Under the pieces are notes generated by a model, which searched no databases, was not told the origin of the DNA, and saw only the letters and a list, made by a program, of their open reading frames with translations. From NCBI GenBank assembly GCA_012521105.1, contig JAAYNA010000051.1:1-64000 (forward strand): a DNA stretch of 64,000 nucleotides, given 5' to 3'. This DNA comes from Clostridiaceae bacterium (GTDB lineage: Bacteria; Bacillota; Clostridia; DSM-8532). The position numbers and the translations under genes are program-made. Within the stretch, counting starts at the first letter, position 1; each line of letters starts with the position of its first letter. Of the stretch, positions 1-64,000 are shown piece by piece.

Positions 1-496
1 CAACAGCCTAACATGCCATGTACTCATCGTCAACAGCTTTCGCGGCATAAACGCTTAGGCTATTGTCTCATTAGCTACCGTTTGATGACCGAGGTAATTT
101 ACACACTAATTTGGACTTGACTCTTTTTCATAACACACTCCATCATTATTAATTTATATAATAAATTTGATTTTATTTTTATATTTAAATTAATATATAA
201 GGCTACCAATATCACATATTAGAGACCATTGTTTAGGAGTTGATGAAAGAGTAAAACCTACAAATTTAACATAAATACCCTCCTTCCATAATTTACAATT
301 CATGCAAAATGGTGTATACTTAAGCCATGGCACTTCATTGAAGAATTGCATATTTATTACTAAAAATTTTGTAATCTGTAAACAAGCATACTATCTTTAT
401 CCTAAATCATGCATGCAACAAGATATATGATATACATATATATCCATTATATGTATCATTTGTATATTTGTCAACATTTTAGTATGTTATCCATTT
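1..496. other. ORF-poor AT-rich region at the window edge
   Basis: No gene can be called here. Positions 1-117 are open in + frame 1, a 39-codon stretch cut by the window edge and ending in TGA, but I recognise nothing in it. The rest is very AT-rich. On the minus strand a consensus promoter (446-474) points into the region, and a strong ribosome binding site (278-285) precedes an ATG at 272 that stops after four codons. A second ATG with GGAG upstream opens only ten codons near 134. This could be a decayed gene or a short transcript. Confidence 0.5.
446..474 (-). promoter_or_regulatory. Consensus sigma-A promoter pointing left
   Basis: On the minus strand TTGACA (469-474) and TATAAT (446-451) are separated by exactly 17 bases. 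Transcription would start near 439 and run toward position 1, away from the small operon at 497-1341. No substantial reading frame lies downstream inside the window. Confidence 0.6.
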
Positions 497-778
497 TTAG
501 AATACATATGGCGCACTCAACTTGCCAGGCGTCAAAAGCATAAGAGAGCAGATCTTATTAAAAAAGCCCAAAAAATCATAGGAAATCCTAAACGTTACGA
601 TAAGAGCCATTATGTCATCATCATTTAGCGGTGTACCCTCTTCTATCATGGACAGGATATCCTGTATAATTTTACTGTCTTTGATGTATACGGGTTTTAT
701 CTCTTCCCCGTCAGGTCCCCTTGAATTAAATATGATCTCCATTGTTGCTATGTCTGTTTCGCTATTTATTTGACTCAT
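497..778 (-). CDS. Hypothetical protein, 93 aa
   Basis: I do not recognise this protein. It has a polar, acidic first half and a more hydrophobic second half containing a phenylalanine- and leucine-rich stretch, but no clear membrane segment and no motif I can name. It follows the 38-codon membrane ORF by 13 bases and a NUDIX gene beyond that, so the three probably form one leftward operon. The ribosome binding site is weak, which fits translational coupling to the gene upstream. It could be an accessory protein of that operon; no function can be assigned. Confidence 0.55.
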   Translation of the reverse strand: MSQINSETDIATMEIIFNSRGPDGEEIKPVYIKDSKIIQDILSMIEEGTPLNDDDIMALIVTFRISYDFLGFFNKICSLMLLTPGKLSAPYVF

Positions 779-791
779 GTCAGATCGGGCT

Positions 792-908
792 TCATCTTTT
801 CGGACCTGTGTCTGTAACGAGGTTCGGCAAAATAAGCCATACAGCTCCTGCAGCCAACATTGCGATAATCAATGTAACAGGCCATTTATACAAGCTTTTC
901 CTGAACAT
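792..908 (-). CDS. Small single-pass membrane protein, 38 aa
   Basis: This is a very short frame that starts inside the 3' end of the NUDIX gene. An AAAGGTGAT ribosome binding site sits about five bases before the ATG at 908, which argues that it is translated. The product has a basic start (MFRKSLYKW) followed by about 20 hydrophobic residues, then a short polar tail. That is the pattern of a single-span membrane protein with its N-terminus inside. It overlaps the upstream gene by 23 bases and lies 13 bases before the 93-aa gene. A longer in-frame start at 977 lies wholly inside the NUDIX gene and lacks support. Function unknown. Confidence 0.5.
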   Translation of the reverse strand: MFRKSLYKWPVTLIIAMLAAGAVWLILPNLVTDTGPKR

Positions 909-1341
909 TGCAATCACCTTTTTCTTCCTCCAAATATTGCAGTACTTTCGCATAAAGATGCGGTTGTATATCCGCATAGGTAAGATTATCCGGCATAGTG
1001 TCCGAAAACCTTAATTCGCCTATTTCACTGTCAGGTATGTGCCCGATTTCGGTAACTTCTGCATAAAACAACCTGCCAAACGTAGTTCTGTCTTCCATGG
1101 TAACAGAGTAGTCGCATACGGGTTCGATTTTGTATTTTCTCGCGCCTGTTTCTTCAAACAGCTCCCTCGAAGCAGTTATATTGATATCCTCGTTTTCTTC
1201 CCTGTGTCCCCCAGGTATTTCCCAGGTGCTTCTGTCCTTATGCCTGACAAAGACCCATTTGTCTTTATAGTAAGTGCATATAACTGCAAAATCCAGTCGT
1301 TCATTACTTATCTCGCCTAAACTGTAGAACTGTATTTTCAT
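886..1341 (-). CDS. NUDIX hydrolase (MutT-like)
   Basis: This 151-residue protein is a single NUDIX domain. The NUDIX box spans about residues 45-67 and keeps the pattern G-x5-E-x7-R-E-x2-E-E-x-G, the metal-binding helix of enzymes that cleave nucleoside diphosphates linked to another group. Family members clean up oxidised nucleotides or hydrolyse NDP-sugars, NADH or ADP-ribose; the substrate cannot be read from sequence. A GGGAG ribosome binding site precedes the ATG by seven bases. It appears to be the first gene of a leftward three-gene operon with a 38-aa membrane protein and a 93-aa hypothetical. Expected to be cytoplasmic. Confidence 0.88.
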   Translation of the reverse strand: MKIQFYSLGEISNERLDFAVICTYYKDKWVFVRHKDRSTWEIPGGHREENEDINITASRELFEETGARKYKIEPVCDYSVTMEDRTTFGRLFYAEVTEIGHIPDSEIGELRFSDTMPDNLTYADIQPHLYAKVLQYLEEEKGDCNVQEKLV

Positions 1342-1513
1342 AATTTAGCTCCCGATCTGTTTTGATTTTCTCTGCATGACACATTCGCTAATCCCAATAA
1401 ATTTTCTTACTTTCCATTATAATGTAGTATTTATAAACTACAACAATCAATTTACTGTCATTATGTCCGAATAATCAGGTTATCAGCACCGGATATGGCT
1501 TCTGAAGATCTTA

Positions 1514-1560
1514 TAAAAAAACTGCCGGACAGGTCTTTATTTGTATATCCTGTCTGACAG
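1514..1560 (-). terminator. Rho-independent terminator
   Basis: On the minus strand a 12-base stem (one mismatch and one G-U pair) with a 15-base loop is followed by seven T residues. It lies downstream of the beta-galactosidase-like gene and should end its transcript. Confidence 0.8.
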
Positions 1561-1569
1561 TCCCGTTAC

Positions 1570-1601
1570 AAAAGAGCAGCTTCCGGCAGCCGGTCTCTTT
1601 T
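1570..1601 (-). terminator. Second hairpin terminator in tandem
   Basis: The AAAAGAG and CTCTTTT arms enclose an inner CCGG/CCGG stem. The hairpin lies 37 bases past the stop of the beta-galactosidase-like gene, just before a stronger terminator. It may act in both directions because T runs flank both sides. Confidence 0.6.
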
Positions 1602-1638
1602 ATTTTTTCAGTGGTACCGGTTACCGTATTACATATCT

Positions 1639-3972
1639 TCATTTATCTATTTCAAAAATTGCTTCATATACAGGCTTAATTCTGATGCTTTTTATTACTG
1701 CCGTCATGCCCTCGCTTTTCTCGGCTCTTCCTGCCATCGTGGAAGATACGTCTATTTTTACATTCTCTTTTAGAGGATTTATAACAAATGTTATTTTTCT
1801 GCCCGTATCCGGATGCCAGGCATTTTTCAGGCCTATTTCCCATACTGATCCATTATAAAAATTATCTGAAATCAGTTCCCCATCTACAAAGGCATTGCCT
1901 ATATCGCCTATATACTCAATTTGTAATAAAGCTTCCTTACAATCATCATATGTTTCGGGTATTTCGGTTTCATATCTGAATGTTCCTATTCTCTTTACCG
2001 GTAAAGTCTGAATCCGTTCTTTTTCTTCAGGCCATTCAATCTCTACACCTTTCCATATTCCTTCTTCCACTTCCCTGCAGGTATCGTCTGAATCCACACG
2101 CTTTAAATTATGTGCGGGATACATAAGTAATCTTACCCTTTCGTTATCCTGGCTTCTGTTTTCTACGCGGATCCGGAAACCATCATAGGTAACGGGGCTA
2201 TTGCACAGAACAGCGGTTTTCTGCCCGCTAATATCGATTTCGTAATACATAAGGCTCTGTTTTCTCGTCAGGGTCACTATTTTCACATCTCCATGTTCTC
2301 CATGAATAACATAAGAAGACATCTTTTCCGCATCGGGCTTAATTGATATTTGTTCTTCCAGAACTTTTTCGCCGTTAATGCTTTCTATTCCCGCTCCATC
2401 CCATACATATTCAGGAACCATCCCTTCCGGAATAAAGAAGATGTAAACGGGCAATCGGCCATCCCTGATGACAGAAAGGAGCTGAGCCTTTGCGTATACC
2501 AGCCTGTATCCTTCTGTGTCCATATTAAAGGGCAATATTGCTTCTTCCCGGGCAGCTATTGAAATACCGGGTATTTCAATAGTCCTGTCAGGCAACTTCA
2601 GAATTATCTTTTCATTTTTCTTAGCCTTACATTCAACATGATCCTGAAAGTTATTTAAAAACAAATAACCGCTTCTTCGGTCAGTCCGTACCGCAAACCT
2701 TAAGGTATCCGTGTCTTCGGGCTGTATATCCTGCGAACCCTCAGGCAGTTTGGTTGTTGTAAGACAAAAACTGTCTGCAAAATTTCTAAGAAAAATATGC
2801 AGTGCCTTCAGTCTGAAATAACTGGGCCGAAGCTGTCCAAACTCTCCAACAGGCGCCTGATAGTCATAGGATATTTTGGGGCATTGATGCTCATTTAAAT
2901 AGGGAAGTTTACTGCCTTTCGGATTGCTTCCTCCCCGGAACATATAATAACCCAGAAAATTGCAGCCCCCTGCCAGCTTAATGTTCGCCATGGCATCTAC
3001 ACTTTCATAAGGAAGCTGAAACCTGTAGTCATAAAAACAGGTCATCCCGCCTCCCATCTCGCAGCAGGCATAAGGAAAACTTTCCGGAAGATATGAGGGT
3101 TCAAAATTATATGTTTTGGGCACGTTATTGTTGTGATTGTCCCTGTATATATACTCCGGTGTTGCAGGGTGTTCCCCTTCATAGTTATAGAATATCCACG
3201 GCCAGTATGCATACCCGCCCCACAACGGAAGCATTTCGTCTGCTGGTGTGGCTGCCCCTCCCCATGCAGTACAGGTATAAAAGGGAGTTATGATCCCTTC
3301 CTCCTGAGCAATTTGCATCAATTTAACCATATACTCATTCCCGTCCCGGCCTGCGGGAACCCATTCATTGGAAACACCGGTGGTCATTTCCCAGGGCGCG
3401 GCGGAATGCATATATTCATTATCAATCTGTGCCGCTATAATAGGACCTCCATCCTTGAAGTACAGTCCTCCAAACTGCTCTGCATATTTTCTGTATATTC
3501 GCCTGGTGTAATAAAGAAAACCGGAATCCAGGCTTCTTACTTCAAAAGGCTTGCCATATAGCCAGTCGGGCAAACCTCCGTTTCTTACCTCGCCGTGACA
3601 GAAAGGTCCAATTCGCACAATTACATACATTCCATGCTTATGACACAATTGAATGAATTTACGTACATTCCTGCGTCCTTCAAAATTGAATACCCCTTCT
3701 TCCTCCTCGTGATGAATCCAGAAGCAATATGTGGAGACAATATTAATCCCGCCCATTTTCATTTTTAGAATGGTGTCTTCCCATTGATTCTGATGCACTC
3801 TTGAATAATGACATTCCCCGCTTATTCCAAAAAAAGGCCTGCCATTAAGCTCCATGTAATAGTTTGTGAATGAAATTTCATTTCCTTCCGGATCTTTTCC
3901 GCGAAATTTTTCTGACAGAGGGGTTATACTTTTTTCATTATGGCCTGTTAGATCTAAATAATACATCATCAT
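1639..3972 (-). CDS. GH35-type beta-galactosidase
   Basis: This 777-residue protein matches the layout of glycoside hydrolase family 35, which removes terminal beta-galactose from oligo- and polysaccharides by a retaining mechanism. The N-terminal barrel holds a GGPII-x3-QI-x-NEY motif whose Glu near residue 186 fits the family acid/base. A second Glu near 305, in a CCEMGGG stretch, is a candidate nucleophile. The C-terminal 400 residues look like beta-sandwich domains. No signal peptide is seen, so it is probably cytoplasmic and acts on imported oligosaccharides. I chose the ATG at 3972 because AGAGAGGA lies six bases upstream; an in-frame start at 4014 has no such site. Two tandem terminators follow. 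The exact linkage specificity is not evident. Confidence 0.85.
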   Translation of the reverse strand: MMMYYLDLTGHNEKSITPLSEKFRGKDPEGNEISFTNYYMELNGRPFFGISGECHYSRVHQNQWEDTILKMKMGGINIVSTYCFWIHHEEEEGVFNFEGRRNVRKFIQLCHKHGMYVIVRIGPFCHGEVRNGGLPDWLYGKPFEVRSLDSGFLYYTRRIYRKYAEQFGGLYFKDGGPIIAAQIDNEYMHSAAPWEMTTGVSNEWVPAGRDGNEYMVKLMQIAQEEGIITPFYTCTAWGGAATPADEMLPLWGGYAYWPWIFYNYEGEHPATPEYIYRDNHNNNVPKTYNFEPSYLPESFPYACCEMGGGMTCFYDYRFQLPYESVDAMANIKLAGGCNFLGYYMFRGGSNPKGSKLPYLNEHQCPKISYDYQAPVGEFGQLRPSYFRLKALHIFLRNFADSFCLTTTKLPEGSQDIQPEDTDTLRFAVRTDRRSGYLFLNNFQDHVECKAKKNEKIILKLPDRTIEIPGISIAAREEAILPFNMDTEGYRLVYAKAQLLSVIRDGRLPVYIFFIPEGMVPEYVWDGAGIESINGEKVLEEQISIKPDAEKMSSYVIHGEHGDVKIVTLTRKQSLMYYEIDISGQKTAVLCNSPVTYDGFRIRVENRSQDNERVRLLMYPAHNLKRVDSDDTCREVEEGIWKGVEIEWPEEKERIQTLPVKRIGTFRYETEIPETYDDCKEALLQIEYIGDIGNAFVDGELISDNFYNGSVWEIGLKNAWHPDTGRKITFVINPLKENVKIDVSSTMAGRAEKSEGMTAVIKSIRIKPVYEAIFEIDK

Positions 3973-4125
3973 ACCATATCCTCTCTTTAAATATACGATT
4001 ATATTTAATGGCATGTATAAATTATATATTTAATACATGATGCAAATATTTATTCAAATACTACAGCTGCTGAATGCGCTTTGCCGGTATATAAAGGATG
4101 TGTTGCCGTTCTTCATGTCATTTCA

Positions 4126-4157
4126 ATACCATTTTTTTCTGAAAACACAAATGGTAT
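4126..4157. repeat. Inverted repeat after the nucleotidyltransferase gene
   Basis: Perfect 9-base arms (ATACCATTT and AAATGGTAT) are separated by 14 bases. The hairpin sits 12 bases beyond the stop of the leftward nucleotidyltransferase gene but has no T run, so terminator function is only possible. Confidence 0.45.
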
Positions 4158-4169
4158 AAATGATGTACA

Positions 4170-4916
4170 TTAAGAATATGCTATTAATATCTCTTTCTCT
4201 AACACATCAGCGAATCTCTGAATGTATTCCCCAAGTGTTCCTAACCATTTCATAACCTCATTATTATTTTTGTATTTATCAGGTTCATCTCTTATGCGTA
4301 TGACCTTTTCCATAATTTCAACATCCGGAACTAAATTGTTATCTAATGCCCATTTCCCTGCTTTAGTTTTAGCAATTATTTTACCTGTTCTGAGCGTATA
4401 AATGCATCTCGCTATATCTAAAAGCCAGCCTGCTGAATATATGTTTCTATCAGTTGTAATAGCGTATTTTCTTATGGTTTCATAATGATTTATAACTGCT
4501 CTTATAATACTGTCCTTTGTTGGATAGTTAAATTTATCTCTTACCTCATCCCCATACAATAATCGTCCACTCTCCAGAAGTTCCATCATAGAAAAAGGAG
4601 GAAAATAATATTTATCTGTTATCCTTTGTCCACTTGTACCCCAATAAACAACAGTATCGTTATTACCATTTATAAATCCATTAAGTGATAGAAAACCACC
4701 TTCAAATAAACTAAAATATGTATTTTTATATTCCGTCAAAAGTACTTGTCTCAGGTTAAGTAATCGGTTCGCTTGTACATCAGTAATCTCTAATTTAGTT
4801 AAGCATAGTATATCTATATCACTCCATCCAATTTTGAAGTCATCAAGTACAACCGAACCAAATAGATAGATTGAAGGTTTATTATCCAATAAGATTTTCA
4901 CTATATGATTCTTCAT
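4170..4916 (-). CDS. Aminoglycoside nucleotidyltransferase-like protein
   Basis: The 248 residues begin with a DNA-polymerase-beta type nucleotidyltransferase fold: Gly20-Ser21, then Asp33-x-Asp35, the metal-binding pattern. The helical second half resembles the DUF4111 region of AadA-type streptomycin/spectinomycin adenylyltransferases. The family transfers AMP to a hydroxyl of an aminoglycoside, but many chromosomal homologues have no proven substrate. The start is uncertain because no good ribosome binding site precedes the ATG. It appears monocistronic, with imperfect direct repeats upstream and an inverted repeat downstream. Resistance activity is an inference from fold only. Confidence 0.7.
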   Translation of the reverse strand: MKNHIVKILLDNKPSIYLFGSVVLDDFKIGWSDIDILCLTKLEITDVQANRLLNLRQVLLTEYKNTYFSLFEGGFLSLNGFINGNNDTVVYWGTSGQRITDKYYFPPFSMMELLESGRLLYGDEVRDKFNYPTKDSIIRAVINHYETIRKYAITTDRNIYSAGWLLDIARCIYTLRTGKIIAKTKAGKWALDNNLVPDVEIMEKVIRIRDEPDKYKNNNEVMKWLGTLGEYIQRFADVLEKEILIAYS

Positions 4917-5113
4917 GATTTAAATCGATTGATTCATTTTTGCTTTAGCTTCTTAATACGCTGGGTTTTTGCCACACAGCAGAACCCCGCAAATTTATAT
5001 TCCCTTCCACGGCAGAAACCCCGTTCTATTATATTAAATCTATAAACTATGATAAGCAATCTCCCCTTCTCAAAATGAAAACCCCCGCAGAATCAACGTT
5101 TTACCAAAGTTTG

Positions 5114-5635
5114 TTATATGTTTTTATATTTGCCTTTAAATTTATCAACGATAAACTCCTTGAAAGCATTAGCATTATCGATATCTTTTTTTCTTACCAA
5201 TGAAGCCTGGTTTACTGTAAAATAAAAGATAAAGTAGTCTTTACTCTCCATTACTGCGAAGAATTGATCATATTTTAACTCCGCTGTTGATTTAAGTGCC
5301 TCATTCTCCATAACTATCCTGTCATCATAGAATTTCAAGGTATTAATGCTGTCAAAAGTACCTGTTTTATCTGTTTTCACCCGTTGTGCATTTTTTCTTT
5401 CAACTTTAAATATAACAACGGTAATTGACAGTACGGATAAAAAAAGCAAACTTGTCATGAATCTTGTCAGGCTGAACTGACCGTTATCAAAACTGATAAT
5501 CATACTTCCAAACAGAGCAATTAAAAAAAGCATGGGAATCACAATCTTATTTCTCCTGAAGGTTGCAATGTACAGAAAATTCCTGTAGTCGTCCTTTGTC
5601 ATAGTTGTGTTTATTATGATTTTCGGTTCCTCCAT
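5114..5635 (-). CDS. YcxB-like membrane protein
   Basis: This 173-residue protein has two adjacent hydrophobic segments, about residues 33-49 and 58-76, connected by a short loop, and a C-terminal soluble domain of roughly 90 residues. That arrangement and sequence style match YcxB-like proteins, small membrane proteins of unknown function common in Firmicutes. A GGGGGATTAAA ribosome binding site supports the ATG at 5635. It stands alone between two leftward genes, with about 200 bases on its downstream side. No catalytic motif is visible. Confidence 0.65.
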   Translation of the reverse strand: MEEPKIIINTTMTKDDYRNFLYIATFRRNKIVIPMLFLIALFGSMIISFDNGQFSLTRFMTSLLFLSVLSITVVIFKVERKNAQRVKTDKTGTFDSINTLKFYDDRIVMENEALKSTAELKYDQFFAVMESKDYFIFYFTVNQASLVRKKDIDNANAFKEFIVDKFKGKYKNI

Positions 5636-5777
5636 TTTAATCCCCCATTTAATTTATTAATTGATTATCTCATACTTTATTTGTAATATGTACCATATTC
5701 TTTTATATTATATCATAAATCCTGCAAAAATCCAGTTTTTCATAACAACATTTCCATCAAATAACTTTATAGAATAT

Positions 5778-6395
5778 TTAGTCAAATACTGTTTCAAAGC
5801 CGTCGCTAAATTGGGCTTCAAAGCACATGGCAATTTGTTCTTTTGTAACCCTGTCCATAGACAACGGAGGTAATTCTGACAATGCAAAAAAGCCACTGTC
5901 TTCGGTTTCTATATTTTTTTCAAACTCTCCATTTATTAAGTCACACAGCACAAAAATCTTATATATTCCGTAAGGAGAGACAGGATGATTATGTTTACTT
6001 CTATCCAATACTGCTATTAATCTCTTTGGCACAACATTTAATCCTGTTTCTTCTTTAAGCTCCTTTACAATGTTTTCTTTTACCGATAAATTAACTTCTG
6101 CCCATCCACCCGGGATTGACCAGCGGTCATCAATGCTTTCTTTAACTAACAGTATTTTATCATCTTTAAAGACAACACCCCTTATATCTACTTTAGGTGT
6201 TTGGTATCCGGTTTCATTGCAAAACAGGTTCTTTATTTTCTCTTTGCAAATCCCTGTGTATTCATTCAGTATCTCTGCTGATAAATCTCTAATCTGTTGA
6301 AATCTTTCAATATCATACTTATCTTTTGAATATGCTAATCCGGCCTGGGCTATTGATTGTAGCTGTTTAGCCCAACTAAGCCATTTTGGTTCCAT
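5778..6395 (-). CDS. NUDIX hydrolase with N-terminal helical domain
   Basis: The 205-residue product carries an N-terminal helical region of about 60 residues typical of NUDIX enzymes for X-linked nucleoside diphosphates (Nudix_hydro_N, YjhB-like). It is followed by a catalytic NUDIX domain with an intact box, from GGWAEVN to KELKEETG. Family members hydrolyse ADP-ribose or related nucleotide-linked compounds. I set the start at the ATG at 6395 because GGAGGTG lies five bases before it and the N-terminal domain then begins at its usual position. A longer frame to 6434 lacks a site. It is separated from both neighbours and is probably monocistronic. Confidence 0.85.
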   Translation of the reverse strand: MEPKWLSWAKQLQSIAQAGLAYSKDKYDIERFQQIRDLSAEILNEYTGICKEKIKNLFCNETGYQTPKVDIRGVVFKDDKILLVKESIDDRWSIPGGWAEVNLSVKENIVKELKEETGLNVVPKRLIAVLDRSKHNHPVSPYGIYKIFVLCDLINGEFEKNIETEDSGFFALSELPPLSMDRVTKEQIAMCFEAQFSDGFETVFD

Positions 6396-6717
6396 ATACG
6401 CACCTCCATCGGGAATGCACAAAACCATCCCCATGCTTTTTTAATATACTCAGGAAAAACCATGCCATGTGATTTCAGCATTTAGAAATTGCTCATAGAA
6501 ACCCGCATTTGAATGTTGCAGATCAAATCAATACATGTAATAAAAAAACGGGTTCCTGTTCCCTTGTGCGGATATTCGGGAAGCATTTGAAGCATTGGAA
6601 TGAAAGCAAAATGGACTCCGTCAATTAAAGAATTTATAAACCTGCAATAAGCGGTGCGGTCTTAAGACAGTATATAAGAAGCTGGGAGAGGCTAACCTTG
6701 AGTATAGATATAACTTA
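6396..6717. other. Intergenic, no gene seen
   Basis: The 322 bases contain only short broken frames on both strands. I see no transposase remnant that I can name, no RNA gene and no convincing terminator. Confidence 0.5.
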
Positions 6718-7134
6718 TCATCTTAAAATTAATATAAAAGTACCAATTGTTATAAATATACCGCCTATAACTGTATTAGTGGTTGGTGCCTCACGTAGCA
6801 CTAAAAAGGCAAGTACCATAGTTATAACAACGCTAAACTTATCTACCGGGACGACCTTTGAAACATCCCCAATTTGCAACGCCTTATAGTAACAAAGCCA
6901 GGATAAGCCAGTTGCAATACCCGATAGGGCTAAGAACATCCAGCTTCTTTTTGTTATATCGGTAATTTCTTTCTGAACTCCTGTAATGAAAACAATGCCC
7001 CATGCCATAACTAAAACAACTGCCGTACGTATTGCAGTAGCCAGATTGGAATTAACCCCTTCAATACCTACCTTGGCAAGTATGGACGTAAGTGCAGCGA
7101 ATACTGCTGCAAGCAATGCATAAATAAACCACAA
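6718..7134 (-). CDS. Half-size EamA (DMT superfamily) transporter
   Basis: The 138 residues form one EamA unit with about five hydrophobic segments, beginning with MWFIYALLAAVFAALTSILA. Typical EamA transporters contain two such units in about 300 residues, so this one probably works as a dimer. The superfamily exports or imports metabolites such as amino acids or drugs; the substrate here is unknown. The start codon is TTG, supported by AAGGAG eight bases upstream. A perfect 13-base direct repeat lies in the upstream region at 7204-7244. Confidence 0.8.
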   Translation of the reverse strand: MWFIYALLAAVFAALTSILAKVGIEGVNSNLATAIRTAVVLVMAWGIVFITGVQKEITDITKRSWMFLALSGIATGLSWLCYYKALQIGDVSKVVPVDKFSVVITMVLAFLVLREAPTTNTVIGGIFITIGTFILILR

Positions 7135-7203
7135 AACAATCTCTCCTTACTTACAAAGAATAAATTGCTATTTTATCTCCTTACTTAAAGATTATAACCT
7201 ATT

Positions 7204-7244
7204 ATATTGTTTTTATCTATAAACTGGCATAATATTGTTTTTAT
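7204..7244. repeat. Direct repeat upstream of the EamA gene
   Basis: The 13-base word ATATTGTTTTTAT occurs at 7204-7216 and again at 7232-7244, about 28 bases apart start to start. It lies 70-110 bases before the start of the EamA gene and could be a regulator site or chance in AT-rich DNA. Confidence 0.4.
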
Positions 7245-7324
7245 TTGCTATACTGTAAATAATTCTTGTATTTTATGCAAGTATTGATTCGTTTTGGTCG
7301 GGTTCTATTATGCATGCATATCAG

Positions 7325-8434
7325 CTACTCAGCGGCTTTAAAGTTGTAAACCGGCTTTATTATATCAACTATTTCAACTGTATCCTGAATATTATTAATA
7401 ATCTCATCCATTGGCTTATAAGCAAGGGCACATTCATCCAGGGTTGCCCTGTTAACAGTGGTGGTATATATCCCTTCCATTGTTCTTTTAAACTCTTCCA
7501 AACTGATGGTTTCCTTTGCTTTTCTTCTGCTCATCAGCCTTCCGGCCCCATGCGGTGCGGAAAAGTTCCAGTCTTTATTGCCTTTCCCAATGCAGATTAA
7601 ACTTCCGTCCCTCATGTTTATAGGTATTAACACTCTTTCGCCTTTTTTTGCAGATATGGCACCCTTTCTTAAAATCATACTGTCTAAATCAATATAGTTG
7701 TGTATGGTTGTAAACTGTTCTTCTATTTCCAGACCCATTCTGTTTATAATCTCATCGACAATAGCCTTGCGGTTATACACAGCATACTGCTGGACTATTT
7801 TCATGTCATTCAGATAATTGCTGTAGCTTTCTCCCTGTACATAAGCTAAATGCTTACTGATTTTAACAGCTTTGGAATTGGCAAGTTCCTTATAGGCAAG
7901 TTTCTGATAGTATTCTGCAACCTGCTTTCCCAGGTGCCTGCTTCCGGAATGGACAACCAGGTATAAAGTTTGGTTTTTGTCCTTGTTGACTTCTATAAAG
8001 TGGTTTCCACCTCCTAAAGTCCCAATGCTCAGCCTTGCCCTTTCAAGGTTAACATGCTTTTTGCAGGCCAGATTGTCAAGGGCTGTGTATTCAACATATT
8101 TATGCTGTTTTTCCCTTATATCAAACCCTGAAGGGATATATTTATGTATAATCCTATCCAGTTTTTCAAAGTCTACTTGCTTCTGTTTCAGTTTTATGGT
8201 TTCCATACCACAGCCTATATCTACACCAACCAGGTTTGGCACAACCTTATCAGATATTGTCATGGTTGTTCCAATGGTACACCCGATACCGGCATGGGCA
8301 TCAGGCATAATCCTGATTATGCTGTCCTTAACAAATTCCTGATCGCACAACTCCATGATTTGTTCTATTGCTCCACTGTCTATATTCTCAGTAAATACTT
8401 TAGCAGTATTATATTTCCCTTTGATCTCAATCAT
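7325..8434 (-). CDS. rtcB: RtcB family RNA ligase
   Basis: The 369 residues match the short bacterial form of RtcB, a GTP- and Mn-dependent ligase that joins a 2',3'-cyclic phosphate or 3'-phosphate RNA end to a 5'-hydroxyl end. Visible motifs are DAHAGIGCTIG, VGVDIGCGM with the metal-binding Cys, GGGNHFIEV, HSGSRHLG, and APHGAGRLMSR with the His that would accept GMP. All are intact. The chosen ATG at 8434 has AGGTGAAATA before it; an earlier ATG at 8452 overlaps that site. No archease or RtcR regulator lies nearby. Likely roles are tRNA or mRNA repair after toxin cleavage, which is inference. Confidence 0.92.
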   Translation of the reverse strand: MIEIKGKYNTAKVFTENIDSGAIEQIMELCDQEFVKDSIIRIMPDAHAGIGCTIGTTMTISDKVVPNLVGVDIGCGMETIKLKQKQVDFEKLDRIIHKYIPSGFDIREKQHKYVEYTALDNLACKKHVNLERARLSIGTLGGGNHFIEVNKDKNQTLYLVVHSGSRHLGKQVAEYYQKLAYKELANSKAVKISKHLAYVQGESYSNYLNDMKIVQQYAVYNRKAIVDEIINRMGLEIEEQFTTIHNYIDLDSMILRKGAISAKKGERVLIPINMRDGSLICIGKGNKDWNFSAPHGAGRLMSRRKAKETISLEEFKRTMEGIYTTTVNRATLDECALAYKPMDEIINNIQDTVEIVDIIKPVYNFKAAE

Positions 8435-8517
8435 TATTTCACCTATCCACATTTATTCCTGTCACTGGTTTTTTTGTAAATCTATTAAAAATATATGTAC
8501 TGTCTCAGAAACGTCTG

Positions 8518-10038
8518 TTACAACAGCGGGGCAAATATTCTGAAAAACAGTTCACTTGCTTTTTTGTACCAGGGCCTTTTGTTCCATTCTTCAAGTATTA
8601 TTTCTTCACATTGATCCATTGTTTTTAAAATATCTTCCTTTATATCCTGAATTACAGATGAACCGCATATCCATACACCATTTTCAAAATGCAGGTAGAA
8701 ACTTCTGTAGTCCATATTAATACTGCCTACTATCGCATTATCATCGTCGCTTATAATTGTCTTTGCGTGCATGTATCCCGGGGTATATTCAAAAATTCGC
8801 ACACCTGCTTCCAAAAGCCTTTTGTAATTTGAGCATGTTACCATGTATACATACCATTTGTCATATACCTTCGGTGTGATAATCCTTACATCGGTTCCTG
8901 TTAATGCTGCAAGGCATAATTCATTTATCATTGTATCATCAATAACCAGGTATGGAGTAGTTATGTACACATACTTTCTTGCAGACGATATTATTTGGCG
9001 GTACATTATCTCAGCAACATTTTTATTGGATATTGGGCTGTCGCTAAAAGGCTGATAAAACCCATCCCCTTTAATTTCTGTCGTAGGCCTGTATTTTGAA
9101 TAATCCTCTTCAATAAGATTTTCAGACTGCCATATTTGAAGAAATGTTACAGTAAGGCTCCATACAGCCTCGCCTTCAAGCCTTATTGCAGTATCCTTCC
9201 AATGACCGTGTTTTTCGTACAGGTTTGCGTATTCATCTGCCAGATTAGCACCACCGGTATATCCAATGTTTCCGTCTATTACCACTATTTTTTGATGATT
9301 CCTGAAATTCAGATAAAATCTTGACACATATTTATGTACAGGATTAAATGCCGTCACCTTAATCCCATCATTCTCAAGTTGTTTAATAAAATGATTTGGA
9401 ACGGTTATAATACTCCCAAGATCGTCGTATAAAACTCTTACTTCCACGCCTTCCTTAACTTTTTCCTTAAGCACCTCGTATATAGTGCTCCATAGAATTC
9501 CGTCATTTATTATGAAATATTCAATGAAAATAAAACGTTTTGCCTGCTTCATATCATGGATCATTTGTCTGAATTTGAATTCGCCTAACGGATAATAACT
9601 ACACACCGTATTTTCATATACCGGGAACCCCTGTTCCTCGAGGTATCTGACAATTCTTTTCCTTTCGGGGAACTGTTTTTCAATATCCTCTCTAACGTCT
9701 TTGTCCCTGCTTAAATGCTTAACACCCTTAGATACTATTTCCCGTGTTCTTTTGCTTTTTCTTGAGTGGGTAGGTGTTCTTCCCCACATCAGATATAGCA
9801 CAATGCCAAATACAGGTAATATGAGAATAACTATTACCCATGCAATGGTATATGCCGAGCTTTGGTTTTTATTAGCAAGAAAAAGAACTTCAATTAATCC
9901 TATTACTTCAAGAGTAAAATAAAGGTATATAGAATTTTGTCTCAGTAAAATTACAAGAACAGCAAGTAATACCAGTTGGGCAATGCTTATAAGCCCGACT
10001 ACGATAATTCTTAAAAGACCCCTGTATTTATGCCTCAT
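8518..10038 (-). CDS. cls: Cardiolipin synthase
   Basis: This 506-residue membrane enzyme condenses phosphatidylglycerol molecules to cardiolipin. Two N-terminal membrane segments lie in the first 70 residues. Two phospholipase-D motifs follow: the first is N-H-x-K-x4-D-G with G-x2-N after it, the second is H-A-K-x5-D with a GSINMD tail. Both are complete, as expected for the active pair. The start overlaps the end of the upstream VTT-domain gene by 11 bases, so the two are likely translationally coupled, which suggests a shared role in membrane lipid maintenance. Confidence 0.92.
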   Translation of the reverse strand: MRHKYRGLLRIIVVGLISIAQLVLLAVLVILLRQNSIYLYFTLEVIGLIEVLFLANKNQSSAYTIAWVIVILILPVFGIVLYLMWGRTPTHSRKSKRTREIVSKGVKHLSRDKDVREDIEKQFPERKRIVRYLEEQGFPVYENTVCSYYPLGEFKFRQMIHDMKQAKRFIFIEYFIINDGILWSTIYEVLKEKVKEGVEVRVLYDDLGSIITVPNHFIKQLENDGIKVTAFNPVHKYVSRFYLNFRNHQKIVVIDGNIGYTGGANLADEYANLYEKHGHWKDTAIRLEGEAVWSLTVTFLQIWQSENLIEEDYSKYRPTTEIKGDGFYQPFSDSPISNKNVAEIMYRQIISSARKYVYITTPYLVIDDTMINELCLAALTGTDVRIITPKVYDKWYVYMVTCSNYKRLLEAGVRIFEYTPGYMHAKTIISDDDNAIVGSINMDYRSFYLHFENGVWICGSSVIQDIKEDILKTMDQCEEIILEEWNKRPWYKKASELFFRIFAPLL

Positions 10039-10720
10039 CTTTTAAACCCTCTTTTTTACAGCAGTTATTCTTTAATTTCTTACTTCTTATATAGTATATA
10101 ATGGTACAGGACACCGATAAGATTAAAAAGACTGCAAAGGGTATGAGAAAGCCCCTTGATAATGGGTCTGTTATTGAATTTCCAGCTAAAACAACAGGAA
10201 CCAGGCCGGGAATAATACCAAGTACCGAACCTGCAATAAATTCGGGATAATCTGCATCTGCTGCCCCAAAAATCATACTGACTATGTCGAGTGAAAAAAC
10301 AGGAACCAGCCTTAATAAAAAACTGTTTACAAAAACATTTTCATTAATTTTGTTGAATAATTTCCCGGCGTACTTACTGTCATCCGCTATTTTTTTAACC
10401 CTGTTATGGCCCAGCTTCTTTCCTGTAAAGAATCCTATAGTCATCTCAACGGTTACGCAGAATATAGTAAAAACAACTGCTATTGCAGGGGGAAGTATTA
10501 ATCCTGCACATATGTAAAGTAAGATCATCGGAATAACAAAAATTAAAGATTTAATGCAAAACAAAATAAAAAGTACTACAGCTGCAAGTGTAACAGAATC
10601 TGGCATCAATTCAGAAAGTTCCTCGGGAGTAAGGCTTTTAATTTTGGGTATGAAAAATATGGCTGTAATAATTAAAATAACAGTTACCAAAACCTGTATG
10701 ATTTTTAAAATTTTATTCAC
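10028..10720 (-). CDS. TVP38/TMEM64 (VTT/DedA-like) membrane protein
   Basis: The 230-residue protein has about six hydrophobic segments and the VTT-domain core, including a G-x4-H-N-R-V region near residue 105 and a later R-L-V-P-V-F segment typical of TVP38/TMEM64 proteins. The wider VTT/DedA superfamily includes lipid scramblases and flippases such as the undecaprenyl-phosphate flippases. It is co-transcribed with and overlaps cardiolipin synthase, consistent with a lipid-handling role, but the transported molecule is unknown. The C-terminal end is short, polar and lysine-rich. Confidence 0.85.
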   Translation of the reverse strand: MNKILKIIQVLVTVILIITAIFFIPKIKSLTPEELSELMPDSVTLAAVVLFILFCIKSLIFVIPMILLYICAGLILPPAIAVVFTIFCVTVEMTIGFFTGKKLGHNRVKKIADDSKYAGKLFNKINENVFVNSFLLRLVPVFSLDIVSMIFGAADADYPEFIAGSVLGIIPGLVPVVLAGNSITDPLSRGFLIPFAVFLILSVSCTIIYYIRSKKLKNNCCKKEGLKDEA

Positions 10721-10846
10721 TTGACATCTCCTGAAATCTGTTTTCTTAATTTGTTATTAGTAAAAGGCGATAAAAGGTCTGTTAGATCATAACATAATCA
10801 TTGACATAATTCAACAACAACGCCTTTAACTGCAATATGACAAGAA

Positions 10847-10877
10847 GGAAGCAGGTGAGGGACTCTCTCCTGCTTCC
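10847..10877. repeat. Hairpin with 9-base arms
   Basis: GGAAGCAGG and CCTGCTTCC are separated by 13 bases. It lies between the transketolase C-subunit gene and the VTT-domain gene, about 10 bases from the TTGTGCAATG palindrome. There is no clear T run on either strand. Confidence 0.5.
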
Positions 10878-10886
10878 TCTGAAAAA

Positions 10887-10937
10887 ATATTGTGCAATGC
10901 CGGAAACAAATAAATATTTCCCTGCATTGCACAATAT
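10887..10937. repeat. Palindromic member of the TTGTGCAATG repeat family
   Basis: Perfect 14-base inverted arms (ATATTGTGCAATGC and GCATTGCACAATAT) flank a 23-base loop that itself contains GGAAA/TTTCC pairing. It lies just downstream of the transketolase genes. Related ends occur at 14557-14569 and 38323-38520, which suggests a short mobile or REP-like element; here only the ends remain. Confidence 0.65.
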
Positions 10938-10987
10938 CTGCAAAGTCCTGGTATTACCATGTTGAGAGCTTAGACTCCCTGATTCCT

Positions 10988-11923
10988 TTAAAGCATTTGC
11001 ATGGCTTCAATTGCCTTTGCTGCTATGTTCTTCGCAGTTAATCCGTACAATTCAAGCAGTTCATAGGGATTACCTGATTTACCGAATTGGTCTTCTATAC
11101 CTACCATTTTTACAGGTACCGGATATTCACTGCAAACAACCTCAGCAACAGCACTTCCAAAACCACCTACAACTGTATGTTCTTCTGCAGTAACAATACA
11201 GCCTGTTTCTTTCGCGGCTTTAATAATGATATCCCTGTCTATTGGCTTTATGGTATGAATATCAATAACTCTTGCGCTGATATTTTGCTCTTCAAGGATT
11301 TTAGCTGCCTCAAGGGCATACTGAACCATCAGTCCGTTTGCTATTATGCTTACATCGCTGCCCTCTTTAAGCTGTACACCTTTACCAAATTCAAAGGTTG
11401 CATTTTTGTCATATATCTGTGGAACAGCAAGCCTTCCAAATCTTAAGTATACGGGCCCCTGCTTTTCTATTGCAGCTTTTACTGCAAATCGCGCGCTTGC
11501 CGCATCACAGGGACTTATAACCGACATATTTGGAATGGAGCGCATTAACGCAATGTCTTCAATCATCTGATGGGATGCTCCGTCTTCGCCAACCGATATC
11601 CCTGCATGGGTTGCACCTATTTTTACATTAAATTCGGGATAGCATATGGAGTTTCTGACCATTTCAAAGGCCCTTCCGGCGGCGAATATTGCAAAGGAAC
11701 TTGCGAACACTATTTTTCCGCAACTTGCAAGACCTGCTGCTGTGCACATCATATTTGCCTCAGCTATACCCATATTAAAATGTCTGTCGGGATATTTTTT
11801 CTGAAAAACATCAGTTTTTGTAGACTTTGATAAGTCTGCATCCAATACAACAATTCTTTCATCTGCTCCAAATTCAGCCAAAGCTTCACCATAGGCTGCA
11901 CGAGTCGCTATATTACCTGCCAT
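10988..11923 (-). CDS. Transketolase, C-terminal subunit
   Basis: The 311-residue protein corresponds to the pyrimidine-binding and C-terminal domains of transketolase, which is split into two genes here as in many Firmicutes and archaea. It includes the GIAEANM segment and the GVSVGEDGASHQ segment typical of this half. With its partner it moves two-carbon ketol units between sugar phosphates in the pentose phosphate pathway using thiamine diphosphate. The ATG at 11923 is preceded by GGAGGG; an in-frame GTG at 11962 is less likely. It lies 53 bases after the N-terminal subunit gene in one operon. Confidence 0.93.
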   Translation of the reverse strand: MAGNIATRAAYGEALAEFGADERIVVLDADLSKSTKTDVFQKKYPDRHFNMGIAEANMMCTAAGLASCGKIVFASSFAIFAAGRAFEMVRNSICYPEFNVKIGATHAGISVGEDGASHQMIEDIALMRSIPNMSVISPCDAASARFAVKAAIEKQGPVYLRFGRLAVPQIYDKNATFEFGKGVQLKEGSDVSIIANGLMVQYALEAAKILEEQNISARVIDIHTIKPIDRDIIIKAAKETGCIVTAEEHTVVGGFGSAVAEVVCSEYPVPVKMVGIEDQFGKSGNPYELLELYGLTAKNIAAKAIEAMQML

Positions 11924-11976
11924 AAATTGTTCACCCTCCGTTTTTTGTAGATTAAATTTCACTTAGATTACTGTGA

Positions 11977-12828
11977 TTACTGCTCTTCCTTATCCAGCGA
12001 CGCCAAATACGCGTCCAGTTCTGCTAAACCTCTTTCACATTCATCAGGTTTTGGAGCTACACCATGCCAACCTGCCTGGTTTTCCATAAAAGATACACCT
12101 TTTCCTTTAGTGGAATGAGCAACAATCATATTAGGTTTCCCTTTTTGTTTTTTTGCATTTTCAACAGCCTTTTCAATCTGCTCGAAATCATGGGCATCAA
12201 TTGACTGAACATACCAGCCAAAAGCTATAAATTTATCTGCAATGGGTTCGGGATTCATTACCTCGGTAATTTTACCGTCAATCTGCAGTCCGTTATAATC
12301 TACAAAGCAAATAAGGTTATCCAGTTTATAGTGCGCAGCTGCCATAGCAGCTTCCCAAACAAGCCCTTCCTCAAGTTCACCGTCACCCATTCCAACGAAT
12401 ACGCGGTAATTTTTATTATCTATTTTTCCAGCCAGTGCCATTCCAATGGCTGTGGACAATCCCTGTGCCAAAGAACCGGTAGACATATCCACACCCGGTG
12501 TGCTTTTCATATTCGGATGGCCTTCAAGATAGCTACTGGTCTTTCTAAGTGTTATTAAATCTTCTTTGGGGAAGAAACCTCTTTCTGCAAGAGTTGAATA
12601 AAGCACAGGCGCACAGTGACCCTTTGACATTATAAACCGATCTCTGTCAGGATTCTGGGGATCTTTTGGATCAATATTCATTTCTTTGAAATATAAATAT
12701 GTCATAATATCTGTAATGGATAAAGAGCCCCCTGGATGACCGCTGCCTGCGGAACAGGTTGCCTTTAAAATACCTTTTCGAATGTTTGTAGCTGTTCTTT
12801 TTAAAGACAATATTTCTTTTTGTTCCAT
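11977..12828 (-). CDS. Transketolase, N-terminal subunit
   Basis: The 283-residue protein is the thiamine-diphosphate-binding half of a split transketolase. The cofactor motif runs from GDGELEEG to VDYN, and the SAGSGHPGGSLS segment near residue 27 is typical of the family. It needs the C-terminal subunit encoded immediately downstream for activity. The ATG at 12828 has AGAAAGGA eight bases before it. The pair is enough for non-oxidative interconversion of pentose and hexose phosphates and fits the sugar-using character of the region. Confidence 0.93.
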   Translation of the reverse strand: MEQKEILSLKRTATNIRKGILKATCSAGSGHPGGSLSITDIMTYLYFKEMNIDPKDPQNPDRDRFIMSKGHCAPVLYSTLAERGFFPKEDLITLRKTSSYLEGHPNMKSTPGVDMSTGSLAQGLSTAIGMALAGKIDNKNYRVFVGMGDGELEEGLVWEAAMAAAHYKLDNLICFVDYNGLQIDGKITEVMNPEPIADKFIAFGWYVQSIDAHDFEQIEKAVENAKKQKGKPNMIVAHSTKGKGVSFMENQAGWHGVAPKPDECERGLAELDAYLASLDKEEQ

Positions 12829-12995
12829 AAACACAATCCTTTCTATTGAAATTGTTGCATTTGATTACGATTAGTTTCGCAATATATTTTTATATATTCT
12901 GAATATATAAACCAATAAAAGTATAACCTAAAAATAAAGGTACGTCCAGTTTTTTATATTTTGGCAGGACAGAACTTTACGGTGTTTTATCCGTT

Positions 12996-13892
12996 CTAGC
13001 TCTTCAGATGCGAAGTAAACCCTTCGCCCAGAACTTCCCGGACATCAGTAAGCAATACAAAAGCATTTGGATCAATTTTTTTAACTTCATTTTTAACTTT
13101 ATGGATTTCTTCTTTTTTCACTACACATAGTAATATCATATATTGATTATCTGTATACATTCCTTTGCCATACAAGCCGGTGACCCCTCTGTCGATATTC
13201 TCCATTAACGCCCGGGCAATCTTCTCAGACTCCCGAGAAATAATCATCAGTGATTTTGCAAAATTAATTCCCTCGAGAAACCTGTCGAGTGTACGTGCAG
13301 ATATAAACAGTGCAACAACTGAATATAAGCCCAGTCTGAAACTTTTAAAAACTATCGTTGCCAGCAGAATAACCAATCCGTCGAAGACTATCAGTAATGT
13401 TCCAACAGGAACCCATGGGAAAACCTTATTTAACAAAGATGCAGCCATATCGGTACCGCCCGTGGTAGCCCCTTCTTTAAAAACAAAACCAAGCCCGATA
13501 CCTGAAGTAAAGCCTCCGGCCAATGCAAACAGTAATATGTCCTCAGAACTATAGCTAGGTGTTGCCAGAACAAGTTCCAGGAACCGCGATATCAAGGGCT
13601 CGGTCAGGTCAATGACTACCGATAAAAACACCGCACCTATTATTGACTTTATAATAAAATTCCTGCCTTTTATTTTCATACCCGCTAAAAACAATGGAAT
13701 GTTCATGGCAAGCATGGTAACCCCAACGGGAATTCTCTCGCCGGATACATGGAAAATTACTGTTGCAATCCCCGAAACACCACCTGGAGCAATTTTAAAA
13801 GGAACAAGAAAAATATTCATCGACAAAGCAAGAATCATTGCACCAAGAAGGATTTGAAGCAATGATGTGAGTTTATTAAGCGAAAACTTCAC
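12996..13892 (-). CDS. YitT family membrane protein
   Basis: The 298 residues contain about five membrane segments in the first 190 residues and a soluble C-terminal domain of the DUF2179 type, matching YitT proteins of Firmicutes. The motif GGVSGIA near residue 40 and the GATTGGTDM stretch near 150 are typical. Their function is not established. The GTG at 13892 has AAAGGG eight bases upstream and is preferred to the in-frame GTG at 13901, which overlaps that site. It is flanked by intergenic gaps on both sides and is probably monocistronic. Confidence 0.88.
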   Translation of the reverse strand: MKFSLNKLTSLLQILLGAMILALSMNIFLVPFKIAPGGVSGIATVIFHVSGERIPVGVTMLAMNIPLFLAGMKIKGRNFIIKSIIGAVFLSVVIDLTEPLISRFLELVLATPSYSSEDILLFALAGGFTSGIGLGFVFKEGATTGGTDMAASLLNKVFPWVPVGTLLIVFDGLVILLATIVFKSFRLGLYSVVALFISARTLDRFLEGINFAKSLMIISRESEKIARALMENIDRGVTGLYGKGMYTDNQYMILLCVVKKEEIHKVKNEVKKIDPNAFVLLTDVREVLGEGFTSHLKS

Positions 13893-14002
13893 ATATAACA
13901 CCCTTTACAATATTGTCATTCATAGTTTCATTCAAAACACCGATAATCATTCAATTTTTATAGAACACAGGATAATTATAGCATACTGAATCCATAAAAG
14001 CG

Positions 14003-14030
14003 CAAAAGAAAAACCGGGTTTTTCCCGGCC
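14003..14030 (-). terminator. Terminator downstream of rpmE (distal)
   Basis: On the minus strand a CCGGG-AAAAA-CCCGG hairpin is followed by a T-rich tail (TTTTTCTTTT). It is the second of two tandem terminators after ribosomal protein L31. Confidence 0.8.
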
Positions 14031-14040
14031 TTGTTTTATA

Positions 14041-14066
14041 AGTAAAACCCTGGATTAACCAGGCTC
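14041..14066 (-). terminator. Terminator downstream of rpmE (proximal)
   Basis: A CCTGG-TTAAT-CCAGG hairpin on the minus strand is followed by GTTTTA. It lies about 30 bases past the rpmE stop codon. Confidence 0.65.
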
Positions 14067-14092
14067 ATATTACTATGATAAAACATATCTTT

Positions 14093-14293
14093 TTATTCCA
14101 AACCATATTTCTTCTTGAATCTGTCTACACGGCCACCTGTATCAACAAATTTCTGTTTGCCTGTAAAAAATGGATGGCATTGTGAGCAAATTTCTACACG
14201 AAGTTCTTTTTTTGTTGATCCTGTTTCAAATGATGCACCACAAGCACATCTGACAACCGCGTTACCGTAATTTGGATGTATTCCTTCTTTCAT
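14093..14293 (-). CDS. rpmE: 50S ribosomal protein L31
   Basis: This 66-residue protein begins [10 protein letters not shown], the usual start of L31, and bridges the two ribosomal subunits. It is the zinc-binding (C+) form: the cysteines are in a C-A-C pair and a C-S-Q-C pair. The ATG at 14293 has AGAGAGGTG upstream; an in-frame start at 14302 would include the ribosome binding site. It has its own promoter (14371-14399) and two tandem terminators, so it is monocistronic. Confidence 0.97.
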
Positions 14294-14370
14294 GCTTTTC
14301 ACCTCTCTTAGCAGCTAATTATCTATTCTATATGCACGAACATGCCCTTCTGAAAAAAGTGCCGTTTGTT

Positions 14371-14399
14371 ATTATAACACAACACTTTTGGCATATCAA
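14371..14399 (-). promoter_or_regulatory. Promoter of rpmE
   Basis: Minus-strand TTGATA (14394-14399) and TATAAT (14371-14376) with a 17-base spacer. Transcription would start near 14364, leaving a leader of about 70 bases before the rpmE start. Confidence 0.7.
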
Positions 14400-14484
14400 G
14401 CATTTTATACTAAGGAGCGTGCGTGCTGGCAGGTGCTTTGTTCCTCAAGAAGACAAAACACCCGAAGCAGGACCCGTGGCCAGG

Positions 14485-14569
14485 CATTTTTGCTAGTTTC
14501 GGCTTGCCCAGCCCGGGCGGACAAAGGCCTCCCACACAATAACCGACTGTTTACGGCATTGCATAATAT
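14485..14569. repeat. Partial member of the TTGTGCAATG repeat family
   Basis: The right end at 14557-14569 matches the right end of the palindrome at 10924-10936 in 12 of 13 bases. The block at 14485-14509 (CATTTTTGC then TTCGGCTTGCCC) matches 38441-38464 at almost the same distance from that end. The left end is not evident. The sequence is richer in GC than its surroundings and holds several small hairpins; together with 14294-14484 it fills the rpmE-galE gap. Confidence 0.55.
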
Positions 14570-14582
14570 CTCTGCTTTCCCA

Positions 14583-14608
14583 ATTGATTTATACTGTAAT
14601 AAATCAAT
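14583..14608. repeat. Inverted repeat after galE
   Basis: Perfect 9-base arms ATTGATTTA and TAAATCAAT lie 13 bases past the galE stop. There is no T run, so it is only a possible transcript end. Confidence 0.4.
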
Positions 14609-14620
14609 CTACACTAACTG

Positions 14621-15607
14621 CTATTTTTTATAGCCATGAGGATGGGTGGAATGCCATTTCCATGCCGAGTCAATGATTGCCTCAAGGCTTATGTATTTGG
14701 GTGACCAGTTGAGCTCCTTTTTTATTTTCTCAGATGAAGCCACAAGTACAGCAGGGTCACCCGGCCGTCTGTCTGCTATTTCTTCAGCGATTGGCTTCCC
14801 AGTAACCTTTCTTGCAGTTTCAATTACTTCCTTAACTGAAAAACCCATTCCATTTCCAAGGTTATATACAGTGCTGTCTCCCCCGTTTCTAAGGCGCTTT
14901 AAAGCATGGATGTGCGCATCTGCCAGATCAGTCACATGGATATAGTCTCTGATACATGTACCATCGGGTGTATCATAGTCGTCACCAAAAACAAAAACTT
15001 TCTCTCTCTGCCCTAATGCAGCCTGAAGAACAATGGGAATAAGATGGGTTTCCGGTGTATGATCCTCTCCTATTTCACCGCTTTCATGCGCCCCTGCAGC
15101 ATTAAAATACCTGAGACAGGTGTATTTTATTCCATAGGCTTTATCACACCATTTCAGCATTTTTTCAACGGCCAGCTTTGTCTCACCATAGGGGTTGGTT
15201 GGTTCTGTTTTATCTGTTTCTACAATGGGAATATTTTCAGGCTCTCCATATGTAGCTGCTGTTGACGAAAACACAATGTAGCGTACATCGTATTCTTTCA
15301 TTTTTTCAAGCAGTACCATCGTTGCAGTTACGTTATTGTTATAGTACATAAGAGGTTCATTAACGCTTTCTCCCACCAGGGAAAAAGCAGCAAAATCTAT
15401 CACAGCCTCTATATCATTTTCGGAAAACACTTTATCCAAAAATTCTCCATCCCTTAAATCTCCATGATAGAATTTACCGCCTAATACAGCATCCTTATGA
15501 CCTTTAATAAGATTATCAACCACCACAACTTCTTCGCCAGCTTCAAGAAGCTCTGCAACGGTATGACTTCCTATATAACCCGCACCACCGGGAACTAATA
15601 TCGCCAT
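14621..15607 (-). CDS. galE: UDP-glucose 4-epimerase
   Basis: The 328 residues form an extended short-chain dehydrogenase fold. The NAD-binding GGAGYIGSH motif is at residues 7-15 and the catalytic Tyr-x3-Lys occurs in YGETK near residue 140, with the Ser-Ser-Thr ahead of it. The enzyme interconverts UDP-galactose and UDP-glucose. It is the last gene of galT-galK-galE, starting six bases after the galK stop, and so completes the Leloir pathway for galactose entering glycolysis. It may also supply UDP-galactose for cell-wall polymers. Confidence 0.96.
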
Positions 15608-15613
15608 GTTGTG

Positions 15614-16795
15614 TTAAACCTCCTCTCTTCCTCCATCACCTATTTCTGAAATATAAAAACTTGGGCTATATCCTATTCTCTTTTTATACTCTTCTCCAAC
15701 CTGTTTGATGAACTTTTCTATACTGTCATTATGAACCAGGCTTACAGTACAGCCTCCAAAGCCTGCCCCTGTCATTCTCGAACCCAGAACTCCGTCAATC
15801 TTTCTGGCCTCATCAACTAACGTGTCAAGCTCTTTTCCGGTTGTTTCATACAAATCTCTAAGCGAATCATGGGACTGGTTCATCAGTTTTCCAAATGTGA
15901 TAAGGTCGTTGTTTTTCAGTGCCGTTACCGACTCAATAACTCTCTCGTTTTCATATACAACGTGTTTTACGCGTTTTTTAATTACCTCATCAGTAAGAAG
16001 ATTCCCGTGCTTCAAAAAATCCTGAACAGATACTTCCCTGAGGTATGTAATGCCTGGTAAAGCCTTTTGAAGCATGGAAACGCCTTCTTCACATTCCCTT
16101 CTTCTCTCGTTATACTTTCCTTCACCAAGGCTTCTTTTTTTATTTGTATTGGAGATTATCAGTTTATAATCATTCATTTTCAATGGAACCAGCTCATAGC
16201 TCAGATCTCTGCAGTCTAAGAATATGGCCATATCTTTTTTTCCCATTGCCGAAGCGAACTGATCCATAATACCACACTTTACTCCAACATAGTTATGCTC
16301 TGCTTTTTGGGATATTAATGCAAGTTCTGTCATGTCTATTTCCCTGTCTGTGCCATTTGCTGTATATCCTAAGCTAACCAGGGCCAGGGCAGTGGCAATT
16401 TCAATCGCCGCTGATGATGAGAGCCCGCTTCCAAGCGGTACCTTGTCTTCATACAGCAAGTCACAACCGCAAAGGGGATATCCGGCCTTTTGAAGTTCAT
16501 CTGCAACACCAAGCTGGTAATTTCCCCATTTCAGACTCTTGTATTGATCCAAATTATCCAAATCTGCATTTACCATCTGCTTCAAGTCTGTTGCGATAAG
16601 GTTGATTTTCCTGTCACTTCTTGGTCTTGCCAATACTGTTGTGCACATTGTTAAGGCTGCAGGGAAAACAAAACCACCATTATAATCTGTGTGTTCCCCT
16701 ATAAGATTAACCCTGCCGGGCGCTTTAAAAACCCTGATACCCTCGCTGCTGCCACCAAAATAATTAATAAAAGTTTCAATCAGTGAATTAAACAT
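15614..16795 (-). CDS. galK: Galactokinase
   Basis: The 393-residue cytoplasmic kinase phosphorylates galactose at C1 with ATP. All three GHMP-family signatures are visible: the galactokinase signature GRVNLIGEHTDYNGG near residue 27, the ATP-binding PLGSGLSSSAAIE near 120, and the C-terminal GAGFGGC near 350. GGGGG lies eight bases before the ATG. It sits between galT (19-base gap) and galE (6-base gap) in a tight operon and is probably controlled by the divergent AraC-type gene. Confidence 0.97.
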   Translation of the reverse strand: MFNSLIETFINYFGGSSEGIRVFKAPGRVNLIGEHTDYNGGFVFPAALTMCTTVLARPRSDRKINLIATDLKQMVNADLDNLDQYKSLKWGNYQLGVADELQKAGYPLCGCDLLYEDKVPLGSGLSSSAAIEIATALALVSLGYTANGTDREIDMTELALISQKAEHNYVGVKCGIMDQFASAMGKKDMAIFLDCRDLSYELVPLKMNDYKLIISNTNKKRSLGEGKYNERRRECEEGVSMLQKALPGITYLREVSVQDFLKHGNLLTDEVIKKRVKHVVYENERVIESVTALKNNDLITFGKLMNQSHDSLRDLYETTGKELDTLVDEARKIDGVLGSRMTGAGFGGCTVSLVHNDSIEKFIKQVGEEYKKRIGYSPSFYISEIGDGGREEV

Positions 16796-16814
16796 AACCT
16801 GTACCCCCTGTTAT

Positions 16815-17786
16815 TTAATCACTTTTTTCAACAAATTTCCGATAAGCTGTTTTAAGTTCCTCTGCCTTCTCCTCTGGTGCTGTCGGGTTACAATGTGCCC
16901 AAACGCCCGTTTCACTGGACGCATTAAATTTCTGTTTTTCTTTTGAGCGCATTGGCGGGAAAAACTCAATATGGAAATGATAATAGTCTTCCGTGTTTTT
17001 ACTGTTCACAGGATTTTGATGCATGCACATCATATACGGAAAGGGTGTATCGAACAGAGAGTCCAACATTCCCACAGTGTCACGAACGGTTCTGGCAAGA
17101 TTTCGTCTCTCCCTTGCATTCATTTGAGCAAGATTTTGCTTGTGGCTCTTTGATATAATATACACACCATACGGATACTCGACAAAAAAGGGTAATACAA
17201 CCGAGAAGTCTTCATTTTCAAAAATGACCCTTTTCTCAAATTTCTTCTCTTCTTCTAAAAATCTGCACATCAGGCATTCATTATGTTCTTCAAAATGCTC
17301 TTTAGAAGCCTCTAATTCCAGTTCTATTTTCTTTGGAATAAAAGAATAACCATATATCTGGCCATGGGGATGCGGCATTGTTACACCGACCACCTCGCCA
17401 CGGTTTTCAAAAATAAAAACGTATTTTATTTTTTCATCTTTAGAAAGCTCAATAAAACGCTGTGTCCAGAGTTCTACCAGTTTTTCCACATGTTCGACCG
17501 TAAGTTCAGGCAATGTAACAGTATGTTCAGGGGAATACAGAATAACCTCGCACTTACCATAGGCTTTTTCAACTTTAAAAAAATCATTGCCTACCGGGTC
17601 GGGTTCGGGAGGGTTTTGCATTAAAGCAGGAAAGTCATTATCGTATTTCAATACATCATAGTCGGGTACATTCCCCGAGCCCGGACAAAAAGGACACCAG
17701 TCTTTGGGCATTTGTGGCCTGTTCTGTCTGTGAGATGCAATCATAACCCAGTCCTTGATAAACGGATGCCAACGTAATTCAGCCAT
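16815..17786 (-). CDS. galT: Galactose-1-phosphate uridylyltransferase
   Basis: The 323 residues match GalT of the HIT superfamily. The catalytic motif HPHGQ, in which the second His carries the uridylyl group, is present near residue 155. A Cys-x2-Cys pair at residues 31 and 34 is the expected metal site. The enzyme exchanges UMP between UDP-glucose and galactose-1-phosphate. It is the first gene of the gal operon; GAAGGGAGAG precedes the ATG. The 166-base gap to the divergent araC-type gene should hold both promoters. Confidence 0.96.
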   Translation of the reverse strand: MAELRWHPFIKDWVMIASHRQNRPQMPKDWCPFCPGSGNVPDYDVLKYDNDFPALMQNPPEPDPVGNDFFKVEKAYGKCEVILYSPEHTVTLPELTVEHVEKLVELWTQRFIELSKDEKIKYVFIFENRGEVVGVTMPHPHGQIYGYSFIPKKIELELEASKEHFEEHNECLMCRFLEEEKKFEKRVIFENEDFSVVLPFFVEYPYGVYIISKSHKQNLAQMNARERRNLARTVRDTVGMLDSLFDTPFPYMMCMHQNPVNSKNTEDYYHFHIEFFPPMRSKEKQKFNASSETGVWAHCNPTAPEEKAEELKTAYRKFVEKSD

Positions 17787-17816
17787 AATTACTCTCCCTT
17801 CGTTTTTATAAAAGTA

Positions 17817-17896
17817 TTTGCAGCAGTAATCCTGTTATATGTATGGTGAACCTGTAAATATGTTATTATTACACCTTTATTGTATTATTGCAGCAG
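17817..17896. promoter_or_regulatory. Candidate regulator sites between galT and the AraC-type gene
   Basis: The word TTGCAGCAG occurs twice in the same orientation, at about 17818-17826 and 17888-17896, within the divergent gap. Direct repeats spaced by about seven helical turns would suit an AraC-type protein. Binding is inferred. Confidence 0.4.
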
Positions 17897-17952
17897 CCAA
17901 ATGTAAATGGTACAATGTTTTTGTAATATGTCTTTTTGTTGTATGAGGGAGC

Positions 17953-18807
17953 ATGTTAGAAAAATATTACTTTAATCAGTCAGATCAAACCGACCTGAAT
18001 GTATACAGGTGTGGTATACAGGAATGTAAATCAGGATATGTCTGGGGCCCCGGAATCAGGGATCATTTTATAGTCCACTACATATTGAGCGGCACAGGGA
18101 TATTTTTAGATGGAAAAACAAAAAAGAAACTATTTCAGGGCGATGGCTTCGTGGTATTCCCAAATTGCTTGGTTACATATGCCGCAGATTCGGAAAATCC
18201 GTGGGCTTATTCCTGGGTTGGCTTCCAGGGCCTTAAGGCAGAGTCTTTCCTTAACAAGGCCGGAATATACCGTGAGTCACCCTTTTTTACCTATAAAACC
18301 GATAATAAGCTTAAGGATTGCCTTGGTAACATGATATCCGAAGCAAGGCTGAACACTTCTTCAGAACTTATGCTTCTTGGGCATTTATACATTTTCCTGT
18401 CCCTGCTGATAAAGAATAACCAGAAAACGTCTTCCTATGAAACTAAGTTTTTGAATCAGGAGAAATATGTAAAAAGAGTGATCGAATTCATATCAAAGAA
18501 CTATTCAGGAAAGATATCCATATCCGAGATAGCTTCCATCATCGGTTTGGACAGAAGCTATCTGTATGTAATTTTTAAAAAGATTATGAAAATATCGCCG
18601 CAGGAATTTCTGATTAATTACAGGATCGAGCGGGCGATAGATTTAATGCAGAATCCTGACCTGACTATAGGTGACATTTCCCGTTCGGTAGGCTATGAAG
18701 ATCCGCTTCAATTCTCAAAGATATTTAAAAAAGTTAAAGGGATATCACCAAACCAGTTCAGACAGAAGCTCAACCTTCACTCCAATCCAAAAAGCATATC
18801 CCCATAA
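17953..18807 (+). CDS. AraC family transcriptional regulator
   Basis: The 284-residue protein has an N-terminal cupin-like sugar-sensing domain (about residues 10-150) and a C-terminal pair of helix-turn-helix motifs (about 175-275). The second motif carries the usual DISRSVGYEDPLQFSKIFK pattern followed by KGISPNQFR. It is divergent from galT-galK-galE and is the obvious candidate activator of that operon. ATGAGGGAGC precedes the ATG. Its last 31 bases overlap the end of the convergent glutamine synthetase gene. Confidence 0.9.
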   Translation: MLEKYYFNQSDQTDLNVYRCGIQECKSGYVWGPGIRDHFIVHYILSGTGIFLDGKTKKKLFQGDGFVVFPNCLVTYAADSENPWAYSWVGFQGLKAESFLNKAGIYRESPFFTYKTDNKLKDCLGNMISEARLNTSSELMLLGHLYIFLSLLIKNNQKTSSYETKFLNQEKYVKRVIEFISKNYSGKISISEIASIIGLDRSYLYVIFKKIMKISPQEFLINYRIERAIDLMQNPDLTIGDISRSVGYEDPLQFSKIFKKVKGISPNQFRQKLNLHSNPKSISP

Positions 18808-20873
18808 GTCGGTATAGGCCAATGTTTTGAAGCAACCATGGTCTCGAGGCTGTCAATATCATCCCGTAAACTGTGCATTACAGGAATAACCTTATCTCTG
18901 TATGCAACTCCCTGAGAGGACACATCATCAATTGCAGAAGCTTCCTTTACCGCTTCCTTAAGCATCGCTACCTTTTCATATGCTGATACGACCAGTCTTG
19001 ATATATCTTTTAATAGTTTCTCCTGATTTTCTAAAATAGTATGAACTCCCGTTTCCCTAACCTGGTTAATGCAGGTTGCTATTTCTGTTATGTATCGGTG
19101 CACCGCAGGAAGAATATCCCGTTCCACCATTTCAATAGCCGTGAGTGCTTCTATTTTAATGGTTTTGTTATAATTCTCCATTAAAATTTCATATCGTGAA
19201 TGGCTTTCCTTTTCGGATAAAACACCCATTCTTGAGAACATTTTTATGTTCTTTTCCTGAAGGAGTGTTTTCTTCGCATCAACAAAGTTATTAATATTGG
19301 ACAGGCCTCTTCTTTCAGCTTCCCTTATCCATTCTTCCGAGTAATTATCTCCGTTAAAAATAATCCGTTTATGATTGCGGATAAACTCCCGTGTAATCTT
19401 CTTTGCCTCTTCTTCCTTATTCTCAGCTGCCTCAAGCCTGTCTGCAACTTCAGAAAGAATGTCTGCAATTGCGGTATTAATAATAAAGTTAGGACCTGAT
19501 ATAGACGTAGATGAACCAACCATCCTGAATTCAAACTTGTTTCCGGTAAAGGCAAAGGGCGATGTTCTGTTTCTGTCGGTAATGTCCTTTGCAAACACAG
19601 GAAGTGCAGATGCACCCATCTCCAGCTTAGTAGAGCAAATTGATTTTGTCGCTTCGCCTTCCTTTTCAATTTGCTCAATAATATCGGTTAATTGGTCCCC
19701 CAAGAAAATGGAAACAATAGCAGGAGGAGCCTCATGGGCACCAAGCCGGTAGTCGTTGCCTGCATTTGCAACCGAGCTTCTTATAACATCAGCATACACA
19801 TCAACAGCCCTAATAATGGCAGCTAAAATTAGCAGGAACAAGGTATTCTTATGAGGTTCGGGGCCAGGATCAAGCAGATTGACACCTTCATCGGTACCAA
19901 TAGACCAGTTATTATGCTTACCAGATCCATTTACACCTGCAAAAGGTTTTTCATGTAATAAACAAGCCAGTCCATGTCTTGCAGCAACTTTCCTCATGGT
20001 CTCCATCATCAGCTGATTCTGATCGGCTGCAACATTCACAATATTATATATCGGGGCGATCTCATGCTGTGCAGGTGCAGCTTCGTTGTGCCGTGTTTTG
20101 CCCGGAATTCCGAGTTTCCATAATTCTACATCTAAATCCTGCATAAAGTTTAAAACCCTTGTTTTAATCGAGGCATAATACTGATCTCCCATTTCCTGCC
20201 CCTTTGGAGGCCTTGCACCGAAAAGGGTACGCCCTGTAAATATAAGATCCTTTCTTTTCATGAACAGTTCTCTGTCAACAAGAAAATATTCCTGTTCCGC
20301 ACCTACATATGATATAACCTTTCTGGCAGTTTTGTTGCCAAGGGCACGTAATACACGAAGACCCTGTCTGTTCAATGCATCCATTGACCTTAACAGGGGT
20401 GTTTTCTTATCCAGTGCTTCACCGCTGTATGAGCAAAAAGCAGTTGGTATATAAAGAGTTTTATCCTTTACAAAGGCAGGCGAAGTAAAGTCCCACGCTG
20501 TATACCCGCGGGCTTCAAAAGTAGCACGGATCCCGCCATTTGGGAATGACGACGCGTCCGATTCACCCTTTATTAATTCCTTTCCTGAAAACTCCATTAT
20601 AATTTTTCCGTCTTTTGATGTTGAAATGAATGAATCGTGCTTTTCAGCGGTCATTCCGGTCATGGGCTGAAACCAGTGGCAGTAATGTGTAGCTCCACGC
20701 TCGATGGCCCATTCTTTCATGGCACTTGCTACAACCTCTGCCAGATTCGGATCCAACGTCAAATTATTGTCAATAATATTCCTCAATGCGTTATATGTAG
20801 CTGTTGGTAGCTTTTCACGCATTATCGAATCATTAAAAACCTGTGAACCAAAAATTTTAGCCAGCTCAGACAT
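18777..20873 (-). CDS. glnN: Glutamine synthetase, type III
   Basis: The 698-residue length and sequence identify the type III (GSIII) enzyme, which makes glutamine from glutamate and ammonia with ATP. Visible features are the GSIII N-terminal domain with HYCHWFQPMTG, the NEAAPAQHEIAPIY segment, the GSGKHNNWS ATP/glutamate region, and the NRTSPFAFTGNKFEFR segment. GSIII enzymes are hexameric rings stacked as dodecamers. GAGGGG lies upstream of the ATG. It ends inside the convergent regulator gene, so transcripts of the two could interfere. No GlnR-type operator was recognised upstream. Confidence 0.96.
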   Translation of the reverse strand: MSELAKIFGSQVFNDSIMREKLPTATYNALRNIIDNNLTLDPNLAEVVASAMKEWAIERGATHYCHWFQPMTGMTAEKHDSFISTSKDGKIIMEFSGKELIKGESDASSFPNGGIRATFEARGYTAWDFTSPAFVKDKTLYIPTAFCSYSGEALDKKTPLLRSMDALNRQGLRVLRALGNKTARKVISYVGAEQEYFLVDRELFMKRKDLIFTGRTLFGARPPKGQEMGDQYYASIKTRVLNFMQDLDVELWKLGIPGKTRHNEAAPAQHEIAPIYNIVNVAADQNQLMMETMRKVAARHGLACLLHEKPFAGVNGSGKHNNWSIGTDEGVNLLDPGPEPHKNTLFLLILAAIIRAVDVYADVIRSSVANAGNDYRLGAHEAPPAIVSIFLGDQLTDIIEQIEKEGEATKSICSTKLEMGASALPVFAKDITDRNRTSPFAFTGNKFEFRMVGSSTSISGPNFIINTAIADILSEVADRLEAAENKEEEAKKITREFIRNHKRIIFNGDNYSEEWIREAERRGLSNINNFVDAKKTLLQEKNIKMFSRMGVLSEKESHSRYEILMENYNKTIKIEALTAIEMVERDILPAVHRYITEIATCINQVRETGVHTILENQEKLLKDISRLVVSAYEKVAMLKEAVKEASAIDDVSSQGVAYRDKVIPVMHSLRDDIDSLETMVASKHWPIPTYGDMLFGLE

Positions 20874-21093
20874 TTTAACAGCCCCTCTACCCGGATAAAA
20901 ACCCTATATCAAAATCAAAGCGTTTAAATCTGTAATTTAGAAATACATTTTACCTGATGTTGTTCCAAATTTCAATGTAGTAAGCTTCTCCATGAAGTTT
21001 CTCTTAGAAAATCATAGCATTTTTATAAAGCATTGTATACTATATATCGTACAATTATGTACAGAAATGTATGACTGGGTTAAAAATTTATTA

Positions 21094-21936
21094 TTAATCA
21101 ACTTTCTTAAATTCTATGGTCCAGTGCCTGCCCGTACCAATACTGTATGCTTTTGCAAAATTCCCCTGGTTAATGGCCAGGGCCATTCTGTAAAGGGAGT
21201 TCACATATATTACCGGTTCACTTACATACACATCTCCAAAGGATTTTCCATAAGTAACCCTGTTATTATATACAAGTGTTGGTCCGTTTTTAATAATAAC
21301 TTCAATTCTGTCACCATACTTGAACCCAATCTTTGCAAAATCTTCTCGTTTAATATTGGTCCACAGGCTTCCGAACCTTACATCCAGAATGTCGATGCAG
21401 CCTTTTATACTATTCTCTGTTATTGTAACCTCGCTTAGCTCCAGTTCTATAATATCATCAACACAGAGTTTCTCTCCAGTCTCTTCAAACCGAATCTTTC
21501 CCGAGGCCAGTTTCGCACCTGTGAACGCATACACATCCCTTCCATGAAATGTGTAGGAATACTGCGAATCTGCCCGTCTATGCCGGGACTCTTCTATTTC
21601 ACGAACCTCTGTTATTCCAACGTAGTTTTTTATATGTGTTAATGTACCGTTGTCAGGAGTTACAATGAAATGCCCCTTTTTTGTCAGCGCAACTAAACTC
21701 TTTCTGTCTGTTCCGACACCGGGATCCACAACCGAAACAAAAACAGTACCTTCAGGCCAGTAAGTAGCAGCCTGAAATAGCCTGTATGAAGCTTCCCAGG
21801 TATTATAAGGTGTTATATCATGCGTCAGATCGTAAATTTTAAGGTCTATGTCAACTTCAAGAGCAACACCGTACATTGCAGCAACAGCACCATCCAATAA
21901 ACCAAAATCACTCTGAAATACCAGTATTTTTTTCAT
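21094..21936 (-). CDS. SAM hydroxide adenosyltransferase (DUF62), copy 2
   Basis: The 280 residues match the DUF62 family, which splits S-adenosylmethionine with water into adenosine and methionine. Family markers visible are QSDFG near residue 8, VDPGVGTDRK near 78, TPDNGTLTH near 100 and FHGRDVYAF near 140. It is the last gene of the ECF operon, 74 bases after a homologous copy. The two copies differ clearly in sequence, so they may form a mixed complex or have different substrates. Related fluorinases and chlorinases use halide; water is the family default, and substrate here is unproven. Confidence 0.87.
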   Translation of the reverse strand: MKKILVFQSDFGLLDGAVAAMYGVALEVDIDLKIYDLTHDITPYNTWEASYRLFQAATYWPEGTVFVSVVDPGVGTDRKSLVALTKKGHFIVTPDNGTLTHIKNYVGITEVREIEESRHRRADSQYSYTFHGRDVYAFTGAKLASGKIRFEETGEKLCVDDIIELELSEVTITENSIKGCIDILDVRFGSLWTNIKREDFAKIGFKYGDRIEVIIKNGPTLVYNNRVTYGKSFGDVYVSEPVIYVNSLYRMALAINQGNFAKAYSIGTGRHWTIEFKKVD

Positions 21937-22010
21937 AAAACCACTTCCCAGATTAACATAAGATTTTTATTTTAATAGCAGGATAAGTTAAATTAGCAGG
22001 CCCGGAAACT

Positions 22011-22853
22011 TTACTTTGTAAACTCAACCTCCCATTCAGGACCATGGTACAGGTTATAAATTTCTAAGAAACTGCCCTGATTTACAGCCATTGCAATATT
22101 CATAAGTTCATTATTATAAACAATTGCATCCCCTTTTTTCGCAAATCCAAATGATCTTTCAAATAGGACTCTGTCAGAGAATTTTTCTTCCCCGTTGTGT
22201 TTAACAGTTACATGGATATGGTCGCCATAATTAAAACCGGCTTTTATAAATTCATTGGTGGGTATATTTGTCCAAAGGTTTCCAAAGTTAGGATCGTTAA
22301 TTTCAAAGATGCCTTTTGCATAATTGGGCTTAATTTCGGGTGATAAGATAGGGTGCTCAACAACTTCATCCACACTGTATGAAGGACCAACCTCCTCGAA
22401 GGATATGATGCCACTGGCAAGTCTTGCCGCACAGTATGCAAAAAGGTCCCGTCCGTGAAAAATGCTGACATTCTCTGTTCCCTTTCCCTTAAGCCGGTTA
22501 ATTGTTTCATCAATTTCTCTTATTTCAGAAATTCCAATCTTTTTCTTAATGTGGGTTAACGAACCATTATCGGGGGACACAATATAGTATCCATCACAGG
22601 TTTTTGCAACTGCCGCCTTACGATTTGTTCCCACCCCCGGATCGACTACAGATACAAAAATAGTACCTTCGGGCCAGAATTTCATGGTCTGGTATAGTCT
22701 GTATGAAGCACTCCACGTGTCATATTTAGGTATTTCGTGGGTACCATCTATAATTTCCAGTTCACGGTTCACACTTTTTACAACACCGTACATTGCGCAA
22801 ACCGCTCCTTCTTTATAAGTAAAGTCTGTTTGAAATACAAGGATTGGTTTCAT
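22011..22853 (-). CDS. SAM hydroxide adenosyltransferase (DUF62), copy 1
   Basis: This 280-residue paralogue of the next gene keeps QTDFTYKEG, VDPGVGTNRK, SPDNGSLTH and FHGRDLFAY. The ATG at 22853 was chosen because AAAGGAG lies upstream and the protein then begins MKPILVFQTDF, in register with its neighbour. A longer frame to 22907 would run into ecfT. It follows ecfT by 46 bases and is probably in the same transcript, so the adenosine or methionine chemistry may relate to what the transporter carries. Confidence 0.87.
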   Translation of the reverse strand: MKPILVFQTDFTYKEGAVCAMYGVVKSVNRELEIIDGTHEIPKYDTWSASYRLYQTMKFWPEGTIFVSVVDPGVGTNRKAAVAKTCDGYYIVSPDNGSLTHIKKKIGISEIREIDETINRLKGKGTENVSIFHGRDLFAYCAARLASGIISFEEVGPSYSVDEVVEHPILSPEIKPNYAKGIFEINDPNFGNLWTNIPTNEFIKAGFNYGDHIHVTVKHNGEEKFSDRVLFERSFGFAKKGDAIVYNNELMNIAMAVNQGSFLEIYNLYHGPEWEVEFTK

Positions 22854-22899
22854 AGTAACAGTCTCCTTTGTCATAAAGAAATAGATTAATTTATATATA

Positions 22900-23733
22900 C
22901 TAAACAAAAGGATTAAAAAATCTGCTCTTGTTTATAAACACAGAGATTAAAACAGATACGGCAAACACAAATAATGACACCGAAATCGCAATATAGTCAC
23001 CACGTGACATACTCTTTTTACTATACCATGTCCTGCTTTTTAATTTCCCAAAACCCCTTAAATCCATTGCATTACTGATGTATTCTATCCGTTCAAGGGT
23101 TGAAAAAATTAAAGGGACAATAATCAGCAACGCATTTTTAAAACGGTTCATAAATTTAGCTTTCTTAGACATTTCAAGGCCTCTTGCCTGCTGGGCCTGG
23201 CTGATATTCTGATAATCCCTTTGTATGTCAGGGAAATAACGCAGCGTCAATGAAACCGCATAGGCCACTTTATAGGGAACACCTACCCCGTTCAATGATG
23301 CAGCAAACTCGCTTGGATCGGTAGTTAATAAAAATATAATCCCGAAGGGAATAACCGAACCGTATTTAAAAACCTTCGTAGTCTGATATAACAGTTGTTC
23401 CAACGTCAGGTTATATCGGCCAAAAACTTTCAGTATATCATGCCTGGTACCATAAATTTCAACACCATATTCGGGAGAGAATAAAAATGTTAAAATAAAA
23501 TTAGTAACAAGAAAAATAGCTACGTAAATTATCATTATCTTAATTTGTGAAAACTTTATTTTAGATACTCTTAAAATAATAAATGAAAATACCATTACAG
23601 CAAGTATAAAACGAATATCATAAGAGTACATCACTGCAAAAGTGAGCAGTAAAAAGCAAATAAGCTTTGTAAGGCCGGACAGCCTGTGGATTGGTGTGTC
23701 TATAACATTATAGGTAAAAAGCTTAAGTTTCAT
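22900..23733 (-). CDS. ecfT: ECF transporter transmembrane protein EcfT
   Basis: The 277-residue membrane protein has five to six hydrophobic segments and the cytoplasmic coupling helices typical of EcfT, including the A-Q-x-A-R-G-L-E region near residue 185 that touches the ATPases. It joins the ATPase pair to the substrate-binding S protein. Its start overlaps the fused ATPase gene by 11 bases, indicating translational coupling. It belongs to the operon ecfS, ecfAA', ecfT, DUF62, DUF62. Confidence 0.92.
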   Translation of the reverse strand: MKLKLFTYNVIDTPIHRLSGLTKLICFLLLTFAVMYSYDIRFILAVMVFSFIILRVSKIKFSQIKIMIIYVAIFLVTNFILTFLFSPEYGVEIYGTRHDILKVFGRYNLTLEQLLYQTTKVFKYGSVIPFGIIFLLTTDPSEFAASLNGVGVPYKVAYAVSLTLRYFPDIQRDYQNISQAQQARGLEMSKKAKFMNRFKNALLIIVPLIFSTLERIEYISNAMDLRGFGKLKSRTWYSKKSMSRGDYIAISVSLFVFAVSVLISVFINKSRFFNPFV

Positions 23734-25441
23734 TGTTTTCTCTTAGCTCCCTTTCGTAATCAATAAAGCTTTGTACAAAAGAAGTCCTATCATCAATATT
23801 TGCTTTTTCTGCAAGAAAGTAAAGTGATGTTTCTTTTAAATTTGCCTCTTCTATTAATTCCGGATCGGTTAATACAACCGACGCACTTGTATCTGCCAGA
23901 ACTTTCCCGTCAGCCAGAACAATAGCCCTGGGTGTGTATTCCAACATAAGATGCATGTCATGGGTTATCATAATAATAGTAACACCCATTTTATTAATGT
24001 TCTCAAGAAACTTCATAATTTCGGTATAGTGATAATAATCCTGCCCTGCAGTAGGCTCGTCCAGGATGATTATCTTAGGTTCCAGCACTAAAATTGAAGC
24101 AATTGTAACTCTTTTTTTCTGACCATAGCTTAAAGCCGATATTGGCCAGTCGATAAATGGTGACAGTCCGCAAATTTCCAGCACCTTTTCTACGCGGGGT
24201 TTTATTTCTTCTTCGGGTACATTTCGAAGCCTCAGCCCCAAAGCAACCTCATCGTATATCATTGCTTTTGAAATCATCTGGTTCGGATTCTGCATCACAA
24301 ACCCGATTATTTCTGCTCTTTCCTTGATGCTTCTATCCTCTATATCCTCAGAATAATAATAAATGCTTCCCGAATCCTGTTTCTCAAAACCACATAATAC
24401 TTTAGCGAGAGTTGATTTGCCCGCCCCATTCTTACCTACAATGGAAATCATTTCACCTTCCTTAACATTAAAACTCACATTATTCAATATCATTCGTTTT
24501 CCATCATAGGAAAAGTTCAGATTCTCCACTGTCAGAATTGCAGGCTTTGTTTCTTCCTTTTCAGGTCTTTCAATAGATCTGTACCAGGATTGTAAAGGTT
24601 CTGTTACAGTATCCATTTTCAACGTATCAAGATGGCTTGGAAACATATCCCTGTGAACATTGACACCTGCATATTTTAATGCAGTAATGTATAGAGGTTC
24701 GCGGATACCAATTTCAAATAATAAAGATGACGATACCAGCTCGTCAGGAGACATATCTGCAATAATGCGCCCGTCATTCATCACAATAATTCGGTCCACG
24801 CTACGGTGCAGGACATCCTCAAGGCGGTGTTCAATAATTATAATTGTTTTGTTTGTTTTTTTGTGAATGTCTTCGATAATCTCTATCGCTGTTTTCCCTG
24901 TAGCAGGATCAAGGTTTGCCAGGGGTTCGTCAAATAAAAGCACATCCACCTCGTCAACCATAACACCCGCCAGTGAGGTTCTTTGTTTCTGCCCGCCCGA
25001 AAGCTCATAGGGCGATGAATTCAGAAGGTTGTCCATGCCTACCATTACAGACACTTTTTGAACTATTTCATGAATCTTTTCAGTAGGAACATTGTCGTTT
25101 TCCAGTGCAAAGGCAATATCTTCACCAACAGTCAAGCCAACAAACTGACCATCCGAGTCCTGAAGAACAGTTCCAACAATTTTGGAAAGTTTAAATATAT
25201 TCTGTTCTTCTGCAATCAGATCTTTTATTTTTAAGGTGCCTTTAATCTCGCCTTTATAAGCAAAAGGAATAAGTCCATTAATGCAGTGGCCTAGTGTACT
25301 TTTTCCACTACCACTAGGCCCAACAATTAATATTTTTTCTCCTGGATAAATCTTTAAATTAATGTCGTGTAAAGTTGGCTCGGCTTGAGTAAAGTATTGA
25401 AAAGAATAGTCTATAAATTCGATAACAGGTTTTTTTTTCAT
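23723..25441 (-). CDS. ECF transporter ATPase, two fused ABC domains
   Basis: One 572-residue chain contains both ATPase halves. The first has Walker A GPSGSGKST near residue 40, signature LSGGQKQR, and Walker B LLFDEP. The second has Walker A GKNGAGKST near 340, signature LSYGQKKR, and Walker B IILDEPTAGQD. In most Firmicutes EcfA and EcfA' are separate genes; fused forms occur with YkoE/UPF0397-type S components. A GGAG site lies seven bases before the ATG. It powers uptake of an unknown small molecule. Confidence 0.93.
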   Translation of the reverse strand: MKKKPVIEFIDYSFQYFTQAEPTLHDINLKIYPGEKILIVGPSGSGKSTLGHCINGLIPFAYKGEIKGTLKIKDLIAEEQNIFKLSKIVGTVLQDSDGQFVGLTVGEDIAFALENDNVPTEKIHEIVQKVSVMVGMDNLLNSSPYELSGGQKQRTSLAGVMVDEVDVLLFDEPLANLDPATGKTAIEIIEDIHKKTNKTIIIIEHRLEDVLHRSVDRIIVMNDGRIIADMSPDELVSSSLLFEIGIREPLYITALKYAGVNVHRDMFPSHLDTLKMDTVTEPLQSWYRSIERPEKEETKPAILTVENLNFSYDGKRMILNNVSFNVKEGEMISIVGKNGAGKSTLAKVLCGFEKQDSGSIYYYSEDIEDRSIKERAEIIGFVMQNPNQMISKAMIYDEVALGLRLRNVPEEEIKPRVEKVLEICGLSPFIDWPISALSYGQKKRVTIASILVLEPKIIILDEPTAGQDYYHYTEIMKFLENINKMGVTIIMITHDMHLMLEYTPRAIVLADGKVLADTSASVVLTDPELIEEANLKETSLYFLAEKANIDDRTSFVQSFIDYERELRENNET

Positions 25442-25477
25442 TTCTTAGCTCCAACTTCGCAAGGAGTATGTTTTAAT

Positions 25478-26035
25478 TTATTTTTTTGTTAAGCTGCCCT
25501 TCTTTGTACGGGTTGCGGAATATGCCAATAATAACAGTGTTCCCAGAACACCCGCACTAATTGAATTCATTACTGCTGCAATAGCGCCCTGTGTAAAAAC
25601 CAGATTTACAGGTTCACGGTATATAACAATATCCAGTATGGGAGCTACAACAAGCCATGCAATAACGTTACCAATAATTTGAATAATGTTAAATGTTAAA
25701 ATATCTTTTCCTTTAAATTCCCCTTCTTCAACCTTTGTGTTTTTGTACGCAAAACCAAAGATAAAGCTGGCAACACCACTTGCTATAACCCAACTCCACC
25801 ACGGCGAACCATATTGAACAGCGTCGCTGATGGCATGTCCTATAAAGGCAATTAAGCCACCGGCAATTGGCCCAAATAGAGTTGCAAAGAAAGAGCTTAC
25901 ACCATAGGCTGTTTGGAAACTCGTTTCCGGAACAGGAGATGGTATTTTAACATACATAAATAATAGTGTAAAAATTGCTGCACCCAACCCGGTCGCGACA
26001 ATTGTTTTTGTGCTGACTTCAAAATACTTTTTCAT
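25478..26035 (-). CDS. ECF transporter S component (UPF0397-like)
   Basis: The 185-residue integral membrane protein has about five to six hydrophobic segments. The GHAISDAVQYGSPWWSWVIA stretch near residue 70 is characteristic of UPF0397, an S-component family related to the riboflavin and thiamine-precursor group. It determines substrate specificity, which is not known for this family with certainty. It is the first gene of the operon and is preceded by a consensus promoter and a leader of about 120 bases. Grouping with SAM-cleaving enzymes hints at a purine nucleoside or sulfur compound; that is inference. Confidence 0.86.
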   Translation of the reverse strand: MKKYFEVSTKTIVATGLGAAIFTLLFMYVKIPSPVPETSFQTAYGVSSFFATLFGPIAGGLIAFIGHAISDAVQYGSPWWSWVIASGVASFIFGFAYKNTKVEEGEFKGKDILTFNIIQIIGNVIAWLVVAPILDIVIYREPVNLVFTQGAIAAVMNSISAGVLGTLLLLAYSATRTKKGSLTKK

Positions 26036-26161
26036 GATTTTACTCTCCTTTTATGTATTTCGAATATATTGTCAGGGCATATTTGCCCATAATAAACGAG
26101 CTTCCAAAATCATACATGAAATTATCAATATGAAATTTTTTCATCACATATTTATATAAGT

Positions 26162-26189
26162 ATTATATCACAAAGCAAAAGGCTGTCAA
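26162..26189 (-). promoter_or_regulatory. Promoter of the ECF/DUF62 operon
   Basis: Minus-strand TTGACA (26184-26189) and TATAAT (26162-26167) with a 16-base spacer. The leader of about 120 bases contains a GGGCAAATATGCCC hairpin and an AATATG/CATATT stem, but I cannot match it to a known riboswitch. Confidence 0.75.
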
Positions 26190-26257
26190 TCATTGCTATA
26201 TCAGTATCAATGGTAATTTGTCCTGATATCTTTGTTAATATTCATTAAATTTGAATT

Positions 26258-27211
26258 TTAACTTACAAATTCCCCGTCTCTTAAACTTATATATACAAGC
26301 CAGTAACCGGTCATATCCCCGAATTCGGAATTCTGAACAGGTACCCAGCGGCATATATTTTCAAAAGGTTTCCCGTCGGTTTCGTCCTTTGCGGGAATAC
26401 CCAGAACAAAATATTTCAAATTATTAATATCCGAACGATAGAATCCGCACAAAAGGTGTCTGTATTTGAATAAACCCACCAGGATTTTAGGGTTCGCAAA
26501 CAAAGGTATTGTTAAGTTACACAAAAAAAGGATATTGCTCAGTTTTGCTATATCATTTACTCTGTACCAGGAATAATCGTGACGGGGATTTGAAAATGGT
26601 TCCATTGGTTCGAAAGATTCTTTTAGTTTTTTTTCAAGTTTTATATCATCTACTTTATCAGACAGATTTTCAGAAACTTCTTCAGCATCTTTGTGTTCAG
26701 GCTGTGCTATTGGTATATCCTCTGCTTTTTTCTTTTCTTTCTTAGCCTTTTTTTCTTTTTTCTCTTCCCTGGCTTCCATTTTCTTCTCTTTGTGCAAAAG
26801 ACGCTGGCGTATAGATTCATCCCAACCTGTTGTTTTTTTGCAATAGCCTACCAACGGTATCAAAACCTTGTCTTTGTGTTCCGATGCAATAAGAATATAT
26901 TTAATTTTTTCGGGCTTAATATCCAGGGATTTTATTGTAGCGTAATCCATAAATTTTCTAAAACTGCCAATCCTTGAGATAATCTGAAGTGTGCCAATTC
27001 GGAAAACTCCAATTTCTTTATCTTTGTCGTATATTAAAATAACCGTGTAAGGCTGAACTCCCTCCTTAAGGTATCTAATCTGCAGAGACAGAGCAATTCC
27101 GTCCCTATATCCTTCAAGGCGGGCAAAACCGTCTGGTGACCTCTGTATACCGAATCCCGAATCCAGCTGCTCAAAAATAATGTATTTTCTGAAATAGCCT
27201 GGCCGATCCAT
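26258..27211 (-). CDS. Hypothetical protein with charged linker
   Basis: I do not recognise this 317-residue protein. It has a globular N-terminal part (1-130) that looks like a mixed alpha/beta domain, a highly charged Lys/Glu-rich linker (about 140-195), and a C-terminal part with a W-Y-R-V start and a hydrophobic core that may be a second domain. No signal peptide or catalytic motif is visible. The ATG at 27211 has AGGGGGT upstream; the ATG at 27229 overlaps that. It lies downstream of ksgA in the same direction. Confidence 0.6.
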   Translation of the reverse strand: MDRPGYFRKYIIFEQLDSGFGIQRSPDGFARLEGYRDGIALSLQIRYLKEGVQPYTVILIYDKDKEIGVFRIGTLQIISRIGSFRKFMDYATIKSLDIKPEKIKYILIASEHKDKVLIPLVGYCKKTTGWDESIRQRLLHKEKKMEAREEKKEKKAKKEKKKAEDIPIAQPEHKDAEEVSENLSDKVDDIKLEKKLKESFEPMEPFSNPRHDYSWYRVNDIAKLSNILFLCNLTIPLFANPKILVGLFKYRHLLCGFYRSDINNLKYFVLGIPAKDETDGKPFENICRWVPVQNSEFGDMTGYWLVYISLRDGEFVS

Positions 27212-27336
27212 TAAAATACCCCCTGTCATATTTCTTCATAAATATATATGCAGAGGAAATTAAAATAAAACGCAAAACCTTTATTTTATGGATTAGCCTT
27301 TCATACCTATGAATTAAAAATAATTATATTTGATAT

Positions 27337-28182
27337 TTAATTTATCCTTTCAGTAACCAGATTGGAAAGTGAAATAAACTGATCTACCGACAGTTCTTCA
27401 CCCCTTGTCTGTTCCTTTAGATTAAGCTCTTTAAGGATATCTTTAATCGTTTGTTTATCAATATTTAAACTCAGGGAACTGCCCATGGAGTTTATCAGTG
27501 TTTTTCTGCGTTGTGAAAATGCTGCTTTAACACACTCATGAAATATTTCATAATCTGATATTTTCTTCCTGTATTCATCTGTAAGTATGATTCTTACAAC
27601 CGTTGAATCAACCTCGGGTTTTGGAATAAAGCAATTCGGTGACACATTAAACATTATTTGGGGTATACCCGCTGCCTGTACTCCTACTGACAAAGCACTG
27701 TAATCCTTTGTTTTTGGCCTCGCTACCATTCTTTGTGCCACTTCCTTCTGCACCATCAAAACCATTCGCTCAATGGGATAATCCCCCTCTAAAAACATCA
27801 TCACTATAGGAGTTGTTACGTAGTAAGGCAGGTTTGAAATAACTTTTACCCGTCCGTGCCAGCCTCTGATCAATTGAGCCATATCAACTTTTAAAGCATC
27901 TGCGTGTATCAGGTCTATATTTTTGAACAGGGCTGTGGTTTCTTTCAGTGCCGGAATTAATTTTTTGTCTATTTCTATTGCAATCACTTTTCCTGCTTTT
28001 TCAGCAAGAGAAACTGTTAATGCACCTATCCCCGGCCCTACTTCAATAATAAGATCTTCTTCCGATAATTCGCCTGCATCAATAATCTTACGTATTATAT
28101 TGGCATCGGTGAGAAAATTCTGTCCCAGTGTTTTCGTTAAGCGTAAATCATATTTATTTAAAATTTCGTTAGTATTTATCAT
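27337..28182 (-). CDS. ksgA: 16S rRNA dimethyladenosine transferase
   Basis: The 281-residue enzyme dimethylates two adjacent adenines near the 3' end of 16S rRNA during 30S assembly, using SAM. Visible motifs are QNFLTD near residue 21, the SAM-binding EVGPGIGALT near 46, and the catalytic NLPYYVTTP near 117. AAGGAG lies before the ATG. It follows the G5/3D gene but a strong terminator lies between, so it likely has its own promoter. RNase M5 (rnmV), often next to ksgA in Firmicutes, is not present in this window. Confidence 0.97.
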   Translation of the reverse strand: MINTNEILNKYDLRLTKTLGQNFLTDANIIRKIIDAGELSEEDLIIEVGPGIGALTVSLAEKAGKVIAIEIDKKLIPALKETTALFKNIDLIHADALKVDMAQLIRGWHGRVKVISNLPYYVTTPIVMMFLEGDYPIERMVLMVQKEVAQRMVARPKTKDYSALSVGVQAAGIPQIMFNVSPNCFIPKPEVDSTVVRIILTDEYRKKISDYEIFHECVKAAFSQRRKTLINSMGSSLSLNIDKQTIKDILKELNLKEQTRGEELSVDQFISLSNLVTERIN

Positions 28183-28248
28183 CAGGCACTCTCCTTAAAT
28201 CTTCACCTCGTAGAAAACTGTGCTGAAATTTCTCTTGAAGGATGTTAC

Positions 28249-28285
28249 CGAAAAATTGTACCGGAACAAAAAACTGCTCCGGTAC
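28249..28285 (-). terminator. Terminator of the G5/3D gene
   Basis: Minus-strand arms GTACCGGA and TCCGGTAC enclose a 12-base loop and are followed by AATTTTT. The hairpin starts about 34 bases past the stop codon of the 3D-domain gene. Confidence 0.85.
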
Positions 28286-28318
28286 GTAAGTAATTTCATT
28301 TTTTACATCATTTAAAGC

Positions 28319-29458
28319 CTAATCTTTGATATAGTCGGTTTCTTTCCACCTGTCATCATTCTGTTCATTCAGAATATATACTCTTACTTTTTTCACGCCC
28401 CATTTTTTAACAGCCTCTGTTGTGTCAAGATATAAATCAATCAGGTCGCCTTTAATGGCACTTCCTATATCCCCGGCAATTGCAAAACCATAGTCAGGTG
28501 TATCTCCCAACACTTCAACATAAACCCTTGTATATAATGGAATCACCTTTGGGTCAACTGCAATAATACCTTCTCTTGCCCTCATACCCGTATAGCATAT
28601 ACCGAATTCAGGATGATCGGGGTGTTTCCCGGTATCCTCGAAAGACGCAGTATAAGCAGTTGCCCGCATATCAAGAACTTTTGAATATCTGACAAGATCA
28701 CCACGGGAGGTTACAAAGTTTGGAACAATCCCATACTCAACTATTTCTATAACAGGCTCTGTAATTACCTCTTCATTCATAAATTCGCGGGATACAATGC
28801 GGCCATCTTCATATGTTAATTTATAATATTTTTCTAAAGTTCCCTCCACTCCGGTCTGAACAACCTTCTTTTCTCCTTTGTTCATTGTCTCGTTTGGTAT
28901 CTCTTCTATAGCATATGGTATTTTCTCAGTTTCTGTCAGCAATTCTTCACGCACCCGGACAATTTTAATATCCATTCCAATTTGTATAGGAGAGTCCAGA
29001 TTTAAGCCCTCCACTTTATCCAGCGGACCCAGAACAATTCCGTTATTTTTTATTGTTTCTCCCACCGTGTCATAATAGGTCTTTACTTCAGTTGTTTTTC
29101 CATCGATAGTGATAGTAACCGGAACCGCACGTTTTATTAATATTTCCTGAATGATTTCGCTGGAAAGCTTCGTTGAAAGAGGTGCGCTGATGTAATCGTA
29201 GGATTCAATGAAAACACCCAGTTGATTAAAGGCTGTTTCAATATCGTTCCCCATTGTCCTTACGAAAATTTCACTGTCGCCGTCCACAATCTTTAATTCT
29301 TTTTTCAGAGCATCATATATTTTGTATCCGAATAACACAGATACACTTATAATCACGAGTAATACAAAAACACAAGCATGGCGCTTAAAGAACCTTGCTG
29401 TACCAGCAATAACAGTTCTTAGCCGGGGCAGGCTGCGCTTTGCATTATACTTTCCCAT
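28319..29458 (-). CDS. G5 and 3D domain-containing cell-wall protein (YabE-like)
   Basis: The 379 residues comprise a cytoplasmic basic start, one membrane segment (about 30-50), two DUF348 ubiquitin-like repeats (about 60-165), a G5 domain (about 175-250), and a C-terminal 3D domain (about 270-370) with D-M-R-A-T-A-Y and a G-D-I-G motif. The 3D domain is the double-psi barrel of lytic transglycosylases such as MltA and of Rpf/YabE-type wall remodelling proteins. The ATG at 29458 follows AAAGGAAG; a longer frame is not supported. The gene has its own promoter at 29669-29697 and a leader of about 200 bases that includes a possible leader peptide. Confidence 0.9.
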   Translation of the reverse strand: MGKYNAKRSLPRLRTVIAGTARFFKRHACVFVLLVIISVSVLFGYKIYDALKKELKIVDGDSEIFVRTMGNDIETAFNQLGVFIESYDYISAPLSTKLSSEIIQEILIKRAVPVTITIDGKTTEVKTYYDTVGETIKNNGIVLGPLDKVEGLNLDSPIQIGMDIKIVRVREELLTETEKIPYAIEEIPNETMNKGEKKVVQTGVEGTLEKYYKLTYEDGRIVSREFMNEEVITEPVIEIVEYGIVPNFVTSRGDLVRYSKVLDMRATAYTASFEDTGKHPDHPEFGICYTGMRAREGIIAVDPKVIPLYTRVYVEVLGDTPDYGFAIAGDIGSAIKGDLIDLYLDTTEAVKKWGVKKVRVYILNEQNDDRWKETDYIKD

Positions 29459-29598
29459 TATCAACTTCCTTTCATTGTTCCTGTGAAGACATTCCACCAT
29501 TAGCATGTCTTACAGATTGATCCTCCCTCATATCCAAAATGAACGGATATTTTTTCTCTGTTTTTTCCGTTAAGGTATTTGGATAAAAAGCTTCATCT

Positions 29599-29637
29599 TC
29601 AGTCTACAAGGGTATCTTCTGGGATTTTTCGCCTCAC
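29599..29637 (-). CDS. Possible 12-residue leader peptide
   Basis: A GTG at 29637 is preceded by a strong GGGGAGG ribosome binding site and opens 12 codons (MRRKIPEDTLVD) ending in TGA. It lies about 25 bases after the predicted transcript start and about 140 bases before the 3D-domain gene. The ribosome binding site is in a hairpin (29638-29655). A role in controlling the downstream gene is plausible but unproven. Confidence 0.35.
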   Translation of the reverse strand: MRRKIPEDTLVD

Positions 29638-29668
29638 ATTACCTCCCCTGGTAATCTTAAACCACACA

Positions 29669-29697
29669 ATCATAAACTATTACCCATCATTTGTCAA
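29669..29697 (-). promoter_or_regulatory. Promoter of the G5/3D gene
   Basis: Minus-strand TTGACA (29692-29697) and TATGAT (29669-29674) with a 17-base spacer. No ydaO-type or other known riboswitch core was recognised in the leader. Confidence 0.7.
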
Positions 29698-29739
29698 ATT
29701 TTTTTACATTTTTTGTACATCCAGCCTATGTTTTTGTTT

Positions 29740-30501
29740 CTACTCACTTCCTTTTGATAAAGAATCATCATTTGTAATGTGTTCCTGTGACTCGGGTTTT
29801 TCAACAGGTTCAGATGATACATCCATAATAACCCATTGTTCAAGCCTGTCATTATATGTAAAATCTAATTCAATAATATTTTCTCCCTGCTTTAAATATT
29901 CGTCGATGGCCTTTCCTGTCAGGTTTACCTGAACGTGTATAATAACCTTTATATTAAAATCAGGTGTTTTGTAAGGTATTACTTCTATTATTGGTTTCTG
30001 GTCTTCTGTACTCACTATTAACTGTATGTCCTCTACATTCTGCACAAAATAATTGGTAAACATTCGGGGTGTCCAATTATTTCCCCAGAAACTGCACAAT
30101 GCTGATGATTTAAGAAATGCTTTGTCGAAATTTTTATCAGATATGGAATTTATCCAGTCATACGCCTCTGTTTTAACCGGTTCGGGATTTATATGAGCTT
30201 TCAGATTCAGAATAAACTGCTTTTGCTCCTCGATAATAAGTTGCTGCTCCTGATTATGTTCTTCAAGTTCTTTGACTTTCTCGTTAAGAGCTTCTATTTG
30301 CCCGCTCATTTCTTCTGCCTGTCGAGATAACCTGCTGTTTTCTTCACTTAAATTCATATTTATACGGCTTAAGGCATCTATGCTTGCCTGATTTGATTCT
30401 CTTAATGTAACAAGGCTTTCCCTGTCCCATAAAAGATAATTAAGCGCAACAAAAACAAAAATAATCAATAAAGAAGTAATTATCACGACAAAACGTTTCA
30501 T
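29740..30501 (-). CDS. Membrane-anchored coiled-coil protein
   Basis: The 253 residues start with one membrane segment (about 4-25), which could be a signal anchor, followed by a long heptad-like coiled coil (about 35-105) rich in Glu, Asn and Leu. The C-terminal 140 residues look like a compact alpha/beta domain on the outer face, ending in a Ser/Asp/Glu-rich tail. I do not recognise the domain. It lies 62 bases after tatD and before the promoter of the 3D-domain gene, so it is probably the last gene of metG-tatD. A role at the cell envelope is inferred from topology only. Confidence 0.65.
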   Translation of the reverse strand: MKRFVVIITSLLIIFVFVALNYLLWDRESLVTLRESNQASIDALSRINMNLSEENSRLSRQAEEMSGQIEALNEKVKELEEHNQEQQLIIEEQKQFILNLKAHINPEPVKTEAYDWINSISDKNFDKAFLKSSALCSFWGNNWTPRMFTNYFVQNVEDIQLIVSTEDQKPIIEVIPYKTPDFNIKVIIHVQVNLTGKAIDEYLKQGENIIELDFTYNDRLEQWVIMDVSSEPVEKPESQEHITNDDSLSKGSE

Positions 30502-30563
30502 ATCCCATCCTCCTGTTGAACCAAAATTAAAAGTCTCAACAAACAGGGGTGCGGTTTTTTATG

Positions 30564-31334
30564 CTATAGCTCAAGTCCAAATAATTTATCAGCATTTAAA
30601 GCCGTTGCTTCGGCAATAACATCAAAATCTGTGTTGCGTATTTCCGAAATTTTTTGAATGATCTCATGCAGATACCCGGAATGATTACGTTTACCTCTAT
30701 AGGGTACCGGAGCCATATAAGGGCTGTCAGTTTCGACAAGGAGCCTGTCAACAGGTACGTATTTTGCAACTTCAACAGGTCTTTTCGCATTTTTGAATGT
30801 GACTGCTCCGCCTAATGAGATATAAAAACCCATATCAAGCACTGTTTTTGCAAATTCAACACTTCCGGAAAAACAATGGAAAACCCCACCTGCATCATAG
30901 CCTTTTTCTGCCTTGATAATATCCAATACGTCTTTGTGTGCTTCTCTGTCGTGGATAATCAAAGGCAGCTTTAATTCCAGAGCCAGTTGGATATGTGCGG
31001 CAAAGCATTTCTTTTGTATTTCGGATGGGGAAAAGTTATAGTGGTAATCCAAACCTGTTTCGCCTATAGCAACGACTTTGTTATTTAAAGCCAGTTCACG
31101 AACAGTTTTTATGGCTTCGTCCGAAAACTCCTTCGCATCGTGAGGATGGATACCCACAGTACAATACAAAAAATCAAACCTTTTTGAAAGTTCTATACAT
31201 TTACGGGCCGAATCCAGATTGCTTGACGGATTCACGACCCGTATCACACCCTGCTGCTGTATTTTTTCTAATACGTCATCCCTGTCGGTATCGAATTGCT
31301 TATCATCATAATGAGCATGGGAATCAACTATCAT
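30564..31334 (-). CDS. tatD: TatD family metal-dependent hydrolase
   Basis: The 256-residue TIM-barrel protein has the metal ligands of the family: H-A-H near residue 6, a Glu in GETGLDYHYN near 94, His in LIIHDREAH near 128, His in VFHCFSGS near 155, and Asp in VETDSPYM near 204. TatD proteins are 3'-5' exonucleases acting in DNA repair or RNA turnover. It follows metG by 71 bases, an arrangement conserved in Firmicutes. Confidence 0.93.
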   Translation of the reverse strand: MIVDSHAHYDDKQFDTDRDDVLEKIQQQGVIRVVNPSSNLDSARKCIELSKRFDFLYCTVGIHPHDAKEFSDEAIKTVRELALNNKVVAIGETGLDYHYNFSPSEIQKKCFAAHIQLALELKLPLIIHDREAHKDVLDIIKAEKGYDAGGVFHCFSGSVEFAKTVLDMGFYISLGGAVTFKNAKRPVEVAKYVPVDRLLVETDSPYMAPVPYRGKRNHSGYLHEIIQKISEIRNTDFDVIAEATALNADKLFGLEL

Positions 31335-31405
31335 AATACCCTCTGTTTCTTCGTCTTATTTGTAAGTGTAAATATACTTTAAACAGGTAACACCAGACAA
31401 TGGTT

Positions 31406-33367
31406 TTAGCTTATCCTGCTGCCCACCGGAATGTCCCCATCTACAGTAGCCAATACAAGATCATTTTCATTGCTTGCTGCCAGAATCATGCCCTGTGACT
31501 CAATGCCCATCAGTTTCGCAGGTTTAAGATTTGCTATCATAATCACCTTTTTACCAATCAGTTCTTCGGGAGTGTAGTATTTAGCTATACCCGAGACAAC
31601 CTGACGAGTTTCAACACCTATATCCAATTGCAGTTTAAGAAGTTTTTCCGACTTCTTTACTTTCTCACAGGAAATTACTTTTGCAACCCTTAAGTCAAGT
31701 TTTGCAAAATCATCTATCTGAATTTGTGGCAGTATTTCCGGAACTTCTGCTTCCTTATCATCATCTTTGGCATGAACATTCATTTTTTCCAGTTCAGCCA
31801 ATTCCTTTTCAATATCTATCCTTGGAAACAAGGGTTCTTTTTCTGCCACGGCTTTATCTGCTGAATATAACCCCCATGTTTTAGCACTTTCCCAAAACCT
31901 CATGTCTTCAGAAATCCCAAACTGGTCCCATATTTTTTGCGGGGTGTCGGGCATGAATGGCTGAATTAAAATGGAAATTATTCTTATGCTTTCTGTAAGA
32001 TTGTACAGAACCTGAGCCAGCCTGGGTTTATTCTTCTCGTCCCTGGCAAGAATCCATGGAGTGGTTTCATCTATATACTTGTTGGTGCGGGATATTGACT
32101 TCCAAATTTCCTGCAGTGCGGTACTGAACTGAAGCCGATCCAGAAGTTTTTCAACAGTTTCGGCCGTTCCTTCAACGGTTTGTATTAAATCATTGTCTAT
32201 ATCTGCTTTTTCCCTGTTTTCGGGAATAATACCGCCAAAGTATTTTCTAATCATTGCTGCCGTTCTGCTAACCAGGTTACCTAAATCGTTAGCCAGATCC
32301 GAATTAATGCGGTGTATTAAAGCTTCATTTGAAAATACACCATCAGAACCAAAGGGAACCTCTCTAAGCAGGAAATACCGTATAGCATCAAGTCCGTATT
32401 TCTCAACAAGAACAACGGGATCAACCACATTACCCTTTGATTTGGACATTTTACCGCCCTCCAGGATAAGCCATCCATGGCCGTAGACCTGTTTAGGCAG
32501 TGGCAGATCAAGAGCCATTAGCATACAGGGCCATATAATGGTATGAAAGCGCACAATTTCTTTGCCAACAAGGTGAACATCTGCCGGCCAGTATCGTTTG
32601 AAATTCTCATCGTTGTCCGATAAGAAACCCAGGGCAGTAATATAATTGGAAAGGGCATCAATCCAAACATAAATAACATGTTTATCATCAAAGGTTACAG
32701 GAATACCCCAGTTAAAGGATGTTCTGGATACGCATAAATCTTCAAGGCCGGGTTTTATAAAGTTATTTATCATTTCATTTTTTCTTGACACCGGCTGAAT
32801 AAAATCCGGATTTTCTTCATAGTGTTTTATCAGGCGTTCCTGATACTTGGAAAGCCTGAAAAAATAACTTTCTTCCTTTGTTAATTCAACATCACGGCCG
32901 CAATCGGGACATTTTCCATCCTTAAGCTGTGTTTCGGTCCAGAAGGATTCGCACGGTGTACAGTACCATCCTTCGTACTCGCTTTTATAAATATCTCCTT
33001 TATCATATAACTTTTTAAAAATTTTCTGCACAGCCGCAACATGTTCTTCATCGGTTGTGCGGATAAATTTGTCGTTTGTAATCTTCATTAACTTCCATAA
33101 TTTCTTTATTCCGTCAACAATGTGGTCAACATATTCTTTCGGGGATACCCCTTCTTCTTTAGCTATCCTTTCTATTTTCTGGCCATGCTCGTCAGTGCCT
33201 GTCAGAAACATAACATCGTATCCCTGAAGCCTTTTATACCTGGCCATTACATCTGCAGCAACAGTTGTATAGGAATGTCCTATATGAAGCTTCCCGCTTG
33301 GATAATAAATTGGTGTTGTAATGTAATATGTTTTTTGATTTGTTTTATAATCTTTTTTGCTCTCCAC
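31406..33367 (-). CDS. metG: Methionyl-tRNA synthetase
   Basis: This 653-residue class I synthetase has the HIGH motif as HIGHS near residue 26 and KMSKS near 300. Zinc-binding Cys-x2-Cys pairs are at CTPC and CPDC between about 126 and 150. The C-terminal 100 residues are the EMAP-type tRNA-binding domain, starting near DFAKLDLRVAKV. It charges both initiator and elongator tRNA-Met. The start codon is GTG, with GGAGG seven bases upstream. No T-box leader was recognised. Confidence 0.97.
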   Translation of the reverse strand: MESKKDYKTNQKTYYITTPIYYPSGKLHIGHSYTTVAADVMARYKRLQGYDVMFLTGTDEHGQKIERIAKEEGVSPKEYVDHIVDGIKKLWKLMKITNDKFIRTTDEEHVAAVQKIFKKLYDKGDIYKSEYEGWYCTPCESFWTETQLKDGKCPDCGRDVELTKEESYFFRLSKYQERLIKHYEENPDFIQPVSRKNEMINNFIKPGLEDLCVSRTSFNWGIPVTFDDKHVIYVWIDALSNYITALGFLSDNDENFKRYWPADVHLVGKEIVRFHTIIWPCMLMALDLPLPKQVYGHGWLILEGGKMSKSKGNVVDPVVLVEKYGLDAIRYFLLREVPFGSDGVFSNEALIHRINSDLANDLGNLVSRTAAMIRKYFGGIIPENREKADIDNDLIQTVEGTAETVEKLLDRLQFSTALQEIWKSISRTNKYIDETTPWILARDEKNKPRLAQVLYNLTESIRIISILIQPFMPDTPQKIWDQFGISEDMRFWESAKTWGLYSADKAVAEKEPLFPRIDIEKELAELEKMNVHAKDDDKEAEVPEILPQIQIDDFAKLDLRVAKVISCEKVKKSEKLLKLQLDIGVETRQVVSGIAKYYTPEELIGKKVIMIANLKPAKLMGIESQGMILAASNENDLVLATVDGDIPVGSRIS

Positions 33368-33694
33368 TTTTAATCCTCCAATATATTGCCACTTCTATTG
33401 TTTTTATTTACTAATTAATGTATCTTCAAATAATAAGTATAATACAATATTAAAGTCTAATTCTTTTATAGAGTATCTTTTATGTATCTATACTATCTTA
33501 ATCCATTATTTTTTTCAAGACAATGATTTTCAGCCGGTCCAATATTGAAGTATTTGTCAATATACTATATTCTATAATTGATAAGTCGACAAGGCGCTTT
33601 ACAGAGCCACAGCAAAAGGCAGGTACATTGTAAAAGCTCGCGCTTTTTCCGCCTCTGTCAGGTTTATTCTAAAAATAAAGTTCAGGTGATTATT
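33368..33694. other. Divergent gap between metG and ispF-like gene
   Basis: The gap is AT-rich and should contain divergent promoters. A weak minus-strand pair TTGAAA-17-TAGTAT may serve metG. The ispF-side part (33590-33694) has higher GC and short hairpins. No T-box core (the AGGGTGG-type element) is present. No gene is supported. Confidence 0.45.
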
Positions 33695-34180
33695 ATGTTC
33701 AAGGTTGCAATCGGGCAGGACAGCCATAGATTTGATTTTGATAACCCCGACAAAAAACTTGTTCTTGGCGGAGTTGTTTTTGAAGGCCCACCTCTTAGTG
33801 GTAACAGTGATGCTGACGTAGTTCTCCATGCGCTGGCAAATGCAATATCGGGTATAACCGGTGTTAATATTCTTGGTGAAATAGCAGATAAAATGTGTCT
33901 TAAGGAAGGCATCACAGACAGCAGCGCCTATGTTAAAGAAGCGCTGAAATATTTCAGCGGTGATATATACCACGTTTCATTTTCCATAGAATGCTTAAAG
34001 CCAAAAATAACACCAAAGATACCTGCTATGAAAAAGAGCATTGCAAATTTACTTAATATAAATGAAGGAAATATAGGAATTACAGCAACTACCGGTGAGG
34101 GCCTGACCGATTTTGGAAAAGGTCTTGGTATTCAGTGTTTTTGCATACTTACAGCCTCTGTTAATAACAATATAACATGA
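33695..34180 (+). CDS. IspF-like 2-C-methyl-D-erythritol 2,4-cyclodiphosphate synthase, divergent
   Basis: The 161-residue protein matches the YgbB/IspF fold. It keeps the metal ligands: Asp-x-His in GQDSHRF and the His in SDADVVLHAL. The Thr/Glu-containing TATTGEGL segment near the C-terminus is also present. It departs from typical IspF at two places: the GDIG-x2-FPDTDP segment is replaced by GEIADKMCLKEGITD, and the Asp after the active-site His is Asn. IspF closes CDP-ME-2-phosphate into the cyclic diphosphate of the isoprenoid pathway. Whether this variant keeps that activity is uncertain. A TTCAGGTGA site supports the ATG at 33695. Confidence 0.8.
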   Translation: MFKVAIGQDSHRFDFDNPDKKLVLGGVVFEGPPLSGNSDADVVLHALANAISGITGVNILGEIADKMCLKEGITDSSAYVKEALKYFSGDIYHVSFSIECLKPKITPKIPAMKKSIANLLNINEGNIGITATTGEGLTDFGKGLGIQCFCILTASVNNNIT

Positions 34181-34222
34181 TTCGGGTTTAAAAGTTACAA
34201 ATACTAATGCACAGAGGTGTTA

Positions 34223-34936
34223 ATGAGAATGCTGAAAATTGAACATCTGACCAAAAAATACGGAGATAAAACAGCTGTTGACAACTTATCCCTGCACATT
34301 AAAAAGGGGATGATCTACGGTTTTATAGGTCATAACGGTGCAGGAAAAACCACCACCATTAAATCCTGCTGTGGGATTCTGAAATTTGATAACGGCGAAA
34401 TCTATATCGACGGTGTATCGATAAAAGAGGACCCGCTTGGCTGTAAACGTAAGTTAGCCTATATTCCTGATAACCCGTATCTGTATGAATTTCTTTCAGG
34501 GATTAAATATTTAAATTTTGTTGCAGACATTTTTGATGTGCCTAAAACAGAACGTGAAGAAAGAATTAAGAAATATGCCGATCTGTTTGAACTGACTGAT
34601 GACCTTGCGCAGCCAATATCATCATACTCCCGGGGTATGAAGCAGAAGCTGGCCATAATATCGGCATTAATCCATGACCCGAAACTTGTAATTATGGATG
34701 AACCCTTTGTCGGTCTTGATCCGAAAGCCACCCATTATTTAAAAAACATTATGCGCAAGATTTGCGATAACGGTGGCGCAATATTCTTTTCCACCCATGT
34801 TCTTGAAGTGGCAGAAAAACTTTGTGATGAAGTTGCAATAATTAGAAAGGGCAAGCTTGTAATATCGGGCACCATGGAGGAAGTTAAAGGAAATGACTCT
34901 CTTGAGGATGTCTTTCTTGAACTGGAGGGGGAATAG
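34223..34936 (+). CDS. ABC transporter ATP-binding protein
   Basis: The 237-residue ATPase has Walker A GHNGAGKTT, signature YSRGMKQK and Walker B LVIMDEPFVGLD, followed by the usual His switch in FSTHV. It most resembles ABC-2 type export ATPases of the BcrA/CcmA group. The ATG at 34223 is preceded by AGAGG; another ATG follows two codons later. The permease starts three bases after the stop, so the two form an exporter with an unknown cargo. Confidence 0.92.
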   Translation: MRMLKIEHLTKKYGDKTAVDNLSLHIKKGMIYGFIGHNGAGKTTTIKSCCGILKFDNGEIYIDGVSIKEDPLGCKRKLAYIPDNPYLYEFLSGIKYLNFVADIFDVPKTEREERIKKYADLFELTDDLAQPISSYSRGMKQKLAIISALIHDPKLVIMDEPFVGLDPKATHYLKNIMRKICDNGGAIFFSTHVLEVAEKLCDEVAIIRKGKLVISGTMEEVKGNDSLEDVFLELEGE

Positions 34937-34939
34937 AGT

Positions 34940-36541
34940 ATGCTAAAAGCGTTAATTATTACACGGCTTAAAGCGTTATACGGTTCTTTTTTTCATAGTT
35001 CCAGGTTTAAAAAGAAGCGTCGTGGCAGCTTTAAAATTCTTGTTGCAATATTTGCTCTCTATATCATAGCAACTTTCTTTTTTATGTTTTTCGGGTTCTT
35101 CCATGCCATTTGCCAGCCAATGGTCAGCTCGGGTTTTGCCTGGCTGTATTTCAGTATTGCATCTTTAACAGCCATCGTCCTTTGCTTTATTGGAAGTGTC
35201 TTTTTGACAAAGGCACAATTGTTCGACGCACAGGACAATGAGCTTCTTATGAGCATGCCAATACCGCCGGGATACATTCTGCTTAGCAGAATTGCAATGC
35301 TTCTTGTTTTGAATTATATTTTCCAGTTGTTTATATTAGTTCCGGCAGGTATTGTTTACTATATGAATTATACCGTAACGGCAGTTGGCATTGTTTTCTT
35401 TATAATTGAATTTTTATTTCTGCCTCTTATTCCATTAACTCTATCCTGTATTTTCGGCTGGCTGCTTGCTGTTATCAGTGAAAGAGTACGGAATAAATCA
35501 CTTATAACCACTGTTATGTCTCTGTTTTTTCTGGCTTTCTATTTCTACTTTATATTTCAGACAAATCGTTATCTCCAGGTATTAATAGAGAATATTCATC
35601 TGATAGGATCCAAAATCGGGAGTTTCGTATTCCCGGTATATCACTTTGGGCTTTCAATCGCCGAAGAAAATATTTCAAGCCTTGTTTTATTCCTTTTAAG
35701 TGCCATTGTCCCCTTTGCTATTGTATATGCTGTACTGGCACACAATTTCATAAAAATTACAACAACAAAAAAGGGGTTAACAAGAATCAAATATAAAGAA
35801 CAGCCTTTGAAGGTGGGCAGTGCAAAATCAGCGCTTCTTAAAAAGGAATTAAACCGGTTTTATACCAGCCCAATGTACATTCTGAATGCTTCACTTGGGG
35901 TTGTGTTCACACTTGCATTTGCTGTGGCACTGATTATATATCGTGATTTGCCAAACCTCATTATAAAGGACTATCCTCAGCTTTCTACATATATTAACCC
36001 GCTGTTGATTACAATGATCTGCCTTTTATCGTCATCAAACATTATTTCTGCTCCTTCGATATCTTTGGAAGGCAAGAGTATCTGGATTGTACAGTCCTTT
36101 CCTGTAGACGGAAGCGATGTGCTGCTTGCAAAAGCGAAGATGCATATGGTCATTTGTCTTCCACCGGTGTTCTTAGCATCGCTTGCGTGTATATTCACGA
36201 TGAAGTTTTCGCTGGTACAAATCTTTTTAACTCTTTTGCTGCCTGCGCTGGTTACTGTATTCTGCGCCCTGTTCGGAGTAGTCATAAATCTGCATTTTCC
36301 TAAATTCGACTGGCTAAATGAAACAGTAGCTGTAAAACAAAGCATGAGCACGGGAATTGCAATGTTTGCATCTATGGCAGTTATCCTGTTGCCTGCAATT
36401 CTGTATGGCTTGCTGTTTATGCAAGCAATGTCGGTAGAGCTATTCATGTTTATCTTTGCGATAATATTAAGTGCTGTTTGCCTGTGGATGTACAGGTATC
36501 TAAAAACAAAAGGAAGTGCAATTTTTGCTTATCTTGGTTAG
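34940..36541 (+). CDS. ABC transporter permease
   Basis: The 533-residue integral membrane protein has roughly 12 hydrophobic segments in two groups separated by a cytoplasmic loop (about 255-310). This suggests a large single-chain ABC exporter permease, perhaps of the putative ABC exporter/DUF class found in Firmicutes. It begins three bases after the ATPase gene with GGAGGGGG as ribosome binding site. A bidirectional terminator follows directly. Substrate unknown; candidates include peptides, lantibiotics or drugs. Confidence 0.85.
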   Translation: MLKALIITRLKALYGSFFHSSRFKKKRRGSFKILVAIFALYIIATFFFMFFGFFHAICQPMVSSGFAWLYFSIASLTAIVLCFIGSVFLTKAQLFDAQDNELLMSMPIPPGYILLSRIAMLLVLNYIFQLFILVPAGIVYYMNYTVTAVGIVFFIIEFLFLPLIPLTLSCIFGWLLAVISERVRNKSLITTVMSLFFLAFYFYFIFQTNRYLQVLIENIHLIGSKIGSFVFPVYHFGLSIAEENISSLVLFLLSAIVPFAIVYAVLAHNFIKITTTKKGLTRIKYKEQPLKVGSAKSALLKKELNRFYTSPMYILNASLGVVFTLAFAVALIIYRDLPNLIIKDYPQLSTYINPLLITMICLLSSSNIISAPSISLEGKSIWIVQSFPVDGSDVLLAKAKMHMVICLPPVFLASLACIFTMKFSLVQIFLTLLLPALVTVFCALFGVVINLHFPKFDWLNETVAVKQSMSTGIAMFASMAVILLPAILYGLLFMQAMSVELFMFIFAIILSAVCLWMYRYLKTKGSAIFAYLG

Positions 36542-36542
36542 T

Positions 36543-36574
36543 AAAAAAAGAGTACCTCATGGTACTCTTTTTTT
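36543..36574. terminator. Bidirectional terminator between the ABC permease and rex
   Basis: Seven A's, GAGTACC, a TCAT loop, GGTACTC and seven T's form a near-perfect hairpin. It serves both the rightward permease gene and the leftward rex gene; rex ends right at its edge. Confidence 0.92.
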
Positions 36575-37211
36575 ATGCCAACTCCTGTTCCAGGTCTTTT
36601 ATCCGATAACCTAAAACCGCCAGCCCATCGCTTAAGTGCACGTTTTCAATTACAACATTGTGAGAAAGTTTTAAATCCTGGGGCGAAAAATTCCAAATGC
36701 CCTTAACACCAAGGTCAGCAACCTTTTCTGCCACTTCCGATATAATATGACTTGGAACTGTAAGAATTGCTATATCTACAACGTTTTTTTTCATAAAGTC
36801 TTCAAGTTTGTCCATGTGCAGTATTTCAATCCCATTAATATACTGACCCACACGGTTAGGATTTATATCAAAGATCCCTATAAGATCAAAACCGCGTTTT
36901 CTGAAATTCTCATAATTTGCAAGGGCGTTACCCATGTTACCGGCACCGATAATTATTGTTGTAAAACGTCTTTCAACACCGAGTATTTTACCAATCTCTT
37001 TGTATAGAGTTTCTACATTATAACCATATCCCTGCTGCCCAAAACCTCCAAAGCAGTTTAAATCCTGGCGGATTTGAGAGGCAGTAATACCCATTCTTTC
37101 ACTAAGCTCTTTAGATGATATTCTTTTTATATCTACTCTTAATAGGTCAGCCAAGTATCGGTAATATCTGGGAAGTCTTCTGATAACGGCCATAGAGATT
37201 TTTTTTCCCAT
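36573..37211 (-). CDS. rex: Redox-sensing repressor Rex
   Basis: The 212-residue protein has an N-terminal winged helix (about 15-75), including RLPRYYRYL and the S-x-Q-I-R-Q-D-L-N recognition region. A Rossmann domain follows with GAGNMGNAL near residue 95 that senses NADH/NAD+. A C-terminal helix completes the dimer. Rex represses fermentation and anaerobic respiration genes when NADH is low. AGGAGGGG precedes the ATG. It has its own promoter at 37326-37355. No perfect Rex operator was recognised in its leader. Confidence 0.96.
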   Translation of the reverse strand: MGKKISMAVIRRLPRYYRYLADLLRVDIKRISSKELSERMGITASQIRQDLNCFGGFGQQGYGYNVETLYKEIGKILGVERRFTTIIIGAGNMGNALANYENFRKRGFDLIGIFDINPNRVGQYINGIEILHMDKLEDFMKKNVVDIAILTVPSHIISEVAEKVADLGVKGIWNFSPQDLKLSHNVVIENVHLSDGLAVLGYRIKDLEQELA

Positions 37212-37252
37212 ACTTTAACCCCTCCTGTACTTCAATTCACAGTATTACATTG

Positions 37253-37301
37253 TTCAACCGCAAGTGCTTTTCAGAAGATGTGCCGCTAATTGAACAGAAA
37301 T
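37253..37301. repeat. Inverted repeat in the rex leader
   Basis: TTGTTCAA near 37253 and TTGAACAG near 37293 can pair, with further GCGG/CCGC pairing inside. It lies between the rex promoter and the rex start codon and could be an RNA hairpin or protein site. It does not match the Rex consensus well. Confidence 0.35.
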
Positions 37302-37325
37302 AAATAAATGTAAATGTCTGGATTG

Positions 37326-37355
37326 ATTATATCATCTTTGTGATTTTTTTGTCAA
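37326..37355 (-). promoter_or_regulatory. Promoter of rex
   Basis: Minus-strand TTGACA (37350-37355) and TATAAT (37326-37331) with an 18-base spacer. It lies between the stop of hisF and the start of rex, so rex can be transcribed independently. Confidence 0.7.
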
Positions 37356-37405
37356 GCTTTGATATCATGAGAGGAATCGCCGTTATATGGCAAGATTCCC
37401 AGATA

Positions 37406-38182
37406 TCAAGCTTCACTTTCCTGTATTCTGACATCAATCCCTACACTTTTCAGAAACAGTTTTAAATCCATTATTTTCACTTCGCCAAAGTGGAATAAAG
37501 AAGCAGCTAACACTGCATCAGCCTTTCCGATGGTTAATGCTTCATGAAAATGTTCAAGTTTCCCCGCCCCACCAGAGGCAATTACAGGTATTTTTACAGC
37601 TTCTGCGACCTGTTGTAACAGGTCAGTGTCATACCCTTTTTTTGTGCCATCCCTGTCCATACTTGTTAAAAGGATTTCACCGGCACCCAATTGCTCAAGC
37701 TGCATGGCCCATTCAATCACATCAAGTCCGGTATTAATTCTACCCCCATTAATATATACATCCCATCCTGACAAGTCTTCTCTTTTTTTCGCATCTATTG
37801 CTGCTATAACGCATTTGCTTCCAAAATTCATTGATACTTCGGAAATAAGCTCGGGATTTTTTATTGCAGCGGAGTTTATAGCAATTTTATCGGCGCCTGA
37901 CAGAAGTATTCTTCTGAAATCATCAACAGTCCGAACACCGCCTCCTACAATCAACGGTATTTGCACCTTTTCTGCCACACGGGTAATCATCCCGGTAACA
38001 GTGCTTCTGTTATCACTTGTTGCTGTGATATCAAGAAGAACAAGTTCATCGGCTCCAGCCTCGGAATAAGCTACAGCGCATTCTACAGGATCTCCTGCAT
38101 CAACCAGGTTTACAAAATTTATACCTTTAACAACGCGTCCGTTATGAACGTCCAGACATGGAATAACTCTTTTCATAGACAC
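37406..38182 (-). CDS. hisF: Imidazole glycerol phosphate synthase, cyclase subunit
   Basis: The 258-residue TIM barrel converts PRFAR with HisH-supplied ammonia to imidazole glycerol phosphate in histidine synthesis. It keeps the catalytic Asp in [14 protein letters not shown] near residue 12 and the Asp in [12 protein letters not shown] near 180. Both phosphate-binding barrel ends are visible. The GTG start at 38182 has GGAG at eight bases; the ATG two codons later is too far. No other his genes are in the window, which is unusual, so HisH and the rest must be elsewhere. Confidence 0.96.
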
Positions 38183-38322
38183 AATATCAACTCCATGTAA
38201 ATTTATGAAATAAATTATAACCTGTTTTTCTCCCGGATGGCAACATTTTATTTACAGATGGTACGCTTTTTGTGCAGTTATCCCGTTACCATTCTTGACA
38301 ACAAGCATCTTTGCTTGAAAAT

Positions 38323-38522
38323 ATATTGTGCAATGAAAGGAAATTTTTGCGGAATGTGGCTTTGAGATGAGTAACAGGAAGCGAGGACAAGCAAGCCGAC
38401 TGTTTGAGCAAAATGCAATATACGATTTTTATTCGGTATACATTTTTGCGAAATTCGGCTTACCCGGGCTGAACTACACATCCCCTGCAAATGAAGCATT
38501 TGTTTCAGACATTGCACTATAG
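38323..38522. repeat. Full-length member of the TTGTGCAATG repeat family
   Basis: An ATATTGTGCAATG end at 38323-38335 and a CATTGCACTATAG end at 38510-38522 form imperfect terminal inverted repeats about 200 bases apart. An internal block at 38441-38464 is shared with 14485-14509. No reading frame of note is inside, so it resembles a non-autonomous MITE-like or REP-like element. Confidence 0.6.
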
Positions 38523-38555
38523 CTTTGCTGTCATGATTTACAGATATGCATTCTG

Positions 38556-38610
38556 AAAAAGAAACAAAGCAGAAGAACTGTTCCCCCTTGGTAGGGGACA
38601 GTTTTCCTGC
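38556..38610 (-). terminator. Terminator of the flavoprotein gene
   Basis: On the minus strand GCAG, AACTGT and CCCC pair with GGGG, ACAGTT and CTGC across a short TACCAAG loop. A T-rich tail (TTTGTTTCTTTTTC) follows. The AACTGTCCCC-type stem resembles the hairpin at 43012-43071. Confidence 0.75.
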
Positions 38611-38632
38611 TTACTCCCTGTGCTTTACATTT

Positions 38633-40591
38633 CTAATAAATGTTCCCGTTTTCTCTGAAGCTTCGCCACACGTTCTCGAAGAAGCTGTCTTCTTCGGGCA
38701 TTGGTCTTACCGGACGCCAGTTAAAGGTACAGTTTCCGGTTTTATCAAGACTGACTGTCTGTACAACGTTGCCTTTACTATGATCATCCAAATTAAACCG
38801 GAACATTTCGGGAAGATTATCAACTAAATTTCCGTCCGGCGCATAATACAGAGCAGAACCCCTGCTTTTGCCTCCGTTATTTATATAATCCCTTATTGCA
38901 CACAAATACACATACTGGCTTACAAGCGCATCATAGAGTATGAATACATGTTTAAGCTCATTTTTATCTTTAACTTGCACCGTTTCTTTAAAACTATCCA
39001 GCATGCCTTTAACAGATTGAATATACTCTTCGATCTTAGTAATATTGCGTATAGCTGCAGCAACTTCACTCATTTTTTTACGAATATTATGAAGCTGCTC
39101 AATTACATTAGTGCTATCTTTATAAACAGCTTCAGCAGTTTCGATAATCTCTTCTATCTGAGCCCTGCTTATTTCAGTAAAAACTTCACTGTCAACAGGG
39201 TCTCCTGTACGCCTGGATGCAATAAACCTTGCAGCTCTTGCAGCTCCAACCTGCCCGGCATTTAACGCACTGCCTCCGGGTCTGTATACACCGTGGGTTG
39301 CTGCTACCTCGCCAACAGCAAAAAACCCTTCAATGTTGGTTTGCCACCAAATATCAACATCAAGGCCTCCATTGTTATGCTGAGCACAAAGTGCTATTTC
39401 AAGCGGTTCTTCAGACAAATCTATACCATGGTTTTTATAAAACTCAACTGCCGGAGCATTCATATGCAGAAGTCTTTCTATCGGGGTTCCAAACAGTGCC
39501 CCTGCTTTCTCAAGATAGTCATAGGCTTCATCCTCTAAAACCGAGAAATCAATATTCTCAACCGGGTTTTTTGTAAAATCAAGAAAAACGCGCCTGTTTT
39601 TTATGTACAACTCAATGTATACGAGAATATCAATTATGGATGATCCCTTTTCCACCTTTCTCACATCAAAAGGCCATTGATACCCCTTCATAAATGTTTT
39701 GGTCAGGAGTTCCCCTTTATCGCTGAAATATTCATTCAAGAACTCTTTTTTGTCTGAACCGTCCTGTTCGGTGGATATGAAGCGTGGTAAACACTGCATA
39801 TATGTACCCGATACGTTCCACCTGGGTTTTACTGAGGCCAGGCCATACTGCCATTCAGTAAGGTTTTTGCCTTTAACTCCTGCTAAAAAAGCTATTCCTG
39901 TTGAACCGTGATGACTTACAGGATATACAGAATCTGCGTACATACCTGCAGGACCACCCGTGGCATAAATAATATTTTTACAGTTAAAGGCGGTAAATGT
40001 TGCCTTCTTATCGCCCTTTGATTTAAGGTTAAGGCATAACAACCCAAGAACCCGGTCATTTTCTTTTAGGATCTTAACAGCAAGGCAGTGATCAAATATG
40101 GGAATGTTTTTTGAATAAATCTCTTTCTCCAGAGCCTCTGTCATCATTTTTGATGTAAGCGGACCTACAGAGGTTGCTCTTTTCCGTGGGTCATGATCTG
40201 TCTTATAACCAATAAATTCCCCGTACCTGTTCACCGGAAACGGAACACCAATGTCCACAAGCTTCATAAAACACTGAACTGACAACGCAGCTTCCACCAA
40301 AGCAATATCTCCATCAACACATTGCCCTTCAAACAAAGTTTGTGCCATTTCCCTTACCGAATCGTTTTCAGAGCCTTCGATTGAAAGCTTGTAATATGTT
40401 TGCTTATCCGAACCGGTATTTCTGGATGTCCCGGCAAGCATATTTTCTGTTACAACTGCAATATCTTTCTGTCCAAAGTTATAAAGCTTATCCGCAGCAC
40501 TTAAACCTGCAGCGCCACTTCCTACAATAATTGTATTATAAGAATAAACGGGAATTTCGTAATCACCAATTGAAATTTTATAGCAACTCAA
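38633..40591 (-). CDS. FAD-binding flavoprotein (fumarate reductase/aspartate oxidase type)
   Basis: The 652 residues resemble flavoprotein subunits of succinate dehydrogenase/fumarate reductase and L-aspartate oxidase. The dinucleotide-binding GSGAAG is at residues 24-29. A HHGSTGIA segment, R-P-G-G-S-A-L-N-A-G-Q near 440, and an AEAVYK-type helical tail follow. No iron-sulfur or membrane anchor subunit is adjacent, so it may be a soluble oxidase or dehydrogenase. It lies downstream of an SDR gene, suggesting a shared oxidation pathway for a hydroxy acid or sugar acid. The exact substrate is unknown. Confidence 0.8.
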   Translation of the reverse strand: MSCYKISIGDYEIPVYSYNTIIVGSGAAGLSAADKLYNFGQKDIAVVTENMLAGTSRNTGSDKQTYYKLSIEGSENDSVREMAQTLFEGQCVDGDIALVEAALSVQCFMKLVDIGVPFPVNRYGEFIGYKTDHDPRKRATSVGPLTSKMMTEALEKEIYSKNIPIFDHCLAVKILKENDRVLGLLCLNLKSKGDKKATFTAFNCKNIIYATGGPAGMYADSVYPVSHHGSTGIAFLAGVKGKNLTEWQYGLASVKPRWNVSGTYMQCLPRFISTEQDGSDKKEFLNEYFSDKGELLTKTFMKGYQWPFDVRKVEKGSSIIDILVYIELYIKNRRVFLDFTKNPVENIDFSVLEDEAYDYLEKAGALFGTPIERLLHMNAPAVEFYKNHGIDLSEEPLEIALCAQHNNGGLDVDIWWQTNIEGFFAVGEVAATHGVYRPGGSALNAGQVGAARAARFIASRRTGDPVDSEVFTEISRAQIEEIIETAEAVYKDSTNVIEQLHNIRKKMSEVAAAIRNITKIEEYIQSVKGMLDSFKETVQVKDKNELKHVFILYDALVSQYVYLCAIRDYINNGGKSRGSALYYAPDGNLVDNLPEMFRFNLDDHSKGNVVQTVSLDKTGNCTFNWRPVRPMPEEDSFFENVWRSFRENGNIY

Positions 40592-40633
40592 GGAACCATC
40601 CTCCGTAACATAGAATTATTTTTTATATTGTTT

Positions 40634-41401
40634 TTACAGACGCTGGATGTGGAATCCTCCGTCAACGAAAATACACTGCCCGGTAGTGTATCTGAATTTA
40701 CCCGAGCACAGAGCAGAAACTGCAAGCCCTATATCTTCAGGAGTTCCCCACCTCTTAATCGGGCATACTCCCTCGGCAAACAACCTGTCATACTTTTCCT
40801 TTACTGTAGATGTCATATCTGTTTCAATTATTCCAGGCCTGATTTCATAAACTAAAATGTCTTCAGACGCCAGTCTGTCGGCATAGAGTTTTGTAAGCAT
40901 TGAGATACCTGCCTTTGATACGCAGTACTCACCTCTGTTGGTAGAAGAAACCTCTGCAGAAATTGATGATACGTTCACTATGATCCCCCGGATTCCGTCA
41001 ATGGGTTCCTGCTGTATCATCTTATTTGCTGCATACTGGGTCATAAACATCGTACCTTTGGTATTTGTGTTCATTACATAATCGTAACTTTCCTCGGTCA
41101 TATTCAGTATATCATTACGCTCTTTCGGGGCCACCCCTGCGTTATTCACAAGCACATCTATCCTTCCATATTTCTCAATGGCTCTATCAACACATTTCAT
41201 CCTGTCATTATGGTCTGCAATATTTCCCTGAACATATAAATACTCTATATTGTTTTTTGTCAGTTCTTCAAGTGTTGCCCGATGCCTTTCTTCAGGGCTT
41301 GCCGCCGTGATAACCACCGCGAACCCGTCTTTTCCAAGCTGTTTTACAATCCCAAGGCCAATCCCGCGGCTACCGCCGGTAACAATTGCTGTCTTTTTCA
41401 T
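40634..41401 (-). CDS. SDR family oxidoreductase
   Basis: The 255 residues form a classical short-chain dehydrogenase. TGGSRGIG at residues 8-15 binds NAD(P), NNAG near 87 stabilises the fold, and the catalytic Ser and Tyr-x3-Lys occur in VNVSSISAE and YCVSK. The ending T-G-Q-C-I-F-V-D-G-G is typical. Close homologues are often called 3-ketoacyl-ACP reductase, but isolation from fatty-acid genes and proximity to a flavoprotein and a Gfo/Idh/MocA gene suggests a sugar or polyol substrate. It is probably first in an operon with the flavoprotein. Confidence 0.88.
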   Translation of the reverse strand: MKKTAIVTGGSRGIGLGIVKQLGKDGFAVVITAASPEERHRATLEELTKNNIEYLYVQGNIADHNDRMKCVDRAIEKYGRIDVLVNNAGVAPKERNDILNMTEESYDYVMNTNTKGTMFMTQYAANKMIQQEPIDGIRGIIVNVSSISAEVSSTNRGEYCVSKAGISMLTKLYADRLASEDILVYEIRPGIIETDMTSTVKEKYDRLFAEGVCPIKRWGTPEDIGLAVSALCSGKFRYTTGQCIFVDGGFHIQRL

Positions 41402-41899
41402 CTTTATTCCTTCCTTTCTCAGCCCAATCTCAAACCATAAAGGATTGGAATCGAGCAGAATTCTGTGCTGTTAACGCTTGTATTTAATAATATAGCATAA
41501 GAATTACAGCAAGTGAAGCATAGGAACTGTTCTTCAGCTTTCTTTACCTCTGTTTTATGACAAAAAACATGTGGAAAAATTAGTGTATAATTCAAAAAGG
41601 TTTTTGAAATTAAAGCTGAAAATAAAAACAATTCAATTTTTCCTGAACATAGGAATTCCGCTAATCTTTCTTCTGAGCTTTCTAAAGGTTTATAGTAAAA
41701 GGTGTATGCTATGGATACGAGTTAATTATTCAGATATTATCAAGAAAATGCTTTAAGAAAAGGTGTAATTCGTTTTCCTTTGCTTCTCGCCTTTTCTTGT
41801 AATATAATAATTGAAAATATGTGTATTTAACAGGTTAACCGATAACAACAAGTTAATTAACATTTCTGTTTTGCTAAAAAACTAACGGAGTGATTTATT
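41402..41899. other. Divergent gap between SDR and Gfo/Idh/MocA genes
   Basis: This 498-base gap is AT-rich. It contains a short GTG-started frame (41571-41756) that I do not accept, a hairpin with arms AAGAAAAGG (41755-41763) and CCTTTTCTT (41790-41798), and a candidate rightward promoter at 41780-41808. The word GGAACTGTTC at 41523-41532 recurs at 43012. No RNA gene was recognised. Confidence 0.5.
41780..41808 (+). promoter_or_regulatory. Candidate promoter of the Gfo/Idh/MocA gene
   Basis: TTGCTT (41780-41785) and TATAAT (41803-41808) with a 17-base spacer. The -35 is weak, so this is only the best-looking site upstream of the gene, about 90 bases before its ATG. Confidence 0.4.
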
Positions 41900-42925
41900 A
41901 TGAAGGTATGTTTTTATGGAAATACAGGTCATGCTTTAACCGCTTTCTTTGCAAAAGAGAAACTTACCAACCTTAGGTACAGTGCCTGTTGCCCAAGTTT
42001 TCCCGGCGAAAGCCTGGAAAAACTTCATAAAACATCAAACAAATACGGAATAACTCTTACACAGTATTCCAGCCTTGATGAAATGCTTGATTCTGAAAAA
42101 CCTGATATTCTTGTTGTTGATAACCGTTTTGCAGAACGATATCCTGTTGAAAAGAAAGCACTTTTGGCGGGAATACATGTCTATGCAGACAAACCCATAG
42201 CAACAAACCTTTCTGAACTTAATGATCTTTATAAAACAGCAAAGGAGACGGGTAGCCAACTTTGGGCCATGCATACTACACGGTATGAGCCACATTATTA
42301 TACGGTGAGGCAGCTGATACAGGAAGGCGCCATTGGCAGGGTACGAATGGTAAATTGCCAAAAATCATATCGCCTTGGAATTCGGCCCAACTTCTATAAA
42401 GAAAGGAAAACCTACGGCGGGACAATTCTTTGGGTTTCTATACATGCCATTGATATGATTCGCATGGTAACGGGCAAGGAATGCCTCTCTGTGTATTCAG
42501 CCCAGTCATCTGCTCACAATCTTGGCAATGGTGAAATGGAGATCATTACAACCTCAACATTTGAGCTCGAGGATGATATTCTTGCAACAGTTTCCACCGA
42601 TTACTACCGTCCTTCAAATGCACATTCACACGATGATGACAGGTTGAGGGTGGTAGGTACAGAAGGCATTATTGAAGCAGCCCGCAGGGACGGAGAGCAT
42701 GAAGTAAGGCTTATAAACAGTTCAAACAATGGTTTTACACCTGTGGAACTGTTAAAGCCTCCAATGCTGTTTGAAGATTTTGTTCACACCATTGAGGGAC
42801 GCGGTTCTGGTATATTCAGCATGGATGAAACATTTATAAATGCTTATACAGCAATCCATTCCCAGGAATCTGCGGACAAAAAAGCTATCGTGTACCTGAA
42901 ACAACCTTCTGGTTTCAGCATTTAA
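41900..42925 (+). CDS. Gfo/Idh/MocA family oxidoreductase
   Basis: The 341 residues have an N-terminal Rossmann domain (about 1-120) and a C-terminal substrate domain with a large beta sheet. The ADKPIA motif near residue 97 is the Lys-Pro pair of the family. The dinucleotide loop at the start is GNTGHA, not the usual G-x-G-x2-G, which is a notable departure. Family members oxidise sugars, inositols or sugar acids with NAD(P). AACGGAG lies before the ATG. It is divergent from the SDR-flavoprotein pair and may belong to the same pathway. Confidence 0.85.
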   Translation: MKVCFYGNTGHALTAFFAKEKLTNLRYSACCPSFPGESLEKLHKTSNKYGITLTQYSSLDEMLDSEKPDILVVDNRFAERYPVEKKALLAGIHVYADKPIATNLSELNDLYKTAKETGSQLWAMHTTRYEPHYYTVRQLIQEGAIGRVRMVNCQKSYRLGIRPNFYKERKTYGGTILWVSIHAIDMIRMVTGKECLSVYSAQSSAHNLGNGEMEIITTSTFELEDDILATVSTDYYRPSNAHSHDDDRLRVVGTEGIIEAARRDGEHEVRLINSSNNGFTPVELLKPPMLFEDFVHTIEGRGSGIFSMDETFINAYTAIHSQESADKKAIVYLKQPSGFSI

Positions 42926-43011
42926 CCGGCCGGAACTCAGCTCAATAATTTATCCCTGATTCCATGCTTACAAAAGCGGTTATAAACTTTCTGCCGATTG
43001 CAGAAAACGCC

Positions 43012-43071
43012 GGAACTGTTCTCCTGTTCCATGCCAAAAAACAGAGTGTAGTGGAGCAGGGGAACAATTCC
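43012..43071. repeat. Long inverted repeat between convergent genes
   Basis: GGAACTGTTCTCCTGTTCC at 43012-43030 pairs with GGAGCAGGGGAACAATTCC at 43053-43071 over 18 of 19 positions, two of them G-U, across a 22-base loop. It lies between the end of the rightward oxidoreductase gene and the end of the leftward ATPase gene and probably ends both transcripts, though it lacks a T run. Confidence 0.6.
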
Positions 43072-43086
43072 TACGCCTCCATGAAT

Positions 43087-45033
43087 TTACATGTCGAGCA
43101 GCTTGACTATTGCTTCCATTATACCGGTGTCATCCTTACGGGCACCGAACAGCGCATCTCTCATAATTTCTATATCTTCGGGGGTTACCTTGTCGCTGGG
43201 CTCCTTTTTCTCGTGATCGCATTTATTCCTAAGCGTTCTTATTTCCTCCAGCTTATTCCGGAAACCAAAGGTATAGATTTCCCTGAACTTATGCCTTAAT
43301 ACATTATCCTGCTCAAATCTGTACCTGCATTGATTCATTACATACCTGAAATTCCCGATATAGATGCTGTCCCATTCGGTAAGAAGCCTTGTCTCCCCAT
43401 CCTTCGAAAGTATTATATCGGAATTTTGAATTATGGGCAGACTTTTTATTTTAGGAAATGCTATTTTGTTAATTAAGCTTTCTACTACCTTTCCGTACAG
43501 GACGCCTACCGGTGACTGGTCGTTATCGGTTTTCCGGTAAACGTCGAACAAAAGCTCTGCCTCCACTATCAATCTTCGATGCTCTTTTCCAATTGCTTCC
43601 CATACATTGGAGCTGATACGTTTTTCGAGAGTACTTACCACCGTTCCGGTTTCAGAAGTTTCAGAAATATTGATGGCCATGTATTTCTGAAAAACATCTT
43701 TTACATACTCATTGTAATCCTTTTTATCTTCACGATTTAAAATATCATCATTAAACTGTTTAATTCTGGAGTCTTCTGCAATAAATTTTGAAAACAGCTG
43801 TTTATTTTGTTCCAACAGGACCTCAATGGTTTTTCTGTGCACGCTTATTGCCTCGTCCTTCATTTTATGGGATTCGGCAAGAATTTTGTTTTGCTCCTCC
43901 AGTGTGTCATCTTTCTTTTCATCATTCAATACCGCTATATTCTTTACATAATAATAAAAAGCCGTTGACCTGAATTGACCATCACTGTTTAGTAATCTTC
44001 TTGAAACACCCGTTTCCAGTTCAATAGACCAGTCCTTGTTAAGCTCCACGTTATTGCCCATTGCAATAGCTTTATACAGCTTCTTTTCTTTCTCGTCCGA
44101 TATATTCCATTGAGATTCAAGAATAATGGCCGCATCCGATGCAACCCTTTTTAAGAATTCATCTTCGCTTACGAAACCCTCACCCTTTTCTTCAAGCTCG
44201 TTCATAACCTTGCAAGCAGATCTGAGAATCCCGGGGAAACCGCCCGATACCCTTCTCACAACATTATATTTTTCCTTTTCGGGATCCATATTGCATTTTA
44301 TAAGATAATGGTCAACTTCCTTATCTGAGAACAATTCGAGGGTCTCATTTTCAAAAATACCGGGAAAGCCTGATTCATAGCATTCATTTGAAATTGACTT
44401 CAGCGGTTTTTTGCTTGTTATTATGTATCTTATATCACATTTTCTTACATCGCTGGCTTTTGCTCTGAGATAACTAAAGCTTTCCTTGGCAATTTTCCGC
44501 TTTTTGTCTGTAGTTTCTCTGTCTCCTATTGCCTTTGTCATCTTATCTATATCGTCAATAATTATGGTGGTTGTTATGCTCTTTTTATACAGAAAATATA
44601 AGAGCCGGTTCAGTAAATTTTTCAGTTCAAATATTGTTTTAGCATTCAAAACTCCCTTTTCACCGCTAAAAATTTTTTCGCTTTCTGCTTTTACTTCGTC
44701 ACTCATGAAGCTGCTTAACTGAATATTTTCATGGAGAGCCTCATGGAGGATGAAAAAGAAATCTTCAAAGCTTGTTGGCTCGGCATTATTAATCAAAACC
44801 ACAAGATTTTTTTCACAATCATCTATAAGATTTTTTTGCGTTTCCTCAAAATATATATAATTAACCAATGAAGACTTACCTATTCCGTCATCGGCGATTA
44901 TTGCAATGCAATTTCTGTTACCACTGAACACCTTATCTTTAATTTTCCATAAAATTTCCTCCCTTCCTATAAAATCTTCGGGTCTTTCAACAGGATAACG
45001 TTTGTCACACAAGCTGATATTATTCAAAAGCAA
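43087..45033 (-). CDS. STAND-type P-loop NTPase with C-terminal HEPN-like domain
   Basis: The 648 residues begin with an NTPase: F-I-G-R-E-E at 21-26, Walker A ADDGIGKS at 47-54, Walker B TIIIDDID near 156-163, and a winged-helix-like region near 320-375. A helical connector follows (about 380-450). The C-terminal part (about 480-648) is alpha-helical and carries R602-N-K-C-D-H607, the R-x4-H motif of HEPN ribonucleases. The first codons overlap the end of the 1591-aa gene by 14 bases, so both are made together. I infer an NTP-switched effector, possibly an RNase, paired with the larger protein. No signal peptide or membrane segment. Confidence 0.75.
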   Translation of the reverse strand: MLLNNISLCDKRYPVERPEDFIGREEILWKIKDKVFSGNRNCIAIIADDGIGKSSLVNYIYFEETQKNLIDDCEKNLVVLINNAEPTSFEDFFFILHEALHENIQLSSFMSDEVKAESEKIFSGEKGVLNAKTIFELKNLLNRLLYFLYKKSITTTIIIDDIDKMTKAIGDRETTDKKRKIAKESFSYLRAKASDVRKCDIRYIITSKKPLKSISNECYESGFPGIFENETLELFSDKEVDHYLIKCNMDPEKEKYNVVRRVSGGFPGILRSACKVMNELEEKGEGFVSEDEFLKRVASDAAIILESQWNISDEKEKKLYKAIAMGNNVELNKDWSIELETGVSRRLLNSDGQFRSTAFYYYVKNIAVLNDEKKDDTLEEQNKILAESHKMKDEAISVHRKTIEVLLEQNKQLFSKFIAEDSRIKQFNDDILNREDKKDYNEYVKDVFQKYMAINISETSETGTVVSTLEKRISSNVWEAIGKEHRRLIVEAELLFDVYRKTDNDQSPVGVLYGKVVESLINKIAFPKIKSLPIIQNSDIILSKDGETRLLTEWDSIYIGNFRYVMNQCRYRFEQDNVLRHKFREIYTFGFRNKLEEIRTLRNKCDHEKKEPSDKVTPEDIEIMRDALFGARKDDTGIMEAIVKLLDM

Positions 45034-48000
45034 TTTCCCCCCTGCTCATTTCTGCATCAATTTCTTTACTGTAAATTTCTATAACTCTTTGCACCGACCA
45101 TGCTTTTTTAAGCCATCGCCTCCACAGCTCCACAGAAACCCGGAATCCTCCGCTTACCGGGTTTTCTGCCAGGATATTAATCCTTAGCATATTATTAACC
45201 GCACTTGACACGCGGGTCTTGTACAACAGGCCATTAAGACCGTATCTGGTTTCTATATCTTCAGCTTTTTCGTACAGCTTCTTCATAGTAATATAGTCAT
45301 TATAATAATCCAGTTCTTCTGCTATTGCAGCAAGCACAATCTTTTCAGTAACATCGGACAAAGACTCCCACATATTCTCGTAATTGCCGTACTGATTTAC
45401 CTCAAGAGCAACCTTTGCTGCAATTTCTATGTCCGTAGGATATACTACATATCTTTTTTCCTTGTTTAGTATGCTGATAACCTTTTTGCATAAGATTGAT
45501 ACATAATAGGCATGTCCGTTGGTTAGCATAAAAAGTCTTTCCAATGTATCAGGCAAATAATGAAGAATTCCTTCATAGGGTTTTTGAACCATTTCGTATA
45601 TTTCAGACCTTTGATGAAAGCCTATTTCAACAGGTTGGGAGGTATCTGATATTGACAGTGCTTCGTCCACAAGCATATTAATCAGATACCCGCCACCGGC
45701 GATAATAATTTTAATCTTTTCGGAATGCTGCATCTGGCTTCTTATGGTCTTGAATAAATCCTGCGAATATTTCCCCTGCTGTACACTGAGTATTATTGAT
45801 TCAAATTCATCAATTAACAGCAGAAGCTTTTTGTCCTGGAGTTTTCTTTCCACTGCCCTGAAAAAACGTGTCAACCGGATCAGAGGATTTCTGTCAAACT
45901 CTTCAAAAGAAGGCAAATCAATATCAATACCCTGTTCGCTAAGCCCATCTACGATCTCACAAACAAACATGTCGTAAACCAGCTCTGCGGTATCGTTGGC
46001 AGGGTACATTTCGCCATCGCAATAAACGGGTATAAACTTATCATTGAAATTATTCCGTATATAATACAGTAACGAACTTTTACCAATTCGTCTAAGCCCG
46101 TACACTATAAATGTTGTGTTGCCTATTCCGTCCGACAGGCCGTTTTCTATTGTGTGCAGGATATCCTTTCTTCCAAAAAAGCCTTTTTTATCTGTTATCG
46201 GAGTTAAAACAAACATATCGCGAATAAGACTGAAATCATCACTACAATCTGGAATAATTTCAATGGTTTCCTTTAGTGACACTGTCTGCTTTTCTTCGTC
46301 CCCGGTCCTGACATTCACAAGAACAGAATAGACTCCACCTTCGGTAAGTCCATGGTCAATCCTTACAGGGATTTTTTCATTTTCGCGAATGGTTTCATAA
46401 AAGAACTCCTGTGAGAAAACAACATTTTCATTCTTCAAAATTCTAAAATCTGTACTTACGTCAAATGCTACCGCTTCCCCAAAATTTACAATCTGAAACT
46501 GAAGGGCATCGCTTTCATGTAGTTTCCTGTCAATATTCAAAATCACAGGCTTGATGTCCGGCATTTTGGAAAGCTGCCTGCTTTCCTTCAAAATAAGCCC
46601 ATCCACACTACTGATAAACTGATGCAGCAAATTTTTATATGGATTGCTTACTTTTCTTGAAATTGATTCACTAAAATCCGCAGTATTCAGAGACAGATGC
46701 GACAGCAGCACTTTCTTTTCAGCAATTTCCGGAGACTCATAATAATGTTTTACCTTAATAATAAATTGCTGAATAACATCAAATATCTCGTCATAGACCT
46801 GGACATACACCGGGCTTATTTTGGGTATGTATCTGTAATTGGATATTCTGAACAGTTCTATTGCACTGTTCAGATATTTTAATCTGTTAAACAAATCCAC
46901 AGGCCGGTCTATACTGATATATGCCTCGAACAGGTTTCTTAAAGCATAATCCATATAAGTATCGGGTACACTTAAGCCCGCCTTTATTTCACCATGAAGA
47001 AGTACTAAAAACTCATAGCTGAATACAAGCTTTCCTTCATAATCCTTTTTGTAATCAAAATCAGCTATCACCGTATACACATACTCATTAAAAAGAAGAA
47101 AAAAGTCCACATTGATGTTCAGCAAATACGCCTGTTTTGCTGCTTCCAGGAAAAGCTTTGCTTTATCATGAAGCTTTTGTACTTCGTTAATTTTTTGCAT
47201 ACTTTTAGCAGAAGTTTTTAAGCTTTGGAAATAGCTCTCTCTGTTTTCATGCCCTCTGTCGGGAAACTCGGTAAGTTCATGATAGAGATTTGGCACCAGA
47301 TGTGAGAAGTCATCAATACCGTGCCATTTTTCAGAGGAAGTAAAAAATGTGTTTATCAGTTCAAGAGATTCATTGTCACTGACGCGGCTAATATCGGAGA
47401 CAATATTTGCAATTGGAATCTCTGAACGACGATTAGTATGAACAGCCCCTCTATCAGGTTTCATTGTATCACCACCCGACATTGGTATAATATAGTTTAA
47501 GTTTTCCACGCTGCTTTCATATAGTAATATATTATCCTTAATATTTTCCAGATGTCTTAATGCCTCTATCTCATTGCCTGCAGTTTTTTCTTTAAAGGAG
47601 TTAATAATATGCGCTGCGGGATGATTCAGCCGTTGGTGTACAGAATCAATCAGGTCTGCCATATCCCGGTATTCCTTTGATGTAATTATTCTCCTTAGTG
47701 CTGCCACCTTATAACTTAAGTCCCTGTCCGAAGATAAGTCCATTGGCTCATATATTCCAGCTTTAATGAAAATGTCGCAAATATACATCATAATCCTTGA
47801 TGTATCCTGCTTTGGAATCTTGTTTTTATATTCTGCCACATATCTGTAATACTCTTTTGCCTGCTTATATCTTTTTAAATCCATTAAAGCTTCGGCACAT
47901 AGGAAATAAAAAGAGGAATTTTCTTCATAAGCTGTCAGGCAAAGTGAATAAACCTCAAGCCTTAACTCAGCTTTTCGTTCAGTGTCCAGGAATTTTGACT

Positions 48001-49795
48001 GCATAACCCCCTTAACAAGGGCTCTATAATCATAAACTCCAAGCATAAATCTTAGCAACTCTTTTTGCTTTTCTTCATCATCAATGGATTCAAGAAGGGA
48101 AATACACCGCTGCCTTGTTGCCGAAACGGTGTCATGCATAATTCTTTTTTCTAACATTTTAAGAAGCCCAACAGAGAAATCCCCGGTAAAGCATTTGTAA
48201 AGCACGGGGTTAAGTTTACGGGATAATCTTAAAACTCCTTCGTTAAGTTCCTTCCTGTCAGTTACAGACTCTAAAAAAATGCTGAAAAGAAACTTGCTCA
48301 CTTCAAAATCCTGTGAGCTTTTAACAATCTCAACAGTTTCTCCAAATTCAAGCAATGTTCTGTTTTCCGGGTTGCACAAACAGACAAGTACGCCATAAAG
48401 GCCCCGCTCATTCATTGCACAACAGAAATTAATGAAGGCCTGCCTTGCCTTTTCCTTTTCCCCTTCCCCTGTTTCATTAATTTTATCATACAGGCTTAGA
48501 AGCCACCTGATTCGCATTTTATATAAATTCAGTTTATTTGCCAATCTTACCCGTGGCAGTTTTCTTCCTACATTATCGATCTTTTTAGCATATTGTTCTA
48601 TTCTCTCTCTTTTTTTATAAATCAGGCATGTGAGTATGATCTTGAAACAGTAGTCCATATATTTCTCATCGCTGAATTTACAGTGATTTAAAATATGTTC
48701 CTGTATGCCAATACCCGTTTCGGGTCTGCCGAGGGCAAACAAAGCTTCAGCGTATACATCGCAGACAGCAATATCGTTGGGATATAGCCTGTACAACAAT
48801 TCAAAAACCTGAAGCATACTATCTGGGCAGTTGTATCTTTGAATATCGGAATAAAACCCGTTCAACTCTCTCCAGGAAGGTGGCTTGGGATATGATGTGG
48901 CAAATTCTGCAATTTGCTTTTCAAGTTCAATGTTTCCCAAGTCTTTAGCAAATATCAGTAAATCATAAATCAACGATATATATTTTTCACTGTCTTTTAT
49001 ACCGTCACGGGTCTCCTGTTCCCAGAATTTTTCCCATTCTTCCAGATAACTTTGGTAATAGGCCCATTTTAGCAATATCTTAGGGTTTCTATGTGAGCGA
49101 TAGCCTTTTTTGTGCATCTCGAATGCTCCCGGAATATCGCCTTCAATTTCTTTAAATATCCCTAAAGTAAAGTATTTCTCGGTATGGGACAACAGATTAA
49201 TATTGGTTTTAAAAAAAGTTTTTATATCAGATATTAGTTTTTCTTTGTCAAACCTTTCGGTTATCGCAGGATCCACAAGTTTATTCGCATTATTGCAAAA
49301 GAATTTTGCATACCCGCGAACCTGATTATCTGTACTTTTGCCCCGGGTAATGGCCATATATGCGGCATGGTGTGCCTCGATCCAAAAACCCTTGTCAATA
49401 CAATAGTTTTGAAGAAATTTGTAATCGCTTTTGCTGTTGGAAATCTGGCATTGGTTTAAAAAACAGACATAAGAATATTTATCGCATTCCGAAAAACCAC
49501 TTTGCTGATATAATCTGCCAAGTATATTCCAGAAAATTCTGTTATACCTGTCCTGGCTTAAAAGAACAAGGTAAAAAAGAATTTGCTCGTTAATGTCCCG
49601 CCAGTTTTCATTTTTGTTCGAATATTCCTTACTCACATCTTTTGGAACTCTGCCTGCAAAGTATTTATTCCAGATTTCTGTCAGCTGCGGTTCATCTAAA
49701 ACTTCAGATACTTTATTTTTATCACCCTGTAATAACGTCTTTTTAAATAAATCTGTAATTTCAAGTGTTTTTGTAATTTCGTCAATAGTGAACAT
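45020..49795 (-). CDS. Large TPR-like protein with C-terminal STAND/ATPase_2-type NTPase
   Basis: From the ATG at 49795 the product is 1591 residues. Residues about 80-1000 are helical with TPR-like repeats (for example an L-Y-P-N-D-x-A-V-x-D-x-Y-A-E-A-L-F-A pattern). About 1075-1180 looks like an Ig-type beta sandwich. The NTPase starts at a GFFGRKDIL segment, with Walker A GLRRIGKSS near 1232-1240 and Walker B LLLLIDEFES near 1325-1332. A winged-helix-like end (about 1450-1591) follows. The layout suggests a sensor and switch, with the HEPN-bearing partner as output. It lies 31 bases after a class II aldolase gene. A TTG at 49834 is a less likely start. Confidence 0.78.
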   Translation of the reverse strand: MFTIDEITKTLEITDLFKKTLLQGDKNKVSEVLDEPQLTEIWNKYFAGRVPKDVSKEYSNKNENWRDINEQILFYLVLLSQDRYNRIFWNILGRLYQQSGFSECDKYSYVCFLNQCQISNSKSDYKFLQNYCIDKGFWIEAHHAAYMAITRGKSTDNQVRGYAKFFCNNANKLVDPAITERFDKEKLISDIKTFFKTNINLLSHTEKYFTLGIFKEIEGDIPGAFEMHKKGYRSHRNPKILLKWAYYQSYLEEWEKFWEQETRDGIKDSEKYISLIYDLLIFAKDLGNIELEKQIAEFATSYPKPPSWRELNGFYSDIQRYNCPDSMLQVFELLYRLYPNDIAVCDVYAEALFALGRPETGIGIQEHILNHCKFSDEKYMDYCFKIILTCLIYKKRERIEQYAKKIDNVGRKLPRVRLANKLNLYKMRIRWLLSLYDKINETGEGEKEKARQAFINFCCAMNERGLYGVLVCLCNPENRTLLEFGETVEIVKSSQDFEVSKFLFSIFLESVTDRKELNEGVLRLSRKLNPVLYKCFTGDFSVGLLKMLEKRIMHDTVSATRQRCISLLESIDDEEKQKELLRFMLGVYDYRALVKGVMQSKFLDTERKAELRLEVYSLCLTAYEENSSFYFLCAEALMDLKRYKQAKEYYRYVAEYKNKIPKQDTSRIMMYICDIFIKAGIYEPMDLSSDRDLSYKVAALRRIITSKEYRDMADLIDSVHQRLNHPAAHIINSFKEKTAGNEIEALRHLENIKDNILLYESSVENLNYIIPMSGGDTMKPDRGAVHTNRRSEIPIANIVSDISRVSDNESLELINTFFTSSEKWHGIDDFSHLVPNLYHELTEFPDRGHENRESYFQSLKTSAKSMQKINEVQKLHDKAKLFLEAAKQAYLLNINVDFFLLFNEYVYTVIADFDYKKDYEGKLVFSYEFLVLLHGEIKAGLSVPDTYMDYALRNLFEAYISIDRPVDLFNRLKYLNSAIELFRISNYRYIPKISPVYVQVYDEIFDVIQQFIIKVKHYYESPEIAEKKVLLSHLSLNTADFSESISRKVSNPYKNLLHQFISSVDGLILKESRQLSKMPDIKPVILNIDRKLHESDALQFQIVNFGEAVAFDVSTDFRILKNENVVFSQEFFYETIRENEKIPVRIDHGLTEGGVYSVLVNVRTGDEEKQTVSLKETIEIIPDCSDDFSLIRDMFVLTPITDKKGFFGRKDILHTIENGLSDGIGNTTFIVYGLRRIGKSSLLYYIRNNFNDKFIPVYCDGEMYPANDTAELVYDMFVCEIVDGLSEQGIDIDLPSFEEFDRNPLIRLTRFFRAVERKLQDKKLLLLIDEFESIILSVQQGKYSQDLFKTIRSQMQHSEKIKIIIAGGGYLINMLVDEALSISDTSQPVEIGFHQRSEIYEMVQKPYEGILHYLPDTLERLFMLTNGHAYYVSILCKKVISILNKEKRYVVYPTDIEIAAKVALEVNQYGNYENMWESLSDVTEKIVLAAIAEELDYYNDYITMKKLYEKAEDIETRYGLNGLLYKTRVSSAVNNMLRINILAENPVSGGFRVSVELWRRWLKKAWSVQRVIEIYSKEIDAEMSRGEIAFE

Positions 49796-49826
49796 ATTTA
49801 TTAATCCTGTCCTGTCATTTTTTATT

Positions 49827-51116
49827 TTAATCAAGTTTAAAAGCTTCTTTTATATCGTTTATCTGTTTATCATTAATAACAACAACATCCCCAAGACTTT
49901 TAGCGGCAATTAATGCTTTAGCGCTGTATTCTGCTACCTCCAGCCTGTCAAAAGCATTTAGCAGTGAACTGCCTGTTACAATAACACAATCGTTTTCAAC
50001 AAGGACTATTGGTGTTTGTGGTACAAATAAATCAGCTACCATGGCAGGCTGCATAAAACTTGAACCAAATGGGATTTTGGGAATTTCTCTGAGAAGGATA
50101 TAACTTTCGGGTATGGTCCTTGAATCAAAAGATTCATTTGTCACCGCAAAAGTCATAATATTAAACGGGTGGGCAATTATAACAGAATTTACATGCGGCT
50201 GCTTTTCGTAAATATACTTGTGCAGCAAAACAGATCGGCTTGGAACTTTCCCTGCCTCTTTCTTCCCGTCTTCAATGCGGACTATTTGATCCACATCTAG
50301 GTATTTTCGATCCACATTGTAAGGTGTAATAATAAAGGATTTATCGTCTAAACGTGTGGAAAATGTTCCCTGAGTACTGGTAAATAATCTTTGGTCATAG
50401 GATCTGTGTATTAGCTCGCACATTTCTTTACGGGCGAGTCTTTCATGACTGCTGTAGCCTTTTGGAACAAATTCCTCCATTTCAATATGTCTTTTCTGCT
50501 TTGAAATTTCCACATGCTTGACTGTAAGTGAAACAGGCTTTCCAATCCTTCGTGCGTTGATCTCCAAACGGGCACTGAAGTCAAGGGTTTCAAAAGCCAT
50601 GAAAGCCTCGAAAAGGTCTTTTCCGACCACTACAATACCATGATTTTCAAGTATTACTGTGTTAATTCCCTGTCTAAGCACTGCAGCTATTTTCTCACTA
50701 AGGTCATCACTGCCCGGAAGACCATATTCGGCTATACCAACCTCCCCGCAAACCAAATTCACATCGGGTATAAGCCTGGTGTCGGGCTGTTTTCTTACAA
50801 TGCTGAACGATACCAGCGCCGGTGGATGCGCATGTAAAACAGCTTTGACATCGGGCCTTTGTTTATACGTGGAAAGGTGAAATGGAAGTTCACTGGAAGG
50901 TTTATGTTTCCCAATAATTGTTCCATCGGATTTTACCTGGACTATATCCTTGTTTGTAAGAGAGCCTTTATCTATACCTGCCGGTGTTATCCATACATCT
51001 CCGTTTTCATCCTTTATTGACAGATTTCCTCCCGAAGTTGTGGTCATTCCGTAACCATAAATTCGCTCCATTATCATAACAAGCTGGTCTGCAGGATGTA
51101 ATAATTCAAATTTCAT
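49827..51116 (-). CDS. Tandem class II aldolase/adducin family protein
   Basis: The 429 residues contain two consecutive class II aldolase domains. The first (about 1-205) is complete, with T-S-G-G-N-L-S near 28, the metal-binding HAHPPA near 90 and ENHG near 150. The second (about 225-429) keeps the fold, but the equivalent sites read IAHPFN and ENDC, so its metal site looks damaged. Single-domain relatives split sugar phosphates such as fuculose- or ribulose-phosphate. GAAGGAG supports the ATG at 51116. It lies 31 bases upstream of the large ATPase gene, probably in the same transcript. Confidence 0.85.
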   Translation of the reverse strand: MKFELLHPADQLVMIMERIYGYGMTTTSGGNLSIKDENGDVWITPAGIDKGSLTNKDIVQVKSDGTIIGKHKPSSELPFHLSTYKQRPDVKAVLHAHPPALVSFSIVRKQPDTRLIPDVNLVCGEVGIAEYGLPGSDDLSEKIAAVLRQGINTVILENHGIVVVGKDLFEAFMAFETLDFSARLEINARRIGKPVSLTVKHVEISKQKRHIEMEEFVPKGYSSHERLARKEMCELIHRSYDQRLFTSTQGTFSTRLDDKSFIITPYNVDRKYLDVDQIVRIEDGKKEAGKVPSRSVLLHKYIYEKQPHVNSVIIAHPFNIMTFAVTNESFDSRTIPESYILLREIPKIPFGSSFMQPAMVADLFVPQTPIVLVENDCVIVTGSSLLNAFDRLEVAEYSAKALIAAKSLGDVVVINDKQINDIKEAFKLD

Positions 51117-51260
51117 AAACTTCGCTCCTTCACATAAAACTTTCAACAACCAAAGAAATTGCCAGGCAATTTCAGCACACCGTTTCAGTGTAGCAAGGAT
51201 TCAGATAAGTATATAATAACACAAATTGGAGATTAACAAATACATTAAAACAGTTGATTT

Positions 51261-51276
51261 AATGCATAAATGCATT
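51261..51276. promoter_or_regulatory. Palindrome upstream of the CcdA gene
   Basis: AATGCAT and ATGCATT are separated by two bases, about 85 bases before the ccdA start. It could be an operator for the thiol-redox pair. A TATAAT lies downstream near 51318 with a weak -35. Confidence 0.35.
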
Positions 51277-51345
51277 TAATATTAATTTCTGATGTTTCAA
51301 CATATACAAAAGTGGTAATATAATCTCTTAACTGGGAGTGATTAT

Positions 51346-52017
51346 ATGGATTATCTTATAACATTCCTTGAGGGAATAATAACATTTATATCTCCATGCC
51401 TGTTACCCATGCTTCCTGTTTACATTTCGTATTTTGCAGGTCAGGATTCAAAGGGTAACAGAAAAAAAGCACTTGCAAATGCATTGGGTTTTGTGCTTGG
51501 ATTTACAATAGTTTTTGTTTTAATGGGTGCTTTGGCAGGAACAGTTGGCTCATTTTTAAGAAAATATCAATCCTATGTGAATGTGATAACGGGTATTATA
51601 GTATTATTATTTGGATTAAACTTTATCGGTGTTGTTAACATTCCTTTAATTAACCGTACAAGAAGGATTGATTTTAAAAATAATGACCCGGAATTCATAC
51701 ATTCGGTTATTTTGGGGCTGGTATTTTCTATTGGATGGACACCCTGCGTCGGTGCTTTTCTTGGTTCTGCTTTAATGATGGCAGCCCACAGCGGTGAAAG
51801 AATAAAGGGAATACTGATGCTTTTATGCTTTTCTTTGGGGCTTGGTATCCCATTTATAATAAGTGCGGTTTTAATAGACAGGTTAAAAGCATCCTTTGAA
51901 TTTATTAAAGAAAATTATCGCATTATAAATGCAGTATCGGGCCTGTTGCTTGTTTTGATTGGTATTTTAATGGCAACCGGGCTTATGGGAAAATATCTTT
52001 CCTTACTTTCAATATAG
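51346..52017 (+). CDS. ccdA: CcdA-type thiol-disulfide transmembrane protein
   Basis: The 223 residues have six hydrophobic segments and the two conserved cysteines of the family: one in SPCLLP near residue 19, one in GWTPCVGA near 139. CcdA passes reducing power from cytoplasmic thioredoxin across the membrane to extracellular thiol proteins. GGGAGTG precedes the ATG. The TlpA-like gene follows after 18 bases and is the likely electron acceptor. No cytochrome c genes are nearby, so the pair may serve protein disulfide repair instead. Confidence 0.92.
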   Translation: MDYLITFLEGIITFISPCLLPMLPVYISYFAGQDSKGNRKKALANALGFVLGFTIVFVLMGALAGTVGSFLRKYQSYVNVITGIIVLLFGLNFIGVVNIPLINRTRRIDFKNNDPEFIHSVILGLVFSIGWTPCVGAFLGSALMMAAHSGERIKGILMLLCFSLGLGIPFIISAVLIDRLKASFEFIKENYRIINAVSGLLLVLIGILMATGLMGKYLSLLSI

Positions 52018-52035
52018 GGTACGGTGGAGGTTCTT

Positions 52036-52740
52036 ATGAGTTCTAAAGCAAAAACAATAATTGGAATACTGTTGCTTGTAATAATTGTTGCAGGTGCTTA
52101 TTATTCTTACAATGCGTTAAGCAGCATGAATCAGCCTGAAATTATCGTTCCGGAGCGTAATAATACAGACGAAGCCAATAACAGTGATATAGCATCAACA
52201 GACAATAATATGGGTGATACTGACGTTTCAGATAGCAATGATTCAGATCAGAATTCCAATGTTCCTGAAGAGAATAAGTCTGAAGAAAATTCTGAAGATG
52301 CTGAGCAAAGCGAAACCCAGCAGCTCAAAGCTTTTGATTTTACAGTTTATAATCAGGAAGGCGAGCAGGTAAATCTTTCGGATTTTTTTGGAAAACCTAT
52401 TATTTTGAACTTCTGGGCAACCTGGTGTCCGTATTGCGTGCAGGAGATGCCTGTTTTTGAAGAGTATTTTAATAAATACAAAGACGATATTCATTTTTTG
52501 ATGGTGGACAGTGTGGATGGTCAAAGAGAGACCAAAGAAAAGGGAGAGAAATTTATAAAAGATAATGAATACACTTTCCCTGTTTACTTTGATCTGGATT
52601 ATGACGCAACAATTACTTACCAGGCTTATTCACTGCCCACAACCATCTTTATTGATAAGGATGGCTATTTGATAGCATACCATCCGGGAATGCTTACAGA
52701 GAATCTATTGCAAAAGGGTATTGATTTAATCCTTGAATAG
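52036..52740 (+). CDS. TlpA/ResA-like membrane-anchored thioredoxin
   Basis: The 234 residues start with one membrane segment (about 6-28). A long acidic, Asn/Ser/Glu-rich linker follows (about 35-95), then a thioredoxin fold with the redox pair WCPYC. The cis-Pro before the last strand is present in SLPTTIF. It sits on the outer face and reduces disulfides with electrons from CcdA. The ATG at 52036 is preceded by GGTGGAGG; a longer frame starts at 52024. The linker is longer and more acidic than usual, probably an extended spacer through the wall. Confidence 0.9.
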   Translation: MSSKAKTIIGILLLVIIVAGAYYSYNALSSMNQPEIIVPERNNTDEANNSDIASTDNNMGDTDVSDSNDSDQNSNVPEENKSEENSEDAEQSETQQLKAFDFTVYNQEGEQVNLSDFFGKPIILNFWATWCPYCVQEMPVFEEYFNKYKDDIHFLMVDSVDGQRETKEKGEKFIKDNEYTFPVYFDLDYDATITYQAYSLPTTIFIDKDGYLIAYHPGMLTENLLQKGIDLILE

Positions 52741-52752
52741 ATTCAACGCAGT

Positions 52753-53487
52753 TCATTCCTGCATTTCAGTAAGGTTTTTCCAATACTTTTTAGGCATGAA
52801 CTGCATCTGGGCGCGTGGGTTTTTACGTTCCTCAATGGCTATTGTTTTAAAAAATGCCTTCCAAAGCAATGCATATTCGTCTTCGGTGCTGTTTATATCA
52901 TTGGGAATTGACGGTATTTTATCTGTCAGTATTATTTCACTGCCATCATAAACAGCACTGACATTTCTTTTTTTATCGTGAATTATAAAAGGCATTGAAA
53001 GCCTGTCTACAAAATGTGGCGCAATTAAACCGGTAATATTGTAACCGGGTTCGTATCCTGCATAAAAAAGATCTTTAGATATTTCTTTAAACCTTAAAAG
53101 GCCAAGAAAGCGGTGGGATTCTCTTCTTACTTTCATGTCCAGATCAATTATTTTATTAATAAGGGGATCCTGTATGAAATCGGTGACAAGGCTACCCATT
53201 TTATAGCCAGCCTTTAAAAAATGGAAGATCAAATCCGGGGCGTTTTCATCCTCGCTTAACCATACCCGATAAATAATCTCCTGCGCCCGGCGGGATATCT
53301 TTTTCGGGATCGATGAATACACCCGTTCAAACTTCTCCATATCGGTCTTAATTTCCTTAACTTCATCCAGGAAGGAAGGGATATAGGCAAATTTGTTTTT
53401 AAGTGACGCATCCCGTTCCTTTGATGCATATGCTTCAAATACGCAGGTTAAAAGACCCTCAAAGCTGCCATCATACAGATATATCAT
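52753..53487 (-). CDS. TIGR03915/DUF4130-type DNA metabolism protein
   Basis: The 244 residues match a family that is nearly always paired with a radical SAM protein (TIGR03916) and is called a probable DNA metabolism protein. Visible features are YLYDGSFEGLL at the start, H-R-F-L-G-L-L-R-F near 140 and the GLIAPHFVDR stretch near 180, followed by F-I-I-H-D. Its biochemical role is not established; a link to DNA repair is suggested by related uracil-DNA-glycosylase fusions. It begins six bases after hslO. The radical SAM partner is not in this window. Confidence 0.82.
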   Translation of the reverse strand: MIYLYDGSFEGLLTCVFEAYASKERDASLKNKFAYIPSFLDEVKEIKTDMEKFERVYSSIPKKISRRAQEIIYRVWLSEDENAPDLIFHFLKAGYKMGSLVTDFIQDPLINKIIDLDMKVRRESHRFLGLLRFKEISKDLFYAGYEPGYNITGLIAPHFVDRLSMPFIIHDKKRNVSAVYDGSEIILTDKIPSIPNDINSTEDEYALLWKAFFKTIAIEERKNPRAQMQFMPKKYWKNLTEMQE

Positions 53488-53493
53488 TTAAAA

Positions 53494-54420
53494 TCACTCT
53501 TTCGGATTTTCATCTGCTTCAGAAATATTCTCCTTCCTTGTCTGGCTTAATATATTATCAATTTCAGAAGGCTGAAATACATATTTTGTTCTGCAGAAAT
53601 GGCATATAAGCTCGGTTTCTTTCTTATCAGCAGCCAATTCTTCCAAATCGTCGATACCAAGACTTAGAAGGTTTCTTTCCATCCTCTCCCTGGAACAGTT
53701 GCATTGATATTTAACGGGTTTTGTATCCAAAAATATCAATTCTCTGCCCGGGAGCACCTCTTCAATAATCTGTTCCAATGAGTTCTCCGATTCAAGCAGC
53801 TTTGTAACAGGTGGCATGCTTTCCACACATTTCTCAAGCCAGGATATATTCTCTTCACTGCATCCGGGCATTAACTGAATAAAAAGCCCACCGGCATTTA
53901 TAATATTTCCATCCCTTCCAACCAGAACCCCAAGACTTGTAACAGTGGGGGTCTGTTCGGAAGCAGCGTAATAATAAGTAATATCCTCAGCAATTTCGCC
54001 CGATACTAATTTCACACGCCCAACGTACGGTTCCTTTAACCCCAGGTCTGTAACTACATTTAAATAGCCTTTTCCCACCGCACCGGCAATATCAAACTTA
54101 CCTTTATCATTTAAAAGTATATCTACATACGGGTTATGAACATATCCCCTGACATTTGAATTGGCATCGGTTACAACAACGATGCTTCCTAATGGTCCAT
54201 CCCCTTTAATCTGTATAGTAATTGTGCTTTTTTCGCTTTTCAGAGTACCGCTCATCAAAGCAGCTGCAGTTAAAGTTCTGCCTAAAGCCACAGCGGATGT
54301 AGGATACATCTGGTGAACATCTTTTGCACATGCTGCCGTATCAGTGGTAAGGGCAGCGTATATACGTACCTGACCATCTTTTGTCATTGCTCTGAGCATA
54401 TAATCTTTCATATTATTCAT
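53494..54420 (-). CDS. hslO: Redox-regulated chaperone Hsp33
   Basis: The 308-residue protein is an oxidation-activated holdase. The zinc-binding cysteines of its redox switch are Cys240-x-Cys242 and Cys273-x2-Cys276, all present. When they form disulfides the protein unfolds locally and binds misfolding clients. An acidic tail follows. Translation may start at the ATG at 54420 or at 54411; AGGAG lies close to the first and far from the second. It is in an operon with the TIGR03915-type gene downstream. Confidence 0.95.
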   Translation of the reverse strand: MNNMKDYMLRAMTKDGQVRIYAALTTDTAACAKDVHQMYPTSAVALGRTLTAAALMSGTLKSEKSTITIQIKGDGPLGSIVVVTDANSNVRGYVHNPYVDILLNDKGKFDIAGAVGKGYLNVVTDLGLKEPYVGRVKLVSGEIAEDITYYYAASEQTPTVTSLGVLVGRDGNIINAGGLFIQLMPGCSEENISWLEKCVESMPPVTKLLESENSLEQIIEEVLPGRELIFLDTKPVKYQCNCSRERMERNLLSLGIDDLEELAADKKETELICHFCRTKYVFQPSEIDNILSQTRKENISEADENPKE

Positions 54421-54605
54421 TCACTCCTCTTAATATTTACGGGTAATTTCCTTTCTGTCAGCTGACAGTTATACATATCCCCATCTTTATTATTTTACTG
54501 TTTACATCAGTAATTCAAAAGAAGCAATGTTGAAACCTTGCAATTTCGAGTGGTGACAAGTGGGTTGCTTCAGAATAAAATGCGAATGCGGGCAATATTG
54601 TAATT

Positions 54606-55601
54606 TTACGATGATTCTAATTTAAGTAAAAAGTCCTGTACAGGATTATCCCTTACTCCCATAAAACCAATGTTTTTTCCACCTGAGCCTGTCACCCGGT
54701 GGCATGGAATTAATATTGGCAGACGGTTCTTTCTTAAAACCTGTCCTACTGCTCTGGCAGCATTCCTGTTCCCCGCTATTTCAGCCAGTTCCCGGTATGT
54801 TATTGTACTTCCGTAAGGTACCTTTAAGAGAGCGTTATAAACCTTTATTTCGAAGGGTGTGCCCTGTACTTCAAATGGAATGTCAAATACTCTTATTCTG
54901 CCCTTAAAATAGTCTTCCACCTGTTTTCTTGCATGCTCTGCTACATTATTACCTGGAAACACCGCAAAATTTTCATATTGCGGTTCGCTGCCCGGAAGAA
55001 GTATATCCGTTACACAATCATCGTCTGAGAAAATGGTAACCATGCCCAGATTTGTCCTTGCAACAGATTTATATCTTATACGGTTTTCAAGAGCATACCT
55101 TACCGAAAGCCACATTTGCATCTTTTGTTCCAGTGATATGGAGGCATTGGCAGGGCTGGTTGAAGGCAGGCGCATATAAAAAATATCGCGTTTGATATCA
55201 GGCAGCACATTCTTTCTAAAGTGTTTCTCAGACGTCCCCCCATTGCAAAAAACAAATTTAATATTTGGATATGTGTTTAAAAGCCCTGCCACATCATTAG
55301 GCACCTCATCGCTGATGTTTGAATCAAGACTTCCCTTCCTTTTACAGGATTTATAAACATCCCACAGGGCTATATTTTTTTTCTTCAAAAAATCAATCCG
55401 TTTATTGTAATGGGCCTCGGGTTTTTCATTAAATATACCGTAAACGAAAGGCCAGAAAAAATTACGAGGGTGGGCATAGTACTGCTGCTGTCGTAAAGAC
55501 TCAGCACCCGGCATAGTACCCAGGATCAGAACCTTGCTTTCATTATTTATTATAGGTTTAAAAGATCTTAAAATTAAATCTGATTTATCCAAATTAGACA
55601 T
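54606..55601 (-). CDS. Fusion of hypoxanthine-DNA glycosylase and methylated-DNA methyltransferase
   Basis: The 331 residues join two DNA repair activities. Residues about 1-170 match the family 6 uracil/hypoxanthine-DNA glycosylase group, with ILGTMPGAESL near 26-36, Y-A-H-P-R-N-F-F-W near 42-50 and an LPSTSPAN motif near 145. Residues about 175-331 match O6-alkylguanine-DNA methyltransferase, with the acceptor Cys300 in PCHRV, and Y-x-E-L-A and N-R-N-A-A-R-A-V-G upstream. The first removes deaminated adenine, the second reverses alkyl damage. AAGGA lies before the ATG. It is separated from hslO by about 185 bases. Confidence 0.9.
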   Translation of the reverse strand: MSNLDKSDLILRSFKPIINNESKVLILGTMPGAESLRQQQYYAHPRNFFWPFVYGIFNEKPEAHYNKRIDFLKKKNIALWDVYKSCKRKGSLDSNISDEVPNDVAGLLNTYPNIKFVFCNGGTSEKHFRKNVLPDIKRDIFYMRLPSTSPANASISLEQKMQMWLSVRYALENRIRYKSVARTNLGMVTIFSDDDCVTDILLPGSEPQYENFAVFPGNNVAEHARKQVEDYFKGRIRVFDIPFEVQGTPFEIKVYNALLKVPYGSTITYRELAEIAGNRNAARAVGQVLRKNRLPILIPCHRVTGSGGKNIGFMGVRDNPVQDFLLKLESS

Positions 55602-55790
55602 AACTGTTGTCCTTCATAATAATTTTTGTTTTTAAATAATTAATATGGAAAAATATACATTGTTACCGTGTTTTGTTTCTGTTAAGACTAATTAATACAA
55701 TATTAATATTTTATCATATCATAACCCAGCTTTAAATATTGCATCCTGTTAATTGCTGTGATAAATTATGGAAAAGTGAAAGGAGTAATT

Positions 55791-56489
55791 ATGGACTTAT
55801 TGCGTTTATTTGTAATAGCAGTTACACCGGGAATTGCTCTTGCCATGGGTTTATACCTTACCGACAGATACGACAGAGAGCCTGTAAGGCTTTTGCTGAA
55901 ACTTTTTCTTTTTGGAATGCTGTCTGCAGTTCCAACAATTTTTGTGGAAAGGTTTTTAAGCAATATCAATTTTCTTCCCGGAATTCTGTCCATAGCGTGG
56001 ACAACATACATTGTTGCAGGGTTCACAGAAGAGTATTTCAAGCGTCTTGTTGTCATGCGGGTAGCTTATTATCATAGCGCTTTCGATGAAAAACTTGACG
56101 GGATTATATATTGTGCATACTCTGCACTTGGTTTTGCTACAGTTGAAAATATAATGTATGTGGTGTCGGGTTACGATGCTGATCCTTATATTGGTTGGTA
56201 CCGGGGACTGTTAAGTGTTCCTGCCCATATGCTGTTTGCAATAACCATGGGCTATTATCTGTCGCTGGCAAAGTTCTGCCCTGATCAGGAAAGTTCCAAA
56301 AGGTACTTTACCCTGTCTTTAGTTGTACCAATGCTGTTTCATGGAACCTTTAACTTTATCCTTTTGGCACAAATTCAGATACTAATGGTTCTGTTTATAC
56401 CTTTTGTGCTTTTTATGTGGCTTGTGAACTTAAAAAAACTAAACAAATTTTATCAGGAATCGAAGGCATGGAATAAACTTGGTTTATAA
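55791..56489 (+). CDS. PrsW-like intramembrane metalloprotease
   Basis: The 232-residue membrane protein has about eight hydrophobic segments. It carries the PrsW family motifs: E-E-x2-K in FTEEYFKR near 84, ATVENIMY near 122, a P-A-H-M-L-F His near 155 and HGTFNF near 195. PrsW proteases start the cutting of anti-sigma factors in response to envelope stress. No anti-sigma gene is adjacent. The ATG at 55791 is preceded by AAAGGAG; an ATG at 55758 is less likely. It is transcribed alone. Confidence 0.88.
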   Translation: MDLLRLFVIAVTPGIALAMGLYLTDRYDREPVRLLLKLFLFGMLSAVPTIFVERFLSNINFLPGILSIAWTTYIVAGFTEEYFKRLVVMRVAYYHSAFDEKLDGIIYCAYSALGFATVENIMYVVSGYDADPYIGWYRGLLSVPAHMLFAITMGYYLSLAKFCPDQESSKRYFTLSLVVPMLFHGTFNFILLAQIQILMVLFIPFVLFMWLVNLKKLNKFYQESKAWNKLGL

Positions 56490-56556
56490 ATCCTTTGCCA
56501 TTTCCCGTAAATATACAGAGGCACTCGTGGTATAAGGTAAACGTTGGTAACAGATT

Positions 56557-59031
56557 TTATTTTAGCTTTTTAATCAGGCTAACAGGCCCCAGTAAACCCG
56601 ATTTTAACTTCGCTTTGCTGATACTGTTAGCTATGGAATTTATAACTTCAACCTCAATTGTGTTTAATCCGGCTTTTATCCAGGGTGTAATATCTAAAAC
56701 ATAGGGCTTCCACATTTTTACCCCGGCATCCTGGCCATTAATATATAAATGTGCTATTTCATGTACCTCTCCGAGATCCAGGTAATAAGTACACATATCC
56801 AAATCCTGTAACTGGAAGGATGTTTTATAATTCAATGCTCCCGAAAAATCCTCCATACCCGGCCATTCGGTCCATGAACTTAAACAATCAACTTCTTCTA
56901 TTAGTATCCTGCCATTTTCTGAAACATTCCATTTGCAGTTCAGCTCAATTCTTTGTTCGGCTTCCTCGCTCTCAGTTCGGGTTCCTGCTGTTATGTTCTC
57001 CGAACCGTCAATGAATATAATGATGCTCTCTCTGCGGGGTAATTTCACCTTAATACGCATATCTTCCTTGCCTGAAGATTCAGGTGTAAGTTCTGTTATC
57101 CTGCCTCTCCATGCATCCCAAAGCTCTGCCCTGCCGGTTATTTTTGTTCTTAATGCGGTATTTATTTCGGTTTCACCTTCGTTAGTCAAAACATATAAAT
57201 GACAGCCTTCTTTAACCACATGACTTAACCTTAAATCCGGATGACCAGGCTCGAGGGAATAGCCAAACTCTGCATAATTTTTAATGCTTTCAATAAGCTC
57301 TTTTGAATCATTTACATACTCAAAGTTCAATGTGTTGCTCTGCTGTTTACCGTTATTAAAAACAAGAACTTTCCCGCCTTCACGGACAAACAGCGAAAGC
57401 TTATCTTTCACTTCATCAGAAAGAATGGCAATATCCTCTATAACAGTCACACTGTATTCCTGCTTTTCTATTTTAATTCTGCCACCTGAAATATTGCAGT
57501 CTGACAACAGCAAATCCACTTCAAGGTAATTAAACTCCATCTGATTTTGATACAGAAACTTCGCAGCTCTCCATGGCAAGCTGCTGCCACAAAGGATACA
57601 CACTTTAGTCTGATTTACCGAATCGGTCATAATGTAACTCATTCTTTTTATATAGCTGGAAATAAGGTTATAATACTTCCACCAGAGATTATTCGGTCCT
57701 ACATCGGGCGGTCTTTCCCCAAGTCGCCGCTCCCCTTCAATTGAGTAAAAGAAAGCATGGGGGTACAGAAGGTTCACACCGCGTACAAACAACCAGTCCA
57801 TATACCACTTCATATCGTCCATTGAAAATGCCCAGTGAATATCGTTGGGACCGCAGCAACCGAAACATTCATTTGAGTTTCTCCGCCTGCCCCTGTGCCT
57901 TGCAGAGTCGGATGAGCACTTAGCCATTGTACTGTGTTCGCCTTCAATGCCTTTGTTCTCTTCAGGGGCAACCCACCTCCACACAACATCCTGGCCAGGA
58001 ATTTGAAAATATTTCAACAGGCCGATTTCATCGCTTTTTTCGGGATGACCCGTTAAAGCAATGCCATGCTCTTCGCACCATACAGAAATTTGCCTGTAAT
58101 ATGACTGTTCAAGTTTAAGGTCTACAGCCTTTCTGTAGTTACTTCTGATTTCCCGGGTTTTCTCGCCGCAATCCCACCATAGCGCTGGCAGGCTTATTTC
58201 TTCGTTCCCTGAGGATATATACCATTCCAGAAAATCATCGGTCCAGGGTATTAGCCCTTCTTTATGGTTTCTTCCAAGGATGCATGGCTCATCGGTAAAT
58301 ATTGCTATTACAGTGCTTCCAAAATAATCTTTCAGAGTTTTATAGTATCTTTCATGAGTAATTTCAATGAATTTTGAAATTGCGTCAGCGTTTAAAAGAT
58401 CGGCTGACAAAGGGGCAAAAGGCTCTCCATCATCTTCACCGAAATGAATTCCCCTGATTGTACCACCCGAGAAACACCGGGTAAAAGACACTAAAGACCA
58501 TTTTCCATTCCCAGGAACTTTAAACTTTATTCTACCCTGGTCTGCATGAAGTTTTATCGTGCTTTCATACACAAAAGAATCGAAAGATTTCTTCTCTACC
58601 GCTAATACAGAAACAATTTCTTCATTCTCCAAAACGGGAATTTCTATTTCCTGCATATTCTCCAAAGGGTATTCGGTCATTTTCAAACCCTTAGACGCGT
58701 ATTCAGGATTACTTTTAACCACAAGTCCGTGTGCCGAACCTGAAGGATACATACCCTCGTCATAAAGTATTACTTTCATTCCAAGCAGAGCTGCTTCAGA
58801 TACTGCAAATTTAACCAGGTGCATAAACTTATCTGAAAGATATTCGATGTCCTCAGGTATCCCAATCCTCGGATGTATTACAAAACCCATTACTCCCTTT
58901 TCTTTGAAGTCGTGGATTTGCCTTTTTATTTCCCTTTTATTTAAAGGTCCATTCCAGAACCAAAAGGGAATAGGAGTAAATTCATCATCAGGATACAAAA
59001 ACTTCTCTTTTAGAACCTTTACCATATCCAT
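56557..59031 (-). CDS. GH106-like glycoside hydrolase
   Basis: The 824 residues resemble the alpha-L-rhamnosidase-like enzymes of family GH106 and relatives. The start reads PIPFWFWNG, then an R-Q-I-x-D-F-K-E-K-G-V-M-G-F-V-I-H region leads into a barrel. A lengthy middle contains several Cys and Trp residues. The C-terminal 100 residues form the galactose-binding-like sandwich that ends the family, seen as YINGQDAGVKMWKPY. No signal peptide is visible, so the enzyme is probably cytoplasmic. AAAAGGA supports the ATG at 59031. It probably removes a side-chain sugar from plant polysaccharide fragments; the exact sugar is not certain. Confidence 0.7.
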   Translation of the reverse strand: MDMVKVLKEKFLYPDDEFTPIPFWFWNGPLNKREIKRQIHDFKEKGVMGFVIHPRIGIPEDIEYLSDKFMHLVKFAVSEAALLGMKVILYDEGMYPSGSAHGLVVKSNPEYASKGLKMTEYPLENMQEIEIPVLENEEIVSVLAVEKKSFDSFVYESTIKLHADQGRIKFKVPGNGKWSLVSFTRCFSGGTIRGIHFGEDDGEPFAPLSADLLNADAISKFIEITHERYYKTLKDYFGSTVIAIFTDEPCILGRNHKEGLIPWTDDFLEWYISSGNEEISLPALWWDCGEKTREIRSNYRKAVDLKLEQSYYRQISVWCEEHGIALTGHPEKSDEIGLLKYFQIPGQDVVWRWVAPEENKGIEGEHSTMAKCSSDSARHRGRRRNSNECFGCCGPNDIHWAFSMDDMKWYMDWLFVRGVNLLYPHAFFYSIEGERRLGERPPDVGPNNLWWKYYNLISSYIKRMSYIMTDSVNQTKVCILCGSSLPWRAAKFLYQNQMEFNYLEVDLLLSDCNISGGRIKIEKQEYSVTVIEDIAILSDEVKDKLSLFVREGGKVLVFNNGKQQSNTLNFEYVNDSKELIESIKNYAEFGYSLEPGHPDLRLSHVVKEGCHLYVLTNEGETEINTALRTKITGRAELWDAWRGRITELTPESSGKEDMRIKVKLPRRESIIIFIDGSENITAGTRTESEEAEQRIELNCKWNVSENGRILIEEVDCLSSWTEWPGMEDFSGALNYKTSFQLQDLDMCTYYLDLGEVHEIAHLYINGQDAGVKMWKPYVLDITPWIKAGLNTIEVEVINSIANSISKAKLKSGLLGPVSLIKKLK

Positions 59032-59093
59032 GCCTGTCCTTTTCAATTATTCGTTTCCACTGAGATTATTCATATTAATATATTAATATACGA

Positions 59094-59597
59094 TTATCTG
59101 TAGATGACCAGCTCTTCAAGAGTTTTCCGCCTTCTGGGAGTCTGTTCACCTTTCGGATATCCCAATGGTGTTAATACAATTGGCTCCAAATCTTTATCAA
59201 GATTCAGAACATCAATAACCGCCCCGGGATCAAAAGCTCCAATCCAGCAGGTGCCCAAGCCCAACGCCGTTGCTGCAAGGATTATATGATCCATTATAAT
59301 GGCTGTATCTACATCTGCAAAACTTTTTTGATCGCTTCTTACCCATCCTTTACCCTTTACCGCGCAGACTGCAATCATATACGGAGCTTCAGCAAACCAT
59401 GTCCTTGAATATATTCTATTTAGCTGCTCTTTACGCCCCTCTGTTTTCGCCACTACAATCTTAAATGCCTGTAAATTGCATGCAGTTGGGGCGAGCCTTG
59501 CAACTTCAAGTATTTTCCGTATTTTTTCATCCTCTACTTCATCGGGAAGATAGGATCTTACACTGTACCTTTTATTTATTAATTCGAAAAAGTCCAT
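59094..59597 (-). CDS. Nitroreductase family protein
   Basis: The 167-residue flavoprotein starts with R-Y-S-V-R-S-Y, the FMN-binding motif. It also has A-P-T-A-C-N-L-Q near 36, and G-L-G-T-C-W-I-G and L-G-Y-P-K-G-E segments typical of short nitroreductases. These use NAD(P)H to reduce nitro compounds, quinones or enones, or handle flavin itself. GGAGG lies before the ATG. It is probably transcribed with the downstream glycoside hydrolase or alone. Confidence 0.93.
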   Translation of the reverse strand: MDFFELINKRYSVRSYLPDEVEDEKIRKILEVARLAPTACNLQAFKIVVAKTEGRKEQLNRIYSRTWFAEAPYMIAVCAVKGKGWVRSDQKSFADVDTAIIMDHIILAATALGLGTCWIGAFDPGAVIDVLNLDKDLEPIVLTPLGYPKGEQTPRRRKTLEELVIYR

Positions 59598-59925
59598 GAA
59601 AAAACCTCCTTTTGAATTATCTTTGTTTGACTCTTATATAGTGAAGATAAAACTATATTTCATAAATGAATATATTTTATATACCCAAAATTGTCAATTC
59701 ATATCCCAGGTAATACCATAAATAAAATAATATTTTTTATGATAAATTTGCAGTGGAAGATTTTTTTATGTCGTGCTATAATTCATATCACAAGCATTAT
59801 AATTATTGTTTTATATGGTTCAAAACATTACAGTTGTTATTATTCTTGTTTAATTATTATTACCTGATTGTAATAAATAATATATATTATTTAGAGTATC
59901 ATTATTCCGGAGGTTGACAAGTATT
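59598..59925. other. Divergent gap between nitroreductase and the ftsEX operon
   Basis: The gap is very AT-rich and contains an extended -10 promoter at 59774-59782 (+). Its downstream part includes AT-rich repeats. No gene or RNA is recognised. Confidence 0.45.
59774..59782 (+). promoter_or_regulatory. Extended -10 promoter of the coiled-coil/ftsEX operon
   Basis: TGCTATAAT, an extended -10 element, lies about 145 bases before the first gene. No good -35 is spaced 17 bases away, as is common with extended -10 promoters. Confidence 0.5.
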
Positions 59926-61044
59926 GTGCGGATGAAAAAACTCTTCTCTTTCATTGTATTTGCTGTTATAATGACTCTAATCTCGGCAAATACTTTTTTG
60001 AACCATGTTTCAGGTCAGGTACAGCCAATAACCGAGGTTGAAGAAAAGCTTCAGGGAATTTCAGATATTGAGGAAGCTGTGCTTGAGGATCTGTTTTCCC
60101 TTTCTCAGGAGATTGAAGAAATGGAAAGACAGAAAGACAAAATTACTTTTGAAATAGAACAACTCCGAAGCGAATCTGAAAAACTTTCGGAAGAAATTGA
60201 AGTAAAGCAAAATATTTACAACAGCCAGCTTAATATTCTGGAAAAAGTCCTTGTAAGTTACCAAAGAAGAGGGCCTGCTTCTTTTCTGGAAACAATTCTG
60301 GAGTCTAAAAATTTGTCTGATTTTATTCAAAGCTTGAATATTATTCGTCAAATTAGCAGAAATACCGATGAACTGTTAAATGAACTTGAAAACAGTAAAA
60401 GGGAACTGGCTTTAGAAAATGAAAAGCTAGTGATTAAAGAACAGGAACTGGAAAAACATATGACAAAGCTTGAGGTTACGCTTAACGAAATGTACATTTT
60501 AAAGGAAGAACAGGAAACAATACTCGACTCCCTGGGTGAAGCCAGAGAAATTTATCAGGGAGAATTAGAGCGTTTACAGAAGCTTTGGGATGAAATCAAG
60601 GTTCTTTTCTCCGAAATACTGGTCCACTTTATAAAAATTGTGGAGCGGGGTGAGTTCCCTATAGAAGCTTTAAACCTGAAGATTAGTTTCCCGAAAGTTT
60701 CGGGTACAATATACGATCAGACATTGAATGATATTTTAAAGGATCAGCAGGACTTACCAGAAATGGAATTCCTTTTTTCACCCGAAGGAATATGGGTTAA
60801 TGTTCCTGAAAAACATCTGTCTCTTCGTGGGGTTTTTAAGATTGAAAATAAAACTGTTTTGCAGTTTGAAGTAGAAGAAGGCTCTTTTTATGACATGCCT
60901 TTAACAGAAGCATCCATTGCTGAATTATTTAAAAATGGGTCTATAGTTATAGATTTTGAACAGATACTTGGAAGTGTGATATTAGAATCTGTTGAGGTAT
61001 TTGATGGCTACCTGGAATTTGTAATTAAACCTGATTTCGGATAA
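59926..61044 (+). CDS. Secreted coiled-coil protein, first gene of the ftsEX operon
   Basis: From the GTG at 59926 the product is 372 residues; an ATG at 59932 and a TTG at 59914 are alternatives. A signal peptide (about 1-30) is followed by a long Glu/Lys/Leu-rich coiled coil (about 35-225), like the N-terminal halves of PcsB and CwlO that bind FtsX. Residues about 235-372 form a beta-rich domain with no NlpC/P60, CHAP or LytM motif. It starts 19 bases before the ftsE ATG in the same operon. I infer an FtsX-controlled activator or adaptor for peptidoglycan hydrolysis, without its own hydrolase. GGAGG lies upstream of all the candidate starts. Confidence 0.75.
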   Translation: MRMKKLFSFIVFAVIMTLISANTFLNHVSGQVQPITEVEEKLQGISDIEEAVLEDLFSLSQEIEEMERQKDKITFEIEQLRSESEKLSEEIEVKQNIYNSQLNILEKVLVSYQRRGPASFLETILESKNLSDFIQSLNIIRQISRNTDELLNELENSKRELALENEKLVIKEQELEKHMTKLEVTLNEMYILKEEQETILDSLGEAREIYQGELERLQKLWDEIKVLFSEILVHFIKIVERGEFPIEALNLKISFPKVSGTIYDQTLNDILKDQQDLPEMEFLFSPEGIWVNVPEKHLSLRGVFKIENKTVLQFEVEEGSFYDMPLTEASIAELFKNGSIVIDFEQILGSVILESVEVFDGYLEFVIKPDFG

Positions 61045-61063
61045 ATGTGTGGAGGATGACGAA

Positions 61064-61741
61064 ATGATTCAAGCTAAAAATGTCTCTTTAAGGTACATTG
61101 ATGGTACTGTTGCTCTTCGTGAAATTAATTTGAACGTGAAGCCCGGAGAATTTGTTTACATAGTTGGGCCCAGCGGCTCGGGAAAAACCAGCCTGCTTAA
61201 GCTTTTAATGGGCATTGAGTTCCCATCCGCCGGTTCTCTTTATGTTATGGATCAGCCTGTTCTAAAGAAAGAAACAAGGAAAATAAGAAAGCTTCGCCAA
61301 AATATTGGGCCGGTGTTCCAGGAATTTAGGCTTATTCAGGGAAGAACTGCTCTGGAGAATGTCCTGATGGGTATGCGTTTTTTAGACATTCCGAAGCGTC
61401 AAATGATAATTAATGCAAAAAACGCGTTAGTAAAAGTGGGACTTGAGCATAAGGCTTCGGTGATGGTTGAAAAACTGTCTTTTGGTGAAGCGCAGAGGGT
61501 TGCAATAGCAAGGGCAGTGGCAAGAAAACCTGCACTAATACTGGCTGATGAACCCACCGGAAATTTGGACTATGATAATGCAATAAATATTATGAACCTT
61601 TTATATAATTTCAGGGATAAAAATACAACCGTTTTAGTTACAACCCACGCAACACATTTAATTGACAATTATCAGGATGCTTCACTGATACGTGTTGAAA
61701 AGGGAAAAATTCACGTTGAGCGCCGGGGTGCAAAAGTATGA
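61064..61741 (+). CDS. ftsE: Cell division ATP-binding protein FtsE
   Basis: The 225-residue ATPase has Walker A GPSGSGKTS, signature LSFGEAQR and Walker B LILADEPTGNLD. FtsE drives shape change in FtsX and so controls peptidoglycan hydrolases at the septum or sidewall. GGAGG lies eight bases before the ATG at 61064. It overlaps ftsX by four bases. The coiled-coil gene just upstream is the probable extracellular partner. Confidence 0.96.
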   Translation: MIQAKNVSLRYIDGTVALREINLNVKPGEFVYIVGPSGSGKTSLLKLLMGIEFPSAGSLYVMDQPVLKKETRKIRKLRQNIGPVFQEFRLIQGRTALENVLMGMRFLDIPKRQMIINAKNALVKVGLEHKASVMVEKLSFGEAQRVAIARAVARKPALILADEPTGNLDYDNAINIMNLLYNFRDKNTTVLVTTHATHLIDNYQDASLIRVEKGKIHVERRGAKV

Positions 61742-62610
61742 AGAACACTTTTTACTTTATTAAAGAATCTATCAGAATATTCCGCTATAATAAACTTTCA
61801 AATTTATTCTCTTTTTTCGGAACTGCTCTTATTTTGTTCTTGCTGGCTCTTGTAGTTGGTGTTTGGAGTATCAGCAGCCAGCTGGCAGGAATGCTTAAGG
61901 AAGAGGCTGAGATTAGCGCTTACTTTAATAAGGATGTTGAAAATGCTGAAGATCTGCTGCATATTATAGAACAAATTGATGGGGTGCGTTATGTACGACT
62001 GGTCAATGAAGAAGAAGCCCGTAGCCGTATGGAAAAAATTTTAGGCGATGAATCCGATATATTGGACTTATTCGAAGAAAACCCCTTTGAAGCTTATTTT
62101 GAGGTAAAAATCCATCTTGACAAGATGGACCCAGTTTTTACACAAATATCCGGTCTGAAAGGAATAGATTATGTAAGAGAAAACCGGGACGTGCTTGAAC
62201 AAATTGAAAGAATATCAAAAGCTCTTGAAGTGCTTGGTTACCTTGTGATTGCAGCCGTAAGCATAACCACTTTGGTTATTATATCCCATATGATCCGTCA
62301 GGGTATATATCAAAACCATGAACAAATAAAAACGCTTATGCTGTTAGGAGCACCCGATAACTTTATTAATTTTCCCTACGTGCTGCTGGGTTTCTTGCTG
62401 ACATTTGGCGGAGGAATTGTGGCAACAGTCTTTATAAACATTTTAATACATCAGGGTTATAGCATGCTGACAGGAACAATTCCTTTCATACCGGTGCCGC
62501 CAAAAAGCCAGCTGGTATATGGACTGAGTACATTCCTATTATCGGTAAGTGCTGCTCTTGGAATACTGGGAAGTTTATTTGGGGTTTCCACTTCAAAAAA
62601 GAAAAAATAA
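61738..62610 (+). CDS. ftsX: Cell division protein FtsX
   Basis: The 290-residue membrane protein has four hydrophobic segments: one near 25-45, then three after residue 165. Between the first and second lies an extracellular loop of about 120 residues, the part that binds hydrolase partners. It overlaps ftsE by ATGA, indicating coupling. With FtsE it forms a type VII-like ABC mechanotransmitter. An inverted repeat lies after its stop. Confidence 0.95.
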   Translation: MKNTFYFIKESIRIFRYNKLSNLFSFFGTALILFLLALVVGVWSISSQLAGMLKEEAEISAYFNKDVENAEDLLHIIEQIDGVRYVRLVNEEEARSRMEKILGDESDILDLFEENPFEAYFEVKIHLDKMDPVFTQISGLKGIDYVRENRDVLEQIERISKALEVLGYLVIAAVSITTLVIISHMIRQGIYQNHEQIKTLMLLGAPDNFINFPYVLLGFLLTFGGGIVATVFINILIHQGYSMLTGTIPFIPVPPKSQLVYGLSTFLLSVSAALGILGSLFGVSTSKKKK

Positions 62611-62647
62611 AAAGACTACCAAGCACCGGTTAAGCCTGTACATGCAT

Positions 62648-62689
62648 GGGTATTCAGTGTATCACCTATCTGTAATACACAGAATACCC
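62648..62689. repeat. Inverted repeat at the ftsX/tyrA junction
   Basis: Arms of 15 bases with one mismatch lie at 62648-62662 and 62675-62689 around a 12-base loop. The right arm is inside the end of tyrA. It may end the ftsX transcript, though a T run is lacking. Confidence 0.5.
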
Positions 62690-63769
62690 CATTTGCTTTA
62701 AAATCCGGTAGCTTTTTTCCTGGCTTTCTCTGTCGTAGAAGCTGATTGCCATAGCCCCGCCTTCCATTTCACGGCTATTGTTAATTCCTATGTTTTTAAT
62801 ATTGATCTGATGCTTACCCAGTTCACCTGCTACTGCTGCAATAACACCGGGTTTGTCTTCCACATCCACCGTAATATCATAGGTTTTTAATAAAGCACCT
62901 ACCCTTTTGTCTGAAAAAGTATCCCTGTACTCTTTGGCACTGTGAAAGAACTGCCTTAATTTTTTGTCTTCACTGTGGCTCAGGAATTCCACAAAGGAAT
63001 TAATATTTCTGCCCAGTTCATCGAGAACTTTAATGATATTATCCTTATTTGTAAGGCAAATATTTTCCCATATGGAAGGCTCTGAAGATGCAATCCTTGT
63101 AATATCCCTGAACCCTCCGGCAGCCAGAGTGTGCATTAATTTATCACTGCCATCAAGCTCTTTTATTGTATTTACCAGAGCACTGGCAATCACATGGGGT
63201 ACATGACTTATCGCTGCAGTTGCGTAATCATGATTTTCCGGGTCAACTATGATGGGCAAAGCTCCCAGTAATTTAAGAAATTCGGAGAGTTTATTTACAT
63301 AAATCTCCGCTGTTCGGTCCATAGGTGTTAACACATAAAATGCATTTTCAAACAGTGTATGTCTTGAAGCCTTATATCCGGATGCTTCCGACCCTGCCAT
63401 AGGATGACCGCCAATAAACGGACAGGAAAGATTTAAACTTCGGACAGCTTTCATTATATCGGCTTTTGTGCTGCCTACATCTGTTAATATGCAGTTGTTA
63501 TCAATAATACCGTTTAGCCTCTTCACTATCTCGGGTATCTGTTTTACAGGAATGCAAACAAAGATTATTTCACAGTCTTTGAATGAATTATCAATGCCCG
63601 AAGCGGCCTCGTGAATTGTGCCTTCTTTTAATGCCAGCTCCAGTGTATTAATATCCTGATCATAGGCGACAACAGTTTGGCACAATCCTTTTCTTTTTAC
63701 AGCTTTCACAATAGAACCGCCAATAATTCCAAGGCCTATAACACCTATTTTTTTCAATGAGTTCACCAT
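62666..63769 (-). CDS. tyrA: Prephenate dehydrogenase
   Basis: The 367-residue enzyme converts prephenate to 4-hydroxyphenylpyruvate in tyrosine synthesis. An N-terminal NAD-binding domain begins with GVIGLGIIGGSI near residue 9. The prephenate region has GGHPMAGSE near 120. A C-terminal ACT domain (about 295-367) should give feedback control by tyrosine. The ATG is 17 bases after the stop of the short upstream gene. Typical of Firmicutes TyrA. Confidence 0.95.
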   Translation of the reverse strand: MVNSLKKIGVIGLGIIGGSIVKAVKRKGLCQTVVAYDQDINTLELALKEGTIHEAASGIDNSFKDCEIIFVCIPVKQIPEIVKRLNGIIDNNCILTDVGSTKADIMKAVRSLNLSCPFIGGHPMAGSEASGYKASRHTLFENAFYVLTPMDRTAEIYVNKLSEFLKLLGALPIIVDPENHDYATAAISHVPHVIASALVNTIKELDGSDKLMHTLAAGGFRDITRIASSEPSIWENICLTNKDNIIKVLDELGRNINSFVEFLSHSEDKKLRQFFHSAKEYRDTFSDKRVGALLKTYDITVDVEDKPGVIAAVAGELGKHQINIKNIGINNSREMEGGAMAISFYDRESQEKSYRILKQMGYSVYYR

Positions 63770-63786
63770 TCATTCTCAGCCCTTTT

Positions 63787-63984
63787 CTATTCCAATTCAT
63801 TCATGTCTGCTTTAGCATATTCCGTTAAATCACTGTCATCCAGCGCCAAATCATATTTTAAATGGTTAATAAAACTTTCAATAAGCTTCTGTTTCTTCTC
63901 CCAAATCGCTCTGGCTTTTGGTGTAGCGCTTTTATCTATTATATAACATAATATTCCAGCACACAATAGAAAACAGGTTAACAT
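63787..63984 (-). CDS. Short hypothetical protein, possibly truncated by the window edge
   Basis: A 65-residue frame begins with a hydrophobic segment (about 3-17), then a charged helical stretch. The frame remains open upstream of the ATG to the window edge, so the true start may lie outside. I do not recognise it. It lies 17 bases before tyrA in the same direction and may be part of the same transcript. Confidence 0.45.
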   Translation of the reverse strand: MLTCFLLCAGILCYIIDKSATPKARAIWEKKQKLIESFINHLKYDLALDDSDLTEYAKADMNELE

Positions 63985-64000
63985 AGTAAATGTTGAATTA

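Follow-up and report, generated by a model that had tools for sequence, protein, structure and literature searches.

A conserved and probably bifunctional fusion of hypoxanthine-DNA glycosylase and O6-alkylguanine-DNA methyltransferase in a family-level group of Clostridia

A single gene on the minus strand, at 54606..55601 of the window (the whole 64,000-nucleotide stretch of a Clostridiaceae bacterium contig that was analysed), encodes a hypoxanthine-DNA glycosylase (HDG, UDG family 6) and a complete O6-alkylguanine-DNA methyltransferase (Ogt) in one chain in which a linker is absent. The fusion is genuine and conserved, and its strongest points are a parallel with an archaeal repair protein and an apparent switch of partner by the neighbouring DUF4130 gene. 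From its sequence, the protein is predicted to combine hypoxanthine excision and O6-alkylguanine transfer, a bifunctional reading to which we assign a probability of about 0.75.

The open reading frame runs unbroken from an ATG to a stop codon over 331 amino acids, and both of the repair enzymes that the original prediction placed in one chain score above curated cut-offs. The glycosylase domain (residues 9-173; 55083..55577, minus strand) matches the NCBIfam equivalog for DNA-deoxyinosine glycosylase, TIGR04274, over residues 13-164 with 181.1 bits against a cut-off of 80, and the Pfam UDG family PF03167 over residues 18-154 (43.7 bits, cut-off 24.3). Its best sequence match among solved structures is 2l3f (residues 10-172), a putative uracil DNA glycosylase of Methanosarcina acetivorans that was deposited as an uncharacterized protein. 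The Ogt domain, which has both subdomains (residues 175-331; 54609..55079, minus strand), is matched by the NCBIfam model for methylated-DNA-cysteine methyltransferase, TIGR00589, over residues 248-328 (76.9 bits, cut-off 46.4) and by PF01035 (DNA_binding_1 of Pfam) over residues 249-330 (85.9 bits, cut-off 27), and its best sequence matches among solved structures are M. tuberculosis Ogt entries (residues 184-317). PF02870, the Ogt N-terminal domain, was not reported by Pfam for the window protein itself; it lies above its cut-off of 21 in all four other fusion proteins scanned, at 22.6-24.7 bits. The junction, expected near residue 170, was located at about residue 174, since 2l3f aligns to residues 9-173 and the Ogt structures start at 173-176. 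It had also been said that the glycosylase is usually a single domain, and 100 of the 129 non-fusion HDG rows of a 137-row tree do lie in stop-to-stop frames of at most 200 amino acids. A separate translation of the Ogt half from an in-frame ATG at Met187, which follows the motif AAGGA, was considered and rejected: only the window protein has Met at this position (1/8 fusions), so that there is no conserved start. Promoter-like and terminator-like sites at the fusion locus were near chance, with 16 of the former against 11.3 (sd 3.3) and two of the latter against 2.7.

The AlphaFold model of the fusion has a mean pLDDT of 93.7 and a pTM of 0.88; it was built from an alignment of 64 sequences in which the stand-alone Ogt rows were trimmed to the catalytic part and L159 is missing. 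Blocks of pLDDT 95-98 extend through residues 161-200, and confidence stays high across the junction. The glycosylase half, residues 9-173, can be superposed on 2l3f over 156 residues (Z 20.3, 1.9 A, 35% identity), and residues 176-331 on 4wx9, the M. tuberculosis Ogt with DNA (Z 21.0, 1.7 A, 151 residues). In the model the last glycosylase helix (157-171) is followed directly by the first Ogt strand (175-183), which together with both superpositions indicates that two complete domains abut without a linker. Pfam, NCBIfam and the superpositions on solved structures therefore agree on the two family names that had been proposed.

The active-site motifs, which were predicted to be intact, are invariant in all eight fusions. 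In the glycosylase half, Asn47 (55461..55463, minus strand) falls in an ungapped alignment opposite the Asn at residue 39 of the Methanosarcina glycosylase 2l3f, which we take to be the motif-1 Asn that is catalytic in UDG family 6. In the Ogt half, Cys300 of the PCHRV motif (54702..54704, minus strand), the predicted alkyl acceptor, is presumably the PCHR cysteine that accepts the alkyl group in alkylguanine methyltransferases, and the residues that we assume, by match to the human enzyme, to line the pocket (Tyr269, Arg283, Asn292, His301 and Glu329) are conserved in the same way. The window protein thus has the sequence marks of UDG family 6, namely TIGR04274 above cut-off and the motif-1 Asn, and those of an Ogt, namely TIGR00589 and PF01035 above their cut-offs, the PCHR cysteine and the pocket residues. 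Alkyltransferase-like proteins (ATL) have the acceptor Cys replaced; membership of that class was rejected, Cys300 being retained in 8/8 fusions. The protein is not an Ada either: no Ada zinc-binding or AraC domain is present in the chain, for which Pfam gives UDG and DNA_binding_1 alone at E values up to 1. Endonuclease V (PF04493) is absent from the same matches, also at E up to 1, and has no match in the genome, so that assignment to the alkyltransferase-endonuclease V fusions was set aside as well.

A search for the domain pair in other genomes had been suggested. Among 197 relatives searched, the full-length fusion was found in eight genomes, the window's own included, all of one family-level group; by profile search these represent 8 of the 32 genomes of that group and four genera (G000, G001 and G002 in g1; G012 and G016 in g4; G007 in g5; G008 and G013 in g6). 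The other seven fusion proteins share 54-76% identity with the window protein, and one of the fusion-bearing genomes, G001, consists of a single 2,974,379-base contig. For five fusion pairs, dN/dS (Nei-Gojobori) was 0.10-0.15 in the glycosylase half and 0.13-0.27 in the Ogt half, values that are rough because 5 of the 10 dS values exceed 1; both halves are under purifying selection in 5/5 pairs computed. An error at the junction, either a frameshift or an assembly join that brought two genes together, had been named as the point to check. No observation was found to support it, and it was rejected, because the same fusion recurs in a quarter of the family genomes, one of them a single contig, with seven homologous full-length proteins at such divergence and dN/dS well below 1; we regard the chance of an artefact as negligible.

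Twenty-four of the 32 family genomes are without a full-length fusion, and in 14 of these HDG and Ogt matches lie on separate contigs. Within the fusion-bearing genera, 3 of 11 genomes (G003, G006 and G017) are without it. In G006 and G017 the contig ends at the place where the fusion is expected, with a DUF4130 or AlkA-like fragment reaching base 2 of the contig, so that these two absences weigh little. G003, which has no TIGR03915 match, carries at the end of a contig another, stand-alone Ogt that clusters with the one from G027; this genome may represent a true loss of the fusion. Outside the group no fusion was seen in the genomes sampled, by searches that would show one in the same domain order and reported as a single match; in a phylum sample of 398 genomes the window's own genome alone stands out with it among the matches listed. 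A contig search with an alignment as query returned 103 relatives and six full-length fusions among the 80 analysed, all from genomes already counted, and the single window protein as query gave no match. Mobile spread was rejected: 404 of 72,556 plasmid records match some part of the protein, none with one place covering 80% of it, and no relative was confirmed among 48 pattern matches in viral contigs.

At an E value of 0.001 the fusion is the sole PF01035 match of its own genome, and its locus the sole place in that genome matching the fusion protein. Endonuclease V was sought in all 32 family genomes, own included, and gave no match in any of them (32/32 negative), while the same search found matches in 6 of 14 control genomes. 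Since the gene is the sole match for both enzymes and endonuclease V has no match, its loss should, as judged from these searches, remove both predicted activities unless another enzyme covers hypoxanthine. Such an enzyme may exist; the glycosylase searches covered the AlkA-like type among those of the HhH type.

An Ogt tree of 42 rows places the eight fusion domains in one weakly supported group (77/77), which is joined by the Ogt of L140, from genome G011 of the same family, with support of 100/97; this sequence has a long branch and its placement is unsure. L140 (784-1995) is itself a fusion, of a HAD phosphatase-like domain with Ogt. A topology that unites L140 and the fusion Ogts with nine stand-alone copies from genus g2 was not rejected (p-AU 0.10), so that the Ogt half may well have come from within the family. 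The HDG domains of the eight fusions make up a single clade in their tree (98/95), and a topology that groups this clade with the family's 14 stand-alone HDGs was rejected (p-AU 0.00036). This AU test used 62 rows (8 from fusions, 14 from stand-alone HDGs of the family and 40 further ones), selected after the 137-row HDG tree, which excludes L110 and L147; the trees leave out the duplicate loci L001, L032-L037, L039, L072, L123-L128 and L148 and domain hits shorter than about 90 residues. The rejection means that joining the stand-alone HDG of the family to an Ogt does not by itself explain the fused glycosylase, which, as placed by the tree, is a second HDG lineage, within the family seen in the fusion genera alone. 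An adjacent HDG and ogt pair was not encountered: the available flanks of 74 non-fusion HDG loci, longer than 3 kb on each side in 48 of them, contain no Ogt match, and in the 14 family genomes that have both genes these are on different contigs (14/14), although the contigs are short and some pairs could be near each other.

The neighbourhood of the fusion is well conserved. Downstream on the same strand, in 8/8 fusion loci, is a gene for a putative DNA repair protein of the TIGR03915/DUF4130 family (52753..53487, minus strand in the window), which in the L035 locus is a 53-residue piece at a contig end. The next gene downstream of the fusion is hslO (53494..54420, minus strand), encoding the redox chaperone Hsp33, and it lies between the fusion and TIGR03915 in five of the eight loci; in the other three (G007, G008 and G013) it is absent and DUF4130 comes directly after the fusion, starting in G008 about 17 bases past it. 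The divergent upstream neighbour in 8/8 loci encodes a PrsW-like intramembrane protease (55758..56489, plus strand; 180.9 bits, under the 225-bit cut-off). Beyond PrsW, an AlkA-like HhH glycosylase is present in 4/8 fusion loci, and the other four fusion genomes, the window's included, gave no match to this glycosylase at E 0.001. A scan of proteins encoded near the fusion revealed neither a regulator nor a recognisable nitrosative-stress gene. Farther away in the window, the aldolase-family protein at 49827-51149 has two matched stretches per chain for several models, apparently through tandem duplication of a class II aldolase domain, and two large overlapping ORFs at 43087-49834 (648 and 1604 aa), P-loop ATPase-like by eye, had no PADLOC match at E 0.01.

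The name of the TIGR03915 family refers to its link with a radical-SAM protein, TIGR03916. As counted from coordinates, the two genes adjoin in 16 of the 18 family genomes that have TIGR03915 without a full fusion; the exceptions are G024, which has no TIGR03916 match, and G006, where the two genes are on separate contigs. Among the eight fusion genomes, TIGR03916 scores above cut-off in six and is away from TIGR03915 in all six (252 kb away in G001), while no match to it was found in G007 or G008; in G016 another contig carries a second TIGR03915 match, which does not adjoin TIGR03916 either. With TIGR03915 beside the fusion and TIGR03916 elsewhere, the partner has apparently been swapped: DUF4130 seems to have left the radical-SAM gene for the HDG-Ogt gene in the fusion group, probably in one event and not in eight, given that the fusion genomes are related.

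Among known proteins, the archaeal fusion of an alkyltransferase with endonuclease V comes closest. As described for AGTendoV of Ferroplasma acidarmanus, an O6-alkylguanine alkyltransferase is likewise chained to an enzyme for base-deamination products, and the fusion repairs O6-alkylguanine as well as some deamination products; an ATL-EndoV fusion has also been described (PMC10779285). AGTendoV differs in that its partner, endonuclease V, is a different enzyme from HDG, in that it is archaeal whereas HDG-Ogt is bacterial, and in that, according to the same review, some fusions, the endonuclease one among them, have the C-terminal part of the alkyltransferase alone (PMC10779285), whereas HDG-Ogt keeps both subdomains. 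By analogy, the window protein would work like AGTendoV with a different enzyme for deaminated adenine. Compared with the stand-alone UDG family 6 HDG of Methanosarcina, residues 9-173 have the same fold, family profile and aligned Asn; that enzyme type, however, usually has one domain and is here fused to an Ogt. In Ada and Ada-AlkA fusions alkylation repair domains are also chained to other functions (PMC1839093), but their regulatory Ada domain was not detected in the window protein. Finally, AlkD-HDG fusions (L047, L049 and L051) join the same glycosylase family to an alkylation-repair domain, although the partner is an N-terminal AlkD-type DNA_alkylation domain and the HDG belongs to a separate branch of the HDG tree. 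These proteins come from Verrucomicrobia/Kiritimatiellae (L047:3236-4489, L049:831-2120 and L051:3272-4492); L047 and L049 match PF08713, L051 shares 89% identity with L047, and the full-length fusion occurs in one of 116 sampled genomes of the class of L047, namely its own. In another genome of that class (G164), L189:933-1910 encodes an HDG fused to a NUDIX domain. From the parallels with the alkyltransferase-endonuclease V and AlkD-HDG fusions, we read HDG-Ogt as a new combination of domains that would serve a known purpose, namely to repair both deaminated and alkylated bases. No description of an HDG-Ogt fusion was found in open-access PMC titles and abstract openings, a scope outside which subscription papers and bioRxiv fall, and protein databases may list the architecture.

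In the proposed mechanism the N-terminal domain would flip out and excise hypoxanthine, the product of adenine deamination, and the abasic site left behind would pass to base excision repair; the C-terminal domain would move the alkyl group of O6-alkylguanine onto Cys300 and be spent thereby. The two active sites would act independently on one chain, and the fusion gene would supply both activities at a fixed ratio. Several lines of evidence argue for this bifunctional reading: the domains above cut-offs, the superpositions, the invariant residues, purifying selection on both halves and retention of the fusion in 8/32 genomes; the sole matches in its own genome, the absence of an endonuclease V match and the company of DUF4130 (8/8) and of an AlkA-like glycosylase (4/8); and the parallel fusions of an alkyltransferase with endonuclease V in Ferroplasma and of AlkD with HDG. 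As to what drove the fusion, we tentatively favour nitrosation, because it makes both lesions: it would deaminate adenine directly and produce alkylating N-nitroso compounds. Nucleic acids have been reported to acquire hypoxanthine and xanthine through nitric oxide chemistry, and guanine to be alkylated at O6 by nitrosamines (PMC7763974). Against both the bifunctional reading and this driver stand the lack of a recognised regulator or nitrosative-stress gene among the neighbours scanned, the missing hslO in 3/8 loci and the 24 of 32 family genomes without the fusion.

The driver could instead be heat, with spontaneous adenine deamination and guanine alkylation by endogenous methyl donors in warm anaerobe hosts. 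We consider this possible but somewhat doubtful: one fusion host record (L034) is named Thermoclostridium sp., the family has no EndoV match and high temperature has been tied to base deamination, yet the same review states that a homologue of hypoxanthine-DNA glycosylase had not been found in hyperthermophilic archaea (PMC8438529), and relatives with separate genes belong to the same family. It is also quite conceivable, at a little under even odds, that the fusion is passive, the genes having been joined in frame with co-expression as the sole result and no gain from having one chain. Such an origin would suit halves that are complete, ordinary domains abutting without a linker, and a fusion known from a single family-level group, in which drift might have brought it to fixation; on the other hand, the chain has stayed intact across four genera down to 54% identity, and the ready adjacent pair of HDG and Ogt genes was not seen in the loci and short-contig genomes surveyed. 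We find it rather improbable that the glycosylase half acts chiefly on another substrate, for example uracil, xanthine or a base carrying an alkyl group, and joins the Ogt mainly in repairing alkylation damage. Substrates do differ within the UDG superfamily (PMC10776899), an independent fusion pairs HDG with the alkylation enzyme AlkD, and the fused HDG is a lineage apart from the family's stand-alone HDG; the score against the DNA-deoxyinosine glycosylase equivalog, more than twice its cut-off, nevertheless points to hypoxanthine.

A broader proposal treats the alkyltransferase-endonuclease V, HDG-Ogt and AlkD-HDG fusions as one convergent pathway for the repair of deamination and alkylation damage. 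In it the three fusions would be independent inventions driven by co-occurring nitrosation lesions, DUF4130/TIGR03915 would be a third member that has left its radical-SAM partner for the HDG-Ogt gene, and alkylation of Cys300 might tune the glycosylase through the rigid junction; taken jointly, we think this unlikely. The fusion hints at where to look for the role of the predicted repair protein DUF4130/TIGR03915, and it raises the question of why a reusable glycosylase should be tied to a single-use alkyl acceptor. If active, HDG-Ogt would be a second evolutionary route by which a transferase for alkylguanine and an enzyme for hypoxanthine repair came to share one chain, with a different hypoxanthine enzyme from that of the archaeal protein; two solutions to the same pairing suggest that both lesions may be a shared problem for the cell.
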